NCBI GenBank assembly: GCA_016000045.1
Contig: JAECQY010000005.1
Span: 12,159-76,158 of the forward strand
DNA length: 64,000 nt
Direction of reading: 5' to 3'
From: Myxococcaceae bacterium
Lineage (GTDB): Bacteria; Myxococcota; UBA727; JABDBI01
The position numbers and the translations under genes were made by a program. Below the pieces are notes generated by a model. It did not search any database and was not told where the DNA came from. It was given only the letters and a program-made list of their open reading frames with translations. Positions 1 to 64,000 of the stretch are shown here, in pieces (the stretch's first letter is position 1; each line of letters opens with the position of its first letter).

Positions 1-292
1 AACACGGTCTGTTTCCGATAGTACAAATCAGAGCGCTTCTGCCACAGCTAGTTCAACATTCTCTCCGACATATCGTTCTACGTCTCCAAGCGTCATTTCC
101 ATAACAGGCACAGCCGTAAAACCTGGAAGCCGAAGTTCAAGTACTTTTTCCACCGGTCCTGTTTTATACTCCATGACGAGGACTCGTGTAGGAGACAGCA
201 ACTCTATTACCGCTATCAAAACAATCTCCAGAACCTTAACACGGTCTGTTTCCGATAGTACAAATCAGAGCGCTTCTGCCACAGCTAGTTCA
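1..292 (+). repeat. Exact 55-bp direct repeat pair inside the stalk coding region
   Basis: Bases 1-55 are repeated without a mismatch at 238-292. The offset of 237 bp is 79 codons, so both copies are read in the same frame and encode the same 18 residues starting TRSVSDSTNQ. The copies diverge immediately after their shared end. The left copy touches the window edge, so it may be longer. Exact identity at synonymous positions indicates a recent duplication or conversion within the Ser/Thr stalk. Confidence 0.9.
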
Positions 293-1564
293 GCGATACC
301 CAGCCGCTCTATCAGTCAAACCGCCGATGCTTCTAAAACCCAAACGCTTCCTGGCTTAGAAACCCGAACATTTACTCAAATTTCACGTGATGCTGATTTT
401 ACGTCGACTTTTACAACATCTAGCACTTTAACCATTAGCGAAACAACAACTCCAATACCTCCGCCCATACCAACAACACTCAAGCCAACAGCAGCGCCTG
501 CAGTAGCAACCCCGATGCCTCCCCCTCCCTTACTTACGCCAGTCCCCTCCATAATAACTCCAGCACCAACGCCGGTACCTCCAATTATCCTGCAGACCTC
601 ATGCTCAACGAGTATTTGTGACTGCAGCTCTTGTACAAGCAGTACCCCCTGTCACGGTTATTGGTGCTCGATCGTGTGTCCATCCAATTTTTTAATTGTT
701 CCCATTGATTCTGGGTGTACTTATTCCAGCAGCACTTCGCTTCACTGTGTAAGTCCTGCATTGGCAAATGGTAATTATAAATCCTTTCGGGCCAAGTGTT
801 TCCAAATCTTATCCAGTAATCCGAATAGCATTGGAGTCTCTTGTACAACAGAACCCTGTGACTGCATTGGATGCACAAGTTCAACCCCTTGTCATGCCGA
901 GTATTGTCGAATCTATTGTCCGGTTAATTATGCTCCGATAACAACACAATCTACTCAAAGCTGTAGTTATTTGGATACAAACTCTATTCAGTGCACAAGC
1001 GGTCCATTAGCAAATGCCCAACTGTCTGGATTTTCTGCTCAATGCACACCTTTTTTATACAATAATTTTCTTAGCTCATATTCGATCTCTTGTGCTACTG
1101 TCTCTTGCGATTGTTCGCTTGGGAGCTCTTGCTTTCCTGGGACTTGCTACAATTCGGGATGTAGCCTTGTATGCCAAAATGACTACTTTATATCGACATC
1201 TGATGAGAGTTGTTCTTACATTAGCATGAGTTCAATGCGGTGTACCCATGGCAAACTTTCTCCTGGGGAGTATTATTCATTTAAATCTGCTCAATGTGTG
1301 CCCACTCAAACGGTTGGGGCTTCTTTGTCTGTTTCATGTACTACGGATGGGTGTTCTTGTGCTTCCTATGATGGGTGCAGCTGCTGTTCAAATACCAATA
1401 CTTGCACCGGACTCTCTTGTCTGATCTACTGCCCATCTACGCATTATCTTACAAGCCAAAGCCCAGGTTGTGTTTATCTAGATACCAACGCAGTGAAATG
1501 CACTGCGCAGACTATCTCCAATGGAGATCGGAAGAGTTTCCACGCTAGCTGCATCAAAATTTAG
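2..1564 (+). CDS. Ser/Thr-rich stalk plus four Cys-rich repeats, exported surface protein (5' partial)
   Basis: The reading frame is open from base 2, so the gene begins left of the window; the ATG at 173 is only the first Met in view, not a credible start. About 520 codons are visible. The first ~150 residues are dominated by Ser and Thr, then comes a Pro-rich hinge (nt ~451-591, runs such as PPPIP and MPPPP). Four Cys-rich repeats of about 70-75 residues follow (nt ~602-802, 836-1047, 1086-1303, 1331-1560). Each has an SCxTxxCxC entry, a middle CxxxCP-type motif and a closing Cys near a KSF or GF segment. There is no C-terminal anchor, LPXTG or membrane helix. The architecture (stalk, hinge, disulfide-rich modules) suggests a secreted or cell-surface protein, which is inference. 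I do not recognise the repeat family. A transposase relic begins just after the stop codon. Confidence 0.75.
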   Translation, partial: TRSVSDSTNQSASATASSTFSPTYRSTSPSVISITGTAVKPGSRSSSTFSTGPVLYSMTRTRVGDSNSITAIKTISRTLTRSVSDSTNQSASATASSAIPSRSISQTADASKTQTLPGLETRTFTQISRDADFTSTFTTSSTLTISETTTPIPPPIPTTLKPTAAPAVATPMPPPPLLTPVPSIITPAPTPVPPIILQTSCSTSICDCSSCTSSTPCHGYWCSIVCPSNFLIVPIDSGCTYSSSTSLHCVSPALANGNYKSFRAKCFQILSSNPNSIGVSCTTEPCDCIGCTSSTPCHAEYCRIYCPVNYAPITTQSTQSCSYLDTNSIQCTSGPLANAQLSGFSAQCTPFLYNNFLSSYSISCATVSCDCSLGSSCFPGTCYNSGCSLVCQNDYFISTSDESCSYISMSSMRCTHGKLSPGEYYSFKSAQCVPTQTVGASLSVSCTTDGCSCASYDGCSCCSNTNTCTGLSCLIYCPSTHYLTSQSPGCVYLDTNAVKCTAQTISNGDRKSFHASCIKI

Positions 1565-1567
1565 AAG

Positions 1568-1822
1568 TAAGAGACCAGAAGAACCCCAATGCATCGAACC
1601 TTAAAACAGGCCACCGCTTCTCCGGCTCAATCCGATCTCAAGAAGCAGCGAGATTGTTTTGAACGCTTCAGAACGAAGTATAACGAACTTCGGCCTCATC
1701 CCCAGAGCCTGCAGGGTCAAACACCTTCTGAAACACATAGCATGCCTCTACGCTTAATGCCCTCTAAACTTTCTCCGATTGAACCCGGACTCTTTTGTTG
1801 TTCGGAAAGTGAGAAGCAGTAG
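1568..1822 (+). pseudogene. Transposase (DDE integrase-type) C-terminal remnant
   Basis: The product from the ATG at 1589 begins MHRTLKQATASPAQ and contains FRTKYNELRPH and GQTPSE. These match the end of IS481/IS3-like integrase-core transposases, where ERMHRTLK, YNxxRPH and an LxGxTPxE-type box follow the last catalytic Glu. A broken RPEE-type segment just upstream (from ~1568) appears to be the preceding GRPxxNG region after a small deletion. Only ~75 residues remain, with no upstream catalytic part, so it cannot be active. The piece starts within a few bases of the preceding surface-protein stop codon. I could not identify terminal inverted repeats. Confidence 0.7.
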
Positions 1823-1992
1823 GGGAAATCAAATGGCATGGAAAATGATACTATGTTTCAGAATTGTTGGAAGGTGAACCGATCGGTCTTGCTCCAATCG
1901 ATGGTAATACCAAAATCCTCTGATTGAGATCTGAAAGGATCTTGCGGAATCTGGCAATGAGATCATAAAGGACCTATCTTTTTGAGGTCCCA

Positions 1993-2444
1993 ATGAAAAA
2001 ACATACGGAGATTGTTCAGCACTTGCCGATCGAAGAAGTAAAGAAGCGCTATCAGACCTGCCAAGGTGCACGAGAAAAATCTTGGTGGCAAGCTCTATGG
2101 CTGCGAATGAAAGGTCAAACAACCACGGAGGTATCCGAAATCATTGGCTGCAAACCCGATTGGTTCGGCGCTGGAATGAAAATGGCATTGCTCGCTTTTA
2201 CGAACGCCGAAGAGATAATGGCAGAAAGCCCTTACTTTCGCCTGAGCAACAGCTTGAACTTCAGCAAATGTTAGCCGGTCCAGCACCCGATGGAGGCCAA
2301 CATTTTGCGAAAGCTGCTGGTCAGGCGATGCAGGTATCTCACTGAGAATCCCGATGTCATGCCTACTTTAAATGGTGGCCATCAAATGAGTCGAATTATC
2401 TGATACAAGATCTTGGGCTGCGGATTCTCTCGCTTCGTGTTTGA
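1993..2444 (+). pseudogene. IS630-like transposase N-terminal remnant, frameshifted
   Basis: The first frame (ATG at 1993) has a helix-turn-helix type segment with LRMKGQTTTEVSEIIGCK. Near nt 2160 the similarity moves to another frame, reading RRWNENGIARFYERRRDNGR and then LLSPEQQLELQQML. After ~2340 a third frame gives NYLIQDLGLRI, which fits the end of the N-terminal winged-helix part of IS630/Tc1-like transposases. The DDE catalytic domain is absent. At least two frame changes and the lack of a catalytic half make it a dead fragment. The bases between this relic and the neighbouring relic (1823-1992), and from here to ribD (2445-2550), show nothing further I can support. Confidence 0.6.
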
Positions 2445-2550
2445 AGCGTTCGATAAACTTGTAACCCGTCTTCCGGCCTATCGGATGCCGTCCACACAGC
2501 GTCGAAAAGTAAAACTCATCTGCGAACTAATCATCCATCAATTTGATTCT

Positions 2551-3792
2551 CTATTGAAATACTTCGGTTTGATTCCAAGTCATGGAATCCATAGTAATCT
2601 CCTCTTTGAGAGTGTCACCTAGTGCCCGGTTAGTACCATTTTCATAGTGGGGAGAACTTATTCCGAAAGATCCTACTTTTCGATCGCCCTGCGTGAACAC
2701 CATTAAGCGATCTGGAAACAAATCGGCACGAATACCCGGTCCAAACGAAGCTGAACAGGCCAACTCTCCAACGGAAGCCGTCCCTTGCGAACCCAGTAGT
2801 ATCGGTGCTGTTAGCCAAACTAGCTCATCTACCCAACCTTGATGCAAGAAGTACGTCAAGACCTGAGCCCCTCCTTCTACTAAGATGCTGGTCAAACCGA
2901 AAGCTCCCAAGGTTTTCAATAAATCAGCCTTCTCCGAAACGACCCTTTGAATGCCTGCTTGATCAAAAGCATCGCAAAGCTTTTTGGACGCATGGATTGA
3001 ATGCACAACCCAGGCATTCTTTTCTTGATAGACCCAAGCCTGAGGAGAGGTACGCAAACGCGAATCGAGAACAATCCGTATCGGCTGATGATGGATCAGA
3101 GAACCGGTATCACGAACCGTCAGCCGAGGGTTATCGATTAAAACAGTCTCGGAGCCCACGACCACCGCATCGACTCTTTCGCGTAAGCGGTGCACAAAGC
3201 GATTGGCTTTGGGCGAAGTGAGTGCGGTTTGCACACCGGGTTTTTGGCTGATCCGACCATCCAATGATGCCGCCATTTTAGCGATTACATAGGGAACCCC
3301 TCGCGTGACTCGTTTGGAGAACGGCAGCAAGATGACACGCGATTCGGGAGAGGAAGCTTGTTCAACCTGAATGCCCATTTCTTGCAACCTCAGCCGGCCT
3401 TGTCCGGCCACTTCAGGATTCGGATCGTTTTCCGCGTAAATCACGCGTTTGACCCCCGCTCGAATAATCGCCTCCGTACAAGGCGGGGTTCTTCCAAAAT
3501 GGTTGCAAGGCTCTAGAGTGACATGAAGGGTACTACCAAGGGCTTGTTCACCCGCTTGCAGCAATGCCTTAGCTTCGGCATGCAGATCACCGGCTCGTGC
3601 ATGAAAACTCTGGGCTACGATTCTCCCCTCTTTTTCGATCAGCGCTCCCACTGGAGGGTTGGGATAGGTGCACCCTAAGCCCAACTTGGCCTGTTCGAGC
3701 GCTTGAGCCATCCAGGAATCCGCAGCGCCTTGGCTCTCGAGTGCAAGCTCTGAGTAGGCGATCGCAACCTTAGGTTCGCGCATGCCGAGCAT
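2551..3792 (-). CDS. ribD: Bifunctional pyrimidine deaminase/reductase RibD
   Basis: RibD performs two riboflavin steps in the cytoplasm: deamination of the 2,5-diamino-6-ribosylaminopyrimidinone phosphate and NADPH-dependent reduction of its ribose. The N-terminal deaminase shows TYPNPPVGA, the zinc box HAEAKAL and the second zinc box TLEPCNHFGRTPPC. The reductase half follows with AKMAASLDGR and a VEGGAQVL segment. At 413 residues it is somewhat longer than the usual ~365-380. Part of the excess is N-terminal: Met28 (MAQALEQAKLG) aligns better with family starts than the first Met. Part is C-terminal: the last ~20 residues look like read-through next to transposase debris. The 5' end overlaps the preceding transporter gene, so coupling is likely. 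No other rib gene is in the window. Confidence 0.92.
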   Translation of the reverse strand: MLGMREPKVAIAYSELALESQGAADSWMAQALEQAKLGLGCTYPNPPVGALIEKEGRIVAQSFHARAGDLHAEAKALLQAGEQALGSTLHVTLEPCNHFGRTPPCTEAIIRAGVKRVIYAENDPNPEVAGQGRLRLQEMGIQVEQASSPESRVILLPFSKRVTRGVPYVIAKMAASLDGRISQKPGVQTALTSPKANRFVHRLRERVDAVVVGSETVLIDNPRLTVRDTGSLIHHQPIRIVLDSRLRTSPQAWVYQEKNAWVVHSIHASKKLCDAFDQAGIQRVVSEKADLLKTLGAFGLTSILVEGGAQVLTYFLHQGWVDELVWLTAPILLGSQGTASVGELACSASFGPGIRADLFPDRLMVFTQGDRKVGSFGISSPHYENGTNRALGDTLKEEITMDSMTWNQTEVFQ

Positions 3793-4972
3793 CGATCAGA
3801 ACAAGTCCCATCAAAACTCCGACTGCGATCAGAAAGTAGCCGCTGAGCATGAAATTTTGCGTCTTATCGTAGTAATAAAAGATACCGGCAATCATACACG
3901 TACTCACACACTTGCCGATCGTATAGCTTGTGGAGGCAAAGCGATAACGGTTTCGGACCGAGAAAAGTTCCACTGCTAACGCGTGGAAGGGACCGATGAA
4001 AGCCCCGGCTAAGAGCATATAAACCATTTTGACAGCCACCAAAATTCCATAGCTGCCTTCCCCCATCAATCGATACAGCGGATAGGTTAACAGCGCAGTT
4101 GAAAGAGCCGAAAGCGCCATCACCACCCGGCTGCCGATGCGATCGGCCAACCAACCAAAGAGTGTCATGGAAAGCATCAAGACAAACAAAGCGCCCGTAT
4201 TGATCAGCATCAAAATGCTGCGATCAATCCCAAGTTGAAGAGGCAACAACGCATTGAAGACTCGGGTCGGAACGGCGTAGAGCAAGCTGAAAAAAAGCGC
4301 GGCGCCCGTCATGAGCAAAAGAACAAAGCGTGTTGGAATCTGAAAATCCCCTTGGGCGTGCTTGAAAGCGGGTGTTTCAGCCATTTGACTTCTCCAGCGA
4401 ACCGTTAAAAGCGCCATGAAAAAGCTGACCACATAGCACCAACGGAAATGCTCCGCTCCAAAATAGCTCACTAAAGTGGCAGCCGCGCTTGCACAAACAA
4501 TGCCAACCACCGTAAACGAACCGTAAAGCCCACTCATCAGTCCATGTTCTTTGCCGTTTCGATTGTGTTCAAGGCAATAAATAGCCCCACCGTTGTATTC
4601 ACCGCCCAAGAAAAAGCATTGACTCACTCGAGTTAGAACAAACACAATGGTCGCGAATACGCCAAACTGCTGATAGGTTGGGATAACACAAACAATGCCA
4701 GTCACCGTTGAGGTACCTAGAATGGCTCGATAAAGTGCTTCCTTTCGGCCTAAGCGGTCTCCCATCGCTCCAAAGTATCGAGCACCGGCAATCATGGCGA
4801 TTGCGGAAAAACACTCGACAAAAAAATACCAAAAATAAGCATCGGCAACGCGAATATTGGGAAAAAACGCAGGAGCTAAAACAGGCGCCAAGTAGCCATA
4901 CAGCCCAACATCATAATACTCAATGCCCGCCCCCAGCATGGCCGGTAAGGCTTTACGATTCAATCGAAACAT
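3770..4972 (-). CDS. MFS transporter, metabolite:H+ symporter (MHS/ProP-like) type
   Basis: A 400-residue inner-membrane protein with about 12 hydrophobic segments. The N-terminal half carries GIEYYDVGLYGYLAP and then GAMGDRLGRKEAL, the MFS signature loop in the form used by the metabolite:H+ symporter family (ProP, KgtP relatives). A second copy, GWLADRIGSRV, lies between the later helices, as expected for the duplicated MFS fold. Members import osmolytes or organic acids with protons; the substrate here cannot be read from sequence. It begins 12 bases after the proS stop and overlaps ribD by 23 bases, so it is probably cotranscribed with both. Confidence 0.85.
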   Translation of the reverse strand: MFRLNRKALPAMLGAGIEYYDVGLYGYLAPVLAPAFFPNIRVADAYFWYFFVECFSAIAMIAGARYFGAMGDRLGRKEALYRAILGTSTVTGIVCVIPTYQQFGVFATIVFVLTRVSQCFFLGGEYNGGAIYCLEHNRNGKEHGLMSGLYGSFTVVGIVCASAAATLVSYFGAEHFRWCYVVSFFMALLTVRWRSQMAETPAFKHAQGDFQIPTRFVLLLMTGAALFFSLLYAVPTRVFNALLPLQLGIDRSILMLINTGALFVLMLSMTLFGWLADRIGSRVVMALSALSTALLTYPLYRLMGEGSYGILVAVKMVYMLLAGAFIGPFHALAVELFSVRNRYRFASTSYTIGKCVSTCMIAGIFYYYDKTQNFMLSGYFLIAVGVLMGLVLIDARHART

Positions 4973-4984
4973 AAAAATTCCTAT

Positions 4985-6460
4985 TTAATACGATTTTGCA
5001 AACACTACCCTCCCAGAACTCGGGCGGCCTGTAAATAGACAGACTCCCTTTTCCGCGATTCGATTCATCGGAATACACCGAGGTGTCACCTTGTGCTTTT
5101 GTAAAAGTTCATGACCCATGGCCGCTTCGTTCCAATGACAAAGCGCAAACCCCGATCCTTGGCTAAAAAATTCTTCGAACTCAGCCACCGAGTCAATCGA
5201 GCGTGTGTTCGCTTGCTGGAATTCTTCGGCTCGCTGCAAAAGTGCCTGCTGAATCTCTTCCAATAAGCCTGCGCAAGAAGCAACAAATTCATGCACCGGC
5301 ATAAACTGCTTGTTACCTGGTGCACGATCGCGTCGAGAAACAACGACCTGATTCTTTTCCAAGTCTTTAGGCCCCACTTCAACGCGAACAGGAACCCCTT
5401 TTTTAATGTGCGACCAAGTCTTTTCGCCGCCCCGAATATCCCGCGTATCCAATAAGACCCGTATCCCCTGATGGATCAACTCTTTTTTAAGCCGCTCGCA
5501 GAACTCGTGCACGGCTACGCGATCTTCGTCCGTGCGATGAATGGGCAAAATGACAACTTGTTTGGTGGCGACTTTCGGTGGCAAAACCAAGCCATCGTCA
5601 TCGCTATGAGCCATGATCAATCCACCGATCAAACGCGTTGATACCCCCCAGGAGGTGGTCCACGCATGCTCAATGCTGCCGGATTCGTCGGTGAACTTGA
5701 TTCCCGATGCTTTAGCAAAATTCTGCCCTAAAAAATGAGACGTACCGGCCTGCAAAGCCTTGCCATCTTGCATCATGGCCTCAATGCAATAGGTCTGAAC
5801 CGCTCCAGGAAAACGCTCATCGGGTGTTTTGGTTCCCTTTAAAACGGGCAAAGCTAAATAATTGCGAGCAAAATCCTCATACACGTCCAACATCTTCAGC
5901 GTTTCGATCTCTGCTTCCTGGGCCGTTGCATGAACGGTGTGCCCTTCCTGCCACAAAAACTCTGTGGTTCGCAAAAAAATTCGTGGACGCATCTCCCAAC
6001 GCATGACATTCGCCCACTGATTGATCAGAATCGGTAAGTCACGATAGGATTGGACCCATTTCGCATAGGAGTGCCCAATAATGGTCTCACTGGTTGGCCG
6101 GATCACATAGGGTTCTTCCAGTTCCCCAGCGGGTCGAAGCCCTCCTGCACCATCCGCTTCCAAACGATGATGCGTGACCACAGCACACTCTTTGGCAAAC
6201 CCTTCCACGTGTTGTGCTTCTTGGGCTAAAAAGCTGACGGGGATTAAGAGCGGGAAATAGGCATTCTCATGGCCAGTCTCTTTAATGAGTCGATCCAAAT
6301 TTTGCTGAATCAATTCCCAAATGCCAAAGCCCCACGGCTTCACGACCATGCATCCACGCACCGGAGAATTTTCGGCTAAATCCGCGGCTCGAATGACTTG
6401 TTGGTACCACTCCGGGTAATTCTCAGACCGGGTGGGCGAAATAGCGTGGGTCTTAGACAT
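4985..6460 (-). CDS. proS: Prolyl-tRNA synthetase, archaeal/eukaryotic type
   Basis: A class II aminoacyl-tRNA synthetase that charges tRNA-Pro in the cytoplasm. At 491 residues it is the short type without the ~180-residue editing insertion of typical bacterial ProS. Motif 2 appears as MRWEMRPRIFLRTTEFLWQE, followed by EGHTVHATAQEA. Near the middle is GTSHFLGQNFAKASGIKF, and motif 3 is the WGVSTRLIGGLIMAHSDDDG segment. The C-terminal anticodon-binding domain contains ILPIHR and a VRVEVGPKDL box, and the protein ends in an aromatic residue (AKSY), as is usual for this subtype. The start is the ATG at 6460. It leads a likely operon proS, transporter, ribD. Confidence 0.96.
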   Translation of the reverse strand: MSKTHAISPTRSENYPEWYQQVIRAADLAENSPVRGCMVVKPWGFGIWELIQQNLDRLIKETGHENAYFPLLIPVSFLAQEAQHVEGFAKECAVVTHHRLEADGAGGLRPAGELEEPYVIRPTSETIIGHSYAKWVQSYRDLPILINQWANVMRWEMRPRIFLRTTEFLWQEGHTVHATAQEAEIETLKMLDVYEDFARNYLALPVLKGTKTPDERFPGAVQTYCIEAMMQDGKALQAGTSHFLGQNFAKASGIKFTDESGSIEHAWTTSWGVSTRLIGGLIMAHSDDDGLVLPPKVATKQVVILPIHRTDEDRVAVHEFCERLKKELIHQGIRVLLDTRDIRGGEKTWSHIKKGVPVRVEVGPKDLEKNQVVVSRRDRAPGNKQFMPVHEFVASCAGLLEEIQQALLQRAEEFQQANTRSIDSVAEFEEFFSQGSGFALCHWNEAAMGHELLQKHKVTPRCIPMNRIAEKGVCLFTGRPSSGRVVFAKSY

Positions 6461-6486
6461 AAGCCGACCGAATCTATCACCTTATT

Positions 6487-8916
6487 TCAAAGTTGGACAG
6501 ATCTCCCAAACGGTTGAGCCGAGAGATCTCGAAAGTGCGTCAGGGATTTTAAGATCTTGGCCTCCAGAACACTGTCCCAAGAAAGCCCGGTCAATAACTC
6601 AATCGCTTCGTAAAAGGTCTTCACTCCATAGATCTCAAATTGGCCTGATTCACAAGCCTGAACTACTTCTTCCCGAAGGTTCAAGTCCGAAAGATTGCTC
6701 GCCGGTAAAATCACCCCATGTGTTTCGCTATTTTTGCGCGCTTTGCACACTTCAAAGAAGCCTTCTATTTTTTCATTCACCCCACCAACCGCTTGAATAT
6801 GCCCACGTTGATCCATGGAGCCTGTAATCGCAAAATGCTGACGAATGGGGATATTGGCTAAGGCACTAAACAAAGCGGCAGTCTCCGCCAGCGTCGCGGA
6901 ATCGCCATCGATGTCTCCGTAGGTTTGCTCCATGCATAGGATGGCATTAAAGCTCATCGGAATTTTGTCTCCAAAACAGTGCGCTAAGAATCCTCGAATA
7001 ATCAGGCGTCCTTTGGTGTGAATCGGGCCTCCTTGCTCAGTCTCGCGTTCAATGTCCAGCCAATCGCCCTTGCCAGCGGCGACTCGGCAAGTCACCCTCA
7101 GAGGCACTCCAAACGCATAACTCCCAAGCTCAATCACGGTCATCGCGTTGGCCTGCCCAACCACGACTCCTTCCGTCTCAATGCTCACTCGGTTCTCAAG
7201 AATATCCTCGGTCATATGCGTTTGAAGAAAGCCCTCGCGCTCTGCATGCGCCTGAATCGCTTTTTTGATATGATGGTCATCCACGCGTTTGGATTTTGTT
7301 TGAGCAGCCCAATAATTGGCTTCTCGAACCAAGTCTGCAATGTCACCGATCCGAGAAGTCAGTTTGTTTTGGTGCCCCGAAATTCGAACCGCTTCTTCGA
7401 TCACAGCCCCGACCGCTTCTGCCGTCAACAAGCGCAGTTTTTCATCGGCACAGAGATCACAAATAAATTCAACATAACGCCGGATATGCTCTTGTGTCCG
7501 AGTCATCTCATTGTCGAAATCCGCTTTGACTTTAAACAGCTTCCCAAACTCCGGATCGGTTTTGCTTAATAGGTAGTAAATTTCTGGAACGCCAATCAGA
7601 ATGACCTTAATTTCCAGAGGAACGGGCTCAGGCCTGAGAGAAGCGACGGAAACCATACGACCTGGCTCGCCTGGATCATCCAGTTCCACCGCTCGGTTTT
7701 TAAGAGCCCGCTTTAAACCTTCCCAAGCAGCAGGATCTCGTAAAATATCTTGAGCTTCCAGAAGCAAGTAGCCCCCGTTCGCTTGATACAGCGCTCCTGC
7801 TCGTATTCGGGTGTGATCCGTAATCGTCTCCCCTCCTCGAAGTCTTTGTTCGATGCGCCCAATCAAGTTAGAAGAAGTGGGGTGGGTCTCCTGAACCACG
7901 GGAGCTCCAGAACCCTTGGCATTCGTGACAAAAACGTTCACCCGGTAACGAATGAGTGCATGTTCGTCCGAGTCGTAGTCTTCTTCGTCTTCGTGCACAC
8001 GCTTTTTATGGGAATGCACTTCAGGGGTTTCCGTTCCAGCGCCTCGATCATCCGGAATCAATCTCCGGAGCCGATTCAACACATCTTCCTGACAGCTCTC
8101 CAAGTGACTCATCACCCGCGGAGATCCTTTCCAAAATGCTCTGGCGGTTTCGAAAATGGGTTCCAAAATCACGCTAGCCGTTCGACGTTCTAGGGATTGA
8201 ATGGCTTCTTCGGCTTCGCGCTCCAGAACACGGACTCTTCTCAGCGAGTCTTCTAAGTGAATCTCAAGCCGTTCCGCGCTTTGCTCCAGCGTGGCCTTGG
8301 TCTTTTCGGTTAACAACTCGAAATCTTGCTCAGAGATAGGCTCGCCGTTTTGATTGGCCGGGGTGATGGTCAACGAGGCTGATGAGCGCTGTAGAACAAA
8401 GCCTTTTTCGCGTGCTTCTTGCTCAATGGTGTTGAGGATGGCATCGGTCTTGAGCTGACACTGATCTTGAAGTTCCTGACGCTCACTCAAATAACGCTCG
8501 GACTCAAAGGTTCTTTCCAAATCGGTCAGCATTTGTTCGACAAAAGTATCGTAGGTTTTCTTCAATTTGGGAGCGAGTCCCGAAGCGAGCTTGATCGCAA
8601 GGGGTCGATCTCGGTTCTCAAAGTTGTAGAGCAAAACAATGTCCTCTGGAGTCGCTTCCTTGATCGCACGAGTCCCAAGAAGCTGCTTCACGGTCGAAGT
8701 ACGACCGGTTCCAGAGTCTCCAGCCACAAAGATATTGAACCCGCGCTGACGGATACCAAGGCCTAATTCCAAAGCAGAAAGCGCCCTTTCTTGAGCCATC
8801 GCTCCGAATCGCTCGCCTTTTTTTCGACGCTTAGGCCGAATGGATAAAGCCGCTCGAATCGCAGAGAGATCCCGTAGCTGCCACCTCAGCCTGTCCGGCG
8901 AAATTTTTTGAACCAT
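6487..8916 (-). CDS. Lon-related ATP-dependent serine protease with AAA domain
   Basis: This 809-residue protein belongs to the Lon-related family with an N-terminal AAA module and a long inserted coiled coil (YcbZ/HI1324-like). The P-loop reads GDSGTGRT, with Arg where Lys is usual; I recall this as common in the family. A charged helical insertion with KTDAILNTIEQEA and ERLEIHLEDSLRRV follows. The C-terminal protease domain holds GDSATL, with the nucleophile at Ser673, and the partner Lys716 in GVNEKIEG. The 43-residue spacing equals that of E. coli Lon (Ser679/Lys722). I chose the ATG at 8916 because GGAGAA lies ~8 bases upstream; an earlier in-frame Met (9003) would overlap the divergent sugar porter. 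Substrates are unknown. Confidence 0.88.
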   Translation of the reverse strand: MVQKISPDRLRWQLRDLSAIRAALSIRPKRRKKGERFGAMAQERALSALELGLGIRQRGFNIFVAGDSGTGRTSTVKQLLGTRAIKEATPEDIVLLYNFENRDRPLAIKLASGLAPKLKKTYDTFVEQMLTDLERTFESERYLSERQELQDQCQLKTDAILNTIEQEAREKGFVLQRSSASLTITPANQNGEPISEQDFELLTEKTKATLEQSAERLEIHLEDSLRRVRVLEREAEEAIQSLERRTASVILEPIFETARAFWKGSPRVMSHLESCQEDVLNRLRRLIPDDRGAGTETPEVHSHKKRVHEDEEDYDSDEHALIRYRVNVFVTNAKGSGAPVVQETHPTSSNLIGRIEQRLRGGETITDHTRIRAGALYQANGGYLLLEAQDILRDPAAWEGLKRALKNRAVELDDPGEPGRMVSVASLRPEPVPLEIKVILIGVPEIYYLLSKTDPEFGKLFKVKADFDNEMTRTQEHIRRYVEFICDLCADEKLRLLTAEAVGAVIEEAVRISGHQNKLTSRIGDIADLVREANYWAAQTKSKRVDDHHIKKAIQAHAEREGFLQTHMTEDILENRVSIETEGVVVGQANAMTVIELGSYAFGVPLRVTCRVAAGKGDWLDIERETEQGGPIHTKGRLIIRGFLAHCFGDKIPMSFNAILCMEQTYGDIDGDSATLAETAALFSALANIPIRQHFAITGSMDQRGHIQAVGGVNEKIEGFFEVCKARKNSETHGVILPASNLSDLNLREEVVQACESGQFEIYGVKTFYEAIELLTGLSWDSVLEAKILKSLTHFRDLSAQPFGRSVQL

Positions 8917-9032
8917 CAATTCTTCTCCAATCGCCCATGAGCTTAACAAAAGATCGTTCTTAAATCGAGCAAATGGAATCAAAACAAACTTTCGCTCGTG
9001 CAAGCCCTGGGGGATATGCTATTCCTTGTCTC

Positions 9033-10349
9033 ATGTTGTCGATCCGATCGGTTTATGGAGTCAGCGCTTTGAGTGCGCTAGCAGGTCTTCTTTTTGGCTA
9101 TGACACGGGAATTATATCCGGAGCCATTCTATTCATCGAAAAAGACTTCTTAGTTCCCGTTTCCGATATTGGATGGGTGGTCAGCGCGGTTTTGCTCGGT
9201 GCTCTGTTCGGATCTGCATTCTGCAGTCAAATCACCGATCGCCTCGGGCGCAAAGGCTCTTTGCTGATCGCATCCGGACTCTTTGTCCTGGCTTCCCTCG
9301 GAGCGGCCGGGGCTCACGATATTCCAGACCTTATTTTCAGTCGATTCTTTCTTGGTTTTGCGATCGGAATCTCCTCTTTAACCGCGCCGCTTTATTTGGC
9401 CGAAATCGCGCCCGCTTCCAAGCGAGGATTTCTCGTTTCGCTGAATCAATTGGCCGTTACCCTGGGGATTTTGATCGCTTATGGGGTCAACTATTTGTTT
9501 GCTGAGTCAGGGAATTGGCGTTGGATGTTTCTCATCGGAGCGCTCCCAGGGGGAGTGCTCGGGATAGCTCTCTTATTTCTGCCAGAAAGTCCGCGGTGGC
9601 TCATACTGAAAAATCGAAAAGGAGTTGCTCAGAGAATTCTCAACGACATTCGACAAGCCGACAGCTCAGAGGAACTGTCTGAAATTGAACATAGTTTAAA
9701 ACACGATGCCATTTCTTGGACGCAAGTTTTTAGCCAAACGCTTCGACCGGCCTTAATCGTTGCCATTGGACTCGCTTTTTTCCAGCAAGCAACGGGGATT
9801 AACACGATCATCTACTACGCCCCGATCATCTTTCGACACGCAGGATTTCAGTCTAGCTCAGATGCCATCTTAGCCAGCGTTATGATTGGAACGGTCAATG
9901 TGATCTTTACGATTATTTCGCTCTTCCTCATTGATCGCGTCGGCAGGCGGCCTCTTTTGCTGATCGGTACATTCGGAATGATGGTGAGCTTGTTCTTGTG
10001 TGGAAGCATCTTTCTGCAAGTCGATCGTTCTCTGGATGGCTCGCTTGGATTGCTGAGCATTCTCGCCTTTATTGCATTTTTCGCCATTAGCCTGGGGCCT
10101 ATTATGTGGCTCATGATTTCAGAAGTGTTTCCCTTGGAGCATCGAGCGCTCGGGACCAGTCTGGCCGTATGCGCTCAATGGGGGTTCAACTTCGTTGTAT
10201 CCGCCAGCTTCCCTGATCTTTTGCACTTTGCAGGAACAACGTATACCTTTTGGTTCTACGGCTTGATTTGCTTATTCGCTTTCTGGTTTATTGCCAAAAA
10301 AGTTCCCGAAACCAAAGGGAAAAAGCTCGAAGCAATCCAGTTTCGATAA
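9033..10349 (+). CDS. MFS sugar porter (GalP/XylE-like)
   Basis: A 438-residue, 12-helix sugar:H+ symporter-type permease of the inner membrane. Family signatures are clear: GLLFGYDTGIISGA in helix 1, DRLGRKGSLL in the 2-3 loop, PESPRWL at the end of the N-half, DRVGRRPLLL in the C-half and PETKGKKLE at the C-terminus. QQATGINTIIYYAP is the helix-7 sugar-binding motif. An upstream in-frame Met at 8973 would add 20 polar residues and run into the divergent protease 5' region; the ATG at 9033 fits family starts better, though no strong ribosome binding site marks it. Sugar specificity is not determinable. It is convergent with the folE-like gene, with only a few bases between. Confidence 0.9.
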   Translation: MLSIRSVYGVSALSALAGLLFGYDTGIISGAILFIEKDFLVPVSDIGWVVSAVLLGALFGSAFCSQITDRLGRKGSLLIASGLFVLASLGAAGAHDIPDLIFSRFFLGFAIGISSLTAPLYLAEIAPASKRGFLVSLNQLAVTLGILIAYGVNYLFAESGNWRWMFLIGALPGGVLGIALLFLPESPRWLILKNRKGVAQRILNDIRQADSSEELSEIEHSLKHDAISWTQVFSQTLRPALIVAIGLAFFQQATGINTIIYYAPIIFRHAGFQSSSDAILASVMIGTVNVIFTIISLFLIDRVGRRPLLLIGTFGMMVSLFLCGSIFLQVDRSLDGSLGLLSILAFIAFFAISLGPIMWLMISEVFPLEHRALGTSLAVCAQWGFNFVVSASFPDLLHFAGTTYTFWFYGLICLFAFWFIAKKVPETKGKKLEAIQFR

Positions 10350-10355
10350 ACGTCG

Positions 10356-10862
10356 TCATTGCTTCGTAGGCTGCGCCTTCATGGAAGTGACACAGCAGGT
10401 CGTTAGGATACGCCCTTGCATGCACGTATGACGTGCTTCGATTCGCACCTGTAGAAATCGAGGTTCGAGGACGTCTCGAATCACCTCGAAAATCCGCTGG
10501 TTCAAACTTTCCTGCAAAGAAAGTTTCTGACTGCACGCGCGCACGATTTGCTCAAACGCTCCAGCACCAGCCAGCCATTGTTGGGGTTCAAATTGAATCT
10601 CTACTTCTCCAAAATAGGGCAACAAAGCGTGTTCGCAAATCGATAAAAAGGCTAGATTGGGAAGCCCAACGCGTCCTTGAAACGAATCTGCAGGAAGTCT
10701 CTGCTGATATAACAGTTCCTCCGGCCTCACGGTCTGCACAGCGCATAGCTCTCGCCACGCTTTGGCTGCCAAAATCGGCGTCTGAAGAAAGCGATCCTGT
10801 TCTTCAGAGGGGGCAAGTTCCTGCATAAGATTTGCAAAAATAGATTCCAGCTTTGAATTCAT
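10356..10862 (-). CDS. GTP cyclohydrolase I family protein, divergent (one zinc ligand missing)
   Basis: 168 residues, shorter than typical FolE (~185-220). The core reads SICEHALLPYFGEVEI, matching the family box SxCEHHLLPFxG, and RIEARHTCMQGR near the C-terminus matches the second box with its zinc Cys. Canonical FolE binds zinc with Cys, His and Cys (E. coli Cys110, His113, Cys181). Here these positions are Cys76, Ala79 and Cys147, so one ligand is absent although the catalytic His78 is kept. The usual QER box also reads LQESLNQR. The fold assignment is good, but ordinary GTP-to-dihydroneopterin activity is doubtful. It may use a different metal arrangement, work on another substrate, or be decaying. 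Confidence 0.7.
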   Translation of the reverse strand: MNSKLESIFANLMQELAPSEEQDRFLQTPILAAKAWRELCAVQTVRPEELLYQQRLPADSFQGRVGLPNLAFLSICEHALLPYFGEVEIQFEPQQWLAGAGAFEQIVRACSQKLSLQESLNQRIFEVIRDVLEPRFLQVRIEARHTCMQGRILTTCCVTSMKAQPTKQ

Positions 10863-10933
10863 ACAACTCGCATCTTAATAACTTTTTCAAGCAAACTTTG
10901 TAAAGGCACTGATCCGGACTCCAATCATTCCGC

Positions 10934-10975
10934 TGCCTGGATTGCTACCTCGCTTGGCTCCTCTCAATGAAGATA
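10934..10975. repeat. Degenerate copy of a dispersed ~30-nt intergenic sequence
   Basis: The 172-bp gap between the folE-like gene and the DUF177 gene holds a segment reading GGATTGCTACCTCGCTTGG followed by CTCCTCTCAATGA. The order and spacing resemble the complement of 49285-49320 (GGATTGCTTTGTCGGCTACG, then CCTCC). It is too diverged to call with confidence by eye. No promoter or terminator is evident in the rest of the gap. Confidence 0.3.
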
Positions 10976-11034
10976 CCACGCATTGATTGCCTTGACAGGG
11001 TTCTTGAACTTGGGAACAATGCTCTGCAACGCTC

Positions 11035-11415
11035 ATGAATTCGATTCGATTTGAACATATCCCCGATGTCGGCCTTTCTTTGGAAAAAGAATTCACGGCC
11101 GAAGCCTTGTCCGACTTGCTCGCTGAACCGAATCAAGAGCTTGCCTTCGCCGGGCTTGAGCCAACTCAAGTCGCTTTTCGGCTCGAAAAAGAAGGCTGCG
11201 ACGTCTTGCTAACTGCACAGAGCATCGTTCAAGTCACTCACCCCTGTGTCCGGTGTTTGGAGCCAATTCAAATTGCACAAACCATTCTCATCGACCTCAA
11301 GTTAGAGAAACCCGATTCGATCGACCTGATAGAGCTTTTTCGCGAAGAACTCTTTTTAGAACTTCCTGCTTATCCTGCGTGCGAAGCCAATTGCATTCAA
11401 GTGCCCACTCGTTGA
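11035..11415 (+). CDS. DUF177 (YceD-like) family protein
   Basis: A 126-residue soluble protein. The middle has HPCVRCLEPI, the CxRC pair typical of DUF177/YceD, and a second Cys pair (ACEANC) lies near the C-terminus, so the four cysteines could bind a metal. In many bacteria this family is encoded directly before rpmF (ribosomal protein L32) and is linked to rRNA maturation. Here the next gene is menA and no rpmF follows, so the usual partner is elsewhere. The start at 11035 has a further Met only well inside the domain. It runs 31 bases ahead of menA in the same direction. Confidence 0.75.
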   Translation: MNSIRFEHIPDVGLSLEKEFTAEALSDLLAEPNQELAFAGLEPTQVAFRLEKEGCDVLLTAQSIVQVTHPCVRCLEPIQIAQTILIDLKLEKPDSIDLIELFREELFLELPAYPACEANCIQVPTR

Positions 11416-11446
11416 CATCCGGCCAAGGGTCACGAATAAGCATCTC

Positions 11447-12268
11447 ATGCTTCCTTGGTTACTAGCGATTCGACCCAAAACACTTCCGATTGCCGTTGCA
11501 CCGATTTTGATCGGTTCAGCGCTTTGCTTTCGAAACTCTCGGTTTTCTTGGGTGTACCTATGCATCACCCTATTGGCTGCCCTCCTGATTCAGATTGGGA
11601 CGAACCTGGCAAACGATTATTACGACTTCCTCCAAGGATCGGACACTTCGGAGCGAATTGGGCCACTGCGGGTTACTCAAGCGGGGCTTCTCGCTCCTCG
11701 AACAGTTCGATTGGGTTTTATTCTTAGCTTTACGCTCGCAGCCTTCTTGGGGCTGCCTCTGGTCGCTCGTGCAGGCTGGCCAATCTTAGCGATTGGACTC
11801 GCCTCTGTTGTCAGCGGAATCCTGTATACCGCCGGCCCCTTTGCACTTGCCTATCTTGGGCTCGGAGAAATTTTTGTTTTATTTTTTTTTGGGCCTATCT
11901 CAGTAGCAGGCACCTACTACATTCAAGCAGGATACTTGAATCATTCGGCCATTGGACATGGAATCGCGATTGGGCTTCTGGCCTGCGCAGTTCTCGTCGT
12001 CAACAACTTGCGTGATCAAAAGCAAGATGAGAAAGCCAATAAAAAAACACTTGCTGTGCGCTTCGGAGCAAGATTCGCTCGGGCCGAGTATCGATTTTGC
12101 ATCTTGATCCCTGCCTTAATCGAGCTGTATTGGGGCGTTTGGCCTAGCAGTTTGCTCTTAGTTGCTGGTTATTTTTGGCTTAGAAGAGCTCCTCTAGAAC
12201 GCTTGCTGGCTCAGACTGTTTGGCTGCTTTTAGGGTTCGCAATCATCACCAGTTTTTATCTCGTATAA
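11447..12268 (+). CDS. menA: 1,4-dihydroxy-2-naphthoate polyprenyltransferase MenA
   Basis: A UbiA-superfamily membrane prenyltransferase of 273 residues that attaches the isoprenoid tail to DHNA, the committed membrane step of menaquinone synthesis. It opens with AIRPKTLPIAVAPILIGSA, very characteristic of MenA. The first Asp-rich motif is NLANDYYDFLQGSD and the second lies in NNLRDQKQDEKANKKT. Between and after these are the expected 8-9 hydrophobic segments. IGPLRVTQAGLL is the conserved piece after the first motif. Together with menC at 21769 it shows that the cell makes menaquinone by the classical pathway, probably the acceptor for the complex I encoded nearby. Confidence 0.93.
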   Translation: MLPWLLAIRPKTLPIAVAPILIGSALCFRNSRFSWVYLCITLLAALLIQIGTNLANDYYDFLQGSDTSERIGPLRVTQAGLLAPRTVRLGFILSFTLAAFLGLPLVARAGWPILAIGLASVVSGILYTAGPFALAYLGLGEIFVLFFFGPISVAGTYYIQAGYLNHSAIGHGIAIGLLACAVLVVNNLRDQKQDEKANKKTLAVRFGARFARAEYRFCILIPALIELYWGVWPSSLLLVAGYFWLRRAPLERLLAQTVWLLLGFAIITSFYLV

Positions 12269-12389
12269 GACGTTTTCGAAACTCTATTTTAAAAGAAAAT
12301 CCGGATAAGCCTAATATCTAAAATCACCCTATTGACTTATTAAAAAATTTAAGCCAATCGCCAGAATGAAAATATTGAATGAGGTACTT

Positions 12390-12776
12390 ATGATTGCTGA
12401 AAAAACAAAAAGCAAAAGAAAGCTTGTTTCTTTTAAAGATGTTCAAATTGCCTATCTGGTTGGCGATATGGATGGCGTTAACAAACTACTGAAGGACAGA
12501 AAGAATACTGTTGTTTTACTGAAAAAAACCCTTAAAGAGCTGAAAGCTGCTGGCAGAAAAACGGAAAGCCTCGAAGCGTATATCGCCGCACATTACGAGC
12601 CCGGTGCACGTGGCCGTTCGATACCGAGCCTGGGCCAAGAACGACTCTACAAAGCGCAACGAATTCATGCCGGAGGTCCTTTCTTGAGGTTGCCGTTGAC
12701 TCCGCTTGGGACAGACAAAGGTGGCGTTGTGATCGTTCGCTTTGAACCCGATCAAATTGTCGTCCGAAACGCCTAA
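12390..12776 (+). CDS. Hypothetical protein, Lys-rich N-terminus
   Basis: A 128-residue protein with no family I recognise. The chosen ATG at 12390 follows GAGG by five bases, whereas the earlier Met at 12366 has no ribosome binding site. The N-terminal half is strongly basic and helical (KTKSKRKLVSF, KKTLKELKAAGRK); the C-terminal half is more globular, with GGVVIVRFEPDQIVV. There is no signal peptide or membrane segment, so it should be cytoplasmic. A 121-bp AT-rich gap separates it from menA. The convergent gene on the other strand overlaps its stop by four bases. Confidence 0.6.
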   Translation: MIAEKTKSKRKLVSFKDVQIAYLVGDMDGVNKLLKDRKNTVVLLKKTLKELKAAGRKTESLEAYIAAHYEPGARGRSIPSLGQERLYKAQRIHAGGPFLRLPLTPLGTDKGGVVIVRFEPDQIVVRNA

Positions 12777-13261
12777 GACGAGCACAAGGTTTGAGTTTGG
12801 AAAAACGCGCTGAAGGGCCCTCGAAGGGCTTTTCGGTAGCCTAAGTCTGGGTTAAGCATCTGAATCGGTTTTCCATGACGTTCCGATAGCTCTGCGATTT
12901 GGTAGAAATTGTCTTTCAAGGAGCACTTCGACGGCAGGAGAAAAAACGATTCAACGATCGCCAGATCGATGCTGCTTTCTGCCAGACTTGCCTCCAGCAT
13001 CGCAAGCGCCTGCTCCTGCGAGCAGGGCCTTAATTGGATGCCGTTTTGCATGGGCGAAATTGCGCATTCTTGGAGCGAATTAACCCAAACAATCACTTTG
13101 CCTGGCTCAATGGACTGCCAAACTTTTTTTCGAATTTCTTGTTCATCAGCCCCATAAAATTCACTCAACAAAGTGGGCGTTCCCTCCGGGCCAAGCAAAG
13201 AACTTAAAATAGCTTGAGCAGTTTTTATCAGATACTCTCTTGATTTTTTTGCGCACAGCAT
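12773..13261 (-). CDS. Hypothetical protein, 162 aa
   Basis: I do not recognise this protein. It is soluble, has scattered cysteines and no signal peptide. A central VIVWVNSLQECAISP stretch and a later IDLAIVESFFLL strand resemble the beta-strand/loop pattern of a Rossmann-like or P-loop-derived fold, but there is no Walker A motif, so this is only an impression. It is transcribed away from the neighbouring small gene at 13289 and converges with the gene at 12390. Its length and sensible amino-acid composition on an otherwise empty strand support it as a real gene. Confidence 0.5.
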   Translation of the reverse strand: MLCAKKSREYLIKTAQAILSSLLGPEGTPTLLSEFYGADEQEIRKKVWQSIEPGKVIVWVNSLQECAISPMQNGIQLRPCSQEQALAMLEASLAESSIDLAIVESFFLLPSKCSLKDNFYQIAELSERHGKPIQMLNPDLGYRKALRGPFSAFFQTQTLCSS

Positions 13262-13288
13262 GTTTTGATGCCCTTATTGGAGAATGGA

Positions 13289-13612
13289 ATGGATGAAATA
13301 GAGTTAATCGCCACGTTTGATACAGACGAAACCGCTCGTTTGGCGGCCAAGGCCCTTAACAATTGGTTTTCTTGGATTATAGAAGGCGGAGATGATGAAG
13401 AAGCTCCGGATTTTTTTGAAGATTTTGGCATTGCAGCCGATGAATACGTCATCGACCGAGAAGAAGCCAATTGGGAAGATGCCCCTATCGCACGATCGCG
13501 CAGCAATCGAATCGGCATCGTCCTTGAATCGGCTAACGCAGTAGACGCTCTTGAGGAACTGCTGGAAGCTCTCGGTGCCTACGACGTAACGGTTTCCGGT
13601 GAAGAAGACTGA
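13289..13612 (+). CDS. Hypothetical acidic protein
   Basis: 107 residues from the ATG at 13289, which has TTGGAGA about six bases upstream; an earlier in-frame Met at 13265 lacks such a site. The product is very acidic, with clusters GGDDEEAPDFFEDFG and REEANWEDA, and ends VSGEED. The start (MDEIELIATFDTDETARLAA) and the later SANAVDALEELLEALGAYDV look like a small alpha-beta sandwich of ferredoxin-like type, which is inference. No family is recognised. The next gene starts inside its last codons (GTG at 13599), so the two are probably coupled. Confidence 0.6.
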   Translation: MDEIELIATFDTDETARLAAKALNNWFSWIIEGGDDEEAPDFFEDFGIAADEYVIDREEANWEDAPIARSRSNRIGIVLESANAVDALEELLEALGAYDVTVSGEED

Positions 13613-13991
13613 AATTATCTTCACCCTGGCTCTCGGGCTCTGGATGCCTTCCAAAGCCTTAGCCAGCTCGGCAGAAGCATACTATCGGAAAGCCGAAGAG
13701 TTCGAGGTCCACCTGCTCATCAAACCGGCCCTGGAGCACTATCGAAAGGCAATGAACGAATCGAACCCGATTTGGAAGCGCCGTGCTGCTTACCGAGCTG
13801 CAACTTTGATCCGGAATATGCATTTTCATCATGGACGCTCAGAAAGAGTCCGTTCAAGAATTGTGTCTATCTACAAATCCCTCTTGCAAGAACTCTTGAG
13901 CCACCATCTTGATCTTGAGCTCAAGATGGAAATTCAAAAAGAATTAGCTTGGACCCGACTCGGATTAAGCGCACCGAATCATTTTTTTTGA
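13599..13991 (+). CDS. Exported hypothetical protein, helical (TPR-like)
   Basis: A 130-residue protein starting at a GTG that overlaps the preceding gene by 14 bases. Residues 1-22 form a signal peptide: basic MKKTE, a hydrophobic core (IIFTLALGLWM) and an ALASS-type cleavage region. The mature part is helical and rich in Arg, Lys and Glu, with AYYRKAEEFEVHLLIKPALE and a YRAATLIRNM helix that look like one or two degenerate TPR-type helix pairs. A periplasmic location is likely. The function is unknown. It ends just before the region leading to the RRM gene. Confidence 0.6.
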   Translation: MKKTEIIFTLALGLWMPSKALASSAEAYYRKAEEFEVHLLIKPALEHYRKAMNESNPIWKRRAAYRAATLIRNMHFHHGRSERVRSRIVSIYKSLLQELLSHHLDLELKMEIQKELAWTRLGLSAPNHFF

Positions 13992-14106
13992 TTGCCATTT
14001 CACTTTGTGTAAGCTAGAGTCCACTCGTTTTAGAGATCCGCTTCAATCGAGTTTAGTTGGCATGGTGCTTAACCCTCCGAAGCGACCCCAGCCTTCAGGA
14101 GGTGTT

Positions 14107-14433
14107 ATGGGTAAAAAATTGTACGTTGGTAATCTTCCGTTTTCAGCAACGGATGATATGTTGGTTCAAACTTTTTCATCTTGTGGCGATGTTGAATCCG
14201 CAAAAGTGATCATAGACCGTGACTCCGGTCGAAGCAAAGGCTTCGGATTCGTTGAAATGGCAACAGACGATGGCGCTCAAGAAGCTATCAGCAAGCTTCA
14301 TGGTCAGTCGTTGGATGGTCGTAGCTTGACCGTAAACGAAGCTCGCCCAATGGCTCCTCGCTCCGGCGGCGGTGGTTTTGGTGGCGGCGGTGGCGGCGGC
14401 GGACGCGGTCACCACGGCGGCGGTCGCTACTAA
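14107..14433 (+). CDS. Small RRM-domain RNA-binding protein with Gly-rich tail
   Basis: 108 residues from the ATG at 14107, preceded by a near-perfect AGGAGGT three bases upstream; an in-frame Met at 14005 has no such site. One RNA recognition motif fills residues 2-80, with RNP2 as KLYVGNLPF and RNP1 as SKGFGFVEM. The tail is almost only Gly with a few Arg and His (GGGGFGGGG, then RGHHGGGRY). Proteins of this layout are single-RRM, often cold-responsive RNA chaperones in bacteria. A strong hairpin follows the stop, so the mRNA may end or be processed there before rimP. Confidence 0.93.
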   Translation: MGKKLYVGNLPFSATDDMLVQTFSSCGDVESAKVIIDRDSGRSKGFGFVEMATDDGAQEAISKLHGQSLDGRSLTVNEARPMAPRSGGGGFGGGGGGGGRGHHGGGRY

Positions 14434-14489
14434 GCAACCGTTTGTTTCGACTCTGGTACCAATCAATGCCCAGAATACTTGGTACCGGG

Positions 14490-14516
14490 CCTTTTTGACG
14501 GTGAACGTCAAAAAGG
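14490..14516 (+). terminator. 11-bp hairpin between the RRM gene and rimP
   Basis: CCTTTTTGACG (14490-14500) pairs perfectly with CGTCAAAAAGG (14506-14516) across a GTGAA loop. A second possible stem, GGTACCAA with TTGGTACC, lies just upstream. No clean U-run follows directly, but GTATTTTT comes about ten bases later, at the rimP start. It may be a weak or partial terminator, an mRNA processing site, or a structure that hides the rimP start, which has no obvious ribosome binding site. Confidence 0.5.
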
Positions 14517-14534
14517 GCTGGGCCTTGTATTTTT

Positions 14535-15017
14535 ATGTCTGAACCTTTTTTAAAAGAACTTTCTCCTCTCGAACAGGACATCAGCAAAGTTTTGGAGCCT
14601 ATTTTGGCTTTGAATTCGTTGGAGCTGATTGCTATTAAGCTAACCGGTCTGAAAGGAAAGCCCAATCTACTTCTTTACGTCAACGAATCCTCTCTGGATG
14701 GCTTGGCGACCATTAGCCGCTTAATTTCTGACACACTGGACGTTGAGAACGCAAACCAGAATTGGTTCGCGGGTCCCTATCAACTCGAGCTATCCAGTCC
14801 CGGTCTGGATCGCCCTCTGACAAAAAAAAGCCATTTTAAAAGCGCGCTAGGCGAACAAGTTAAAATAAAAACCGATCGCCAAACCCTCAGAGGCAAGCTT
14901 TTGAGCGAAAATGAGCACGGAATTCAAATCGATTCTCATGTTGAGCCAATCGAGTGGAACTCGATTCGGGACGCTTGTATGATTTTCACTCTCTCGAAAT
15001 CCCCCAAACGGAGATAA
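14535..15017 (+). CDS. rimP: Ribosome maturation factor RimP
   Basis: 160 residues, the normal length. RimP helps assemble the 30S subunit and binds free 30S in the cytoplasm. The N-terminal domain includes LELIAIKLTG and a GPYQLELSSPGLDRPL box, the family hallmark (VSSPGxxRPL). The C-terminal Sm-like barrel follows, with RGKLLSENEHGIQI. It heads the classic rimP-nusA-ylxR-infB-rbfA gene order, and nusA begins six bases after its stop. No good ribosome binding site lies before the ATG; a hairpin ends 18 bases upstream. Confidence 0.92.
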   Translation: MSEPFLKELSPLEQDISKVLEPILALNSLELIAIKLTGLKGKPNLLLYVNESSLDGLATISRLISDTLDVENANQNWFAGPYQLELSSPGLDRPLTKKSHFKSALGEQVKIKTDRQTLRGKLLSENEHGIQIDSHVEPIEWNSIRDACMIFTLSKSPKRR

Positions 15018-15023
15018 TTCAAT

Positions 15024-16520
15024 ATGGAAACAAAACATCTCGATCTCAAATCGGTCATTGAGCAAGTAGGCAAAGAAAAAAATATCAATCCAGATATTCT
15101 GATTGGGGCGCTTGAGTCTGCGATGTTAAGTGCTGCAAGAAAAAATCTTGGGCCCCTCGCCGATCTCGAAGCCCGTTATAATGCTGACATCGGCGAAGTC
15201 GAAGTCTACGAATTCAAGAAAATCGTGAAAGACGTTCATAATCCAAGCCTTGAGATTGCTTTTGAAGCCGCGACAAGACTGGATCCGGAGTTAACGCAAG
15301 ACGCGCTCGGAGAAGATTTGGGCATTAAGGTCGATTCGAGCGAATTTGGTCGAATTGCCGCTCAAAATGCAAAACAGATTATCGTTCAAAAAGTTCGTGA
15401 AGCCGAACGATCGCTCGTATACGACGAGTATAAAGGCCGAAAAGATGAGCTTGTCACTGGGATCGTACGTCGATTTGAACGTGGGAATATCATTGTCGAT
15501 TTAGGCCGTTCGGAAGCGATTATCCCGACTCGAGAGCAAATTCTCAAAGAAAATATTCGTGCTGGGGATCGGATCGTCGCTTATGTGCTGGATGTACTAG
15601 AAGAAACCAAAGGTTCTCAGATTATTCTTTCCCGGGTTCATCCCAATCTGGTTGTCAAACTTTTTGAGCAAGAAGTGCCTGAAATTGCAGATGGCATTGT
15701 CATGATTGAATCGGCTTCTCGGGAACCTGGGTTTCGAACCAAAATCGCCGTGCGCTCCAAAGACAGCGATGTGGATCCCGTTGGCGCTTGCGTTGGCATG
15801 AAGGGTGCGCGAGTCCAAGCCGTCATTCAGGAGCTCAAAGGTGAGAAGATTGACATTGTTCCGTTTCACCAAGATGAAGCCCGTTTCGTTTGCAACGCAC
15901 TCGCACCTGCTGAGATCAGTCGCGTTCTGGTCAACGAAGGCGAGCACACCATGCGAATCGTGGTACCCGATGATCAGCTTTCTTTGGCGATTGGACGACG
16001 AGGCCAAAACGTTCGACTAGCGGCTGAACTCACAGGTTGGAAAATTGATATTTTTTCAGAATCCAGTGCAGCGCGCGATCGCGAAGAAGCAGCTCTATCG
16101 CTTCTAGCCATTACGCCTCTGAATGAAATTCAGATTCAAACCCTTTACAATCATGGTTTCAAGCGGGCAGAAGACATTGCGAGAGCGGACATCGAATTAT
16201 TGAAAAGCTTGCCAGGAATGGCCGAATCTAGCGTTATAGACGAATTGAAGCAGGGAGCCCAACGTCTCTTGGAGCAAGGCAAATTGTCTCCCAGTCGAAT
16301 CAAAGCCGCGAAGCTGTTGAAACTCTGCGACTTGCCTGAGACCCCTCTATCGAAATTGGAACTCTCTGAAGAAAACATGCATGCGCTCAATGAAGCCTTT
16401 TACTGCGATCTCACCGATCTGGTTTTGGATACACCCAATCATGTGTCCACTGTCACCGGTTTTTCCATGGAACAATCCCGGCAGATGATTGAATCGGCGA
16501 AAAGCATCTTAGGGGTTTAG
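15024..16520 (+). CDS. nusA: Transcription termination/antitermination factor NusA
   Basis: 498 residues, matching the long proteobacterial form. NusA binds RNA polymerase and nascent RNA and controls pausing, termination and antitermination. The order is an N-terminal polymerase-binding domain (ALESAMLSAARKN), an S1 domain (GIVRRFERGNIIVDLG), two KH domains (DPVGACVGMKGARVQAV and a second with LAIGRRGQNVRLAAELTGW), and a C-terminal helix-hairpin-helix repeat region (RADIELLKSLPGM). It stands between rimP and ylxR with almost no spacing. Confidence 0.97.
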   Translation: METKHLDLKSVIEQVGKEKNINPDILIGALESAMLSAARKNLGPLADLEARYNADIGEVEVYEFKKIVKDVHNPSLEIAFEAATRLDPELTQDALGEDLGIKVDSSEFGRIAAQNAKQIIVQKVREAERSLVYDEYKGRKDELVTGIVRRFERGNIIVDLGRSEAIIPTREQILKENIRAGDRIVAYVLDVLEETKGSQIILSRVHPNLVVKLFEQEVPEIADGIVMIESASREPGFRTKIAVRSKDSDVDPVGACVGMKGARVQAVIQELKGEKIDIVPFHQDEARFVCNALAPAEISRVLVNEGEHTMRIVVPDDQLSLAIGRRGQNVRLAAELTGWKIDIFSESSAARDREEAALSLLAITPLNEIQIQTLYNHGFKRAEDIARADIELLKSLPGMAESSVIDELKQGAQRLLEQGKLSPSRIKAAKLLKLCDLPETPLSKLELSEENMHALNEAFYCDLTDLVLDTPNHVSTVTGFSMEQSRQMIESAKSILGV

Positions 16521-16521
16521 A

Positions 16522-16782
16522 TTGTCAGAGCGTTCTTGTATTGGCTGTCGCAAAATAAAGTCAAAAGCCGATCTATTTCGCTTTGCACGAAGACCCGATG
16601 GGACCATTCTGCTAGATTCTTTTAAGCAATTTAAGGGGCGCGGGTGTTACACCTGCAACTTAGATGCCTGCCTTAAACAGGCGATTCATAAAAAAGGGTT
16701 CGGCAGGGCTTTTAAAAAGCCTGTTTTAGGTATAAGCAGGCCACTAGGAGTTGTTGAAAATGGCGAAAGTACGCATTCATGA
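16522..16782 (+). CDS. ylxR: YlxR-family (DUF448) RNA-binding protein
   Basis: 86 residues beginning at a TTG codon one base after the nusA stop. The N-terminus has RSCIGCRK, a central FARRPDG, and GRGCYTC and CLKQAIHKKGFGRAF, the standard YlxR pattern. YlxR is a small basic protein in the nusA-infB operon, thought to bind RNA; it has also been described as a nucleoid-associated regulator in Bacillus. The last 23 bases overlap the start of infB in another frame, which argues for translational coupling. Confidence 0.88.
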   Translation: MSERSCIGCRKIKSKADLFRFARRPDGTILLDSFKQFKGRGCYTCNLDACLKQAIHKKGFGRAFKKPVLGISRPLGVVENGESTHS

Positions 16783-19297
16783 ACTTGCCAAACGGTTTGG
16801 CCTCTCAAATCAAGAGTTGTTGAACAAGTTAGCATCGAAAGGCATTGCCGTTAAATCGCATTCCAGTAACATCGAAGAAGAACAGGTTATACAAGCTTTG
16901 CAAACGACAAACGAAATTTCGGCTAAACCCAGAACCGTACTGCGCAGAAGAAAAGACGAGGTAGAAGAGCCTGTTTTCGATGTATCGCCTCCTGCCCCTT
17001 TTGTCTCTGAGCTTCCCATAAAGACGATAGAGCCGGTCCAGGTTGCAGACAGCTCGCAGCCGAAGCCTGAGATACCTCTAAAGCCCTCGGCGACTCCGCT
17101 GGTCTCACCTACGCAACCTTCTGCTTCCGCGGCAGCCATAACACCTCCTCTCGCTCAAAATGTCGTTCGAGTCATCGACCCCAACGCCATCCGCGCACGT
17201 CTCGCGAGTGAAAATCGAACTTTTAAGCCTCGTGTTCCTCCTCAAAGCCGCCCTCCTTTCTCACCTGTTCGAGAAATTCGAATCGGCGTTGGCCCTGGAA
17301 CCCCCGCAGCACCGGGTCAAGCAGACAATCGTCTCGGTTCCAAAGGTGCTTTGAAGAAACGCAAAGAAGATTCATTTCAGACAAACCAAGATCGCAAAGA
17401 GCTGCGCTCGGGTGGATACGAACTGTGGACACAGCCTGGTAAGAAGAGAAGGAATGTCCGAAAAGTTGGGAAATCGACTCATATTACCCAAGCAGCGGCT
17501 CATAAACGCGTTATTGAGCTCACGGGCCCCATCTCAGTCAATGATTTAGCGCATCGAATGTCGATGAAAGCAGGACAAGTCGTCGCCAAATTAATGAGCA
17601 TGGGGATGATGGTGACGATCAATCAGCCCATCGATCCTGATACCGTCTCCATTATTGCCAACGAGTTTGATTTTGAAGTTAAAAATATTGGATTCGTCGA
17701 AGATGATCTGCTCAAAGAAACGGAAGACACCCAAGAAAGCCTCGTGACTCGCCCACCGGTGGTGACCGTCATGGGACACGTTGATCACGGAAAAACCAGC
17801 ATCCTAGATGCTCTTCGAAAAGCGAATGTGGCAGAAGGAGAGGCAGGCGGAATCACCCAGCACATCGGTGCCTATTCCGTTGAGACCGAACGCGGACCTG
17901 TCACTTTCTTGGATACTCCAGGCCACGAGGCTTTTACAGCGATGCGTGCACGAGGCGCTCAGGTAACCGATATTGTGATCCTGGTGGTTGCTGCCGACGA
18001 CGGCATCATGCCTCAAACCATTGAAGCCATTGATCATGCGAAAGCAGCCAAGGTTCCGCTCGTGGTGGCCATCAACAAAATGGATTCTGCGGCAGCCAAA
18101 CCCGAACGCATCTTGCAACAACTTTCTGAGCACGGAATTGTGCCCGAAGAATGGGGCGGTGAAACTCAGGTATTCCGCGTCTCAGCACTCAAGAAAACCG
18201 GTCTGAACGATTTGCTTGAAGGTCTGATCAATCAAGCCGAAATCATGGAATTGAAAGCGAATGCCAACAAGCAAGCTGTCGGTTGCGTCATTGAAGCCAG
18301 ATTAGACAAAGGACGTGGACCTGTGGCCACCGTGTTGACTCAGGCTGGTACCCTGAAGCAAGGCGACTATATTGTAGCCGGCCAACACTCTGGACGTGTT
18401 CGCGCAATGTATGACTCCAACGGTCATCGCGTAGAGAAATCGACTCCTTCGATGGCAGTCCAGGTATTGGGTCTGAGTGGAATCCCAACCGCAGGGGATA
18501 AATTCAATGCGGTTGCCGATGATAAAGCGGCCAAGACCATCGCCGATCACCGCGCCATACAAATACGAGAGCAGGAATTGCTCAAATCATCGCGTGTCAC
18601 GCTCGAAAGCTTCTTGCAAAGTTCGCCTTCGGAGAAAAGCGCAACCCTGCGTCTGATTGTCAAAGCGGATGCCTACGGCTCCGTGGAAGCTCTCAATGCT
18701 TCGCTGCGCGGACTTTCCACCAAGCTTGTCGCGGTTGAAGTGGTGCATTCAGGCGTTGGAACCATCACAGAAAACGATGTTAACTTAGCTTTGGCTTCCA
18801 AAACCATTATTATTGGTTTCAATACCAAACCAGACTCGAAAGCTCATACTCTGGCCACACAAGAGAAAGTCGACATTCGTTCTTACAGCATCATCTACAA
18901 CATGCTGGATGAAGTCAAACTAGCGATGGCAGGCCTCCTGGCTCCTGTATTTGAAGAAATCTATTTGGGTCGAGCAGAAGTTCGTGCCATCTTCTCAGTC
19001 AATAAGCTCGGTAATATCGCCGGTTGTTATGTTCTGGATGGCAAGATGCTTCGAACCGGTCAGGTACGCGTTAAGCGTGGCAATAAGTTCTTGCATCAAG
19101 GCAAGATTGGCAGTTTCAAGCGATTTAAAGACGATGTTCGTGAAGTCGGCGTTGGGTATGAGTTCGGCCTCGGATTGGAAGGCTTCGACGATTTGGCGAT
19201 AGGAGACAGCGTTGAGTGCTTTGAACTCAAGCAAGTTGCTGCCAAACTCGATGCTCCGTTAAAAGCCGAAACCACTCCATCGGGTGGAGGTGCTTAA
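16760..19297 (+). CDS. infB: Translation initiation factor IF-2
   Basis: 845 residues from the ATG at 16760, chosen because family proteins begin MAKVRIHELAK and AGGAG lies upstream; a TTG nine bases earlier is possible but unlikely. IF-2 is the GTPase that brings initiator tRNA to the ribosome. It has the N-terminal IF2-N fold (LAKRFGLSNQELLNKLASKG), a Pro/Lys-rich linker, a second IF2-N domain, then the G domain with GHVDHGKTS (residue ~338), DTPGHEAF and NKMD. The C-terminal beta-barrel domains follow and end in a variable tail. The next gene, rbfA, starts within its stop (TAATG). Confidence 0.97.
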   Translation: MAKVRIHELAKRFGLSNQELLNKLASKGIAVKSHSSNIEEEQVIQALQTTNEISAKPRTVLRRRKDEVEEPVFDVSPPAPFVSELPIKTIEPVQVADSSQPKPEIPLKPSATPLVSPTQPSASAAAITPPLAQNVVRVIDPNAIRARLASENRTFKPRVPPQSRPPFSPVREIRIGVGPGTPAAPGQADNRLGSKGALKKRKEDSFQTNQDRKELRSGGYELWTQPGKKRRNVRKVGKSTHITQAAAHKRVIELTGPISVNDLAHRMSMKAGQVVAKLMSMGMMVTINQPIDPDTVSIIANEFDFEVKNIGFVEDDLLKETEDTQESLVTRPPVVTVMGHVDHGKTSILDALRKANVAEGEAGGITQHIGAYSVETERGPVTFLDTPGHEAFTAMRARGAQVTDIVILVVAADDGIMPQTIEAIDHAKAAKVPLVVAINKMDSAAAKPERILQQLSEHGIVPEEWGGETQVFRVSALKKTGLNDLLEGLINQAEIMELKANANKQAVGCVIEARLDKGRGPVATVLTQAGTLKQGDYIVAGQHSGRVRAMYDSNGHRVEKSTPSMAVQVLGLSGIPTAGDKFNAVADDKAAKTIADHRAIQIREQELLKSSRVTLESFLQSSPSEKSATLRLIVKADAYGSVEALNASLRGLSTKLVAVEVVHSGVGTITENDVNLALASKTIIIGFNTKPDSKAHTLATQEKVDIRSYSIIYNMLDEVKLAMAGLLAPVFEEIYLGRAEVRAIFSVNKLGNIAGCYVLDGKMLRTGQVRVKRGNKFLHQGKIGSFKRFKDDVREVGVGYEFGLGLEGFDDLAIGDSVECFELKQVAAKLDAPLKAETTPSGGGA

Positions 19298-19608
19298 TGT
19301 CTATTCGAATGGAGCGAGTCGGAACAGAAATCCAAAAGGTTTTGTCGAGCCAGCTGCTCAAAACACCTGCTTTTTTGACCATTCTGGAAGTAAAAGTCAG
19401 CCCCGATCTAAGTTCAGCAGAAATCTATTTTTCGCTCTTTGGCTCTGAAGCTCAATGCCACGAAACCATCCTTTTTCTAGAAGACCGAAAAAAAGCGCTG
19501 CGCATGGAAGTGGGAAAGCAAGTGAAACTTCGCCTCACTCCTGAACTGATCTGGATCCGCGATTACTCGCCTGAGCGAGCAGACCGAATTCACCAACTGC
19601 TTAAATGA
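19297..19608 (+). CDS. rbfA: Ribosome-binding factor A
   Basis: 103 residues, a KH-fold protein that binds the 30S subunit during 16S rRNA 5' end maturation. Typical features are the opening RMERVGTEIQKVLSSQL, the strand LEVKVSPDLSSAEIYFSLFG, and the closing VKLRLTPELIWIRDYSPERA. The start overlaps the infB stop (TAATG), and the stop overlaps the ligA start (ATGA), so it is translationally coupled on both sides. Confidence 0.95.
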   Translation: MSIRMERVGTEIQKVLSSQLLKTPAFLTILEVKVSPDLSSAEIYFSLFGSEAQCHETILFLEDRKKALRMEVGKQVKLRLTPELIWIRDYSPERADRIHQLLK

Positions 19609-21500
19609 CAAACCGGATTGTAGAGCTTGAAGGACTCATACGCCATCACAATCAGGCGTATTTTGTGCTGAATCAACCCGAAATTCAGGATAGCGCGTTT
19701 GATCAACTGGTCGAAGAGCTCAAAGCTCTTGCCCCCAACTCTGCCGCTTTATCCGAAATTGGCTCGGATTTAAAGGAAACAACGCTCAAGATTCAACATC
19801 AGCAGCCGATGCTTTCTTTAGACAAGTGCTACGATTTAGAAAATTTTACCAAATGGTTTGAAAAAATCAGAGGCTCCGTGCTAGCCATGCCCAAAATCGA
19901 CGGCGTGGCTTGCTCCATTCACTACGATTCTACGGGCCAGCTTGTCTTAGCTGCAACTCGAGGAGACGGCGATTTTGGCGAAGAGATCACCGAGAATATT
20001 CGACGAATTCGGTCGATCCCCACTTCTATCCATACGAATCAAGCGATCGAGGTTCGAGGCGAGGTGTATCTCAGCTTGCCCCGTTTCCGAAGCGAATACC
20101 AAGATACTTTTTCGAACCCAAGAAATCTGGCAGCGGGTGCTCTCAAGCAAAAGAATCCCGATCGATCCGAACAATACGGTCTTGCTTTTTTTGCTTACGA
20201 CCTTTTGGGGACTGACCTTTCTACGGAAGTCGAAAAATTTGATTTTTTGAACACGTTGGGTTTCGCTCCAATCCCTGTGCAATTGTGTGATACACCTGCT
20301 TATTGCGAACAACTTTTTGAAGACTACAAGCAAAAGCGTTCTGTTCTCGATTACGAGATTGACGGCGTTGTCTTTCGAGCCAATCAAGTCAGCGAACAGT
20401 TTCGTTTAGGCTCTACCGCTCACCATCCGAAATGGAGCATGGCTTACAAATTGCAAGGCGATAGCGCTTACACCGAGTTGCTTTCGATCGAATGGTCGAT
20501 CGGACGAACAGGCGTCATAACGCCCGTGGCCATCATCGAACCTGTTCAAGTGTCCGGTGCCATGATTTCTCGGGCTTCTTTGCATAATTATACGCGTTTC
20601 AACGAACTCGGCCTGACTTTGGGTTCGGTGCTGGAGGTTGTTCGACGGGGCGGCGTGATCCCTCATGTGGAGAAAGTCGTTGAGTCGGTGGGCGATTTTT
20701 TAGCAGCTCCAGAGACTTGCCCTTCTTGTCATAAGACAGCCATTGTCGAGGGTGAATTTCTGTGTTGCCCAGAGCCTGAATCTTGCCTCGAAATTATTTT
20801 AAGCCGATTGGTTCACTTTTGTTCCGTCTTGGAGCTTGAAGGTTTCGGAAAAAAACTCATTCGAAATCTTGTCCTGGCCAAACTCATACGAGAACCCGCT
20901 GACCTTTACCGCTTGAAATTTGAAGATTTGATTTCACTCGATCGAATGGGCGAAACCCTTTCCAAGAAGCTATTGGCCCAAGTTGCTCAAAAACGCCGTC
21001 TCTCTCTTCCCGTTTTTTTGACGGCTTTGGGTTTTGATGAATTGGGGCCCGGTGTTGCAGAAGCCCTTGCAAGCCGATTCGAATCTTTAGAAGCAGTCCG
21101 CTCGGCCTCAATCGAGGATCTGGTGGCTATCTATGGTGTGGGCGAAGCCATTGCTCAGGCGATTCAAAAAGGCTTTCACGCATTCGACTCGGAAATCAGA
21201 GCTCTCCTCACTGAAGTGCAAATTGAACCCTATCGGGCTCGCACTTTGGATTCGGCGCATCCGCTATTTCAAAAAAGCGTTGTGTTTACCGGCACCTTGG
21301 AACTGGATCGAAAAGAAGCTCAAAAAAAAGTAAGAAGCTGGGGCGGTGAAACTCCCTCGGCCGTCTCGTCTAAAACCGACTATTTGGTCGTAGGCGAAGG
21401 GCCGATGAGCAGCAAGCAAAAACGTGCACTGAAATTGGGCATCACCGTTTTATCTGAATCGGAATTTTTTGAACTTTATCAATCACCACCCAATCTTTGA
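19605..21500 (+). CDS. ligA: NAD-dependent DNA ligase LigA
   Basis: 631 residues, slightly shorter than the common ~670. LigA seals nicks using NAD in replication and repair. The order is complete: an N-terminal Ia domain (HHNQAYFVLNQPEIQDS), adenylation domain with the catalytic Lys97 in MPKIDG and the RGDGDFGEEIT box, OB fold (RTGVITPVAIIEPV), a Cys4-type zinc finger (CPSCHK, then CCPEPESC), helix-hairpin-helix repeats (GVGEAIAQAI) and a C-terminal BRCT domain (VVFTGTLELDRKEA, SSKTDYLVVGEG). It is coupled to rbfA through an ATGA overlap, an uncommon placement after the infB operon. Confidence 0.97.
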   Translation: MTNRIVELEGLIRHHNQAYFVLNQPEIQDSAFDQLVEELKALAPNSAALSEIGSDLKETTLKIQHQQPMLSLDKCYDLENFTKWFEKIRGSVLAMPKIDGVACSIHYDSTGQLVLAATRGDGDFGEEITENIRRIRSIPTSIHTNQAIEVRGEVYLSLPRFRSEYQDTFSNPRNLAAGALKQKNPDRSEQYGLAFFAYDLLGTDLSTEVEKFDFLNTLGFAPIPVQLCDTPAYCEQLFEDYKQKRSVLDYEIDGVVFRANQVSEQFRLGSTAHHPKWSMAYKLQGDSAYTELLSIEWSIGRTGVITPVAIIEPVQVSGAMISRASLHNYTRFNELGLTLGSVLEVVRRGGVIPHVEKVVESVGDFLAAPETCPSCHKTAIVEGEFLCCPEPESCLEIILSRLVHFCSVLELEGFGKKLIRNLVLAKLIREPADLYRLKFEDLISLDRMGETLSKKLLAQVAQKRRLSLPVFLTALGFDELGPGVAEALASRFESLEAVRSASIEDLVAIYGVGEAIAQAIQKGFHAFDSEIRALLTEVQIEPYRARTLDSAHPLFQKSVVFTGTLELDRKEAQKKVRSWGGETPSAVSSKTDYLVVGEGPMSSKQKRALKLGITVLSESEFFELYQSPPNL

Positions 21501-21605
21501 ACTCGGGCTGAATCAAAAATAAAAATTTCCAAACTGGGTCTTTAGAGGGAAGATCCATCCTAAAACATCCGACTTTGCGCTTGCCCTGGGAGGATTTGAG
21601 CTCTA

Positions 21606-21634
21606 TTGACAATTAGCCTCAAGGCGATAGGTTC
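21606..21634 (+). promoter_or_regulatory. Possible promoter of tRNA-Lys
   Basis: A perfect TTGACA (21606-21611) lies in the gap before tRNA-Lys. The -10 counterpart is weak (around TAGGTT, 16-17 bases on). The predicted transcription start would be roughly ten bases before the tRNA 5' end. Confidence 0.4.
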
Positions 21635-21650
21635 TGCCACTCGAACTCGT

Positions 21651-21726
21651 GGGCTCGTAGCTCAATTGGTAGAGCAATGGACTCTTAATCCGGCGGTTGG
21701 GGGTTCAATTCCCTCCGGGCCCACCA
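21651..21726 (+). tRNA. tRNA-Lys (anticodon CTT)
   Basis: A 76-nt cloverleaf with an encoded CCA end. The acceptor stem GGGCTCG pairs with CGGGCCC (one G-U), the D arm is GCTC/GAGC, the anticodon loop CTCTTAA gives anticodon CTT, and the T arm is GGGGG-TTCAATT-CCCTC. The anticodon stem has an A-G mismatch at its top pair (27-43) and a T-G next to it, slightly unusual. It would read AAG lysine codons. menC starts 42 bases downstream. Confidence 0.95.
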
Positions 21727-21768
21727 AGTTTAAATCCTTCAAAATCACGATAGCATGGACAACCGATT

Positions 21769-22641
21769 GTGATCTTTTCTTGGCCTCTTCATCAGCCTCT
21801 GCCTCTGAAGCGACGCCCATTGGCGTCCCAAGATCCTTATATTTACTTAGCTGATATGGTGCAGGTCTCAAATGCGCAGGGTCAGACGGGTCTGGGCGAA
21901 TGCGTTGCATCCAGAAAGCTCGCGGATGAAATCGCTGAGCTTCACCTCGCTTTGTTGGAGACTCGGCTGACGCTGGATTTAAAACGCGAACAGATGGAAA
22001 TCGCTGCGATGCTGGAATCGCTGGATTTGGAAGCAGCGAAAACACTGGTGCGCCAGGGTTTTCAGACCCTCAAATTCAAAGTAGGCAAGAATCCAACCGA
22101 GGAAGCCCATGCTTTAAGATGTATTCGCCAATCGCTAGGAGACTCGATCGCCATTCGATTGGATGCCAACCGAGCTTGGAATTTAGAAACGGCTATCCAA
22201 TTTGGAAAAAATATTCAGGATCTGAACATCGCTTACTTGGAAGAACCGGTCCAAAACTATCAAGATATTCCTACGTTCTACAGACAAACTCAGATTCCTG
22301 TCGCTTTGGATGAAACACTCATCGAGTGCATCGCACCGCCGGTTTTAGATGGAGTCTCGACCTACGCTCTCAAACCATTCTTGATGCCCAATCTGCTCAG
22401 CATCGCGCAATGCATCCAGCACGCTTACGACCAAAGCCTCGAAGTGGCGATTTGTTCCGCATTTGAGAGCCCCCACAGTTTAAACTGGCTGGTTGTTCTC
22501 TGTGGGCTTTTACCGAGACAACCTCTTCCTGCAGGTCTATCCACGTTGCGATGGTTTCAGGGTCACCTCGTTGAACCCGTTTCAAGCACGCGACAAGCGC
22601 TGGAAAGCCTCTGCCTCTTTCAAACTCTCCAAGGTGCCTAA
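21769..22641 (+). CDS. menC: o-succinylbenzoate synthase-like enolase-superfamily enzyme (MenC)
   Basis: 290 residues from a GTG start. An enolase-superfamily enzyme of the MR subgroup: TLKFKVGK carries the catalytic Lys, RLDANRAW, YLEEPVQN and ALDETL supply the three metal ligands (Asp, Glu, Asp), and ALKPFLMPN holds the second catalytic Lys. The ANRAW form of the first metal motif is typical of MenC, which dehydrates SHCHC to o-succinylbenzoate in menaquinone synthesis. Dipeptide epimerases and N-acylamino acid racemases share this fold, so identity rests on motif style and on menA in the same window. The 3' end overlaps the convergent nucleotidyltransferase gene by 60 bases. Confidence 0.8.
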   Translation: MIFSWPLHQPLPLKRRPLASQDPYIYLADMVQVSNAQGQTGLGECVASRKLADEIAELHLALLETRLTLDLKREQMEIAAMLESLDLEAAKTLVRQGFQTLKFKVGKNPTEEAHALRCIRQSLGDSIAIRLDANRAWNLETAIQFGKNIQDLNIAYLEEPVQNYQDIPTFYRQTQIPVALDETLIECIAPPVLDGVSTYALKPFLMPNLLSIAQCIQHAYDQSLEVAICSAFESPHSLNWLVVLCGLLPRQPLPAGLSTLRWFQGHLVEPVSSTRQALESLCLFQTLQGA

Positions 22642-23301
22642 ATCAAAATAAGCCCCTTTTTGCTCAGCTCCCCAAATCGAAGCGCCCGATTTTAACAAAG
22701 GCACATAAAAACCGTCGATAATGCTAAAACATCCATCTTGTTTCAAAGTCTTCAAAGCATCTGGAGAAATTAAGTGGGTTCCGCAAAAGAGTCTTTCAAA
22801 CAGTGGAGGACCTGCGTAAGGCACTTTGCCTGTGATTCCTCGAACCCATCCTTCGGCATCCGTCCCGATCTCGACAAAGCCGGGTCGATGATCGATCGTC
22901 TTGAGCAAAAGAGTTGCGGCTGGACGACGTGTTTCATGGGCTTGAACAAAGGCGTCCACATCAAACTCCAGAGCAATATCGCTGTTCATCAACAAGATGG
23001 GCCGATCGAATCCCAGAACTTGATCGCAGGCGTTTTTCAACCCTCCCCCGGTTCCCAAGATGTCAGGTTCATAGAGGTAATGAAGAGACATGCCACGGTA
23101 ACGCTCTCCCAAAGCTGCTGGAATTTGTTCCGCCAAATAATGCGTATTAATCGCCACTTTTTGAACACCCGCTTGAGCTAAAGAATCCAATGAGTAGGTA
23201 ATCAGAGGCCTCCCCGCCAGCTTCACAAGGGGCTTCGGGGTTTGAGAAGTCAGCGGCCTCAATCGAGTTCCCAAACCAGCGGCTAAAATCATTCCATGCA
23301 C
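22582..23301 (-). CDS. Sugar-phosphate nucleotidyltransferase (MurU/RmlA-like)
   Basis: 239 residues with the NTP-transferase signature GLGTRLRPLT near the N-terminus and PKPLVKLAGRPL after it. LGTGGGLKNA and LLMNSDIALEFD are the base-binding and metal (NSD) motifs. The short form without a C-terminal left-handed helix domain resembles MurU, which activates N-acetylmuramate 1-phosphate in peptidoglycan recycling, or mannose-1-phosphate guanylyltransferases. The exact sugar cannot be decided. The start may be Met4 (MILAAGLGTRL). It is convergent with menC and overlaps it by 60 bases. Confidence 0.85.
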   Translation of the reverse strand: MHGMILAAGLGTRLRPLTSQTPKPLVKLAGRPLITYSLDSLAQAGVQKVAINTHYLAEQIPAALGERYRGMSLHYLYEPDILGTGGGLKNACDQVLGFDRPILLMNSDIALEFDVDAFVQAHETRRPAATLLLKTIDHRPGFVEIGTDAEGWVRGITGKVPYAGPPLFERLFCGTHLISPDALKTLKQDGCFSIIDGFYVPLLKSGASIWGAEQKGAYFDLGTLESLKEAEAFQRLSRA

Positions 23302-23331
23302 AGTTGAAACCTCACGCGCTTCCTAAGTATT

Positions 23332-24936
23332 TTAGCGATCGAGATCGGCCAACACAAAATCGATGCTTCCCAGTATCGCCATCAGATCCGAAAGAGTGCT
23401 TCCCTTGGCAAGCAAAGGCACCATTTGCATGTGTGCAAACGAAGGGGTTCGAATGCGAGCACGATAAGCATGCGTCCCTCCCGTGCTGACCAGATAATAC
23501 GCATTGGTTCCTTTCGAGGCTTCAATGGCGTGAAAAGATTCCCCTGCCGGCATCACAGGACCCCAGCTTGTGTTGAGAAAATGATTGATCAAGGTTTCAA
23601 TGTGAACCAAAGTTTTGTCTTTGGGAGGCGGAGTCGTCAGCGGGTGATCCGACTTATAGGGACCGGATGGCATATGATTCAGGCACTGCTCGATAATACG
23701 CATGCTTTGACGCATCTCCTCAATGCGAACCAAGGCACGATCGTAGCAATCTCCGTGAGAGGCAATCGGTACGTCGAAATCAAAATTCTCGTAACCAGAA
23801 TAGGGTTTTGCTTTTCGTAAATCAAAGCCCAATCCGGTCGCCCGAAGACCGGCTCCTGTGACCCCCCAATCGATGGCCTCTTGCGTATTGTAAGCGCCAA
23901 CACCGATGGTTCGCTTTTTCAAGATCAGATTCTTCATGACCAATCGGTCGTACTCACGAAGGCGTGCGGGAAAATAGTCCAAGAACCCTCGAACCGCTTT
24001 CTCCCAGCCCTCCGGCAAATCCTGAGCAACTCCGCCAATGCGAAACCAACTGGGGTGCATGCGCCCTCCTGTGATGCCCTCCACGATTTCAAGAATACGC
24101 TCACGGTCGGTAAATAGGTAGAACACAGGAGACATGGCACCAATGTCTTGCACAAAAGTCCCGTACCAAACCAAGTGACTCGCAATTCGAAACAATTCGC
24201 AAAGCATCACCCGGATCACTTGAGCCCGTTCGGGAATTTTCATGCCTGCCAACTGCTCCACCGACAGCAGATAGGCTAGATTATTCATCACGCCGCTCAA
24301 ATAGTCTATGCGATCCGTATAGGGGATGTACGTATGCCAGGTCTGCCGCTCAGCCATTTTTTCGGCGCCTCGGTGATGGTAGCCAATGTCTGGAATCACT
24401 TCTTCTATCCGTTCACCGTCCATTTTGAGAATCAGCCTCAAGACTCCATGCGTACCAGGATGTTGAGGGCCCAAGTTGAGGTAAAGATAGTCTCCGCCTT
24501 CGTCCTTAGGCCGATATCGAAGCAAGCCTTGCTCGTAGTCTTGTTTTGCATCGGGCAGTTGATAGGGAGCCATTTCAGTTGCACGGGCTGGGTGCGATTT
24601 ACGCAAGGGGTGCCCGACCCAAGATTCCGGCATCAAGATTCGGCGCAGATCCGGGTGCCCCGAAAAGCGTAGGCCAAACAAATCGAAGACTTCTCGCTCG
24701 TACCACTCGGCGTTCTTGAAGCGGCCACAGAGGGAGGGAATCTCGATGGCATCGCTTGCAACCGGCACTTTGACGCAATCAAACTGAGCCGTCTCCAGAT
24801 TTAAAAAATGATACACCAAGGTATAATCGTGCGTGTGCTCTCGAGCGGTCTCATCGATCGCGGTGATGTCGTACAGCATTTGAAACCGATCGACGGTTTT
24901 CAAAAGATCTTCAAGATTGGAAACGATTGGGTTCAT
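23332..24936 (-). CDS. nuoCD: NADH-quinone oxidoreductase subunit C/D, fused
   Basis: A 534-residue fusion of the two peripheral-arm subunits. Residues 1-~135 are NuoC (30-kDa type): [20 protein letters not shown] is its hallmark. Then comes NuoD (49-kDa type): [32 protein letters not shown], and [14 protein letters not shown] around the quinone pocket. The C-terminus has [20 protein letters not shown] and ends VLADLDR, as in NuoD. NuoC-NuoD fusions occur in enterobacteria and other lineages. It overlaps nuoB by 26 bases and is the third gene of a nuoA-nuoB-nuoCD operon. Confidence 0.97.
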
Positions 24937-25486
24937 GGAGTCGGGTCGCTTTCATTCTTAGGGGGGTTTTGAGGTCTCGCATACTCAGAGGCTCGGGTTT
25001 GCTCACTTCTTGTGAGCCCGCCACCCAGGAAATGGGCCGGCGTTCTTGGCCGATGGAGTCCTTGAGCAAAAGCAACCCTTCTAGAAAAGCTTCTGGCCGC
25101 GGAGGACATCCAGACACGTACATATCAACCGGCAATATTTTGTCCACCCCTTGAACCACACTGTAGATGTCGTACATCCCCCCTGAATTCGCACAAGACC
25201 CCATGGAAATGACCCACTTGGGTTCCATCATCTGCTCATACAAGTGTCTCACCACAGGTGCCATTTTCACAAACACGGTTCCAGCGACGATCATCACGTC
25301 CGCTTCACGAGGTGTGGCGCGGATCACTTCCGATCCAAAACGCGCTAAATCATACTTACTGGTCAAACTGGTGGCCATTTCGACAAAACAGCAGCTTAAG
25401 CCAAAGTTGAAAGGCCACAGCGAATTTTTTCGACCCCAAGCGATCATATCTTGAAGCTGAGCGAACATAAAGTTTTCTGGATTCAC
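24911..25486 (-). CDS. nuoB: NADH-quinone oxidoreductase subunit B
   Basis: 191 residues. NuoB holds cluster N2, the last iron-sulfur centre before quinone. The ligands are visible: the adjacent Cys pair in [10 protein letters not shown], the third in [12 protein letters not shown], and the fourth in SGCPPRPEA. Other landmarks are WPFNFGLSC and [12 protein letters not shown]. The C-terminus, after the core, extends ~30 residues ([17 protein letters not shown]). Its start overlaps the nuoA stop by four bases, indicating coupled translation of stoichiometric subunits. Confidence 0.97.
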
Positions 25487-25848
25487 GATTTTTCTCCCGG
25501 TTTCCTGTGCCGAGGCCCGATATCAAAGGCTCCGACTCGAAACAAGTACAGCAGCGCTAAGAGCAAAAGCCCCATAAAGACAGCCATTTGCATCAGTCCT
25601 TTGACACCCAACTCACGGATCGAGACACTCCAAGCGTAGATAAAGATAGATTCCACATCAAAAACCACGAAAAACAAAGCAACTTGGTAAAAATGCACGG
25701 GAAATCTTTGGCGCGCCGACCCTGTGCTCACAATGCCGGATTCATAGGGAACCTGAGCGGCTTTTTCTGAAGCTTGAGGCCCCAAGAAATAGCCCCCTAG
25801 CATGCTCCCAATCACAAGGGTAACACCGAAACAATAAATCCAAACCAT
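25483..25848 (-). CDS. nuoA: NADH-quinone oxidoreductase subunit A
   Basis: 121 residues with three transmembrane helices. The loop between helices 1 and 2 has [20 protein letters not shown], the NuoA/ND3 signature with its conserved PYESG. The second helix is [17 protein letters not shown], including the conserved Asp-Glu pair. NuoA sits at the junction of the membrane and peripheral arms beside NuoH. It is the first gene of the nuoABCD operon; the 82-bp region upstream also serves the divergent kinase gene. Confidence 0.96.
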
Positions 25849-25891
25849 GTGGTGAAACGCTAAAACTCTTATTCTGAAAAAACAAGGGAAT

Positions 25892-25920
25892 TTGACTTCG
25901 GATTTTTTCGGACCTATAGT
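25892..25920 (+). promoter_or_regulatory. Promoter of the kinase-like gene, leaderless geometry
   Basis: TTGACT (25892-25897) and TATAGT (25915-25920) are separated by exactly 17 bases. The ATG of the downstream gene is at 25931, ten bases after the -10 box. A normal transcription start would fall 3-6 bases before the ATG, leaving no room for a ribosome binding site, so a leaderless mRNA is expected. Confidence 0.6.
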
Positions 25921-25930
25921 CGCCTACACT

Positions 25931-26578
25931 ATGAAGTATATCATTTACCCTCTTAGTCTACTCTCTGTTTCTGTCCTTTTTTCTATCGATTTATTTTCAA
26001 CCGAAATTATCTGTATTACGGGAGGCTCTGCTGCAGGCAAAACCACTTACGCCAAAAAACTCGTTGATTCCTCGAACGGAAGCGCCGCCTTATTGGAATT
26101 AGATCGCTATTACTTTGGCCTACCAGGCGCTACTCCCGAACAAAGAATCGCCCACAACTGGGATCATCCTGAAGTTCTCGATTGGAAACTGGTTCGAAAA
26201 CACTTACACGACTTAAAAGAAGGCCAAGGGATTGAGGCACCGGTCTACGACTTTTCTCACTCCGTTCGCTTAGAAGAAACCCATCGGATTATGCCCCCAA
26301 AAACCATTGTCTTTGAAGGAATGCATGCTCTGTACGACCCGATCATTCGACAATTGTGCACTGAAAAAATATTTATCGATGTTCCAACGCCCCAAAGATT
26401 GAAGCGCCGCATCAAAAGAGACCAAGTTGAGCGAAATTTGAGCCCTCAAGAAAGCACCTCCATGTTTGGCAAGACAACCTTACCCATGCACAGGCAGTTC
26501 GTTGAACCGCTCAAAAATCTACCCGATGTGAAAATCATTGAAAACCCAAACTCTGCCGATACCTATCCAGAGCTTTAG
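25931..26578 (+). CDS. Uridine kinase-like P-loop protein with N-terminal hydrophobic segment
   Basis: 215 residues from the ATG at 25931. Residues 1-~24 (MKYIIYPLSLLSVSVLF...) form a signal peptide or single membrane anchor. The rest is uridine kinase/PRK-like: Walker A GGSAAGKTT, a LDRYYFGLPG box, NWDHPEVLDW, the APVYDFSHSVR substrate loop, TIVFEGMHALYD (Walker B region), and KRRIKRDQVERN plus LPMHRQFVEP at the end. Known uridine kinases are cytosolic, so an export or anchoring signal on an intact-looking ATP-using kinase is odd. It might be anchored with the kinase domain inside. Starts further upstream would not remove the hydrophobic segment; a start after it would destroy the first strand. 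The stop overlaps the convergent rsmD stop. Confidence 0.75.
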   Translation: MKYIIYPLSLLSVSVLFSIDLFSTEIICITGGSAAGKTTYAKKLVDSSNGSAALLELDRYYFGLPGATPEQRIAHNWDHPEVLDWKLVRKHLHDLKEGQGIEAPVYDFSHSVRLEETHRIMPPKTIVFEGMHALYDPIIRQLCTEKIFIDVPTPQRLKRRIKRDQVERNLSPQESTSMFGKTTLPMHRQFVEPLKNLPDVKIIENPNSADTYPEL

Positions 26579-27141
26579 TTCGACTCCCAGCGTAGAAATG
26601 AGACCCAGGTTCCACCGTACGTTTTCTCTCGGATGACTTCATAGCCGGAAGGGGTCTCAAATTCCCTTTGCGACCGACATCGAAACACAACCAAAGCATC
26701 TTCGCTCAGCAAACGACTTAGCTTCGGCCAATAGTCTGTGGGCAATTTTAGCCCGTAAGGAGGATCCACAAACACGATATCGTAGAGACCGCTGAGCCGC
26801 TCTTGCACCACCCAATCCATCGAATCTCCTAAAATCAACCGGCACTGAGGCTCGCACCTTAAATGCTCTAGGTTGCTTTGAATGCACCGATGCGTTTTAG
26901 AGCTTTTTTCCAGAAGCACGGCTTCTTTTGCACCACGCGACAACGACTCAAAAACGTACGCGCCACTGCCACTGAATAAATCGAGAATACGAGCCTGCGC
27001 GATGCGCGAACCAAGAGCCGAAAACACGGCTTCACGAACCCGATCGCTGGCCGGACGCACCAACTTCTGGTCTGCCTCTTCCGGAACTCGAAACCGCTTT
27101 CGTACCCATGCACCACCTGTAATACGGAGAAATCCTGCCAT
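26575..27141 (-). CDS. rsmD: 16S rRNA (guanine-966-N2)-methyltransferase RsmD
   Basis: 188 residues, a class I SAM-dependent methyltransferase that modifies G966 of 16S rRNA. The N-terminal FLRITGGAWVRKRFRVP and RPASDRVREAVFSAL are characteristic of RsmD. Motif I is ILDLFSGSGAYVFESLSRGA, and the catalytic motif IV is VFVDPPYGL, which marks N6/N2 amino methylation. A second Met lies a few bases upstream in another frame and is ignored. It is divergent from mfd and convergent with the kinase-like gene. Confidence 0.95.
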   Translation of the reverse strand: MAGFLRITGGAWVRKRFRVPEEADQKLVRPASDRVREAVFSALGSRIAQARILDLFSGSGAYVFESLSRGAKEAVLLEKSSKTHRCIQSNLEHLRCEPQCRLILGDSMDWVVQERLSGLYDIVFVDPPYGLKLPTDYWPKLSRLLSEDALVVFRCRSQREFETPSGYEVIREKTYGGTWVSFLRWESN

Positions 27142-27214
27142 CTTGGACTCATAGCATGTCCAGAAGATCTGGCCTATTGTTTACGAAACCATTTAGACAT
27201 CCTAAGAACAATTC

Positions 27215-30200
27215 ATGCCTGGCCTTCGTTTTGCTCATGAATTGGCTACTCACAGCCAAAAGAATCCTCTGGTTGTCGTGACTCGGAATTCATCCGAAGC
27301 CACTCATCTGGTTCAAGACTTGCGATTTTTACTTCAAGAAGAAGCTTCGAAAGTCTGGCATCTCAGTGCAGAAGACAAAAACCCCTATCAACAAGCTTCT
27401 CCGGACCCGATCGCACGTATGGAACGGCTCAGCATTTTTCAAAAATTGCTTCTGGACGTACCCTACCGAGTTTTGGTGATCACGCCAGAAGCTCTTTGCG
27501 CGAAAATTCCGAGCGCGGATTTTCTTCAAAATCATCTTGAGTTTCTGTCTGTCAAAAGCGTATTCCCCAGAGATTCCATCACTTCCAAGCTTGCTCTGTA
27601 CGGCTATACAGCCGTCAACCAAGTCGAAGACCCCGGCACCTACTCGGTACGAGGCAGCATTGTCGACTTTTTCTGGGCAGGAAACTCTCACCCCACTCGG
27701 GTGGATCTTTTTGGCGATGAAATCGAGAGGCTTTACACATTTGATCCTTCGACTCAGCGAAAACTCAACGACTTGGAAGATGCCTGTTTCGGACTTTCCC
27801 GTGAGATCATCTTAGACGAAGCCTCTCAAAACTTGGCTCGTGTTGAACTCCGAAGTCTCGCAGATGAGCTGGAATACCCCACGCGCGCACTCAAAGAAAA
27901 GCTCACCGATATTAATCACGGAATCGCTTTTTTTGGCATCGAAAGCTTGCTGCCTGCCTTTCATGCCAAGCTTGGCAATGTCCTCGATTTAATCGGTTCC
28001 GCTCAAATTTGGGTCGAAAATACCCGAAATTGCTTAGAACAGATTTGGTTGCGAACCAGCGACTTCGAATCACACTACAAAACAGCTTTGGTTCGTGGAG
28101 ATTTGGCTTTTGCAACGCCATCATTCTTGCACTCAGCCGCTGAAATCAAAGCTCTTCTTCCAGAAACAGAGCGCGATTTTGAGCCTCCCTGGCAATTTGG
28201 CTCGACCAGCGAGCTCGCTCAAAAAATTCACCGACTCCATCAAGATAAGATCTCCGTCTTGCTCCCCGTCCAATCTCTTTCCGGAATACATCGCTACCGC
28301 GAATTGCTCGAAGAACACGGAATCCAGGTACGCCAACTTCCTCCAGCAAGCTCTTTGTTTGCGCCCTTTGAATTTCATCCAGCCATTCATGCGTATACCT
28401 ATGTAGCCAAGCCAGAGCCACCGGCTACCAGCGCTTGGATCGAGTCTTTGCACCTAGCCATCATCCCCGAAGATTCTGTTTTTGGATCGCGCGCGAAGCG
28501 CACAGTCGGCAAAAAAGGCCGTTTCAAGACCAATCTTTCCGATTTGGAAATCGGCGATGCCATTGTCCACATTGACCACGGCATCGGACAATTCCAAGGT
28601 TTGACTCGCCTTCATCTACACGGCATCGAGCAAGACTACCTGCTGCTTTTATACGCCAACAACGACAAGCTCTATTTGCCGGCTCATCGCATCGCCTTCG
28701 TTAAACCTTACTCGGGGGCAGAAGGAGAAAAACCGAAACTGGATAAACTAGGCGGTACCGGCTGGCAATCGAAAAAGAAAAAAGTTCACGAAGCGGTCTT
28801 GGCCATGGCACAGGATCTTTTGAATCTCTATGCCAAGCGAGAGCTGGTATCGCGGACACCACTCAAGCCCCCTGAATCGGCTTACTACGAATTTGAAGCT
28901 CTATTTCCCTTTGAAACAACGCCCGATCAACAAAAAGCCATCGATGAAGTTCTGGCCGATCTTCAGAAAAATAAACCGATGGATCGGCTCATCTGCGGCG
29001 ACGTTGGATACGGAAAAACAGAAGTCGCGATGCGTGCTGCAATGCTATCCCTCTTAAACCATCGGCAAGTGGCCATCCTCGCCCCAACAACCATTTTGGC
29101 TCAACAGCACGGCATCACTTTTCGCAAGCGCTTCGAACAGACCGGGGCCCGCATCGAAATCATCAGTCGATTTCAAACCAACCAGCAAATCAACGCGATT
29201 TTAGAAGCCACAAAAATGGGACAAGTAGACATTCTCATTGGTACACACCGGCTTTTATCTTCGGATGTCCAATTTAAGGACTTAGGCTTGGTGATTGTCG
29301 ACGAAGAACAACGTTTTGGAATCAAAGACAAGGAACACATCAAGCGCTTGAGGACGCACACCGATATTCTGACACTCTCTGCCACCCCCATTCCTAGAAC
29401 CCTTCAAATGGGATTTTTTGGTCTCAGAGACCTGAGCGTGATTGAGACGCCGCCAGTCGACCGACGTGCCATTCGAACCTCCTTGATACGGTTTGAAGAC
29501 GAAAGCATTCGGGAAGCGATCCTTCGAGAACTTCAACGAGGTGGACAAGTCTATTTTGTGCATAACCGTGTCAGCAGCATTGAAGCCAAAGCCGAATACC
29601 TCCGCAACCTGGTTCCAGAGGCGCGCATCGAAGTAGCCCATGGCCAGATGAATGAACACACTTTGGAAGATCGGATGGTTCGCTTTATGAACCACGATTT
29701 CAACGTGTTCGTCTGCACAACCATCATCGAAACCGGCATTGACGTTTCAAGTGCCAACACCATGCTGATCGATCACGCGGACGACTTTGGACTCGCTCAG
29801 CTTTACCAACTTCGAGGCCGAATTGGCCGAAGCAAAGAACGTGCTTTTGCTTACTTGGTCATCCCAGGGCATGAAGAAAGCCTGACGCCCATGGCCCAAA
29901 AACGCCTTGAAATTCTTCAGCGTTTCAGCGAGCTTGGCGCAGGGTTTCGAATCGCCCAGCACGACCTCGAATTGCGAGGTGCGGGAGATTTGCTCGGCAA
30001 AAGCCAACATGGACACGTTGCAGCGGTTGGCTACGATCTTTACGCGGATCTGTTGAGAGAAGCGATCGATGGCCTCAAAGGCTCATCAAACAGTTCCTAC
30101 GTCGATCCGGATGTTCACTTCCCCGTCTCTGCGGTCTTAGCAGAAAGCTACATTCCCGATCTTCACGAGCGAATGAGTACCTACCAACGTTTGGCTGTGT

Positions 30201-30562
30201 GCTTGAGCGAGCAGGAAGTTTGGGACATCATCGGAGAATTGGAAGATCGCTACGGAGTAAGCCCGGATGAGGTCAAGAACCTTGCAGAGATGATGCTCAT
30301 CAAACACCTTCTTAGAAAACTCGGATTCAGCGGCCTCGATCTGAGCAATACTCAGGCTGTTATTTCACTCGGAGAAAAACCCAATATCGAGGCACTGAAC
30401 TTGGCCTCATTCGTCCAGGCCAACGCAAACCAATGGTCTTTAAGCCCCAAAATGAAGCTGACATACCGAATCGAAGACCCCAACCGCGCCATAGCTTCCA
30501 TCAAATCAGCTCTAAGACACCTCCGGGAAGCTCTCCCGACGATTTGGGACACACGAGTTTAG
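27215..30562 (+). CDS. mfd: Transcription-repair coupling factor Mfd
   Basis: 1115 residues, close to the family's ~1150. Mfd removes RNA polymerase stalled at lesions and recruits UvrA. The UvrB-like N-terminal part includes YSVRGSIVDFFWAGN and VRVDLFGDEIE-like sequence (TRVDLFGDEIERL). Next is the polymerase-interaction domain (IGDAIVHIDHGIGQFQGL), then the helicase with FETTPDQQKAIDEV, Walker A GDVGYGKTE (residue ~595), DEEQRFG (~696) and LSATPIPRTLQMG. QLRGRIGRS and the GAGDLLGKSQHGHV box follow. The C-terminal TRCF regulatory domain closes it. The gene stands alone, divergent from rsmD. Confidence 0.97.
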   Translation: MPGLRFAHELATHSQKNPLVVVTRNSSEATHLVQDLRFLLQEEASKVWHLSAEDKNPYQQASPDPIARMERLSIFQKLLLDVPYRVLVITPEALCAKIPSADFLQNHLEFLSVKSVFPRDSITSKLALYGYTAVNQVEDPGTYSVRGSIVDFFWAGNSHPTRVDLFGDEIERLYTFDPSTQRKLNDLEDACFGLSREIILDEASQNLARVELRSLADELEYPTRALKEKLTDINHGIAFFGIESLLPAFHAKLGNVLDLIGSAQIWVENTRNCLEQIWLRTSDFESHYKTALVRGDLAFATPSFLHSAAEIKALLPETERDFEPPWQFGSTSELAQKIHRLHQDKISVLLPVQSLSGIHRYRELLEEHGIQVRQLPPASSLFAPFEFHPAIHAYTYVAKPEPPATSAWIESLHLAIIPEDSVFGSRAKRTVGKKGRFKTNLSDLEIGDAIVHIDHGIGQFQGLTRLHLHGIEQDYLLLLYANNDKLYLPAHRIAFVKPYSGAEGEKPKLDKLGGTGWQSKKKKVHEAVLAMAQDLLNLYAKRELVSRTPLKPPESAYYEFEALFPFETTPDQQKAIDEVLADLQKNKPMDRLICGDVGYGKTEVAMRAAMLSLLNHRQVAILAPTTILAQQHGITFRKRFEQTGARIEIISRFQTNQQINAILEATKMGQVDILIGTHRLLSSDVQFKDLGLVIVDEEQRFGIKDKEHIKRLRTHTDILTLSATPIPRTLQMGFFGLRDLSVIETPPVDRRAIRTSLIRFEDESIREAILRELQRGGQVYFVHNRVSSIEAKAEYLRNLVPEARIEVAHGQMNEHTLEDRMVRFMNHDFNVFVCTTIIETGIDVSSANTMLIDHADDFGLAQLYQLRGRIGRSKERAFAYLVIPGHEESLTPMAQKRLEILQRFSELGAGFRIAQHDLELRGAGDLLGKSQHGHVAAVGYDLYADLLREAIDGLKGSSNSSYVDPDVHFPVSAVLAESYIPDLHERMSTYQRLAVCLSEQEVWDIIGELEDRYGVSPDEVKNLAEMMLIKHLLRKLGFSGLDLSNTQAVISLGEKPNIEALNLASFVQANANQWSLSPKMKLTYRIEDPNRAIASIKSALRHLREALPTIWDTRV

Positions 30563-30569
30563 AAGGCTT

Positions 30570-31187
30570 TCAGCAATTGTCTTGTACGATTGACAAAGTC
30601 AAGCGATGCGCAACGATCGCGACGAAAACGCCGCCCAGAACATCGAGGACGTAGTGTTGCTTAAACGTTAGGGTGGACAAAATGATGAGTATGGACCAAC
30701 TCCAAAGGGTCATTTGAAGCATCAAAGCTTTGTGGTGACTCGCGTACAAACCTACCAAAATCGCCAAGGTAACGTGCAACGACGGAAAGCAGTTGGTGGG
30801 CTCGTCGAGCTTGTAAAGATAGTAGCGCAGGCAGTCTAATCCATCGACGAGCGAATTTTCAGGGCGCAGCATCGTGGTCGGATAAATTAAAAAAACAGCG
30901 GCGCAAATCAGCAACGAAAACAAAATCCCATAGAACAAACGCGTGTATTCAAGTGGATCCGTCGTTAATTTAAAACAAATCGGGATCATGAGATATTGAG
31001 ACAAGTAGACCCAGATCCAGGCCCTCCAAAACGGAATGCTTTGATCCAGCCAGCTGAGTGTTTCGATGTGAACGGCATAAGATTTTCCGTACCAACCGCA
31101 AAACGAGTAGACAGCCATATAGCCCAAAGCTCCCCAAAAGACAGTTTTCCATTTTCGCTCCAGGGGAATGAGGGGCACAGCAGGCAT
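30570..31187 (-). CDS. PAP2-superfamily membrane phosphatase or phosphotransferase
   Basis: 205 residues from the ATG at 31187; the longer reading frame to 31334 overlaps gpmA antisense and adds non-family sequence. The protein has about six hydrophobic helices. The PAP2 motifs are PTNCFPSLHVTLAI (C2, PSLH) and KQHYVLDVLGG (C3, His-Asp pair); the C1 KxxxxxxRP element is not clear. The PSLH form and position resemble inositolphosphotransferase/Aur1-like members as well as lipid phosphate phosphatases. The substrate is unknown, probably a lipid phosphate at the inner membrane. The 3' end lies eight bases from the mfd stop. Confidence 0.8.
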   Translation of the reverse strand: MPAVPLIPLERKWKTVFWGALGYMAVYSFCGWYGKSYAVHIETLSWLDQSIPFWRAWIWVYLSQYLMIPICFKLTTDPLEYTRLFYGILFSLLICAAVFLIYPTTMLRPENSLVDGLDCLRYYLYKLDEPTNCFPSLHVTLAILVGLYASHHKALMLQMTLWSWSILIILSTLTFKQHYVLDVLGGVFVAIVAHRLTLSIVQDNC

Positions 31188-31224
31188 TGCGAGCTTATAG
31201 GACAAAGCGTAGGGCTTGAATACT

Positions 31225-31800
31225 ATGGGACAGTTAATTCTTCTACGCCACGGCCAATCCGTGTGGAACCAAGAGAATAAATTTACAGGGTGGACCGACG
31301 TTGCGCTCAGTGCAATGGGCATACAAGAAGCCATTTTGGCTGGACAAAAACTTGAATCCGTTGGGATCGATCACGTTTTTTGTTCTTCCCTCAAACGAGC
31401 CATCGATACAGCCAAAATTGCCCTCAGAGCCGCTCATCAAGAAAATTGTCCGATGATCCAAAACCCTGCCCTCAACGAAAGGCACTATGGAGATCTCCAA
31501 GGACTCAACAAAGCCGAAGTGGCAAAAAAGTATGGAGAGGACCAAGTCAAACTCTGGAGGCGCAGTTTTGATGTCTGCCCCCCTAACGGAGAAAGTCTGA
31601 AAGATACTTGTGCTCGGGTTCTGCCCTATTATCGAGCTCAGATCGAACCGTTGCTCCAAGCCAATAAAACCGTTCTGGTGGTCGCTCATGGAAATTCGCT
31701 TCGTGCACTGGTGAAAGAGGTTGAACAGATTTCGGATTCCGATATTATCGCGTTGGAGATTCCAACCGGAATCCCAATTTTTTATGGAGTCAAAGGATGA
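31225..31800 (+). CDS. gpmA: 2,3-bisphosphoglycerate-dependent phosphoglycerate mutase
   Basis: 191 residues from the ATG at 31225 ([15 protein letters not shown]); an ATG nine bases earlier is possible. GpmA interconverts 3- and 2-phosphoglycerate in glycolysis. The phosphorylated His lies in LRHGQS, then [15 protein letters not shown], the proton donor in [15 protein letters not shown], and the second His in [12 protein letters not shown]. It is shorter than the ~250-residue E. coli form, like compact variants in other bacteria. Its last four bases overlap clpP, an unusual pairing of glycolysis with proteolysis. Confidence 0.93.
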
Positions 31801-32390
31801 GCTACTTTCCGCCTACCGTCATCGAACAAACACCTCGAGGGGAACGCGCCTACGATATCTGGTCTCGACTGCTCAAGGATCGAATTATTTTTCTGGGTAC
31901 AGCGATTGACGATCAGGTTTCTAACTCGATCGTAGCCCAGTTGCTTTTCTTGGAAAGCGAAGATGCTTCGAAGGATGTCACGCTTTACATCAATTCTCCG
32001 GGTGGAGTGGTCACGAGTGGTTTGGCCATTTACGATGCCATGCAATACATCCGCTGCGATGTTTCGACCATCTGCGTAGGCCAAGCCGCTTCGATGGGTG
32101 CCATTTTGCTCACGGCAGGCGCCCCAGGAAAACGTTTCATTCTGCCAAACAGCCGGGTCATGATTCACCAGCCTCTAGGAGGAGCACAAGGTCAAGCGAC
32201 GGATATTGAAATTCAAGCTCGAGAGATTGTTAAAATCAAACGCACCCTCAACGAAATCATTGTAAAGCACTCTGCCAAATCTTTCGAGCAAGTTGAAAAA
32301 GATACTGATCGCGATTTCTTTTTAGGTGCTTTTGAAGCCATAGACTATGGATTGGTTGATAAAGTCGTTGAAAGACACGGAGTCAAATAA
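31797..32390 (+). CDS. clpP: ATP-dependent Clp protease proteolytic subunit
   Basis: 197 residues. ClpP forms the tetradecameric serine protease chamber fed by ClpX. Ser99 is the nucleophile in [10 protein letters not shown], His124 is in VMIHQPLGG, and the Asp lies in the DTDRDFF stretch. The N-terminus [16 protein letters not shown] is typical of ClpP1. The start overlaps the gpmA stop (ATGA), and the stop overlaps the clpX start (TAATG), so all three are probably translated in series. Confidence 0.97.
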
Positions 32391-33634
32391 TGCTATTGGG
32401 TCAAAACGGCGGAGCAGATCAATCTTGCTCTTTTTGCAGCAAGACGCAAAAGGAAGTGAAGAAACTCGTTGTGGGCCCTAGTGCCAATATTTGCGAAGAT
32501 TGCATTGTTCTTTGCAGCGATATCTTGTTGGACGAAATAGGCCATCAAGAGCAACACGATGAAGAAGAGAAGCTCCTTCGGCCTGCTGAAATCAAAGCCA
32601 TCTTAGACAAGTACGTCATTGGCCAAGAACATGCCAAAAAAGTCTTATCGGTAGCCGTTCACAATCACTACAAACGCATCCGAAGCAACGTCGACACCTC
32701 CGACGTTGAGCTGTCCAAAAGCAATCTTTTGCTCATAGGACCTACGGGTTCGGGTAAAACGCTGCTGGTTCAAACTTTAGCGCGCATCTTGAAGGTGCCC
32801 TTCGCCATGGCCGATGCAACGAGCCTCACCGAAGCGGGTTACGTGGGCGAAGATGTCGAGACCATGATCGCCAATCTTTTGGCCGCTGCCAACGGTGACA
32901 TTGAGAAAGCGGAACGCGGCATCATCTACATCGATGAAATTGATAAAATCATCCGAAAAAGCGAAAACACGAGCATCACGCGGGATGTTTCGGGCGAAGG
33001 AGTTCAACAAGCTTTGCTGAAGCTGGTGGAAGGCACGCTCTGCAACGTCCCACCCAAGGGAGGACGAAAGCACCCCCATCAAGAATTTCTACAGGTCAAT
33101 ACAAGCCAGATTCTTTTCATCTGTGGCGGGGCCTTTGTCGGTTTAGACAAAATCATCGAAGCACGCGTGGACCAAAAGTCCATGGGATTTGGCGCCGCGA
33201 TCCAAGTTCGGGAAGAACAAGGGAATCGCGAGTATTTGAAACAAGTACAGCCTCAGGATCTTTTGAAATTTGGACTTATCCCGGAATTTATCGGCCGACT
33301 TCCCATTGTCGCGGCTCTTGAGGATTTGAGCGAACAAACCCTCATTCAGATCCTCACAGAACCTCGGAATGCTCTAATCAAACAATACCAATATCTGTTT
33401 GAATTGGACCAAATTGGTCTTCAGTTCACCGAAGAAGCCCTTCAAACGATTGCCAAAGAAGCTTTGACTAAGAAAACAGGTGCTCGAGGGCTGCGTGGAA
33501 TTTTAGAAAAAACGATGCTGGACGTCATGTTCAACGCGCCGAGCGACAAAGAGATTGCTCAAATCGTTGTCCATCAAGATGCTATTTTAAAAAAGAACTC
33601 CGTGGAAATAAGGCACCGAACTGAATTGTCTTAG
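32390..33634 (+). CDS. clpX: ATP-dependent Clp protease ATPase subunit ClpX
   Basis: 414 residues. ClpX is the AAA+ unfoldase that delivers tagged proteins to ClpP. The N-terminal zinc-binding domain shows CSFCSKTQ and CEDCIVLC. Walker A is [10 protein letters not shown], Walker B is [10 protein letters not shown], and the pore-loop region follows VGEDVETM. The RKHPHQEF segment and the sensor-2 region [10 protein letters not shown] complete the set. It directly follows clpP. The last residues before the stop are not conserved. Confidence 0.97.
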
Positions 33635-33653
33635 CCCCAACAGGAGTACAAAC

Positions 33654-33947
33654 ATGAAAAAAGTGATTGCGATGGCTTTGGCAGGGTTTCTCTCAACCGG
33701 CGTATGGGCTCGACCGGACTCTCCGAAAGAAGCTTGTGAGACGACTTGGACACAGAACTTCGGCCAAGTCGCGTGTAGCGCCATGGCTTATCTTTACGTT
33801 TCCTCCAAAATCTCATGGCTCCAAGCGATCAATCATCGAGCGTTAATTTACCTGGGAATCGTCGGAAACAAAGCAGCGGGTGCTGGCACGCAGTGGCTAA
33901 AACGATTTCAAAAACAAAGCGCAGACTTAGATCGAAAAGATACCTAG
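33654..33947 (+). CDS. Small exported hypothetical protein
   Basis: 97 residues with a signal peptide (MKKVIAMALAGFLSTGVWA, likely cleavage after ARP-region Ala). CAGGAG stands about eight bases before the ATG, giving a good initiation site. The mature part has two Cys (EACETTW, GQVACSAMA) that could form a disulfide, a hydrophobic stretch near residues 43-67, and a basic-to-polar tail. I do not recognise a family. It starts 20 bases after clpX and may be cotranscribed. Confidence 0.6.
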   Translation: MKKVIAMALAGFLSTGVWARPDSPKEACETTWTQNFGQVACSAMAYLYVSSKISWLQAINHRALIYLGIVGNKAAGAGTQWLKRFQKQSADLDRKDT

Positions 33948-33964
33948 TCCTCAAAGCCTGAGCC

Positions 33965-33985
33965 GGCTACTGCCACTCAGTAGCC
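33965..33985. terminator. Hairpin between convergent genes
   Basis: GGCTACTG (33965-33972) and CAGTAGCC (33978-33985) form a perfect 8-bp stem around CCACT. It lies between the plus-strand small exported gene and the minus-strand E1 gene, overlapping the E1 stop. There is no clear U-run on either strand, so it could be a weak bidirectional terminator or an mRNA 3' end stabiliser. Confidence 0.4.
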
Positions 33986-35944
33986 TATCATTTCGATGAT
34001 CGCTTGCTCGATTTGAGCCTCTTGCGGTAAAATCGCCGTCTCCAGAACTTTTGAGAAACCCACGGGGATATCCAGCGCTGTGACGCGACGCACCGGTGCA
34101 TCCAAATACTCAAAACAAGCCTCTTGGATTTGAGCAATGATTTCACCCGATAAACCGTTAAACGAATGATCTTCGTGAACGACCAAAGCCCGGCTGGTTT
34201 TCTTGATCGAATCAGCGATTCCCTGGATATCGAGGGGTTTAATGGAGCGCAAGTCCAGCACTTCGACTTGAAAGCGCTCAGACAATCTTTCGGCAACGTT
34301 CAGTGCCATGTGAACGGTGTTTCCGTAAGTGATCAAAGTTAAGTGGCTCCCCTGTCTGCGGATACGGCTCTTTCCAAACGGCACTGCATGCTCTGGACCG
34401 AGCTTAGGCCCTTTGGCTTCGGATCGGTTATACAAATACTTGGGCTCCAAGAAAAACGTCATTCCCTCTGAACGCATGGCGGTTCTGAGGAGCCCGGCTG
34501 CATCGTCCGCAAACGAAGGATAAACCACTCGGACTCCCGGCAAGTGGCTCATCATCGCTTCGACGTTTTGAGAGTGATAAAGCCCGCCCGTAATATAGCC
34601 ACCAGAGGCCAAACGAAGCACGACGTTCGGAGAAAATTGGCCGTTGGTACGCCAGTACTCATGACTCATCTCAACGATCTGCTCCATGGCAGGCCAAACG
34701 TAATCCGCAAACTCTGCGGCCTCAATCACCACTCGGATCGAAGGATTAAAACGTGTAAACCCATTCGCAGTTCCTACGATGTAATTTTCTGCCAGCGGAG
34801 CGTTAAAAACACGTCCGGATCCAAACTCCGCCAACATCCCTTTGCTCAGATTAAAAACGCCCCCCTTCTCTTTAGACGCAACATCTTGACCCCACAGAAA
34901 AGTATCTGAATTATGTCGAAACTCTTCGATTAAGGTTCGATTGATCGCTTCTCGAAGCTTTTCATCCGCTTTTTCGACCACCCCACTAAAATCACGACCC
35001 AAGAAGCAAGGAGAAGTGGCAAATTTGTGTACCGATTGAGGGCTGGGTTGCGGGGCTTTTTCAGCTTGCTCGGCAGCTTGATCCAGTTCTATCTCGACGG
35101 CTTCTTCAATCTTTTGCGCTTCTTCCTCAGAGAGCAAAGCCCGCAATTTGGGCAATGGATCGCTTCGTTTGGCTTCTTCGATTTCTTCTTTCGAGCGATA
35201 AAGCTCTTGAGCATCGGAATTCGAATGGGCTCCGATCCGAATGCACTGCGCGTGAACCATCGCAGGCCCACCGTTGGATCGAATATGCTCAACCGCTTTT
35301 TGCACAGCACGGTGAGAGTCTTCAAAATCGGTCCCATCGCAGTTCACAATCAGAAGATTTTTAAGACCTCGGTAGTTTTCCGAAACAATCACGTTGGCGC
35401 TCTGCTCCGAAGTGGGGACTGAGATACCGTATCCATTGTTTTGAATAACAAATAAAACTGGCAATTTTTCACGTGAAGCGCCGTTATAGGCTTCAAAACA
35501 GTAGCCTTCCGATGTTGAACTCTCGCCTTGCGAGCTCATGGCAATGGCGTCTGATCGATAATACCGAATCGCCCGAGCAACGCCCACGGCATGCAAGGTA
35601 TGATTTCCCGTGCAGGAAGACACCGATTGAATCCCGATCGCCGGTTTTCCGAAGTGATTGGACATGTGTCGCCCACCCGAGCCAGTATCTCCGGCCTTGG
35701 ACAATCCGTTCAGCATGAGCTCGAGAGGAGTCATTCCAGCCGCCAAGACCGTGGCTGTGTCCCGGTAATAGGGAAACAGAAAGTCTTTGTTGGGACGAAA
35801 CTGAAGCCCCAAAGCAATCTGAATCGGCTCGTGGCCAGAACAGCGTGCATGATAGGACCAGCCCATCCCTCGACGAATGTAGCGTGCTGCGCGTTCGTCT
35901 AATTGCCGGGCCATGTAAGCTAATCGATACCACTGTGCTTTCAT
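33977..35944 (-). CDS. Branched-chain 2-oxoacid dehydrogenase E1, alpha and beta fused
   Basis: 655 residues. The first half is the E1 alpha subunit: thiamine diphosphate motif SSQGESSTSEGYCFEAYN leading to NNGYGISVPT, and the phosphorylation-loop-like SKAGDTGSGGRHMSNH. A Glu/Gln-rich linker (residues ~290-315) joins it to the beta subunit, with IVGTANGFTRFNP, EAAEFADYVWPA, SGGYITGGLYHSQNVEA and the C-terminal transketolase domain (LDLRSIKPLDIQGI). E1 oxidatively decarboxylates branched 2-oxo acids, feeding branched-chain acyl-CoA to fatty acids. The E2 and E3 genes are not in the window. It overlaps the next upstream small gene by four bases. Confidence 0.9.
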   Translation of the reverse strand: MKAQWYRLAYMARQLDERAARYIRRGMGWSYHARCSGHEPIQIALGLQFRPNKDFLFPYYRDTATVLAAGMTPLELMLNGLSKAGDTGSGGRHMSNHFGKPAIGIQSVSSCTGNHTLHAVGVARAIRYYRSDAIAMSSQGESSTSEGYCFEAYNGASREKLPVLFVIQNNGYGISVPTSEQSANVIVSENYRGLKNLLIVNCDGTDFEDSHRAVQKAVEHIRSNGGPAMVHAQCIRIGAHSNSDAQELYRSKEEIEEAKRSDPLPKLRALLSEEEAQKIEEAVEIELDQAAEQAEKAPQPSPQSVHKFATSPCFLGRDFSGVVEKADEKLREAINRTLIEEFRHNSDTFLWGQDVASKEKGGVFNLSKGMLAEFGSGRVFNAPLAENYIVGTANGFTRFNPSIRVVIEAAEFADYVWPAMEQIVEMSHEYWRTNGQFSPNVVLRLASGGYITGGLYHSQNVEAMMSHLPGVRVVYPSFADDAAGLLRTAMRSEGMTFFLEPKYLYNRSEAKGPKLGPEHAVPFGKSRIRRQGSHLTLITYGNTVHMALNVAERLSERFQVEVLDLRSIKPLDIQGIADSIKKTSRALVVHEDHSFNGLSGEIIAQIQEACFEYLDAPVRRVTALDIPVGFSKVLETAILPQEAQIEQAIIEMIGY

Positions 35945-36438
35945 TGGATACTCCTGACAATTCCTTCCTGACAGCCTCTATCTCGAAGCCAGGAACAAAG
36001 GTCTGCCCTGGGAGCAAGAGCTTTGATGCACTGAATAACAATGCTGGCCGCTTGGATTGGAAACTCTGGATCTGCCTTGTTCAATTCGTCCGCAGCTTCC
36101 TGCAAAGGCCTCAGGCGTTCGCAAATCGCGGGTGAGAAATGTTCGATCCGCATCGGAGTCTCCAAACAAATCTCGCCAGACTCCAGGGCACTTTCAAACA
36201 GATCGGCAAATCCTGGATGAATTTTTAGAAGCTGCCCATGCAACTGTTCAACGGGCGCCCAATTTCCGCCTTGAGGTTTCGGCCCTAACATCAATAGGGC
36301 TCGTTGCGCCACCACGATGCTAGACGAATTGGACACCAAGAGTGACAGCGATTCGAAGACCTCGCTCACCAGTCGATTTAAATTAGGCTTTTCTTCAAAA
36401 AGCAAATAGCGAAAAGGCTTAGGCAAAATAGCTAGCAT
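35941..36438 (-). CDS. Hypothetical protein, 165 aa
   Basis: I do not recognise this protein. It is largely helical, with no signal peptide, and contains several hydrophobic stretches of amphipathic type (VVAQRALLMLG, ASIVIQCIKAL) rather than membrane helices. Three Cys lie in the C-terminal third. It is squeezed between rmuC and the E1 gene: its start overlaps the rmuC stop by seven bases and its stop overlaps the E1 start by four. Such coupling on both sides argues that it is real and cotranscribed, though no functional link is evident. Confidence 0.55.
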   Translation of the reverse strand: MLAILPKPFRYLLFEEKPNLNRLVSEVFESLSLLVSNSSSIVVAQRALLMLGPKPQGGNWAPVEQLHGQLLKIHPGFADLFESALESGEICLETPMRIEHFSPAICERLRPLQEAADELNKADPEFPIQAASIVIQCIKALAPRADLCSWLRDRGCQEGIVRSIQ

Positions 36439-37460
36439 GTCGGTTTTTTCTCGAGAGGTTCTAGTACGTTGATTTGAGCAGCGGCGCCGAATTCGCCCAT
36501 ATCGGTCATTTGCCGGGCGCTGACCAAAACCCGAGACTCTAAGCTTGCGATGGCTTGATTATACCCATCAACCGCCTGCCCCAAATTCTTTCCAAGTTTT
36601 TGAAAGTATTCTGCCATCGTCCCCAAGCGCTGCACGAGCTCTTTTGCTTTTAACGCAATCTGCTGAGCATGTTGGTTGGAAGCTTCATGCCTCCAGCCAT
36701 AAGCAATGGCGCGCAACATGGCGATCAACGTGATCGGTGTCGCTAAAATCACGGCATGCTCTGCAGCAAACTCGAGCAATTCGGGCCGACAAGCCAGTGC
36801 AGAGCTTAAGAAGCTCTCGCCTGGTAAGAACAAAACCACAAATTCAGGAGAAGATTCGAAATGCTGCCAATAGCCTTTTTTAGAAAGAAGTTGAACCTGC
36901 TTACGCAGCTGATCAGCATGTTCTTCGAAAAGCTTTCTCTGTTCTTGAACATTTTCCGTCTCAACCGCTCGCAAGTAGGCTGTCAACGGAACTTTCGCAT
37001 CTACAACAATGCATTTTTTTCCGGGCAAATGAACCAATAAATCTGGGCGCAAACTTTCGCCCTCACGCCTCACACTCATTTGTTCTTGAAAATCGCAATG
37101 AGCCAGCATACCAGCCAGTTCAACCACGCGCTTCAACTGAAGTTCACCCCAACGCCCACGCGCACTTTGAGAAGTCAATGCGCGCGAAAGACTTTGAGTC
37201 TCGCTTCTGAGCAAAGAAACTTGCTGTTGCAGTGTGTGGTAAGCTACTTCACGGCTCTTCTCAAGTTCGCGCAAGTGTTCATTCAAGAACTGGAGGGACT
37301 CTTTAAAGGGAGCCAGAAAACCGGTTTGCGCTAAATTTAAGAAACTTTGATTGTTGTCCAGCAGCGCTTTGGCCGCTAGGCGACTGAGCCCAAAATAAAA
37401 AAGCAACCCCGCAACCAAAATCCCTAAAAGAAACGCGAAGGCAATAAGCAGCATTTGCAT
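36432..37460 (-). CDS. rmuC: DNA recombination protein RmuC family
   Basis: 342 residues. An N-terminal membrane helix (LLIAFAFLLGILVAGLLF) is followed by a coiled coil (LNEHLRELEKSREVAYHTLQ) and then the nuclease-like RmuC core, with RGRWGELQLKRVVELAGM, RPDLLVHLPGKKCIVVDAKV and FVVLFLPGESF. RmuC limits recombination between inverted repeats in E. coli, and the VDAKV strand resembles the PD-(D/E)xK nuclease fold. The C-terminus is short. tRNA-Leu lies five bases before its start on the same strand. Confidence 0.93.
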   Translation of the reverse strand: MQMLLIAFAFLLGILVAGLLFYFGLSRLAAKALLDNNQSFLNLAQTGFLAPFKESLQFLNEHLRELEKSREVAYHTLQQQVSLLRSETQSLSRALTSQSARGRWGELQLKRVVELAGMLAHCDFQEQMSVRREGESLRPDLLVHLPGKKCIVVDAKVPLTAYLRAVETENVQEQRKLFEEHADQLRKQVQLLSKKGYWQHFESSPEFVVLFLPGESFLSSALACRPELLEFAAEHAVILATPITLIAMLRAIAYGWRHEASNQHAQQIALKAKELVQRLGTMAEYFQKLGKNLGQAVDGYNQAIASLESRVLVSARQMTDMGEFGAAAQINVLEPLEKKPTC

Positions 37461-37465
37461 GTTGA

Positions 37466-37552
37466 TGGTGCCGGAGGTCGGAATCGAACCGACACGCCCG
37501 TGAAGGCACTGGATTTTGAGTCCAGCGCGTCTACCAGTTCCACCACTCCGGC
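37466..37552 (-). tRNA. tRNA-Leu (anticodon CAA)
   Basis: An 87-nt type II tRNA with an encoded CCA. The acceptor GCCGGAG pairs with CTCCGGC, the anticodon stem CTGGA/TCCAG encloses loop CTCAAAA (anticodon CAA, reading TTG), a long variable arm (TGCCTTCACGGGCGT) follows, and the T arm carries GGTTCGATTCC. The giant repeat-protein gene starts 115 bases away on the other strand. Confidence 0.95.
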
Positions 37553-37629
37553 TTTGAGACAGAGCAGGTATTCCAAATTTGCGAGTCCGTCAAGAACAAT
37601 CGAGCGGGGGTGTTCTGGATAGAGCCCCA

Positions 37630-37658
37630 TTGCTGCTTTGCATGGATTCAATTATCTT
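37630..37658 (+). promoter_or_regulatory. Possible promoter of the giant DUF1566 protein
   Basis: TTGCTG (37630-37635) and TATCTT (37653-37658) have 17-bp spacing and match four of six consensus bases each. The ATG at 37668 is nine bases after the -10 box, again a leaderless arrangement like that at 25892. The gene has no ribosome binding site, which fits. Confidence 0.4.
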
Positions 37659-37667
37659 GGTCTTTCT

Positions 37668-40600
37668 ATGAAGTTGCTCGCCACCGTGTCCGCCTTCCTG
37701 TGCTTATCGACACTCACCATCGCGGCTTCATTGAGTTTTACTAACCTACAGGACCCGCAAACAAATCCGCTATTTGGACAACTCATCTCGGATCAGGAAT
37801 TTGATCCGAATTCAAAGACACAAGCAACGGCCGCAGCCATGAGCGCATTGTTGACCTATATGGCACCAAACATTAAAAGCATACCTGATTATGCTGGTTA
37901 TTTTTCAGGAAATTGCTCGGTATTCTTTGACAACACAAGCATCCATCAAGTGAATTGCAACATCATTCCTGTGGCCATTGTATCCGTCAATGAGACACAG
38001 CAATTCAATTCGCCCATCCGTTTGCCTTATCAATATGCGACTCAGATTACTCAAAGTCATATTTTATTGGCAGGCCTATTGGCTGATTGGACACGAAAAA
38101 TTGCTCAAAAGTTGGAACAGTTTGAGGTCAGCCTGTTTGAAAAGGCCCCGACTTGTACGATATCCGAGAGTATCACAACCACTCAAAATTCAACAGCGAC
38201 GGATACTTGGGTTGCAACACCAACGTCTTCCCCTTCTCAGCTAGCATCCACGAGTAACACTCAAAAAAATTCCAATACGTTAAGCGAATTAGTATCTCAC
38301 ACACTTTCGTCTTCGAAAAGCGCTACAAGCACACGAAATCAATCATACAGCACAAGTATCATTGATTCAAACAGCCACACTAATTCCAAAAGCAATACAA
38401 CGTTGCATAGCGATTCAGTGTCACGATCACAGTCAGATTACCCAATTTGCTCTCTCAACCTGTATGCCGATGCCACGAGCCAACCTGCCAGGTACCTTGT
38501 GATAGGAAGTGCTTCGAACTCGACAGTGACTGATTTATGGACAGGGTTAGCATGGGAACAGATTGGCTCTGAACTGGCAATGACTTGGCTACAAGCTCAG
38601 GATTATTGCGCATCGATATCAAAAGGAGGATTCACAGACTGGAGATTACCGGGCATCACTGAACTGCAGTCCTTGGTCGATTACACCGTAGGCAATCCTG
38701 GTCCGACCATGGATGCCACGGCATTTCACAATACTCCCGTGAGCCAAACTTGGACCTCTGTTCAAAGCGCAGGCAACAGTGGGTACTCTTGGGCCATTGA
38801 TTTTGCACTGGGTCAAATATCGTCTGATACAGACAACAATCCCAAAGCGGTTCGATGTGTCCGAGGAGACTCTGTCATTTTGCTGAATCGATATACAGAT
38901 GAAGATGGCTATCCCTTGAACAATCAAAGCACTCAAGTTCGAGACGTATTATCCGGTTTAACTTGGGAACGAATACTCTCGGCGTCTTATGTCACTTGGA
39001 GTGCAGCTCAAGCGTACTGTCAAAATCTTACCCTGGGCGCAACCAGTTGGCGATTGCCAACCATTAAGGAACTGACCAGCCTCATCGATTATGATTGCTA
39101 TTCACCGGCAATCAATCAAACCGCGTTTCCGATGCCTACTTCCAACTTCTTCTGGTCATCCACTCCATTCATGGATACATCTGGGAACGGTTGGATTGCA
39201 AGTTTTGCCTACAACGGGTTGGTTGAATACGACAATACAGTTGGTGACACCAATCACGCGCTTTGCGTTCGAGATTCCACCTGGGCATCTGAGGCTTATG
39301 CAGATGCGACCCATCAAACAGACCGATATGTCATCGCTGGCAATGATCCTGAGGCTGTTGTGACCGACACCTTCACTGGACTGATGTGGGAACAAACTTC
39401 TTCACCGAAAGCGATGACTTGGGAAAATGCTTCTTCGTATTGTGCCGGCTTGGTTAAAGGGAATTATGGGTGTTGGAGGTTGCCAACACCACAAGAGTTG
39501 CAATCATTAATTGATTTTACACTTTCCAATCCAGCGATTGATACGACTGTATTTTTTAATACACCATTAAACCCGTTTTGGGCTTCGGCAATTTACGCAG
39601 GCACAACAACAGGTGCATGGAGTACGAACTTCGCTTCTGGATATACGGATGGTGGGTACAGCAATACCAACTACAACATTCGATGTGTGCGCAAAACAAG
39701 TGTAGATCCAGCTGTTCGCTACACAAACGAAAATGGAAACCAGTTAACCAGTCAAGATGTCCAAGTAAAAGATCAAATAACGGGACTGATTTGGCAACGT
39801 GCTGAGGCTAATGGATTTTTTTCATGGGATGCTAACGCAACAGGTTCAGCTCAGGGTTACTGCCAAAATCTTGTGATTGAACGTCGAGGAACAGGTGATT
39901 GGTGTCTACCTACTGCTAGACAATTGGCTAGTCTTGTAGACTATTCGATTGCTAATCCTGGTCCTACGATCAACATGACAGCATTTCCAGATACTGCGCA
40001 AAATGGATATTGGTCTTCAACCAGATATACTGCCTCTTTGGGTAGTGCATGGAACCTCTATTTCGCTCATGGTGCTTTGATTTTTCTCGGTACGAATAGA
40101 GTTTGCAATGTTCGCTGCATTTTATGTAACAGCGCTACAAGTAACAACGGCATGTGGTCACCACTGGCTTATGAGGACGCCACCAATCAAACTGCACGCT
40201 ACTCTGTTTCAGGCACGACTCCAAATGCTATCGTTACGGATGATTTCACGGGCCTGATGTGGGAACAGCAGGTCTCTAGTTCGACTTATTTTTGGAATGC
40301 TTCTGCTCCAGCGGGGTCAGCTCAGGCTTATTGCACGAACTTGGCGAAGGGCGGATATCTGGATTGGAGGCTGCCGACTCACCGAGAGTTCTGGGCAATT
40401 ACCGACTATACTATTGCTGTGTCTCCGGCCATTATGAGTTCCGTGTTTCCTGGTACTCCTTCAAGTAAGTTCTGGACAGCAACCAGGCTGCTCAACACTG
40501 ACAACAGCACGTGGTACATTGATTTCTTGGATGGTTCAACCTATTTCGATCTGAGTAACATCGGTTATAAAGTGAGATGCGTTCGCGGTTCTGTAGTTAG

Positions 40601-42764
40601 CATTTCAAACAGATATCAAGATTCTCATGGCAATCAATTAACGGATTTGAGCACGAAAGTGCTCGATATGTTCACTGGATTCGTTTGGCAACGTAGAATT
40701 GCGCCACAAGTTCTTCCCTGGAATTCAGCTCCTGAATCAGCAAAATCATATTGCCAAAACCTGGTGATCGAAGAATACGGCGCTAGTTCCTGGAGTCTGC
40801 CAACTGTCAAGCAGTTAAATAGTCTGGAAGACTATTCAAAATACAATCCTAGTATAAACAATACGGTTTTTCCGGGTCCAATCACAAATTATCACGTTTG
40901 GTCATCAACGCCTTTGGTGCGCAATCCAAATTATGCCTGGCTTCCCTTTTTTGGAACTGGGAATGGTGGCTCTTACGGTCTTCTTCCCAATACCTATCTT
41001 GTACGCTGCATTCTCAACTCCTCAGCCCCGCCGAACAACGGCATGTGGTCACCGCTGGCTTATCAAGATGCAACCAACCAAGTTGCACGCTACTCTGTTT
41101 CAGGCTCAAGCCCAAACACCATCGTTACCGATGATTTCACCGGACTGATGTGGGAACAGCAGGTTTCGCCATCCACATACCTTTGGAATGCCTCTGCACC
41201 CGCGGGTTCGGCTCAGGCGTATTGCACCAGTCTGACGAAGGGCGGATATGCGGATTGGAGATTGCCAAGTGTTTCGGAATTGCAATCATTAGTAGACTAT
41301 ACAATATACAGCCCCGCCATCAACAGCGCAGCATTTCAAGGCGCAACTGGCTATTTTTGGACGAACTCGTTGTGGGACCTAAGATTTAGCAATGCCGGTA
41401 TTATTGCACCAGATGGTGGACTCCGAAACGTGCGTTGTGTACGAGGATCTACGTATTTTCCCGCAACCCGCTATGTTGATGAAAACGAAAATATTTTGAG
41501 CAACTCCAGTCTTCAAGTTAAAGACTTGGTAACCGGGTTAATATGGCAACGAAGAACAGCGTCTGCTTTGCTGCAAGGGTCTTCTCAAACATACTGCCCA
41601 AATTTAGTGGTTGGCAACCAAGGGGCAGGAAGCTGGCGTTTGCCAACAACAAAAGAACTAACTTCACTGTTCAATACTTCCATAACGGGCAACGCTCCAA
41701 GAACCGATATAGTTGCCTTTTTTGACACACAAACAGGCCCATATTGGACCTCAACACCGGGAATTGGGAGCGGCTTGTCCGAATTCTGCGTTTCTTTCGG
41801 CAGCGGCAACATTGTAGATTTTTCGTACAATAATATGCTTGGAACGGCGCACGTCCGCTGCATCCTCAATGCCTCTGCACCCGCAAATGATGGCATGTGG
41901 TCGCCTCTGGCCTACGAAGACGCTACCAATCAAACCGCGCGCTACTATATTTCAGGAACTTCACCCAATGCGATTGTTACGGATGATTTTACCGGACTGA
42001 TGTGGGAGCAAACCGGCTCCAGCGTTCCTCTTACTTGGAACGCGACTTCAGTGCCAGGTTCTATCCAAGCCTACTGTGACAATCTCAACAAAGGAACTTA
42101 TCTTGATTGGCGAGTGCCCAACATCGTTGAATTGCAGTCTTTGGAGGACTACACACTTCCGTCTGCAGGTCCGACCATCAACCAAGTAGTGTTCCCAGGA
42201 ACTCAGATCGGTTGTTACTGGACATCGATTCCTGCGCCAGGAACTTTGGTTCCATGGCATGCGAGTTTTGGTGCAAGTTCCAACTATGGCGGTGCGGTCT
42301 GCAATCCTTTGACGCAAGGAGATTGTGTTGTTTCTCCAGGGTATGCAAGATGTGTCCGTGGCGGCAAAGAATCGGTCTCGAATCGATATGCGGATGAATT
42401 TGGAAACCCCTTTAATTCTACCAGCACGCAAATTAGCGACCAGGTGACAGGGCTGATATGGCAGCGTACCCAAGCAGCAACAATATACAACTGGAGTGCA
42501 GCTCAAGGGTATTGTCAAAACTTGGCTCTTGCAGGACAGCTTTGGCGGTTACCCAGTATTAAGGAGCTGACCACCTTAGTCAATTACACGATCGCTTCAG
42601 GACCCATGATTCATGTAGAAGCTTTCCCGGGTACGCCAAGTGCACCTTTTTGGTCCTCTACAACAACACCAGGGGGATTACCGTGGAACGTTTTTTTCTC
42701 CAACGGTTTCGTTTGTGGCGGCATTCCAGGATACAATAGTTATCATGTTCGCTGCGTACGTTGA
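37668..42764 (+). CDS. Giant secreted protein with ten DUF1566/Lcl_C-like domains
   Basis: 1698 residues from the ATG at 37668; a TTG 30 bases earlier is less likely. Order: a signal peptide (residues 1-19, LLATVSAFLCLSTLTIAA); an N-terminal domain to ~165 with NCSVFFDNTS; a Ser/Thr/Asn-rich stalk (~170-262); then ten related domains of ~140 residues to the end. Each domain has a TGLxWE/Q box, an aromatic-Trp strand, a YC, the WRLPTxxEL core and a closing RCVR or RCIL, as in the DUF1566/Lcl_C family (C-type-lectin-like). Odd domains open with YxDATxQxARY and TGLMWEQ, even ones with RYxDExGN and TGLIWQR, so the array is five A-B units. No C-terminal anchor is present. Binding and adhesion are inferred from the family; the ligand is unknown. 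Confidence 0.88.
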   Translation: MKLLATVSAFLCLSTLTIAASLSFTNLQDPQTNPLFGQLISDQEFDPNSKTQATAAAMSALLTYMAPNIKSIPDYAGYFSGNCSVFFDNTSIHQVNCNIIPVAIVSVNETQQFNSPIRLPYQYATQITQSHILLAGLLADWTRKIAQKLEQFEVSLFEKAPTCTISESITTTQNSTATDTWVATPTSSPSQLASTSNTQKNSNTLSELVSHTLSSSKSATSTRNQSYSTSIIDSNSHTNSKSNTTLHSDSVSRSQSDYPICSLNLYADATSQPARYLVIGSASNSTVTDLWTGLAWEQIGSELAMTWLQAQDYCASISKGGFTDWRLPGITELQSLVDYTVGNPGPTMDATAFHNTPVSQTWTSVQSAGNSGYSWAIDFALGQISSDTDNNPKAVRCVRGDSVILLNRYTDEDGYPLNNQSTQVRDVLSGLTWERILSASYVTWSAAQAYCQNLTLGATSWRLPTIKELTSLIDYDCYSPAINQTAFPMPTSNFFWSSTPFMDTSGNGWIASFAYNGLVEYDNTVGDTNHALCVRDSTWASEAYADATHQTDRYVIAGNDPEAVVTDTFTGLMWEQTSSPKAMTWENASSYCAGLVKGNYGCWRLPTPQELQSLIDFTLSNPAIDTTVFFNTPLNPFWASAIYAGTTTGAWSTNFASGYTDGGYSNTNYNIRCVRKTSVDPAVRYTNENGNQLTSQDVQVKDQITGLIWQRAEANGFFSWDANATGSAQGYCQNLVIERRGTGDWCLPTARQLASLVDYSIANPGPTINMTAFPDTAQNGYWSSTRYTASLGSAWNLYFAHGALIFLGTNRVCNVRCILCNSATSNNGMWSPLAYEDATNQTARYSVSGTTPNAIVTDDFTGLMWEQQVSSSTYFWNASAPAGSAQAYCTNLAKGGYLDWRLPTHREFWAITDYTIAVSPAIMSSVFPGTPSSKFWTATRLLNTDNSTWYIDFLDGSTYFDLSNIGYKVRCVRGSVVSISNRYQDSHGNQLTDLSTKVLDMFTGFVWQRRIAPQVLPWNSAPESAKSYCQNLVIEEYGASSWSLPTVKQLNSLEDYSKYNPSINNTVFPGPITNYHVWSSTPLVRNPNYAWLPFFGTGNGGSYGLLPNTYLVRCILNSSAPPNNGMWSPLAYQDATNQVARYSVSGSSPNTIVTDDFTGLMWEQQVSPSTYLWNASAPAGSAQAYCTSLTKGGYADWRLPSVSELQSLVDYTIYSPAINSAAFQGATGYFWTNSLWDLRFSNAGIIAPDGGLRNVRCVRGSTYFPATRYVDENENILSNSSLQVKDLVTGLIWQRRTASALLQGSSQTYCPNLVVGNQGAGSWRLPTTKELTSLFNTSITGNAPRTDIVAFFDTQTGPYWTSTPGIGSGLSEFCVSFGSGNIVDFSYNNMLGTAHVRCILNASAPANDGMWSPLAYEDATNQTARYYISGTSPNAIVTDDFTGLMWEQTGSSVPLTWNATSVPGSIQAYCDNLNKGTYLDWRVPNIVELQSLEDYTLPSAGPTINQVVFPGTQIGCYWTSIPAPGTLVPWHASFGASSNYGGAVCNPLTQGDCVVSPGYARCVRGGKESVSNRYADEFGNPFNSTSTQISDQVTGLIWQRTQAATIYNWSAAQGYCQNLALAGQLWRLPSIKELTTLVNYTIASGPMIHVEAFPGTPSAPFWSSTTTPGGLPWNVFFSNGFVCGGIPGYNSYHVRCVR
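38458..42764 (+). repeat. Five tandem ~850-bp A-B domain units within one gene
   Basis: A-type domains begin near 38458, 39291, 40166, 41060 and 41908; B-type domains near 38884, 39709, 40609, 41465 and 42379. The period is ~830-895 bp. Units 3-5 share almost the same linker and opening (GMWSPLAYEDATNQTARY or close variants) and are clearly more alike than units 1-2, so the 3' part of the gene expanded most recently. Confidence 0.85.
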
Positions 42765-42849
42765 TCATTATAACGATGCGCGCGTCCAGTCTCACTGGCA
42801 TCCACTCACAAAAAGTTTTTGAATTTGCTCAGGATCAAGTTGTGTCAGC

Positions 42850-43206
42850 TTGACAGGTGACCGCTTTGATATTCGATTTGCTGAGGCCATCACGGATAAT
42901 GGTCTTGAGTTCGGTCTCAAGAAATCGGCTAGCAAGAAGAACCATCCTTTTGAAAGATTGTTCATGGAATTGTGCATCAAACATCGTTACACAAGACCCT
43001 ACCGCCCGCAGACGAACGGTAAAGTAGAGCGCTTTTGGAAGACGTTGAATGAGGACCTGATTGAAGGAACCTATTTTGAATCCATTGATTCTTTAAAAAA
43101 AGAGCTTTTTGAGTATTTATTATACTACAACAAGTTGCGTCCTCATTAGGGATTAGCAGGGAAGACCCCAGAGGAATTTGCCAACTCTTGTCAACGAATT
43201 ACTTGA
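42850..43206 (+). pseudogene. DDE integrase-type transposase remnant (IS481/IS3-like)
   Basis: This 464-bp stretch between the giant gene and sua5 holds the C-terminal half of an integrase-core transposase: ITDNGLEFG (second catalytic Asp), then YRPQTNGKVERFWKTLNEDL with the catalytic Glu, and YYNKLRPH. An in-frame TAG follows RPH where a Gln codon would be expected, after which GLAGKTPEEFANSC continues to the true end. The N-terminal half with the first Asp is absent. The bases 42765-42849, directly after the giant gene's stop, show nothing recognisable. It is a dead fragment; terminal repeats were not found. Confidence 0.8.
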
Positions 43207-43228
43207 CATCTACAGGAATGACGATGTT

Positions 43229-44200
43229 CTAGTGCGGCAAGAAGTCTATTGAAATTTCAACATCCTGAACTGCTCGCCCGAGGCGGTCCCAAATACTGGC
43301 CCATTGCGGTACCTGAGGCGGTGCTTCAATCCAAAGCGTCGATGGCTTTTGAGACTCAAGCCGGTATAAGGCAGCGAAAAGCCCATGAGCATAACCCTCT
43401 GGATCGCTGGGCAAACGCTCAACGAGCCTACCGCGATATTCAGCTTCCGAATAAACCAGCAACGCTGTATCCGAAGCAGCATTCTGAAGTTCAGCGCTTG
43501 CCACAATACGCATCTCGGAGATCAACGGAGCGTAGTGTTTATCCATTCGACCCGGCGAACCTTGAGAACCTTTTGCCAAATCAAACGCGTAATCGGAAAG
43601 CTTTAAGGCTCCTAGCCTCAGGACACGAGGTGGATTTTGACTAATATCCACAACGGTTGACTCCAGTCCAAATAAACAGGGCCCGGCATCCAAAACCGCA
43701 TCAATGTGCTCTCCAAGGGTCAACAGAACATGATCCGCTATGGTACTGCTCGGACGCTGAGAACGATTCGCACTCGGCGCCACCACCGGTCCTCCGACCT
43801 GCCTCAGCAATTCGAGCGCCACCGGATGCGCTGGCACTCGAACAGCTACTCGATCCAGTCCTCCCGTCGCCAAACTCGGCACAAGCTCAGACTTTGGAGC
43901 CACCAAAGTCAAAGGCCCAGGCCAATAACGCTTTGCCAAATCCCAAAATAACCCTTCTTGTTCTGCACTCAAAACAAAAAGTTCTCGAGCCTGTTGAATG
44001 GAAGCCACATGCTCGATCAGTGGGTTATAAGCCGGTCGGCCTTTTGCTTCAAAAACCCTTCGGATGCTCGACTCCGAAAGCCCATTCGCCCCCAAACCAT
44101 AAACCGTCTCGGTTGGAAATGCGACCAGGCCGCCTTGGTTGATGATTCGCGCTGCCCGCTGAATATTCTCGGCGTTGGCTAATAATCGTTCACAGAGCAT
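43229..44200 (-). CDS. L-threonylcarbamoyl-AMP synthase, Sua5 long form
   Basis: 323 residues from the ATG at 44200, which overlaps the miaA stop; earlier Met codons lie inside miaA. Sua5/TsaC makes the threonylcarbamoyl-AMP used for t6A37 on ANN-decoding tRNAs. The YrdC-like domain has LVAFPTETVYGLGANG, GRPAYNPL, YWPGPLTLV and VVAPSANRSQRPS. Unlike the short TsaC, it also has the C-terminal Sua5 domain, joined by a linker with GRMDKHYAP, the HYAP loop that closes over the active site. It is last in a mutL-miaA-sua5 operon. Confidence 0.92.
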   Translation of the reverse strand: MLCERLLANAENIQRAARIINQGGLVAFPTETVYGLGANGLSESSIRRVFEAKGRPAYNPLIEHVASIQQARELFVLSAEQEGLFWDLAKRYWPGPLTLVAPKSELVPSLATGGLDRVAVRVPAHPVALELLRQVGGPVVAPSANRSQRPSSTIADHVLLTLGEHIDAVLDAGPCLFGLESTVVDISQNPPRVLRLGALKLSDYAFDLAKGSQGSPGRMDKHYAPLISEMRIVASAELQNAASDTALLVYSEAEYRGRLVERLPSDPEGYAHGLFAALYRLESQKPSTLWIEAPPQVPQWASIWDRLGRAVQDVEISIDFLPH

Positions 44201-45060
44201 ACTCTTCTCCACCAAGCCTCTTTCTGAAACCAAGTCCTCTGCCTTTTCGCGTACTGGCGATGCCTTCGAAACACCCGTTCTTTTGCTTCCCCTAAGCTGA
44301 TCTCGCCATCCAAATACAAGAAAGCTTCGCAATAGCCAGGCGTTTTTAAACGCAAAGCCGGATCGTCCTCTGCCAAGTAACTCCTCAAAGCCAGAGCTTC
44401 CTCAGCAAGGCCGTCTAAAAACATGCGTTCCACTCGCAGCCTTAAGCGTGCATCTAAATCAGCCACGCTGGGCCAAAGCAAAACCCATGCAGCCTGCACC
44501 CTGGGTTCTCGCTGCCAATCCGTTGTCCTCAAAGCACTGGGACACCGACCCGACATCTCCAAGACTTCTAAGGCTCGCAGAGTTCGAATTCGATCGGTTG
44601 GCTGAATCACAGCCGCGCTGTGTGGATCACGTTCCAAGAGCCTGGCATACAAGGACTCCTGCCTTTCTTGCTCAAGCCTCTGACGGATCAATGGATCCGA
44701 TGCTAAAACATCTTCCAAACCAAAGCGCCAAGCTCTCAAATACAGGCCCGTTCCCCCGACCAAAATCGGTCTTTTCCCCCGTCCTTGAATTTCTCGAACG
44801 AACGCATCGGTATCTACAATAAATTGACCGGCACTGTAGCGAACGCGAGGATCCAATCGCTCGAATCCGTGATGGCGAACTTGAGCGTAATCTTCCTCGC
44901 TGGGGCAAGCGGTCCCAAGGCCCATGCGCTGAAAGATTTGGCGGCTATCTGCGCAAATGAGCTCACCTTCTTGCTCTTGCGCACATTGCAGCGCCCAAGC
45001 ACTCTTTCCGCATCCCGTAGGCCCAGCGATGACCAGAGGTTCTAAGGACGATGAAACCAT
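44179..45060 (-). CDS. miaA: tRNA dimethylallyltransferase MiaA
   Basis: 293 residues from the ATG at 45060, which overlaps the mutL stop by 19 bases. MiaA transfers dimethylallyl to A37 of tRNAs that read U-starting codons. Walker A is VIAGPTGCGKS, then ELICADSRQIFQRMGLGT, the DxR/Q region; ILVGGTGLYLRAW is the substrate-tunnel motif, and RHRQYAKRQRTWF is the C-terminal tRNA-contact motif. The pairing of mutL with miaA is common in proteobacteria. Confidence 0.95.
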   Translation of the reverse strand: MVSSSLEPLVIAGPTGCGKSAWALQCAQEQEGELICADSRQIFQRMGLGTACPSEEDYAQVRHHGFERLDPRVRYSAGQFIVDTDAFVREIQGRGKRPILVGGTGLYLRAWRFGLEDVLASDPLIRQRLEQERQESLYARLLERDPHSAAVIQPTDRIRTLRALEVLEMSGRCPSALRTTDWQREPRVQAAWVLLWPSVADLDARLRLRVERMFLDGLAEEALALRSYLAEDDPALRLKTPGYCEAFLYLDGEISLGEAKERVFRRHRQYAKRQRTWFQKEAWWRRVCSVNDY

Positions 45061-46823
45061 TGAGCCATTTCTCGAAAAGGAATTGCGTGCACCACCGGGC
45101 GACCGTGAGGACAATGAGCGGCGTAATCAACGACGTCCAGTTGGTCCAAGAGCGCTTGAATTTCATCGACTCGAAGCCTTTGGCCAGCCCGAACAGAAGT
45201 ATGACAAGCAATCTGAGCGCAAACATGGTCAAAAAAAGCGGTGAGGCTATCGGGTCGATCGCTTTGAGCCAAATCCGACAAGGTATCGCGCACAATCTCT
45301 GCAACCCATTCGCTATCCACTCCCATGGGCGCGGCTTTAATCAGCGCTTCTTGCTCTCCAAAAGGCTCCACCTCAAACCCAAAAGGCAACCATTGGTCTT
45401 TCTTTTCAATCAAGGTGTTCATCTCAGCAGGGCTGAGCTTCAAAGAAACGGGAAACAGCAAAGGCTGTGACGGAATTTGATTTTCACGTGCCTGCTGACA
45501 CACTCGCTCAAAAACCACTCGTTCGTGTGCAGCATGCTGATCCAACACCACCAAAGACGATTCGGATGCCAGCAGCAAGTAAGTCTGATCCACCTGACCC
45601 ACCACTCTTAAATCCGCGTATCGGAGAGCTCCTCCAAGTGTATGCTGCGCCGGTTTTGGAACTTGGGCTGCAACGGGTCTTGAGACCGCAGGGGGAGTCG
45701 GTACGGAAGAACGATCAGGTTGTGCCAAAGTTGGGGCTTCTGGCTCTGGTTGTAATTCAAAATGATAGGCCGAGGGCTCTGTTCGAAGTTCGTACACACG
45801 CTGAGGCTGTTCACGCTTGAGCCATGGAGTCGTAGCCAAAAAATCACTCAACAGCCGAATCAAATGGCTCTGAACCCGAGAGGCTTCGGAGAAGCGCACT
45901 TCAAGCTTTTGCGGATGGACGTTGACATCGACCACTTCGGGGTCAATGTCCAAATTCAGCACGCAAATGGGGTGCCTTCCCACCTCCAACAAGGTCCGAT
46001 AGGCGACTTTGATGGCTTGGACCAATTGCCTATCTCGAACGTAACGATTGTTGACATAAACATAGACCCCAGAACTGTCTTTCCGGGTTGCCAAAGGAGC
46101 CACAAGGTACCCAGATAGCTTCAGTAAATCCGTCTGAGCTTCGATGGGGTAGAGATACTCTCGACAATCGTCTCCCAGACAACTCAACACGCGTTCGATC
46201 TGGCGTTCAGGCGAATTCGCTACACGGGCATCGAGTTTGAGCTTCGCATCCACTTGAAAACGAAACCCTACTTCCGGATGCGACAGCGCAGCCTCTCGAA
46301 CCACATTCTCGACGGCTCCACTCTCCGAACGTGGTGTTTTTAAAAATTTCAAACGTGCAGGCGTGTTGTAAAAAAGAGATTCGACTTCCAAGCGTGTTCC
46401 CACGCTGCCTCCCGACTCACCCAAGTAGGTCGTTTTCCCGCCTTCGCAAATAACCTGGGTCGCCAAGCTCTGCCCAGCCATTCGCGTTGTCAGGGTCACT
46501 TTGCTGACGGATGCAATCGAAGCCAGTGCCTCCCCTCGAAAACCGAAAGAAGTCAGCCGAGACAAATCGCTGACAGACTTGATTTTACTCGTCGCATAAC
46601 GCGAAAAACAAAGAAGCGCATCATCGCTTGCCATGCCCGAGCCGTTGTCCAAGATAACGAGCTTGCGCACCCCTCCCTCTTCGATTTGGACATCAATTTG
46701 CGTGGCCCCTGCATCTAAGGCATTTTCGATCAACTCTTTGGCTACCGAAGCGGGTCTTTCCACCACTTCTCCAGCGGCAATTTGATTGGAAGTTACTTCA
46801 TTTAATACTTGTATTAAGCCCAT
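45042..46823 (-). CDS. mutL: DNA mismatch repair protein MutL with endonuclease motif
   Basis: 593 residues. MutL links MutS recognition to strand incision. The N-terminal GHKL ATPase has ELIENALDAGAT, LDNGSGM and TSFGFRGEALASI. A Pro/Ala-rich linker (~residues 340-400) leads to the C-terminal dimer domain. That domain contains DQHAAHERVVFE (~427-438), a full DQHAxxExxxxE metal-binding motif found in MutL proteins that nick DNA themselves and absent from E. coli MutL. The cell therefore probably works without MutH; this is inference. First gene of the mutL-miaA-sua5 operon. Confidence 0.95.
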   Translation of the reverse strand: MGLIQVLNEVTSNQIAAGEVVERPASVAKELIENALDAGATQIDVQIEEGGVRKLVILDNGSGMASDDALLCFSRYATSKIKSVSDLSRLTSFGFRGEALASIASVSKVTLTTRMAGQSLATQVICEGGKTTYLGESGGSVGTRLEVESLFYNTPARLKFLKTPRSESGAVENVVREAALSHPEVGFRFQVDAKLKLDARVANSPERQIERVLSCLGDDCREYLYPIEAQTDLLKLSGYLVAPLATRKDSSGVYVYVNNRYVRDRQLVQAIKVAYRTLLEVGRHPICVLNLDIDPEVVDVNVHPQKLEVRFSEASRVQSHLIRLLSDFLATTPWLKREQPQRVYELRTEPSAYHFELQPEPEAPTLAQPDRSSVPTPPAVSRPVAAQVPKPAQHTLGGALRYADLRVVGQVDQTYLLLASESSLVVLDQHAAHERVVFERVCQQARENQIPSQPLLFPVSLKLSPAEMNTLIEKKDQWLPFGFEVEPFGEQEALIKAAPMGVDSEWVAEIVRDTLSDLAQSDRPDSLTAFFDHVCAQIACHTSVRAGQRLRVDEIQALLDQLDVVDYAAHCPHGRPVVHAIPFREMAQWFHRP

Positions 46824-46882
46824 TGAGTCCTACCAAATAGCCTATGATGAACGATTCTCAAAGACCGTCTGGCTGGAAATCT

Positions 46883-47751
46883 TCAACGCACACAGCGGAC
46901 ATAGTTGAGACCACTAATACTAGTCGTGAAAGCACTGCCAGCATTGAAAACGACATACCATACGTTGGATGGAGACAAAGCCTTGGAAGTTGATGACCAA
47001 AACCAATTCGCTGGCTCGCCCGAAAACACGGTGGTGTCCATCATGAGGCTGGCATAGCCCTTACTGTAATCCACGATTGTCTGCAGCTCGCGAAGAGTCG
47101 GCAAACGCCACCCGGCTCCAGAACCTCCGAGACTAAGCGCACCGCAATAGTTAATGGCATTCGGCTGAGTGTACGTTGTTCTAGACGCCACCTTCTGCCA
47201 AATCAAGCCGGTCACGTTATCTGTCACTGTACCGGCTGCTCGTCGAGGTCATTTGATAACCCGAATAAGGGTCACTCGCGGACGTCCGCACAAACCAAGC
47301 ATATCCATTCCGCGCAATGGCAACCGAAGCAAAGACCATCGGCGTTGTACCGGCGATTTGCTCCCACTGTATAGCCATCAGCGTATCACTTACGACTCCG
47401 TTCGAAACTGTATAGCGATCCGTTTGATTCAGCGCATCGCTGTAGGCACCTGTTCTACGGTCCCAGGCCGCTCAAAGCCGATGCTGGCTCAAAACCTGGC
47501 CAACAATCTACACGCTCAACAAATGCATCAAAAAACACCGAGCAATTGAGCTCGAAGGGCAAGCGATATCCGGTACTTGACTTCACCTGATTCGCAATCC
47601 GGTTTAAAAGCGCTCGAACGGCTGTTTGACCCTGATTCCGTGTCGAAAGATTTTGGAAATGCCGGTGAAAATGATCTCCAAAATCCCTATTGATCGAAAA
47701 CTGAGCCAGAACTCCGAAAGAAAAACAAAGCATCCAAGCAAACTGAAACAT
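46883..47751 (-). pseudogene. Decayed paralogue of the giant DUF1566 protein (one A-B unit)
   Basis: Three frames together reconstruct a small relative. The 5' frame (47751 downward) gives a signal peptide and NCSVFFDAFVERVDC, matching NCSVFFD in the giant protein's N-terminal domain. Near 47470-47500 the frame shifts; the next frame reads AYSDALNQTDRYTVSNG and IQWEQIAGTTP, the start of an A-type domain that then seems internally deleted. Near 47225 another shift leads to a full B-type domain with VTGLIWQK, GWRLPTLRELQTIVDY and a terminal YVRCVR. It therefore had the N-domain and one A-B unit without the Ser/Thr stalk. Sequencing error is possible but two shifts plus a deletion favour true decay. 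Confidence 0.75.
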
Positions 47752-48987
47752 TTAATACCCTCGATTGGCGCAAATGATCCGAATGAGTTCTCCAAGGTGG
47801 TTCAGAGCAATATCCTGAGGCATGGCATTTCTCTTAAAGGGCTGTATCCACTTTTGAGGCAGAGGAAGTTCAGCCTTGGCACAATGACCTTTCCACAAAG
47901 ACCAACCCAAAAGCCCCAGATCAACTCCCGCCTTCACAAAACTGATATAACCCAATGCCAAAGGAATCCCCTCTGCGATTCCTTGCAAAGCATCGTTTTC
48001 CTCAGCGCTTTCTGAAGAAAAGCGAATCGCCGCCAACAAAGCAGCCAAAGCTTCCCCTCCGCTCATCGCTCCTAAGAACACTTTGTCTTGGAGCTCCAAG
48101 GGAGGACGAGCCAGCACAACTCCAACCCAAAAGGCGCTTAGCGTCCCAGCGACCCCACCGACTAAAGCTTTGCAAGAAACCTGTGGACTTTGCTGCAAAG
48201 CGCGCAAACCGCCCAGAAGGACATTCATGCCGTATTCGGCTAAAATAAAGGCATAGTACTTAGGCTCGTATTCTTCGAACAAAGCTCCATAGCGTTCCAC
48301 ATACTCAGCATTGGACTGGGTTGAACGCCAGCGTTCTTTCACATAGCGAGCATCAAAACGACTGGGCCAAAGCTCCCAAGCAATCCGGCCCATCACGCTC
48401 AAACAACCTGCCCAAGAAGCGAAACCCACTGTTTTTTCAAGCCCATTCCCGAGTCGCAACAAAGTTGTTGAAAATTCGGCAAGAGGGGAAATAAATAATA
48501 AAACCGGCAAGACTCCGAAGCCCGGAAAATGCACTTTGGCATCGCCAAAATAACGAGCAGAGGCAATATGAACCAATTCAAAGCCTCCAATAATCAACCA
48601 ATTGCCTAAAATTGCCCCGTCGAGATACTGAAAGGCCCCATCTCCCAGCGAGATTTGCAGAGGGCTGTCCAGCCAATCCAGCGGCTGCGTCGAAAACTCT
48701 CCCGAACCTTGGCAAGAAATCAGACGCGATACCGAGGCAAGACGGGAGCCTTGCGTGACCCCAGTCGGTGATAGAACCGCCAAAGCAGCGATACTGCTAA
48801 CCTGAGCCACCGAAAGCGATGCCTCGACTACTGCAGGGCTGATCACGCTGGCAGGAGCGGCTGTTTGCCATTCGAAAGGATCCGCCCATTCAGAAACAAA
48901 GGCATCGCATTCGATCTCTTCAACGGCGGCGAAAGCAAATCCGGCGCTTAAACTTCCTAAAAAAACGAATAATTTGGGATATTTCAT
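47752..48987 (-). CDS. Exported multi-helix membrane protein of unknown function
   Basis: 411 residues from the ATG at 48987 (MKYPKLFVFLGSLSAGFAFA is a signal peptide); an earlier Met at 49014 places polar residues before it. After a ~110-residue Ala/Ser-rich region with two Cys, several hydrophobic helices follow (for example FGVLPVLLFISPLAEF, ALVGGVAGTLSAFWVGVVL, GIPLALGYISF). I know no family for it. Its stop directly abuts the start of the decayed A-B paralogue, so the two formed a unit, which suggests a past role in export or anchoring of that protein. That role is speculative. Confidence 0.6.
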   Translation of the reverse strand: MKYPKLFVFLGSLSAGFAFAAVEEIECDAFVSEWADPFEWQTAAPASVISPAVVEASLSVAQVSSIAALAVLSPTGVTQGSRLASVSRLISCQGSGEFSTQPLDWLDSPLQISLGDGAFQYLDGAILGNWLIIGGFELVHIASARYFGDAKVHFPGFGVLPVLLFISPLAEFSTTLLRLGNGLEKTVGFASWAGCLSVMGRIAWELWPSRFDARYVKERWRSTQSNAEYVERYGALFEEYEPKYYAFILAEYGMNVLLGGLRALQQSPQVSCKALVGGVAGTLSAFWVGVVLARPPLELQDKVFLGAMSGGEALAALLAAIRFSSESAEENDALQGIAEGIPLALGYISFVKAGVDLGLLGWSLWKGHCAKAELPLPQKWIQPFKRNAMPQDIALNHLGELIRIICANRGY

Positions 48988-49068
48988 GATTGATGAACCT
49001 AAATCAAATAACAATTCTGGGAGAGCTATACCTTTGGGGAATGAATGGCAAGTTCGTCGCTTTTCATA

Positions 49069-49497
49069 CAGGGCGATCCCCTATATAAGACGACCCCGTG
49101 AGGGGTTCAGGTGCCACAGCCCAGCCAGAGGAGGTTGCTGAAAGCAACAGACGCTGGGCTGGGTTTAGGGTTATGGGGATTACGGGTTATTGGTTATTGG
49201 TTGTGGGTTATGGGTTATTAGGGTTTGGGTTATCTAGGCTATGAGAGCGGTTTCGGTCCTATGCAAGACTTGCATAACCTGCCGTATCGTCGCAAGGAGG
49301 CGTAGCCGACAAAGCAATCCATTCCCCGATCCACAAAATGGTATGCACATCCTCACCCATCAGGATTAAAATCACCTAACCCGTAATCCCCATAACCCCA
49401 AACCCAGCCCAGCGTCTGTTGCTTTCAGCAACCTCCTCTGGCTGGGCTGTGGCACCTGAACCCCTCACGGGGTCGTCTCTTACACATAGGGCAATCG
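49069..49497. repeat. Long inverted repeat (102-bp arms, one mismatch) with 187-bp centre
   Basis: Bases 49088-49189 are the reverse complement of 49377-49478 with a single mismatch; similarity continues outward imperfectly to ~49069 and ~49497. Each arm holds smaller hairpins: ACCCC/GGGGT, GTTGCT-GAA-AGCAAC, and GCCCAGC/GCTGGGC around it. The centre has an 8-bp palindrome with a one-base loop (49260-49276). No credible open frame exists in the whole 496-bp gap between the membrane gene and the small Cys-rich gene. It may be a MITE-like element, a recombination site or a structured RNA. Confidence 0.9.
49160..49250 (+). other. G-rich telomere-like tract, potential G-quadruplex
   Basis: On the plus strand the sequence is a string of imperfect GGGTTA-type units: TTAGGGTTATGGGG, then GTGGGTTATGGGTTATTAG and GGTTTGGGTTA. 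At least seven runs of three or more G with short T/A spacers satisfy a simple quadruplex pattern. The tract starts in the left arm of the long inverted repeat and continues into its centre; the right arm carries the C-rich complement. Confidence 0.7.
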
Positions 49498-49510
49498 CAA
49501 AGTCGGATTC

Positions 49511-49777
49511 TCATAGGAGTTCACACTGACCCTGCAGACAAACGGCTGACTTCGCTAAGCAGCTTTTGTCTTGACTCATCACCTGGGGGCAAACTTGAGC
49601 CTTGCAGTCCGGTTTTGTTTCGTGTTTGTTCCAAGCTTTCAGCTTGCCGCCTTGATGGCAGGAACAGCACTTGAGCGGCGCCAATTCACAGTCGGCATTC
49701 TTTTTACAATCCGAAGCGAACATCGAAAAGCCCACGATGGCCAACAGAGCCACACAGATCTTTGAATCGCGTTTCAT
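49511..49777 (-). CDS. Small secreted Cys-rich protein
   Basis: 88 residues from the ATG at 49777; the frame continues upstream, but that part is antisense to the nuoF leader and lacks signal-peptide form. Residues 1-~21 are a signal peptide (MKRDSKICVALLAIVGFSMF). The mature part has about ten Cys (DCKKNADCELAPLKCCSC and later pairs, ending QGQCELL), so several disulfides are likely in the periplasm or outside. No family recognised. It lies just beside the long inverted repeat and divergent from nuoF. Confidence 0.6.
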   Translation of the reverse strand: MKRDSKICVALLAIVGFSMFASDCKKNADCELAPLKCCSCHQGGKLKAWNKHETKPDCKAQVCPQVMSQDKSCLAKSAVCLQGQCELL

Positions 49778-49905
49778 CCATTCAAAAACTACCACCCGCG
49801 TTCCGCAACAAGCAAGGTGAATCGCTATGAAATTGGAAATATCACTCCATTTGGGCTCAAGAGTCCGCTTGACAAGTGCAGGGAACCCTGAGAACAAAGG
49901 TTCGG

Positions 49906-51177
49906 ATGCGCAATTTCGAGAGGCCACTCACGCAACATATGAAGGCCGATGGTGAAACCATTGAGTTTGAGGAATACCTTCAGTTGGGGGGCTATCAAAG
50001 CTTAGAGAAGTTTGCGCATCTCGCTCCGGCATCCATCACCCAACTTATCTGCGATTCGGGTTTGATGGGGCGAGGAGGAGCCGGATTTAGCACCGGTTTC
50101 AAGATGAAGGCTGTGCCCATGGGAGACCAGGCGCCCTCTCAAAAGTACCTCATCTGCAATGCGGATGAAATGGAACCTGGAACCTTCAAAGATCGTTGGT
50201 TACTGGAAGGCAACCCGCATCAGCTTCTCGAAGGCATGATGGTGGCAGCTTATGCCATTCAAGCTTCGGTGGCCTACATTTTTATCCGAGGCGAATACAA
50301 GTTGGCGATCCGCCGGCTTGAGCAAGCGGTTCACCATGCCTATCAAAACGGCCTCTTGGGCAAGGGACTGGATATCTTTGTCCACCCAAGCGCTGGGCGC
50401 TATATCTGCGGAGAAGAAACCGCTCTCATCAACGCCCTGGAAGGCAAACGAGCCATTCCAAGAGCCAAGCCTCCTTACCCTCAAACCATCGGACTCTGGG
50501 GCAAACCAACCTTGGTCAACAACGTCGAGACGCTCTCGAACTTTTCTCACATCGTAAACCGGGGTCCTGAGTGGTTTCAATCGCTGTCACGAGGCATCGA
50601 TGCTGGCACCAAGATTTACGGAGTCAGCGGTAAAGTCAAGAATCCAGGTGCCTGGGAACTTCCCATGGGCACCACGGCTCGTGAGTTGATTGAAGTCCAT
50701 GCAGGGGGCATGCAAGAGGGTCATGAGTTGGTTGCTTTTCTTCCCGGCGGAGCTTCCACCGATTTCTGGCTACCCGAACGCCTGGATACTCCCATGGATT
50801 TCTCATCGACAGCCCAACTGGGAACTCGGATGGGAACCGGGACTCTGGTTGTCCTAGACAACCACACCTGCCCCATCGGCATGCTCTTGTCCCTTGAAAA
50901 ATTCTTTAAGCAAGAATCTTGCGGTTGGTGTACTCCCTGCCGAGAAGGACTTTCTTGGATCGCCGAAATTCTTTCGGCATTTGAAAGAGGAGAAGGTCAA
51001 GAATCGGACCTCGCTCAGCTTAAACGTCACGCAAGACTGCTTGGACCCGGAAGCACTTTTTGCGCACTCGCTCCTGGGGCCGCCTCTCCCTTAAACACCG
51101 GACTCAAAATCTTTGAGCCAGAGTTCCACCGACACCTAAAAGAAAAGCGATGTCCCTATGGTCACCATCTTCATTGA
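49906..51177 (+). CDS. nuoF: NADH-quinone oxidoreductase subunit F
   Basis: 423 residues from the ATG at 49906, preceded by AAAGG at a good distance; starts further upstream do not match the family. NuoF binds NADH, FMN and cluster N3. The NADH/FMN site shows GLMGRGGAGFSTGFKM, ICNADEMEPGTFKDR and GAGRYICGEETALI-like sequence (SAGRYICGEETALINALEG). The cluster ligands lie in ESCGWCTPCREG and a later Cys in STFCALA. It heads the second nuo cluster; nuoE, its usual partner, is not upstream or elsewhere in the window. It overlaps nuoG by 20 bases. Confidence 0.96.
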   Translation: MRNFERPLTQHMKADGETIEFEEYLQLGGYQSLEKFAHLAPASITQLICDSGLMGRGGAGFSTGFKMKAVPMGDQAPSQKYLICNADEMEPGTFKDRWLLEGNPHQLLEGMMVAAYAIQASVAYIFIRGEYKLAIRRLEQAVHHAYQNGLLGKGLDIFVHPSAGRYICGEETALINALEGKRAIPRAKPPYPQTIGLWGKPTLVNNVETLSNFSHIVNRGPEWFQSLSRGIDAGTKIYGVSGKVKNPGAWELPMGTTARELIEVHAGGMQEGHELVAFLPGGASTDFWLPERLDTPMDFSSTAQLGTRMGTGTLVVLDNHTCPIGMLLSLEKFFKQESCGWCTPCREGLSWIAEILSAFERGEGQESDLAQLKRHARLLGPGSTFCALAPGAASPLNTGLKIFEPEFHRHLKEKRCPYGHHLH

Positions 51178-53269
51178 CAATCAACCTTACGAAGTCAAAC
51201 CCGACCAGAATCTGCTCGATGCAGCCGTTTCCAACGGCCTAAATTTGCCATATTTCTGCTGGCATCCAGCACTCGGTTCCGCAGGGGCCTGTAGACAATG
51301 CGCGGTTCAGCATTTTAAAGATGAAAACGACACGCAAGGTCGAATGGTCATGTCTTGCATGACTCCGGTCACCGAAGGCGCACGATTTTCCATCGAACAT
51401 CCGACCTGCAAATCCTTTCGAGCGGATATCAGCGAGTGGATGATGATCAATCATCCTCACGACTGCGCAGTGTGCGATGAAGGAGGAGAGTGTCACCTTC
51501 AAGACATGACTCAAATGACGGGTCATAATCAAAGACGCTATCGATTCAAAAAGCGAACACACCTGAATCAAGATTTGGGTCCGCATATTAACCACGAGAT
51601 GAATCGATGCATCACATGCTATCGCTGTGTCCGCTATTACCGCGACATCGCTGGCGCAGAGGACTTGCATGCATTTTCCTCGGGAAACCGCGTCTATTTT
51701 GGACGTATGGAAAGTGGGACTCTGGAAAGCGAGTTCAGTGGCAATTTGGTCGAGATTTGCCCGACCGGAGTGTTTACAGACAAACACTTTAAGGCTCAGC
51801 ATACGCGAAAATGGGATTTGCAAACCGCTCCCTCTGTCTGTCAGCAATGCTCGCTTGGATGCAACATCAGTCCGGGTGAACGACTCGGTATCTTGCGACG
51901 AGTTCAAAATCGATTTCATCCGGAAATCAACGGTTATTTCCTTTGCGACAAGGGACGTTTCGGGCATCAATTTGTGAACGACTCTCATCGAGTACCCGTT
52001 CAAAGCCCTACGCCTCCTCTGTCTCAAGATTCCAACTGCATGGGAATCGGAAGTCCGCGGGCTTCCTTGGAAGCAAACTACGCTCTTTGGAAAATGGTCG
52101 GAGCTGAAAATTTTTATTCCAGCGAAACCGATGACGTTTTCGATCTCAGCTCTCGGATGATCGAAATCCTATCCCAGCACCCTTCCACAGCCTCTCTGGA
52201 AGACGTTCGATGTGCGGATCTCATTCTGGTGCTTGGAGAAGATGTGACCCAAACCGCTCCCATGCTCGCTTTGGCGATTCGACAGAATTTTTATCATCAG
52301 TGGCAAAGCAAGGCTGCCAGCCAGGGAATTCCTCCTTGGAATGACCTTGCCATTCGAAACGCAGAACATGAGCTCGCCCCTTTGCTGTACTTGGCGCTGG
52401 AGACCCCTAGCAAAATCGATTCCTTGGCTTATCAACACATCGGAATCGACCCAGAAGCCATTCGGAATTGGATTCCTGTGCTTTTGGCTGCTCAAAATCC
52501 GGTAATCATTGCCGGGGCTTCACTGGGGCCAGCCTCGTTGATTGAAACGGCTTTTGAACTGTGCAAACTGGCACCTCACAGCAAGCTCAGCTTCGTCTGG
52601 CCGGGTGTCAATAGCGCCGGACTGGCTCTGCTTCATCCTAAACGCCTCAGCCAAGCCCCTCTCGATCGGCCCGCTCTTATTTTAGAGGCCGATCTGAAAC
52701 CCGCTCAACGGCAGCGACTGAGCACTTTCACCGTCATTGACTTCTTAGAGTCTGAAACCACGGAATCGGCCCATCAAAAACTAGGATGCGCCAGTTTTGC
52801 AGAAGCCACCGGTTCTTTTGTGAATAACGAACTTCGGGCTCAGCGCTCGTACGCCGTTTTCCAACGCCGTCATCCAAGACCCGAAAGCTGGCGCATTGTC
52901 CGAGATTTAGCCGCTTTGACCTGGCAGAACATCGATGAACTGAGCCAGGATTTGAGAAAAGACTTCCCCGTCTTTGAAGCGTTTTACCAGACACTTCACC
53001 CCGCTTTGTTCCGCATGAACCATCAAAAAATCGCGCGTCAAAGCTTGGAGTGGAGCGGTCGAACGTCCATCAACGCCGACCTCAGCGTTCATGAAAAAGC
53101 TCCCTCACCAGACCCCGATTCTCCCCTTTCGTATTCCATGGAAGGCTATCATGGCAACACACCCAGCGACCTTGCTTCCTACTATTGGAAACCGGGCTGG
53201 AATTCCGTCTCTGCTTTGAACAGTCTGTCTCATGCGACTCGTGGAGTGAAACTAAAGCCGCTATGCTGA
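51158..53269 (+). CDS. nuoG: NADH-quinone oxidoreductase subunit G
   Basis: 703 residues. NuoG carries most of the peripheral-arm iron-sulfur clusters. The N-terminal 2Fe-2S ferredoxin part has FCWHPALGSAGACRQC, then HPHDCAVCDEGGECHLQDM, and CITCYRCVRYYRD with LVEICPTGVFTDK for the 4Fe-4S sites. A molybdopterin-oxidoreductase-like C-terminal part without cofactor follows (ADLILVLGEDVTQTAPML). CQQCSLGCNISPGER may correspond to the extra N7-type cluster site found in some lineages. It overlaps nuoF, and its stop overlaps nuoH. Confidence 0.96.
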   Translation: MVTIFIDNQPYEVKPDQNLLDAAVSNGLNLPYFCWHPALGSAGACRQCAVQHFKDENDTQGRMVMSCMTPVTEGARFSIEHPTCKSFRADISEWMMINHPHDCAVCDEGGECHLQDMTQMTGHNQRRYRFKKRTHLNQDLGPHINHEMNRCITCYRCVRYYRDIAGAEDLHAFSSGNRVYFGRMESGTLESEFSGNLVEICPTGVFTDKHFKAQHTRKWDLQTAPSVCQQCSLGCNISPGERLGILRRVQNRFHPEINGYFLCDKGRFGHQFVNDSHRVPVQSPTPPLSQDSNCMGIGSPRASLEANYALWKMVGAENFYSSETDDVFDLSSRMIEILSQHPSTASLEDVRCADLILVLGEDVTQTAPMLALAIRQNFYHQWQSKAASQGIPPWNDLAIRNAEHELAPLLYLALETPSKIDSLAYQHIGIDPEAIRNWIPVLLAAQNPVIIAGASLGPASLIETAFELCKLAPHSKLSFVWPGVNSAGLALLHPKRLSQAPLDRPALILEADLKPAQRQRLSTFTVIDFLESETTESAHQKLGCASFAEATGSFVNNELRAQRSYAVFQRRHPRPESWRIVRDLAALTWQNIDELSQDLRKDFPVFEAFYQTLHPALFRMNHQKIARQSLEWSGRTSINADLSVHEKAPSPDPDSPLSYSMEGYHGNTPSDLASYYWKPGWNSVSALNSLSHATRGVKLKPLC

Positions 53270-54207
53270 CGTTTTTAACCCCCCTCTGCATTTTAGCCGC
53301 CCCCATTACCATCGCTTCGCTGTTGGTTTGGGGAGAACGGCGATTGCTGGCCCTGTTTCAAGAACGCCATGGCCCGAATCGTCTGGGACCCTTGGGGCTT
53401 GGGCAATTGCCAGCCGATGTTTTAAAGATGTTCTTCAAGCAAGACTGGGTTCCTCCCTTTGCCGATCAAGCGATTTTTATTTTGGCTCCAGCCATCATCA
53501 TGGCCACCACTTTGTTGTCGTTTGGGGTCATTCCTTTGGCACCCAACTGGGTGGTTTGGGACTCAGAGAACGGTCTTTTGGTATTTTTCGCTCTATCTTC
53601 TCTGGGAGCCTACTCGGTCGTGTTGGCAGGTTGGTCATCCAACAATAAATACGCTTTACTGGGAGGACTTCGTGCTTCTGGCCAGATGCTTGCTTACGAA
53701 GTCTTCATGGGACTTTCTGCTATGGGCGTTGCCGCACGAGCAGGATCTTTTAATTTAACCAAGATTGTCGAATCCCAGCAAGGATGTTGGAACATCATCC
53801 CGCAGATTTTGGGATTCTTCATCTTCTACATCGCTGCTTTGGCGGAAACACATCGAACCCCTTTTGACTTAGCGGAAGCCGAAAGCGAACTAGTGGCTGG
53901 CTTTCACACCGAATACAGCGGGCTAAAATTTGGAATGTTCTTTGTGGGAGAGTACATTGGCCTGACCTCGATGTCAGCCATGATGACTTTGCTCTTTTTA
54001 GGCGGCTGGAAAGGCCCTTGGTTGCCGCCGGCTCTTTGGTTTTTTCTGAAGACGGTCTTTTTGATCGGAACTTTTATTTTGGTTCGTGCCACGCTTCCAC
54101 GCCTGCGATACGATCAGCTGATCATTTTAGGTTGGAAATATCTAATGCCGCTCGCCCTTCTGAATCTTTTTGCCACAGCCGGAGTTCTCGTATGCTCAGC
54201 ATCTTAG
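53263..54207 (+). CDS. nuoH: NADH-quinone oxidoreductase subunit H
   Basis: 314 residues from the ATG at 53263, embedded in the nuoG stop (ATGCTGA); a Met 78 bases upstream is antifamily sequence. NuoH (ND1) forms part of the quinone chamber. It shows [38 protein letters not shown]-like sequence here as [19 protein letters not shown], and [15 protein letters not shown]. Note AEAESE where many proteins have AEGESE. About eight membrane helices are visible. It overlaps nuoI by 16 bases. Confidence 0.95.
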
Positions 54208-54710
54208 AAGGCCTCTGGATCGTCTTCAAGCATATTTTTAACAAGCCAGTCACGATTCTATATCCAGAACAAAAGCCCAAGCTCGCCCCTCGCTATCGTG
54301 GGCGCATTGTTCTCACGCGAGATCCCGATGGCCAAGAACGTTGTGTCGGCTGCTACCTGTGTTCGAGCGTCTGCCCGGTGGAGTGCATTAGCCTGGAAGC
54401 CGCACAAGACGAACAAACCGGCAGACGCTTTGCCAAAACATTTCGAATTAATTTCTCTCGGTGCATCTATTGTGGTTTTTGTGAAGATGCTTGCCCAACG
54501 GCTGCGATTCAGCTAACGCCAGACTTTGAAATGGCGGAAATGAAGCGCGAAAATATGGTTTATGAAAAAGAGCACTTGCTTATATCGGGAGAAGGCAAGA
54601 CTCCGGGATACAATTATTACAAGGTCTCCGGCCTCGCCATTGAAGGCAAAGGCAAGGGCTTTGGACAAGACGAAGAAGCCCCCATTGATATTCGGAGCCT
54701 CATGCCATGA
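54192..54710 (+). CDS. nuoI: NADH-quinone oxidoreductase subunit I
   Basis: 172 residues from the ATG at 54192, inside the end of nuoH; the longer frame upstream is nuoH sequence out of frame. NuoI holds clusters N6a and N6b in two ferredoxin motifs, [12 protein letters not shown] and [12 protein letters not shown], separated by the usual ~35 residues. [20 protein letters not shown] is the standard lead-in. The C-terminus is extended by ~40 residues beyond the core. Its stop overlaps nuoJ by four bases. Confidence 0.96.
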
Positions 54711-55162
54711 CACTTTGGTTTTATTTTAGCTCTAGCTTAGCGATTCTAGCAACGCTTCTATCAATACTCTCGAAGCATGCAGTGCACGCGTTGCTGTATT
54801 TCGTGTTATCCATTTTGAGCTTGGCGATGACGCTTCAAGAGCTTGGAGCTTCGTTCGCAGCGGTTTTGGAAGTAATGATCTATGCCGGCGCAATCATGGT
54901 ACTGTTTGTTTTGGTGGTGATGCTGCTCAATCCCAATCGCGAATTGCAACACAGAAATCTGCTGGCGCCGGCTTTCTTGGCTGCGGCCCTCCTGTTTGAG
55001 CTTTTGTTCAAAAAAGTTTCGGTCTCGCCAGGACCTCTTCATCCGATGAATCACCCTCCATGGCTGGCGTCGATTTTCCGAGATTATGGAACTTTGGTTG
55101 AATTGAGCTCCTTTGTTCTTTTAGCGGGTCTCTTGGTTGCTTTTCGGGTCAGTCGCAAATGA
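54707..55162 (+). CDS. nuoJ: NADH-quinone oxidoreductase subunit J
   Basis: 151 residues with five hydrophobic helices (ND6 type). The third helix has the conserved [19 protein letters not shown], including the Tyr-Ala-Gly break that forms a pi-bulge in known complex I structures. The [15 protein letters not shown] segment comes before it. It starts and ends with ATGA overlaps to nuoI and nuoK. Confidence 0.95.
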
Positions 55163-55431
55163 ACAGTATTTTGATCGTCTCCAGCATGTTATTTACCCTC
55201 GGGGTCTTCGGCATTTTAGTGCGTCGAAGTCTTTTGTTCATCCTACTCAGCCTTGAAATCATGCTGAACGCAGCGGCTTTCGCATTTGTTGGGATCTCAA
55301 CCCTACAAGGCAACCCAGAGGGTCAGGTGATGTTTTTGTGGATCGCTGCGGTGGCGGCGGCTGAAATCGGCATCGGGCTTTCGCTGATCATCGCTTACAA
55401 CCGCGTCTTTAAAACGATTGACTTAGGATAA
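55159..55431 (+). CDS. nuoK: NADH-quinone oxidoreductase subunit K
   Basis: 90 residues, three membrane helices (ND4L type), a little shorter than the ~100 of E. coli. The second helix LLFILLSLEIMLNAAAFAF holds the conserved membrane Glu, and the third helix AAVAAAEIGIGLSLIIAYNR holds the second Glu. Both are needed for proton pumping in known enzymes. It overlaps nuoJ by four bases and is five bases ahead of nuoL. Confidence 0.95.
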   Translation: MNSILIVSSMLFTLGVFGILVRRSLLFILLSLEIMLNAAAFAFVGISTLQGNPEGQVMFLWIAAVAAAEIGIGLSLIIAYNRVFKTIDLG

Positions 55432-55436
55432 CCCTC

Positions 55437-57251
55437 ATGCAACTGGCGCTGATTCCTGCTTTTCCCCTCTTCGCATCCGTTGCGCTGGCTTGCGCTGGCG
55501 GCAAATTCTCTCAGAAAACCGTCTCGGTTCTGGGAGTTTTGGGCATCGGGCTTTCTTTCGCCGTTTCTTTATCCACGCTGATCGGGTTTCGTCAAGAAGC
55601 CATCGAATTTCAAGCCTACCGCGAAGTTTTATGGACGTGGATTCCTTTCTATTCTTCCGAAATTGATAGTGCGACGATTCAAATGGCATTCTATCTTGAC
55701 TCTCTCTCCGCCATCATGCTGATGGTTGTCACCTTTATTTCAACCCTCATTGCGATTTTTTCGCTTGCGTTCATGGAAGAGGATGCTGATTTTGCCTGGT
55801 TCTTCGCGTGCATGAATCTGTTTGTCACGTTGATGCTGGTGCTGGTACTCGCAGACAACTTACTGGTCCTTTTTCTCGGCTGGGAAGGCATTGGCTTGAC
55901 CAGTTATCTGCTCATCGGGTTTTGGCGACAAGAAAGCGCCAACGGCCTTGCTGCGATGAAAGCCTTTATCACTACTCGAATCGGCGACGTTTGCTTGTTG
56001 TTTGGCCTGTTTTTCTTATTCGCCAGTTTTGGGACCCTCAATATTGCAGAGACTTTGGATTTGGCAAGCGCGAATTGGCCTGTGAATTCCAAACTTGCCA
56101 CCCTCACAGCACTCTGTTTCTTGGCTGGAGCCGTCGGAAAATCGGCTCAAGTCCCTCTGCAGGCCTGGCTCGCGGATGCCATGCGAGGCCCTACGCCCGT
56201 CAGCGCCCTCATCCATGCGGCGACCCTGGTCACCGCCGGAGTCTACCTGATTGCCCGCATGGGACCTTTATTTGCATTGGCCCCCATCGCCCAGGTTACC
56301 ACACTCCTCTTGGGAGCCGGAACCTTGCTGTTTGCCGGTATTGCAGCTCTTTGGCAAAACGATATCAAGCGCGTTTTAGCCTACTCCACCATGAGTCAGC
56401 TGGGCTATCTGTTTCTGGCTTTGGGAGCGGGAGCTTACTCGGCGGCCATCTTTCATTTGGTCACCCACGCGTGCTTCAAAGCCCTCTTGTTTTTGGCTGC
56501 GGGCGTGATCGGTTACCGTTATCATGAGTATCATTTGAGCAAAATTGGAGGTCTGAGCCAAGAACCTCGCATTGTTCAAAGCTCTTTTTTGATTGGTCTT
56601 GCTTGTTTAACCGCGATTCCGTTCGTCACGAGTGGCTTTTATAGCAAGGAAATGATCCTGGCAGAAGTCTATGCCTCTCCTCTAGGAGGAAAACTCGCTT
56701 GGTGCCTTGGCGCTTTCGGAGCGATGCTGACCGGCGCATACGCTTCACGGCTCTATTGCTTGATTTTTGTTCGAGAACCCGAGACGAAGACTTGGCCTTC
56801 GAAGCCGCTGAAGCAGCTCGACTGGCGAATGACCCTCCCGCTGAGCCTCTTAAGCCTCCTGGCTCTAGGGGTCGGATTTTTTCCCATTGCTTCCATCGCT
56901 CAAAAAAGCGTTCTGGAGTCTTTGCTTCCAGCCAAGCAAGCTCCCATATGGCTTGCAATCGCTACATCCTGTCTGGGAATTTTGGGAATTTTCATGGGAA
57001 CCAAACTGGGACTTGCGCCGGTCGAAAGAAATCTCAACGCCTGGTATGAATCGTTCTTCACCAAGCCTTATCAGTACTTGGCTCACTTTTTACAAGCGGA
57101 TCCGATTCGTGCTGCTTACCGCTTCATCGCACTCTTATGCGGACTTCTGCAAAGCTTTGCGAACGCTCTTCAGACAGGCCATATTCATCACTATCTCTCA
57201 GCGTTGATCCTTGCCATTTTAGCGATTTTGGCTTTCGTGGTGTTGACATGA
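55437..57251 (+). CDS. nuoL: NADH-quinone oxidoreductase subunit L
   Basis: 604 residues, the distal antiporter-like subunit (ND5 type) with the long lateral helix. Visible motifs are LFLGWEGIGLTSYLLIGFW (functional Glu), GAVGKSAQVPLQAWLADAM (Lys), and PTPVSALIHAATLVTAGVYL. The later half has AYSTMSQLGYLFLALG and HACFKALLFLAAG. The C-terminal ~120 residues give the lateral arm. Its stop overlaps nuoM (ATGA). Confidence 0.96.
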   Translation: MQLALIPAFPLFASVALACAGGKFSQKTVSVLGVLGIGLSFAVSLSTLIGFRQEAIEFQAYREVLWTWIPFYSSEIDSATIQMAFYLDSLSAIMLMVVTFISTLIAIFSLAFMEEDADFAWFFACMNLFVTLMLVLVLADNLLVLFLGWEGIGLTSYLLIGFWRQESANGLAAMKAFITTRIGDVCLLFGLFFLFASFGTLNIAETLDLASANWPVNSKLATLTALCFLAGAVGKSAQVPLQAWLADAMRGPTPVSALIHAATLVTAGVYLIARMGPLFALAPIAQVTTLLLGAGTLLFAGIAALWQNDIKRVLAYSTMSQLGYLFLALGAGAYSAAIFHLVTHACFKALLFLAAGVIGYRYHEYHLSKIGGLSQEPRIVQSSFLIGLACLTAIPFVTSGFYSKEMILAEVYASPLGGKLAWCLGAFGAMLTGAYASRLYCLIFVREPETKTWPSKPLKQLDWRMTLPLSLLSLLALGVGFFPIASIAQKSVLESLLPAKQAPIWLAIATSCLGILGIFMGTKLGLAPVERNLNAWYESFFTKPYQYLAHFLQADPIRAAYRFIALLCGLLQSFANALQTGHIHHYLSALILAILAILAFVVLT

Positions 57252-58615
57252 TTTTAGTCTATTTGCTGATCATACCTCTTCTCGCTGCACTTTTTTGCAG
57301 CCTATGCCTCAAAGCCTCTCAATGGATCGCAGCGGCTTGCCTGCTGACGGTATTCGCTTTGACTCTAGCCACCTATTGGCAGGGAGAATCTGCGGCTTCC
57401 TTAGAAGATCTTTGGCTCATGGAATTCCAATTTCATGAGTTTCATTTGGCCCTTGACGGGTTATCGTTTGTCTTGCTAATCGTCGCGGAGCTCATCGCTA
57501 TTTTGAGTTTGATTCTCGTTGCAGAAAAGCCCAAAGAACAAGCGCTGCTGCTCTTTTCTTTGGCTGGGCTATTCGGGATCTTATTGTCCAAAAATTTGCT
57601 GTGTTTCTTTGTTTTCTGGGAACTTGCGCTCTTGCCTGTTTATTTTTGGGTTTTGCTACTGGGTAAAGAACGCAAGAATTTTGCGGCTCTTCAGTTTATT
57701 GTACTGACACAACTGAGCGGACTTTTGCTTTTGGCGTCCATGGTCGCTTTGTACCAATCAACCGGGTCATTGGACCTGAACACGATCTCGACAGCCCATT
57801 TATCCAGATCTTCCGAATTCTGGATCGCTTTAGGGCTCACTTTGGCATTTTTGATCAAGCTGCCGGCCTTTCCATTTCATACTTGGATGCCCATTCTATT
57901 CAAAGAAGCTCCCACAGGTGCCATTTTATCGGGATTTATGATTAAGACCGGAGCCTACGGTATTCTGCGCTTTGTGCTACCTATTTTCCCTCGTGCAGCC
58001 ACTTATCTGGCCCCTTTTATGCTCTTCTTGGGAGCCATAGGTGTCCTCTATGGAGCGATTTTGGCTTTTTCACAAAAAAATCCTCGAAAGGTATTGGCCT
58101 ATTCGGCTTTAAGCCACGCGAGCCTACTGCTCATGGGACTCTTTTCAAATCACTTGTTGGCTCTGAGCGGTTCCATCGTCCTCATCGTTGTCCACGCTCT
58201 GGCAAGCACCGGGATGTTATTCGCGATCGAGGCTCATTTCGGCCTGACGCTCTTTTTTGCCATGGCGCTTTTGGGCCTACCGGGTCTCGGAAATTTTGTC
58301 GGAGAATTTTTACTGTTATTCGGCCTTTTTCAAGAACACCCGATTGCTGCAAGCCTAGGAGCCCTTGGCTTGGTTCTGGGAGCTGCTTACTGGCTACGTC
58401 TTATCCTGCAGCTGTACTACGGAACTCAAAGACCCAACACACTATCCCCTGCCTCAGTGGCGGGCTGCACAGCCTTAGCGAGCCTTATCTTATGGATAGG
58501 TCTGTTCCCTGCTCCTTTGCTGGATCTGGTCGAACCGACTTGGATCGAAAGCCAAGCAGAACCGGAACCAGAGCAAGATTTTGAACTGAATTTTTTTGAA
58601 GGAGATGACACATGA
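57248..58615 (+). CDS. nuoM: NADH-quinone oxidoreductase subunit M
   Basis: 455 residues from the ATG at 57248, coupled to nuoL; shorter than the ~500-residue E. coli protein. An antiporter-like ND4-type subunit. FFVFWELALLPVYFWVLLLG holds the helix-5 Glu, LIKLPAFPFHTWMP the Lys of helix 7, and APTGAILSGFMIKTGAYGIL follows. AYSALSHASLLLMGL is the later channel region. The C-terminus ends in an acidic tail (EPEPEQDFELNFFEGDDT) that is unlike common NuoM ends. It overlaps nuoN by four bases. Confidence 0.93.
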   Translation: MILVYLLIIPLLAALFCSLCLKASQWIAAACLLTVFALTLATYWQGESAASLEDLWLMEFQFHEFHLALDGLSFVLLIVAELIAILSLILVAEKPKEQALLLFSLAGLFGILLSKNLLCFFVFWELALLPVYFWVLLLGKERKNFAALQFIVLTQLSGLLLLASMVALYQSTGSLDLNTISTAHLSRSSEFWIALGLTLAFLIKLPAFPFHTWMPILFKEAPTGAILSGFMIKTGAYGILRFVLPIFPRAATYLAPFMLFLGAIGVLYGAILAFSQKNPRKVLAYSALSHASLLLMGLFSNHLLALSGSIVLIVVHALASTGMLFAIEAHFGLTLFFAMALLGLPGLGNFVGEFLLLFGLFQEHPIAASLGALGLVLGAAYWLRLILQLYYGTQRPNTLSPASVAGCTALASLILWIGLFPAPLLDLVEPTWIESQAEPEPEQDFELNFFEGDDT

Positions 58616-59688
58616 CTCCATTGGAAACCAAACTCCTGCCACTTGGGCTTGCCATCGCCTGGTTATTGATCCAGGCTTCTTTTCGTCGTTCCAGAATTCT
58701 TGCGCAACTTGTTTCGCTTGCACCGCTGTGGATAACCCTGATGCTGTCCAGCAATCGTTGGGATCACTTGGTGTTAGCATCCGCTATCGGAACTTTGTTG
58801 CTGTCCTTTTATCGCATCCAAGAACATCACGAAGAATTCGGAATGCTTCTGTTGCTCACCACCCTGGGTGCCTTGACCCTGGTCGCCGCGGAAGACTTTA
58901 TGACTTTTTTCATCGGCCTTGAGCTCATGACTTTACCGGTGTACGGGCTTATCGCTTGGCACCCAACCCATCCTCAGCCACTGCACTCTGGCTTGAAGTA
59001 CTTGATTTTGTCTGGAGTCTCCACAGCCACTTTGCTTTTGGGAATCGCGTTCACGTATGCACAATCCGGCACCCTTCGTCTTGCCTTAGCCAGTCCGCTG
59101 GGAAGCGCACTGATTTTAGTCGGCATCGGCTTTAAACTCAGTCTCGTTCCCTTTCATCTTTGGACAGGAGATGTTTACGCAGACTCTCCGTGGTGCGCAA
59201 TGAGTACCCTAGCCACCGTTTCGAAAGCAGCCGTGATCAGCCTACTTCCCAAGTTAAACTTTGACCCGAAGAACCTCAAAGTTTTGGGCCTTATCGCCAT
59301 TCTATCCATGCTAGGAGGCAGCCTGCTCATGCTGCGACAACAAAATCTAGCTCGATTTCTAGCCTATTCTTCGATCGCGCACATGGGTTTTGCCCTCGCG
59401 GGTTGGATGGTCCAAGCGGATATTACCTACTACATGGCTGCCTATCTTCTATCCGTTTGGATCTTACTGGCAGGTTCGAACTCTCGATTCTTCACGATTC
59501 TTGGGTTATTTTCGCTCATGGGATTGCCGGTATTGCCTCTATTTTGGGGAAAATATCAGATTCTTCTTTTGGCATTTTCACATCGAAACTGGCCTTTGTT
59601 TGGATTTTTCCTTGCTTCCAGCCTGATTGGTGTCTATGGATACGCACGAATGATTGCAAAATCAACTCAAGAAAAGGTTATTCTATGA
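58612..59688 (+). CDS. nuoN: NADH-quinone oxidoreductase subunit N, short
   Basis: 358 residues, clearly shorter than the ~480 of most NuoN proteins, so several of the usual 14 helices are missing, apparently at both ends. The core is kept: FIGLELMTLPVYGLIAWHP (helix-5 Glu), GIGFKLSLVPFHLWTGDVY (Lys-containing helix 7), and RFLAYSSIAHMGFALAG (helix 12 region). The frame is intact, so this looks like a reduced version rather than a broken gene. Its stop overlaps the next gene's ATG. Confidence 0.88.
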   Translation: MTPLETKLLPLGLAIAWLLIQASFRRSRILAQLVSLAPLWITLMLSSNRWDHLVLASAIGTLLLSFYRIQEHHEEFGMLLLLTTLGALTLVAAEDFMTFFIGLELMTLPVYGLIAWHPTHPQPLHSGLKYLILSGVSTATLLLGIAFTYAQSGTLRLALASPLGSALILVGIGFKLSLVPFHLWTGDVYADSPWCAMSTLATVSKAAVISLLPKLNFDPKNLKVLGLIAILSMLGGSLLMLRQQNLARFLAYSSIAHMGFALAGWMVQADITYYMAAYLLSVWILLAGSNSRFFTILGLFSLMGLPVLPLFWGKYQILLLAFSHRNWPLFGFFLASSLIGVYGYARMIAKSTQEKVIL

Positions 59689-60545
59689 AATCAGCGATGG
59701 TTTTTTCTTTGCTGTTTGGAGTCCTGAGCTGCACTCCCAAGGCTCCGCCCTCGCCTGTGCACGTTCCTTTGATCGGCATTCCTCTCGAAGGCTTAAGCGC
59801 GGTTCAGTTGTCTTGGCTGAGCAAGTTACTGAACACCGAAATTTGCCCCTGCACCGAATGCGCTCAGTCCTTTGCCGAGTGCTTACCCAAATGCAAGCCT
59901 GCTCGTTTGCTCGCAACTTGGGCAACCGACCGCTTAAGAGAAGGTGTACCGCCCGAAGCGATGCAATCCGCCATCAGCCAAGAAATCAACTCCGGCTTTG
60001 GTACCCAGCCTCAACTGATCGATTTGGATGGTTATTCCAAGGGAAGCCCCCAGGCTCCCATCACCCTCGTTGAATTTGCTGATTTTGAGTGCGCTCATTG
60101 CAAAACGACCACTCAAACACTCGATCAACTCTTAAAGCTTCACCCCCGAGACCTTCGGCTGATCTATAAGCATTTTCCCTTAGAAGGCCATAAAATGGCT
60201 AAGCAAGCCAGCCTTGCCGCAGAAGCCGCTGGGCTTCAGGGTCGTTTTTGGCCCATGCATCAATTGCTTTTTGAGGCCTCTCATTTAAGCTCCGAGTCTT
60301 TCGAAGCCCATGCAAAAAAGTTGGGTTTAAATTTAAATCGATTCAAACAAGATCTTCAATCGCCTAAAATTCAAAAACGTCTCGAGCAAAATTTAGAAGA
60401 GGGCCAGCTCTTGGGAGTCGAAGGAACACCCAGCCTGTTTTTTAACGGACGGCCTTTTCATCTGTCCACGGATCTAAGAGGTCTTGAACTTCGTTTGGCT
60501 ATGGAAAAATCACGCTCCGAAAGCACCTGCAGGGAAAAACCCTAG
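59685..60545 (+). CDS. DsbA-like thiol oxidoreductase lipoprotein
   Basis: 286 residues from the ATG at 59685 (ATGA overlap with nuoN). A lipoprotein signal is visible: MKSAMVFSLLFGVLSC with the lipobox Cys at residue 16. Next is a short Cys-rich domain, CPCTECAQSFAECLPKC, then a thioredoxin-fold DsbA/Thioredoxin_4 domain with LVEFADFECAHCKTT (CxxC), a helical insertion and the cis-Pro loop VEGTPSLFFNGR. Such proteins act in periplasmic disulfide exchange or cytochrome c/copper protein assembly. Coupling to nuoN suggests a link with respiratory enzyme biogenesis, but this is inference. Membrane-anchored on the periplasmic side. Confidence 0.85.
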   Translation: MKSAMVFSLLFGVLSCTPKAPPSPVHVPLIGIPLEGLSAVQLSWLSKLLNTEICPCTECAQSFAECLPKCKPARLLATWATDRLREGVPPEAMQSAISQEINSGFGTQPQLIDLDGYSKGSPQAPITLVEFADFECAHCKTTTQTLDQLLKLHPRDLRLIYKHFPLEGHKMAKQASLAAEAAGLQGRFWPMHQLLFEASHLSSESFEAHAKKLGLNLNRFKQDLQSPKIQKRLEQNLEEGQLLGVEGTPSLFFNGRPFHLSTDLRGLELRLAMEKSRSESTCREKP

Positions 60546-60589
60546 GTTTCAATCAATTTAGAATTGACAGAATATAAGGATTTGATAAA

Positions 60590-61642
60590 TTGGTTTTAGT
60601 GATTAAATTGCTCAAAAATTCTGTTTTTTTTATCATTTTATTGCTTACTGCATGCAATCCGAGCTGGAATCTAAGCTCTGAAAAAACGCAAAAAATCCCG
60701 CTCGACACGCGCGATTGGCAAAAGAGACCTCTCGAAGGAGAGGACCCGCCAGAGCACCCATTGGCTCCCGAAGAGCTCATTCTGCCGATTCGCCAATTGA
60801 AGCTTATTCTCACAAACGATACGCAAGAACAGCTTGCCCTCTTTGCCGTGAAACTACGCGAGCAAGCGTCGCCTCTGCTCAACGTTTCCAACTTTCTTAG
60901 CGTGGCTCAGGTTGCTGAGTCTGTTGGAAAAGACGATGAACTGTTGAAAAATCTGTTTAGATGGCTACGCCTTTTGATGGATGTCCAATCGCAAAAACAA
61001 ACAGAGACAAACCCAACGATTCCGAAATTTCGCGAGATTGCTCAGAGCGAGGAAGCGCTTTTAGCTTTGCTGAGCATCCTGCAATATTCTAAGCTCGAGG
61101 ATTGGAAACTGCTCCGTGACATATTCATACAAGCAAGCACCCATTCGAATGAACGCGATGCTTTTCTTTGCGCTCAGATCCAGGCTTCCAATCAAAGCTG
61201 GTGGGTAGACTACCTGCCCAATTGGATCCGAGAACGAGCCCTGCAATGCAGATGCCAAGGATCGGATTCGCTCATTCGCAGTTTAAATCAATTCTCACGA
61301 ACGGAACTTAAAACCAAACTGGATGCTTTGAAGCCTTTGGGCTTATCCAACGATTTGGATGATCAAGAAATCACTTGGGCCGGAATCCGTCTCTTGCCGT
61401 TCCTGAGTCACCTGCCCCTGGATCGATGGACCACGATACAGCTCTGGGACTCCAAGACACTCCAAGACATGTTGCTTTCACTAGCAGAACTCGCTGAACT
61501 GGTGGACTCTGCTCCCAAGCTCACTCCAGAAGAAACTGCGTTGAGCAAAACTCTATTTCAAGAACTTTATCAATATTATTCGGATCATCCGACCGATCCA
61601 ATCGTTCCAGAATACCTAAAAAATCCAGGAGAAGGCGAATGA
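60590..61642 (+). CDS. Lipoprotein of unknown function
   Basis: 350 residues from a TTG at 60590 (a GTG nine bases later is also possible). The N-terminus is a lipoprotein signal, NSVFFIILLLTACNPS, with lipobox LTAC. The mature part is helical and fairly charged, with no Cys clusters except CRCQGSD, and no domain I know. A Pro/Glu-rich spacer (EGEDPPEHPLAPEE) follows the lipidation site. It ends in four-base overlap with a second lipoprotein gene. Probably periplasmic-facing at either membrane. Confidence 0.65.
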   Translation: MVLVIKLLKNSVFFIILLLTACNPSWNLSSEKTQKIPLDTRDWQKRPLEGEDPPEHPLAPEELILPIRQLKLILTNDTQEQLALFAVKLREQASPLLNVSNFLSVAQVAESVGKDDELLKNLFRWLRLLMDVQSQKQTETNPTIPKFREIAQSEEALLALLSILQYSKLEDWKLLRDIFIQASTHSNERDAFLCAQIQASNQSWWVDYLPNWIRERALQCRCQGSDSLIRSLNQFSRTELKTKLDALKPLGLSNDLDDQEITWAGIRLLPFLSHLPLDRWTTIQLWDSKTLQDMLLSLAELAELVDSAPKLTPEETALSKTLFQELYQYYSDHPTDPIVPEYLKNPGEGE

Positions 61643-62601
61643 CTCGAAACTATTTTTATATTGCCTTTGTCCTGTTTCTTGCCTGTACCCCCAAAGGTCA
61701 ATCGAAATCTCCGTCGACGCCCAAGCCTGCGACAGAATCAACGTTGAATATTCTCCAAGAAGCCCTCCAGCAAACAGGGGTTTGCTCTCCAGAAAAAGCG
61801 GAAATCATCCAGGCCAACGAAGCTCTTCTAATCGCCTGGATCGACTTCATCTCATCGCAACTCTCTCAAACTTGGACCTTCTCTCCGTCGACGCCCATCG
61901 ACATAGGCCCGATGGCGGCTCAGTATTACAAACGCAGCGATCAGGCTACACTGGGAAACGATCTGGTTGGAATTGTGAAGAGCGAAAACTTTGCACAGAT
62001 GCGAAACGATACTGCCGATTGGCTAAGAGGTTTAGCGAACAATCAAGACCTTCTCGATCAACTCGTTCGCCTCAAAGAAGCCCTTGACTCCGACGCTGGA
62101 GCATCGATCGAAAGCCTATTCAAGATTCTGGCTACGCATCGCGTGGCTCAGAGGGATTTGCTTTCGAGTCTTAAAGTTTTTTCCTGCCCCAACCCCAGCG
62201 ATCAAGATATTACGAACTCCTTATACCTTCCTGGCTTGCTACATGAAATGGAGCCACACATCTCTTCTATCCTCGTTGAGCCTTTATTAAATAGCCTCTT
62301 CGCGCTTCAAAAATACGATCTCAATCCCCCTGGGCGCTTGATAGCCTTTCTAAACCTGGCTCAACAACACTCAAATCGGAGCGATATCTGTTCCATCTCT
62401 TCCCTGAAACCCTATCGACCTTTCCTTCAGACACTGGCTTTTTTGGCCGCTGAACATCGAGGAATTCGGCTCTTGGATCTCATGATTCAAATCATGAGTC
62501 TAAACGATGCAGATCATTGCCAAAGCAGAGGCATCCGCCAAATTGAATCGAAGGATCTGAGCGATTTTCTTTTGCGTTTGGCTCATTTGCTCGCAACTTA
62601 A
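61639..62601 (+). CDS. Lipoprotein of unknown function, partner of the preceding gene
   Basis: 320 residues. MTRNYFYIAFVLFLACTPK is a lipoprotein signal with lipobox FLAC. The mature protein is helical, starting with a Ser/Pro/Lys spacer (QSKSPSTPKPATES). The segments EALLIAWIDFISSQL and AFLAAEHRGIRLLDLMIQIM are amphipathic helices. Two such lipoproteins in a row, of similar size and composition, may be distant paralogues, but I see no clear shared motif. Coupled to the preceding gene by ATGA. 120 bases follow before the next gene, with no recognised element. Confidence 0.65.
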   Translation: MTRNYFYIAFVLFLACTPKGQSKSPSTPKPATESTLNILQEALQQTGVCSPEKAEIIQANEALLIAWIDFISSQLSQTWTFSPSTPIDIGPMAAQYYKRSDQATLGNDLVGIVKSENFAQMRNDTADWLRGLANNQDLLDQLVRLKEALDSDAGASIESLFKILATHRVAQRDLLSSLKVFSCPNPSDQDITNSLYLPGLLHEMEPHISSILVEPLLNSLFALQKYDLNPPGRLIAFLNLAQQHSNRSDICSISSLKPYRPFLQTLAFLAAEHRGIRLLDLMIQIMSLNDADHCQSRGIRQIESKDLSDFLLRLAHLLAT

Positions 62602-62721
62602 CGCATCGGGCTTCAAAACCAAGGCCTTGAGAACTTTCACGAATGTACTATGAGGGCTGCAGTATGAAATCCGCTTTTCCGCTTTTCCTAAAACCACTCA
62701 GGACTCGCCTTTAGAAACATC

Positions 62722-63912
62722 ATGAAAAATACCTTATTTAAGCTCATCGGGCTTTTCTGGCCCATTGCTGCATTAGCCGGTCCGATAGAAGATGTTTTTG
62801 GCGCGGGAGCTCGAAATAAAGCACTGGGTGGAGCAGGAGTCGCTATTGCGGAGGACTATACAGCCACTTTCTACAACCCATCGCTTCTGTCTTTTTGTCG
62901 AGGAAGCCGACTCTCGCTGGGTTATGATTACGTGCACACTGGCCTTCATGCTACACCGCCAGCAGAACAGCTGAACCATTACCAGTCCATGAACTTAGGC
63001 TTATGCCTCAAGCCTCTGAGTACCGTCGGAATTGGCATTTATACCAACTTAAGCCTAGGCCCCATCGAATTTAACCCCAAAACAGAGGACACAACGCCTA
63101 CCTTTGTTCTCTACGGACCAGATCTCAAAGCATTTTCCATGATCATGGCAGTCGGATACGCTCCTTTTCCGTGGCTGACGATCGGAGCCGGCGCCAGTCT
63201 ATCGACTTCTGTCAAGCTTGGAGCCAATCTCAATACCTCCATCGGAGCGCAAACTCCCGTTTCCGCTGAATTTCCGACGCAGATCTCTCCAATCTTAGGG
63301 GCACTCGTCGGGATTACGGGAGTTCCCATTCCTGAGTTAAAGCTTTCTTTGGTCTATCGTTCCACGAGCTATGGAGCCATCGACATCGTTCAGAAAACAG
63401 ATTTGTACAACCAACCTTTGATCACCATCAACACCCAAGGATACCTAGCCTATTCGCCTCACCAGCTTGCTTTCGGCTCTTCTTACGTGTTTGATCACCG
63501 ACTGATGGTGTCTGCGGATGCCACGCTTTATTTTTGGTCCGCTTATCCAGGTCGCTACCTGGAAATTGTCACCTCTCAAGCCTCCACTTTCGCTCCAGGA
63601 AAAACCATCTCCCAGGGAGGAAATCCTGGCTTTAGCAACATCTTGGTCCCTCGATTCGGTCTTGAGTACGAGGTGTGGGATAAACTTAAACTCCGAGCTG
63701 GCTACTCTTACCGTTCAAGCCCAGTGGCAGATAACAGCTCTCTTTTGTTGGATGCCGCTGCCAATCGTTTTTCCCTCGGAGCCGGGTATGAATTTCAGCT
63801 CTATCAAAATATTTTTCTCATCACAGACGTCTTTTTCTCAGCCGATGTCCTTCGAAACAATCGGGGTAGCGTTTTGAATATGGGTATACTAATAGGCGCT
63901 GAATATGACTGA
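62722..63912 (+). CDS. FadL/OmpP1-family outer-membrane protein
   Basis: 396 residues with a signal peptide ending ALAG. The mature start, [20 protein letters not shown] followed by [11 protein letters not shown], is the standard FadL-type hatch region (GARxxALGGA...NPA). The rest alternates hydrophobic and polar residues as in a 14-strand beta-barrel, with [19 protein letters not shown] near the end. FadL proteins move fatty acids or other hydrophobic molecules across the outer membrane; the substrate here is unknown. The last eight bases overlap the next gene. Confidence 0.85.
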
Positions 63913-64000
63913 TATCATTGCGATTGACGGACCCGCTGGTTCTGGAAAAAGCTCAGTGGCTCGGATGTTGGCCAATAAGCTGGGCCTTTTACATGTGGAT
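63905..64000 (+). CDS. cmk: Cytidylate kinase, 5' part only
   Basis: The window ends 32 codons into this gene. The visible start [20 protein letters not shown] carries the Walker A motif GPAGSGKSS in the form typical of bacterial cytidylate kinase ([11 protein letters not shown]). The next residues, [12 protein letters not shown], fit the same family. Cmk phosphorylates CMP and dCMP. Its start overlaps the FadL-type gene by eight bases. Confidence 0.88.

Follow-up and report, generated by a model that had tools for sequence, protein, structure and literature searches.

The question raised by this locus is what a single chain carrying ten domains of the Lcl_C family (PF07603/DUF1566) does and how so long an array came about. 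The locus lies within a stretch of 64 000 nucleotides, which is referred to here as the window. Our preferred reading, which we consider probable, is that the encoded protein is a fixed, secreted, likely surface-held and multivalent binder composed of five A-B lectin-fold units. The open reading frame (ORF) runs with its frame intact from an ATG at 37668 to a stop codon at 42762-42764. Ten Lcl_C stretches are recognized by Pfam (E = 9.3e-228; 742 bits against a curated cut-off of 34.9 for PF07603) and continue to the stop codon. The gene and its parts are as follows.

37668..42764, + strand: Lcl_C array gene, 1698 residues, five A-B units (ORF, Pfam, tree)
37668..37727, + strand: apparent Sec-type signal peptide, MKLLATVSAFLCLSTLTIAA (by-eye reading of the sequence)
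37728..38132, + strand: N-terminal head domain, about 135 residues (sequence comparison)
38160..38453, + strand: Ser/Thr/Asn-rich stalk, residues about 165-262 (composition)
38457..39272, + strand: unit 1, with A = d1 (to 38864) and B = d2 (tree, domain mapping)
39273..40124, + strand: unit 2, with A = d3 (to 39692) and B = d4 (tree, domain mapping)
40125..41015, + strand: unit 3, with A = d5 (to 40586) and B = d6 (tree, domain mapping)
41016..41867, + strand: unit 4, with A = d7 (to 41444) and B = d8 (tree, domain mapping)
41868..42761, + strand: unit 5, with A = d9 (to 42359) and B = d10; the unit used for structure prediction (tree, AlphaFold2)

The protein opens with what appears to be a signal peptide and is presumably secreted and held at the cell surface. 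A Pfam search of the array protein assigned the head that follows to no family. Sequence comparison relates the head to those of some 20 other Lcl_C genes in the genome and to those of two retroelement target A proteins described below; its identity to the latter (33-38%) makes the window array a paralogue of the retroelement set. Residues 151-270, which span the stalk, include 30 serines, 21 threonines and nine asparagines, and the array protein sequence contains no Gly-X-Y repeat of the kind found in a collagen-like stalk.

The initial annotation had described ten domains of two alternating types behind a Ser/Thr stalk and had taken the A-B pair, rather than the single domain, as the unit of duplication. 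The ORF, the Pfam matches and the domain tree all agree with this description, and a maximum-likelihood tree of the ten domains (IQ-TREE) separates odd from even domains with a support of 100/100. The same organization extends across the genome (1.32 Mb in 11 contigs, 99.6% complete), which contains about 156 Lcl_C domains, a count that rests on a genome search together with fetched contig regions. The fetched regions hold 163 domain matches across 65 open frames; 36 of these frames have an even domain count (2, 4, 6, 10 or 12), and a single tree split assigns all 134 of their domains to A and B in strict alternation. The leftover single domains are nearly all of A type, B being found alone in two retroelement cassettes and in a decayed gene of the window (46883-47227). 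Links within pairs are short (median 8 residues, n = 67) compared with those between pairs (19 residues, n = 31). Even counts also prevail in other genomes, where the corresponding links measure 15 and 157 residues in a sample collected with an A-B query and therefore biased towards pairs. When A and B profiles built from this genome were applied to outside proteins, the odd/even assignment was close to random. The strict A-B identity is thus a trait of this lineage, although pairing is general.

The further claim that ten domains on one stalk are unusual is only partly right because sister genes hold 10-12 domains: the genome encodes two more ten-domain ORFs and one 12-domain ORF, the unit number among sister genes ranging from 1 to 6, and ten Lcl_C domains are also present in one outside genome (L092, UBP6 UBA1177). 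Lcl_C genes, measured as stop-to-stop frames, occupy about 8% of the genome DNA; a single Lcl_C domain was found in the one same-genus relative that was searched, and the nearest named Lcl_C neighbours include Myxococcales. Many contig ends lie in or near Lcl_C genes (C3:1-513, C10:2-478, C5:134789-135247, C4:136242, C9:80820, C7:88288 and C11:448), so that these repeats probably interrupt the assembly, and the genome may hold more domains than were counted. At C7:32595-38730 there is a series of short Lcl_C-like genes, each with one domain of a divergent type whose end is marked by an RLVRD-like motif in place of RCVR.

Structure prediction suggests that pairing extends to the fold. The AlphaFold2 model of unit 5 (95 aligned pairs) has a pLDDT of 87.3 and a pTM of 0.85, with an ordered A-B junction (pLDDT 92-97); an A-B interface is read from the pTM and the junction confidence only. 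The opposite register, B-A (d8-d9), is poorly ordered at its junction (pLDDT 49-62, pTM 0.76) in a prediction based on 20 sequences only, and the comparison of the two registers is supportive only because the alignment depth differs. Judged by the alternation, the short links within pairs and these models, the A-B pair is the unit of duplication and very probably also that of folding.

A search of the PDB by sequence gave no match. A Foldseek search of the PDB with the unit 5 model gave the tip of the Legionella adhesin Lcl (PDB code 8q4e; probability 0.99, TMt 0.52) as the top hit, followed at lower ranks by InvE, invasin, snaclecs (PDB code 3ubu, TMt 0.54) and Bdellovibrio Bd2740 (PDB code 8oks, TMt 0.58), with E-values that are weak throughout (about 0.02-0.14, including 0.024 for a match of probability 0.99). 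The predicted unit thus appears ordered and C-type-lectin-like. The top matches (the Lcl tip, InvE, snaclecs and Bd2740) are binding proteins, and the fold, being that of known adhesin tips, points by analogy to an adhesive role for the window protein, its ligands being presumably glycans or proteins of a host or of neighbouring cells. Lcl_C domains occur widely, and not all of them need be binders.

The initial annotation, which was made from the sequence only, had missed a retroelement that diversifies sister arrays of the window gene. A complete diversity-generating retroelement (DGR) is present at C11:445-4477; the order along contig C11 is putative membrane protein, target A, Avd-like protein, template repeat, reverse transcriptase (RT) and target B. 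Target A (448 residues) has the same kind of head as the window array, a stalk and one A domain, and target B (163 residues) consists of one B domain. The RT is one of two in the genome, each of which is beside Lcl_C genes; it matches PF00078 above the cut-off and contains the DGR-type motifs IGNLTSQ and YVDD, as read from its sequence. The Avd-like protein is at the expected place and matches NF033474 (E = 4.5e-8) and PF22296 (E = 5.9e-8), in both cases below the curated cut-off. Comparison of the 92-nucleotide template core with the two targets of the locus shows changes at 19 of 28 and 12 of 28 adenines and at none of the 64 other bases. The template also matches six B domains in arrays on contigs C1 and C3, distant from C11, and for the eight repeats pooled 132 of 224 adenines are changed compared with 24 of 512 other bases (Fisher p = 9e-59). 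Terminal repeats are followed by TGAAGA[CT]GGGAT and the template by TGAAGATGGGAG, as expected of IMH and IMH*. Related cassettes, comprising an Lcl_C target, an Avd-like gene and an RT, are found in other genomes of the phylum (G029 and G043).

Seven arrays form the clade that matches the template. Identity among their A domains is 0.90 upstream and 0.84 at the template-asparagine columns, whereas the corresponding values for their B domains are 0.87 and 0.15; A is therefore constant and B hypervariable at the retroelement sites. These sequence comparisons suggest that in sister arrays of this one recent clade only the B domains are rewritten, in trans, by the C11 retroelement. The contrast between A and B would also agree with a tentative alternative for the window array, in which the retroelement writes the last B domain beside the motif and A-B duplication then pushes the used B inward, where it is frozen, long arrays such as that of the window being old archives of binders. 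The terminal B domains of C1_224095, C3_53612, C3_80705 and C3_84368 indeed match the template and carry the motif. The internal domains C3_53612 d2 and C3_86215 d2 lack the motif but have retained an adenine-biased signature, along with seven and eight non-A changes of 64 compared with 0-4 in terminal or free-standing repeats. Generalized to the genome, the same observations might describe a receptor repertoire with constant A domains, B domains rewritten in trans and older B faces archived by duplication, of which the window array would be an old, frozen example; we regard this scheme as possible but doubtful.

The window array itself shows none of the current signatures of a target, as summarized for its 3' end.

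42669..42780, + strand: site that a variable repeat and retrohoming motif would occupy in a current target, both absent (template and motif comparison)

None of the ten window domains matches the template (non-A identity 0.39-0.51, against a background median of 0.45), and their adenine bias (Fisher p of 0.01-0.62 per domain, uncorrected) survives correction for ten tests in none of them. The retrohoming (IMH-like) motif TGA[AG]GA[CT]GGGA is absent, the sequence from the window stop codon on being TGATCATTATAACG instead. On these three grounds the array was rejected as a live DGR target, and the lack of a template match and of adenine bias likewise counts against its being an archive of rewritten domains. 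The window columns that correspond to template asparagines are very variable (0.06 for A and 0.10 for B). Variability at template-adenine columns was rejected as proof of past DGR action, because outside the genome, too, these columns are highly variable and rank with the least conserved of Lcl_C domains (0.097); this also weakens the case for an archive. The residues Trp, Gln, Lys, Glu and Met are scarce at the template-asparagine columns of the window array (two of 108, compared with 12% outside; p = 1e-4), which favours an archive and may be read as a weak hint of retroelement ancestry. The fourfold codons do not bear this out: pyrimidine-ending codons make up 83 of 108 overall but 33 of 56 at fourfold codons, where there is no clear excess, which again speaks against an archive; a pyrimidine excess was set aside as a weak fossil sign in the window array.

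The variable columns sit in the C-terminal loop region, and their variability in outside members could also be understood if the protein had a structural role, as a building block of a surface layer or sheath, and its variation were neutral drift on exposed loops. We consider this improbable. The range of unit numbers among sister genes given above speaks against it, as does the fact that the genome has kept a retroelement directed at precisely these columns in sister proteins, an indication that the surface serves for binding.

The length of the window array probably goes back to past duplication. The closest paralogue is the six-domain gene C6_56360, the head of which is 63% identical to that of the window array and the domains d1-d5 of which are colinear with those of the window array at 60, 61, 54, 41 and 59% identity. 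Window domains d7 and d9 are close to C6_56360 d5, and both genes read TGATCATT starting with the stop codon. This colinearity suggests that duplication in the region of units 3-5 probably added about two units to the window array. It had been proposed that units 3-5 are much more alike than the others and that the array is still growing. The first proposal holds for the linker and the first half of A (about 70-85% nucleotide identity compared with about 50%), while the second halves of A, and B, are no closer than in other units; whole-unit protein identities of the other units to unit 5 are 47, 47, 43 and 43%. As for the second, C6_56360 documents past unit duplication, and ongoing growth is not supported.

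Recombination between repeats may have left traces elsewhere in the genome. A second cassette (C1:171824-175266) retains A, RT and B; neither Avd nor a template is present in it, and a template of its type is absent from the whole assembly. Six variable repeats of this type are distributed over contigs C1, C3, C5 and C10. Its target A continues into GGGAGA, which resembles the template and immediately precedes the RT; such a junction may be the leftover of recombination between a variable and a template repeat. Such recombination, together with the presence of more than 150 related domains in one small genome, would suit a role for the window units as a reservoir from which gene conversion copies segments into expressed sister genes, in the manner of antigenic variation. 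This role is very unlikely, as the window domains reach at most about 63% protein identity to any other domain of the genome, leaving no near-identical tract such as recent gene conversion would produce, and the gene has its own start, a signal peptide and an intact frame of 1698 residues. A 36-codon RT remnant lies between two A-B genes at C7:86787-86894 (- strand) and is probably a further dead cassette.

Two neighbours of the array in the window are connected with the Lcl_C genes.

46883..47750, - strand: decayed A-B gene, B being open (46883-47227) and A present as frameshifted remnants (Pfam, tree)
47752..49014, - strand: putative membrane protein, 420 residues (paralogy)

The 420-residue protein is paralogous to the product of the gene immediately preceding the retroelement target A genes. 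It has about nine genomic copies, six of them beside Lcl_C genes and one right after C6_56360, which makes it a candidate partner in export or anchoring. The other Pfam-matched genes of the window have housekeeping, transport or respiratory functions; at 33977-35944 (- strand), pyruvate dehydrogenase E1 alpha and beta are fused in one 655-residue ORF. Outside the window, a full-length ATP/ADP translocase (PF03219; C9:57843-59291) adjoins the 12-domain Lcl_C array. The translocase is also full-length in three family relatives and split in a fourth, and only weak matches occur at the level of the order. Together with the genome sizes in the family (0.3-1.8 Mb), it suggests a host-dependent, probably intracellular life. 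A translocase of this kind in a genome so reduced is in keeping with a cell that depends on a host and has to bind to it.

A binder of this kind might work as follows. A head that matches no Pfam family and a flexible Ser/Thr stalk would hold out five rigid A-B units, in each of which two C-type-lectin-fold (Lcl_C) domains are covalently joined as a heterodimer; looser links would string the units together like beads, and the C-terminal loops of each domain would provide a variable, ligand-facing surface. The array would have grown by duplication of A-B units. Its two folds would also serve as the separate A and B targets of a retroelement elsewhere in the genome, with which the window array would share its ancestry but not its present rewriting, so that its ten binding faces would be fixed and mutually different.

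Snaclecs, which are C-type lectins of snake venom, are heterodimers of two such domains. Bdellovibrio Bd2740 (PDB code 8oks) is a MAT fibre tip of a prey-recognition fibre and has no calcium site (PMC10769870). In both cases a C-type-lectin fold serves cell binding, and the resemblance to the window protein is one of fold only: separate chains or trimers are found there, whereas the window protein has covalent tandem A-B units. Closer is Lcl itself, the C-terminal domain of which (PF07603, PDB code 8q4e) forms the tip of a stalked, secreted Legionella adhesin and binds sulphated glycosaminoglycans (PMC11162425). The domain family and fold are the same as those of the window domains. However, an Lcl chain carries a single domain on a collagen stalk, and the chains assemble into non-covalent trimers, whereas the window protein has ten domains arranged as A-B pairs on one chain with a Ser/Thr stalk; and the Lcl domain is reported without disulphides (PMC11162425), whereas each window domain has two near-invariant cysteines.

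DUF1566 is reported to be the commonest Pfam domain among DGR targets (PMC6642488, PMC4159848). The C11 locus resembles such systems in its RT with the IGNLTSQ motif, its Avd-like protein, its template and its several targets, with adenine-specific variable repeats at the C-terminus of the Lcl_C proteins. It differs in having two target folds that flank the RT, A before and B after, and in the fusion of these folds into A-B pairs in sister arrays, where rewriting in trans appears to be confined to B. A DGR of Pseudomonas costantinii has 21 variable repeats in one ORF (PMC6642488) and likewise targets a multi-repeat adhesive protein; here, in contrast, some B domains of sister arrays, mostly the last, match the template and none in the window array does. 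No matching A-B or array-plus-DGR system was found in the literature searched, which excluded most subscription papers. DUF1566-type DGR targets are known, but mostly as single genes, and this one genome displays a series from a complete two-fold cassette through a decayed, template-less cassette and arrays in which B alone is rewritten in trans to static arrays of up to twelve domains. The series makes it testable how binding diversity made by a retroelement is fused, multiplied and fixed. Taken alone, the window protein is a large member of a known family; taken with its genome, it is part of a retroelement-linked repertoire.
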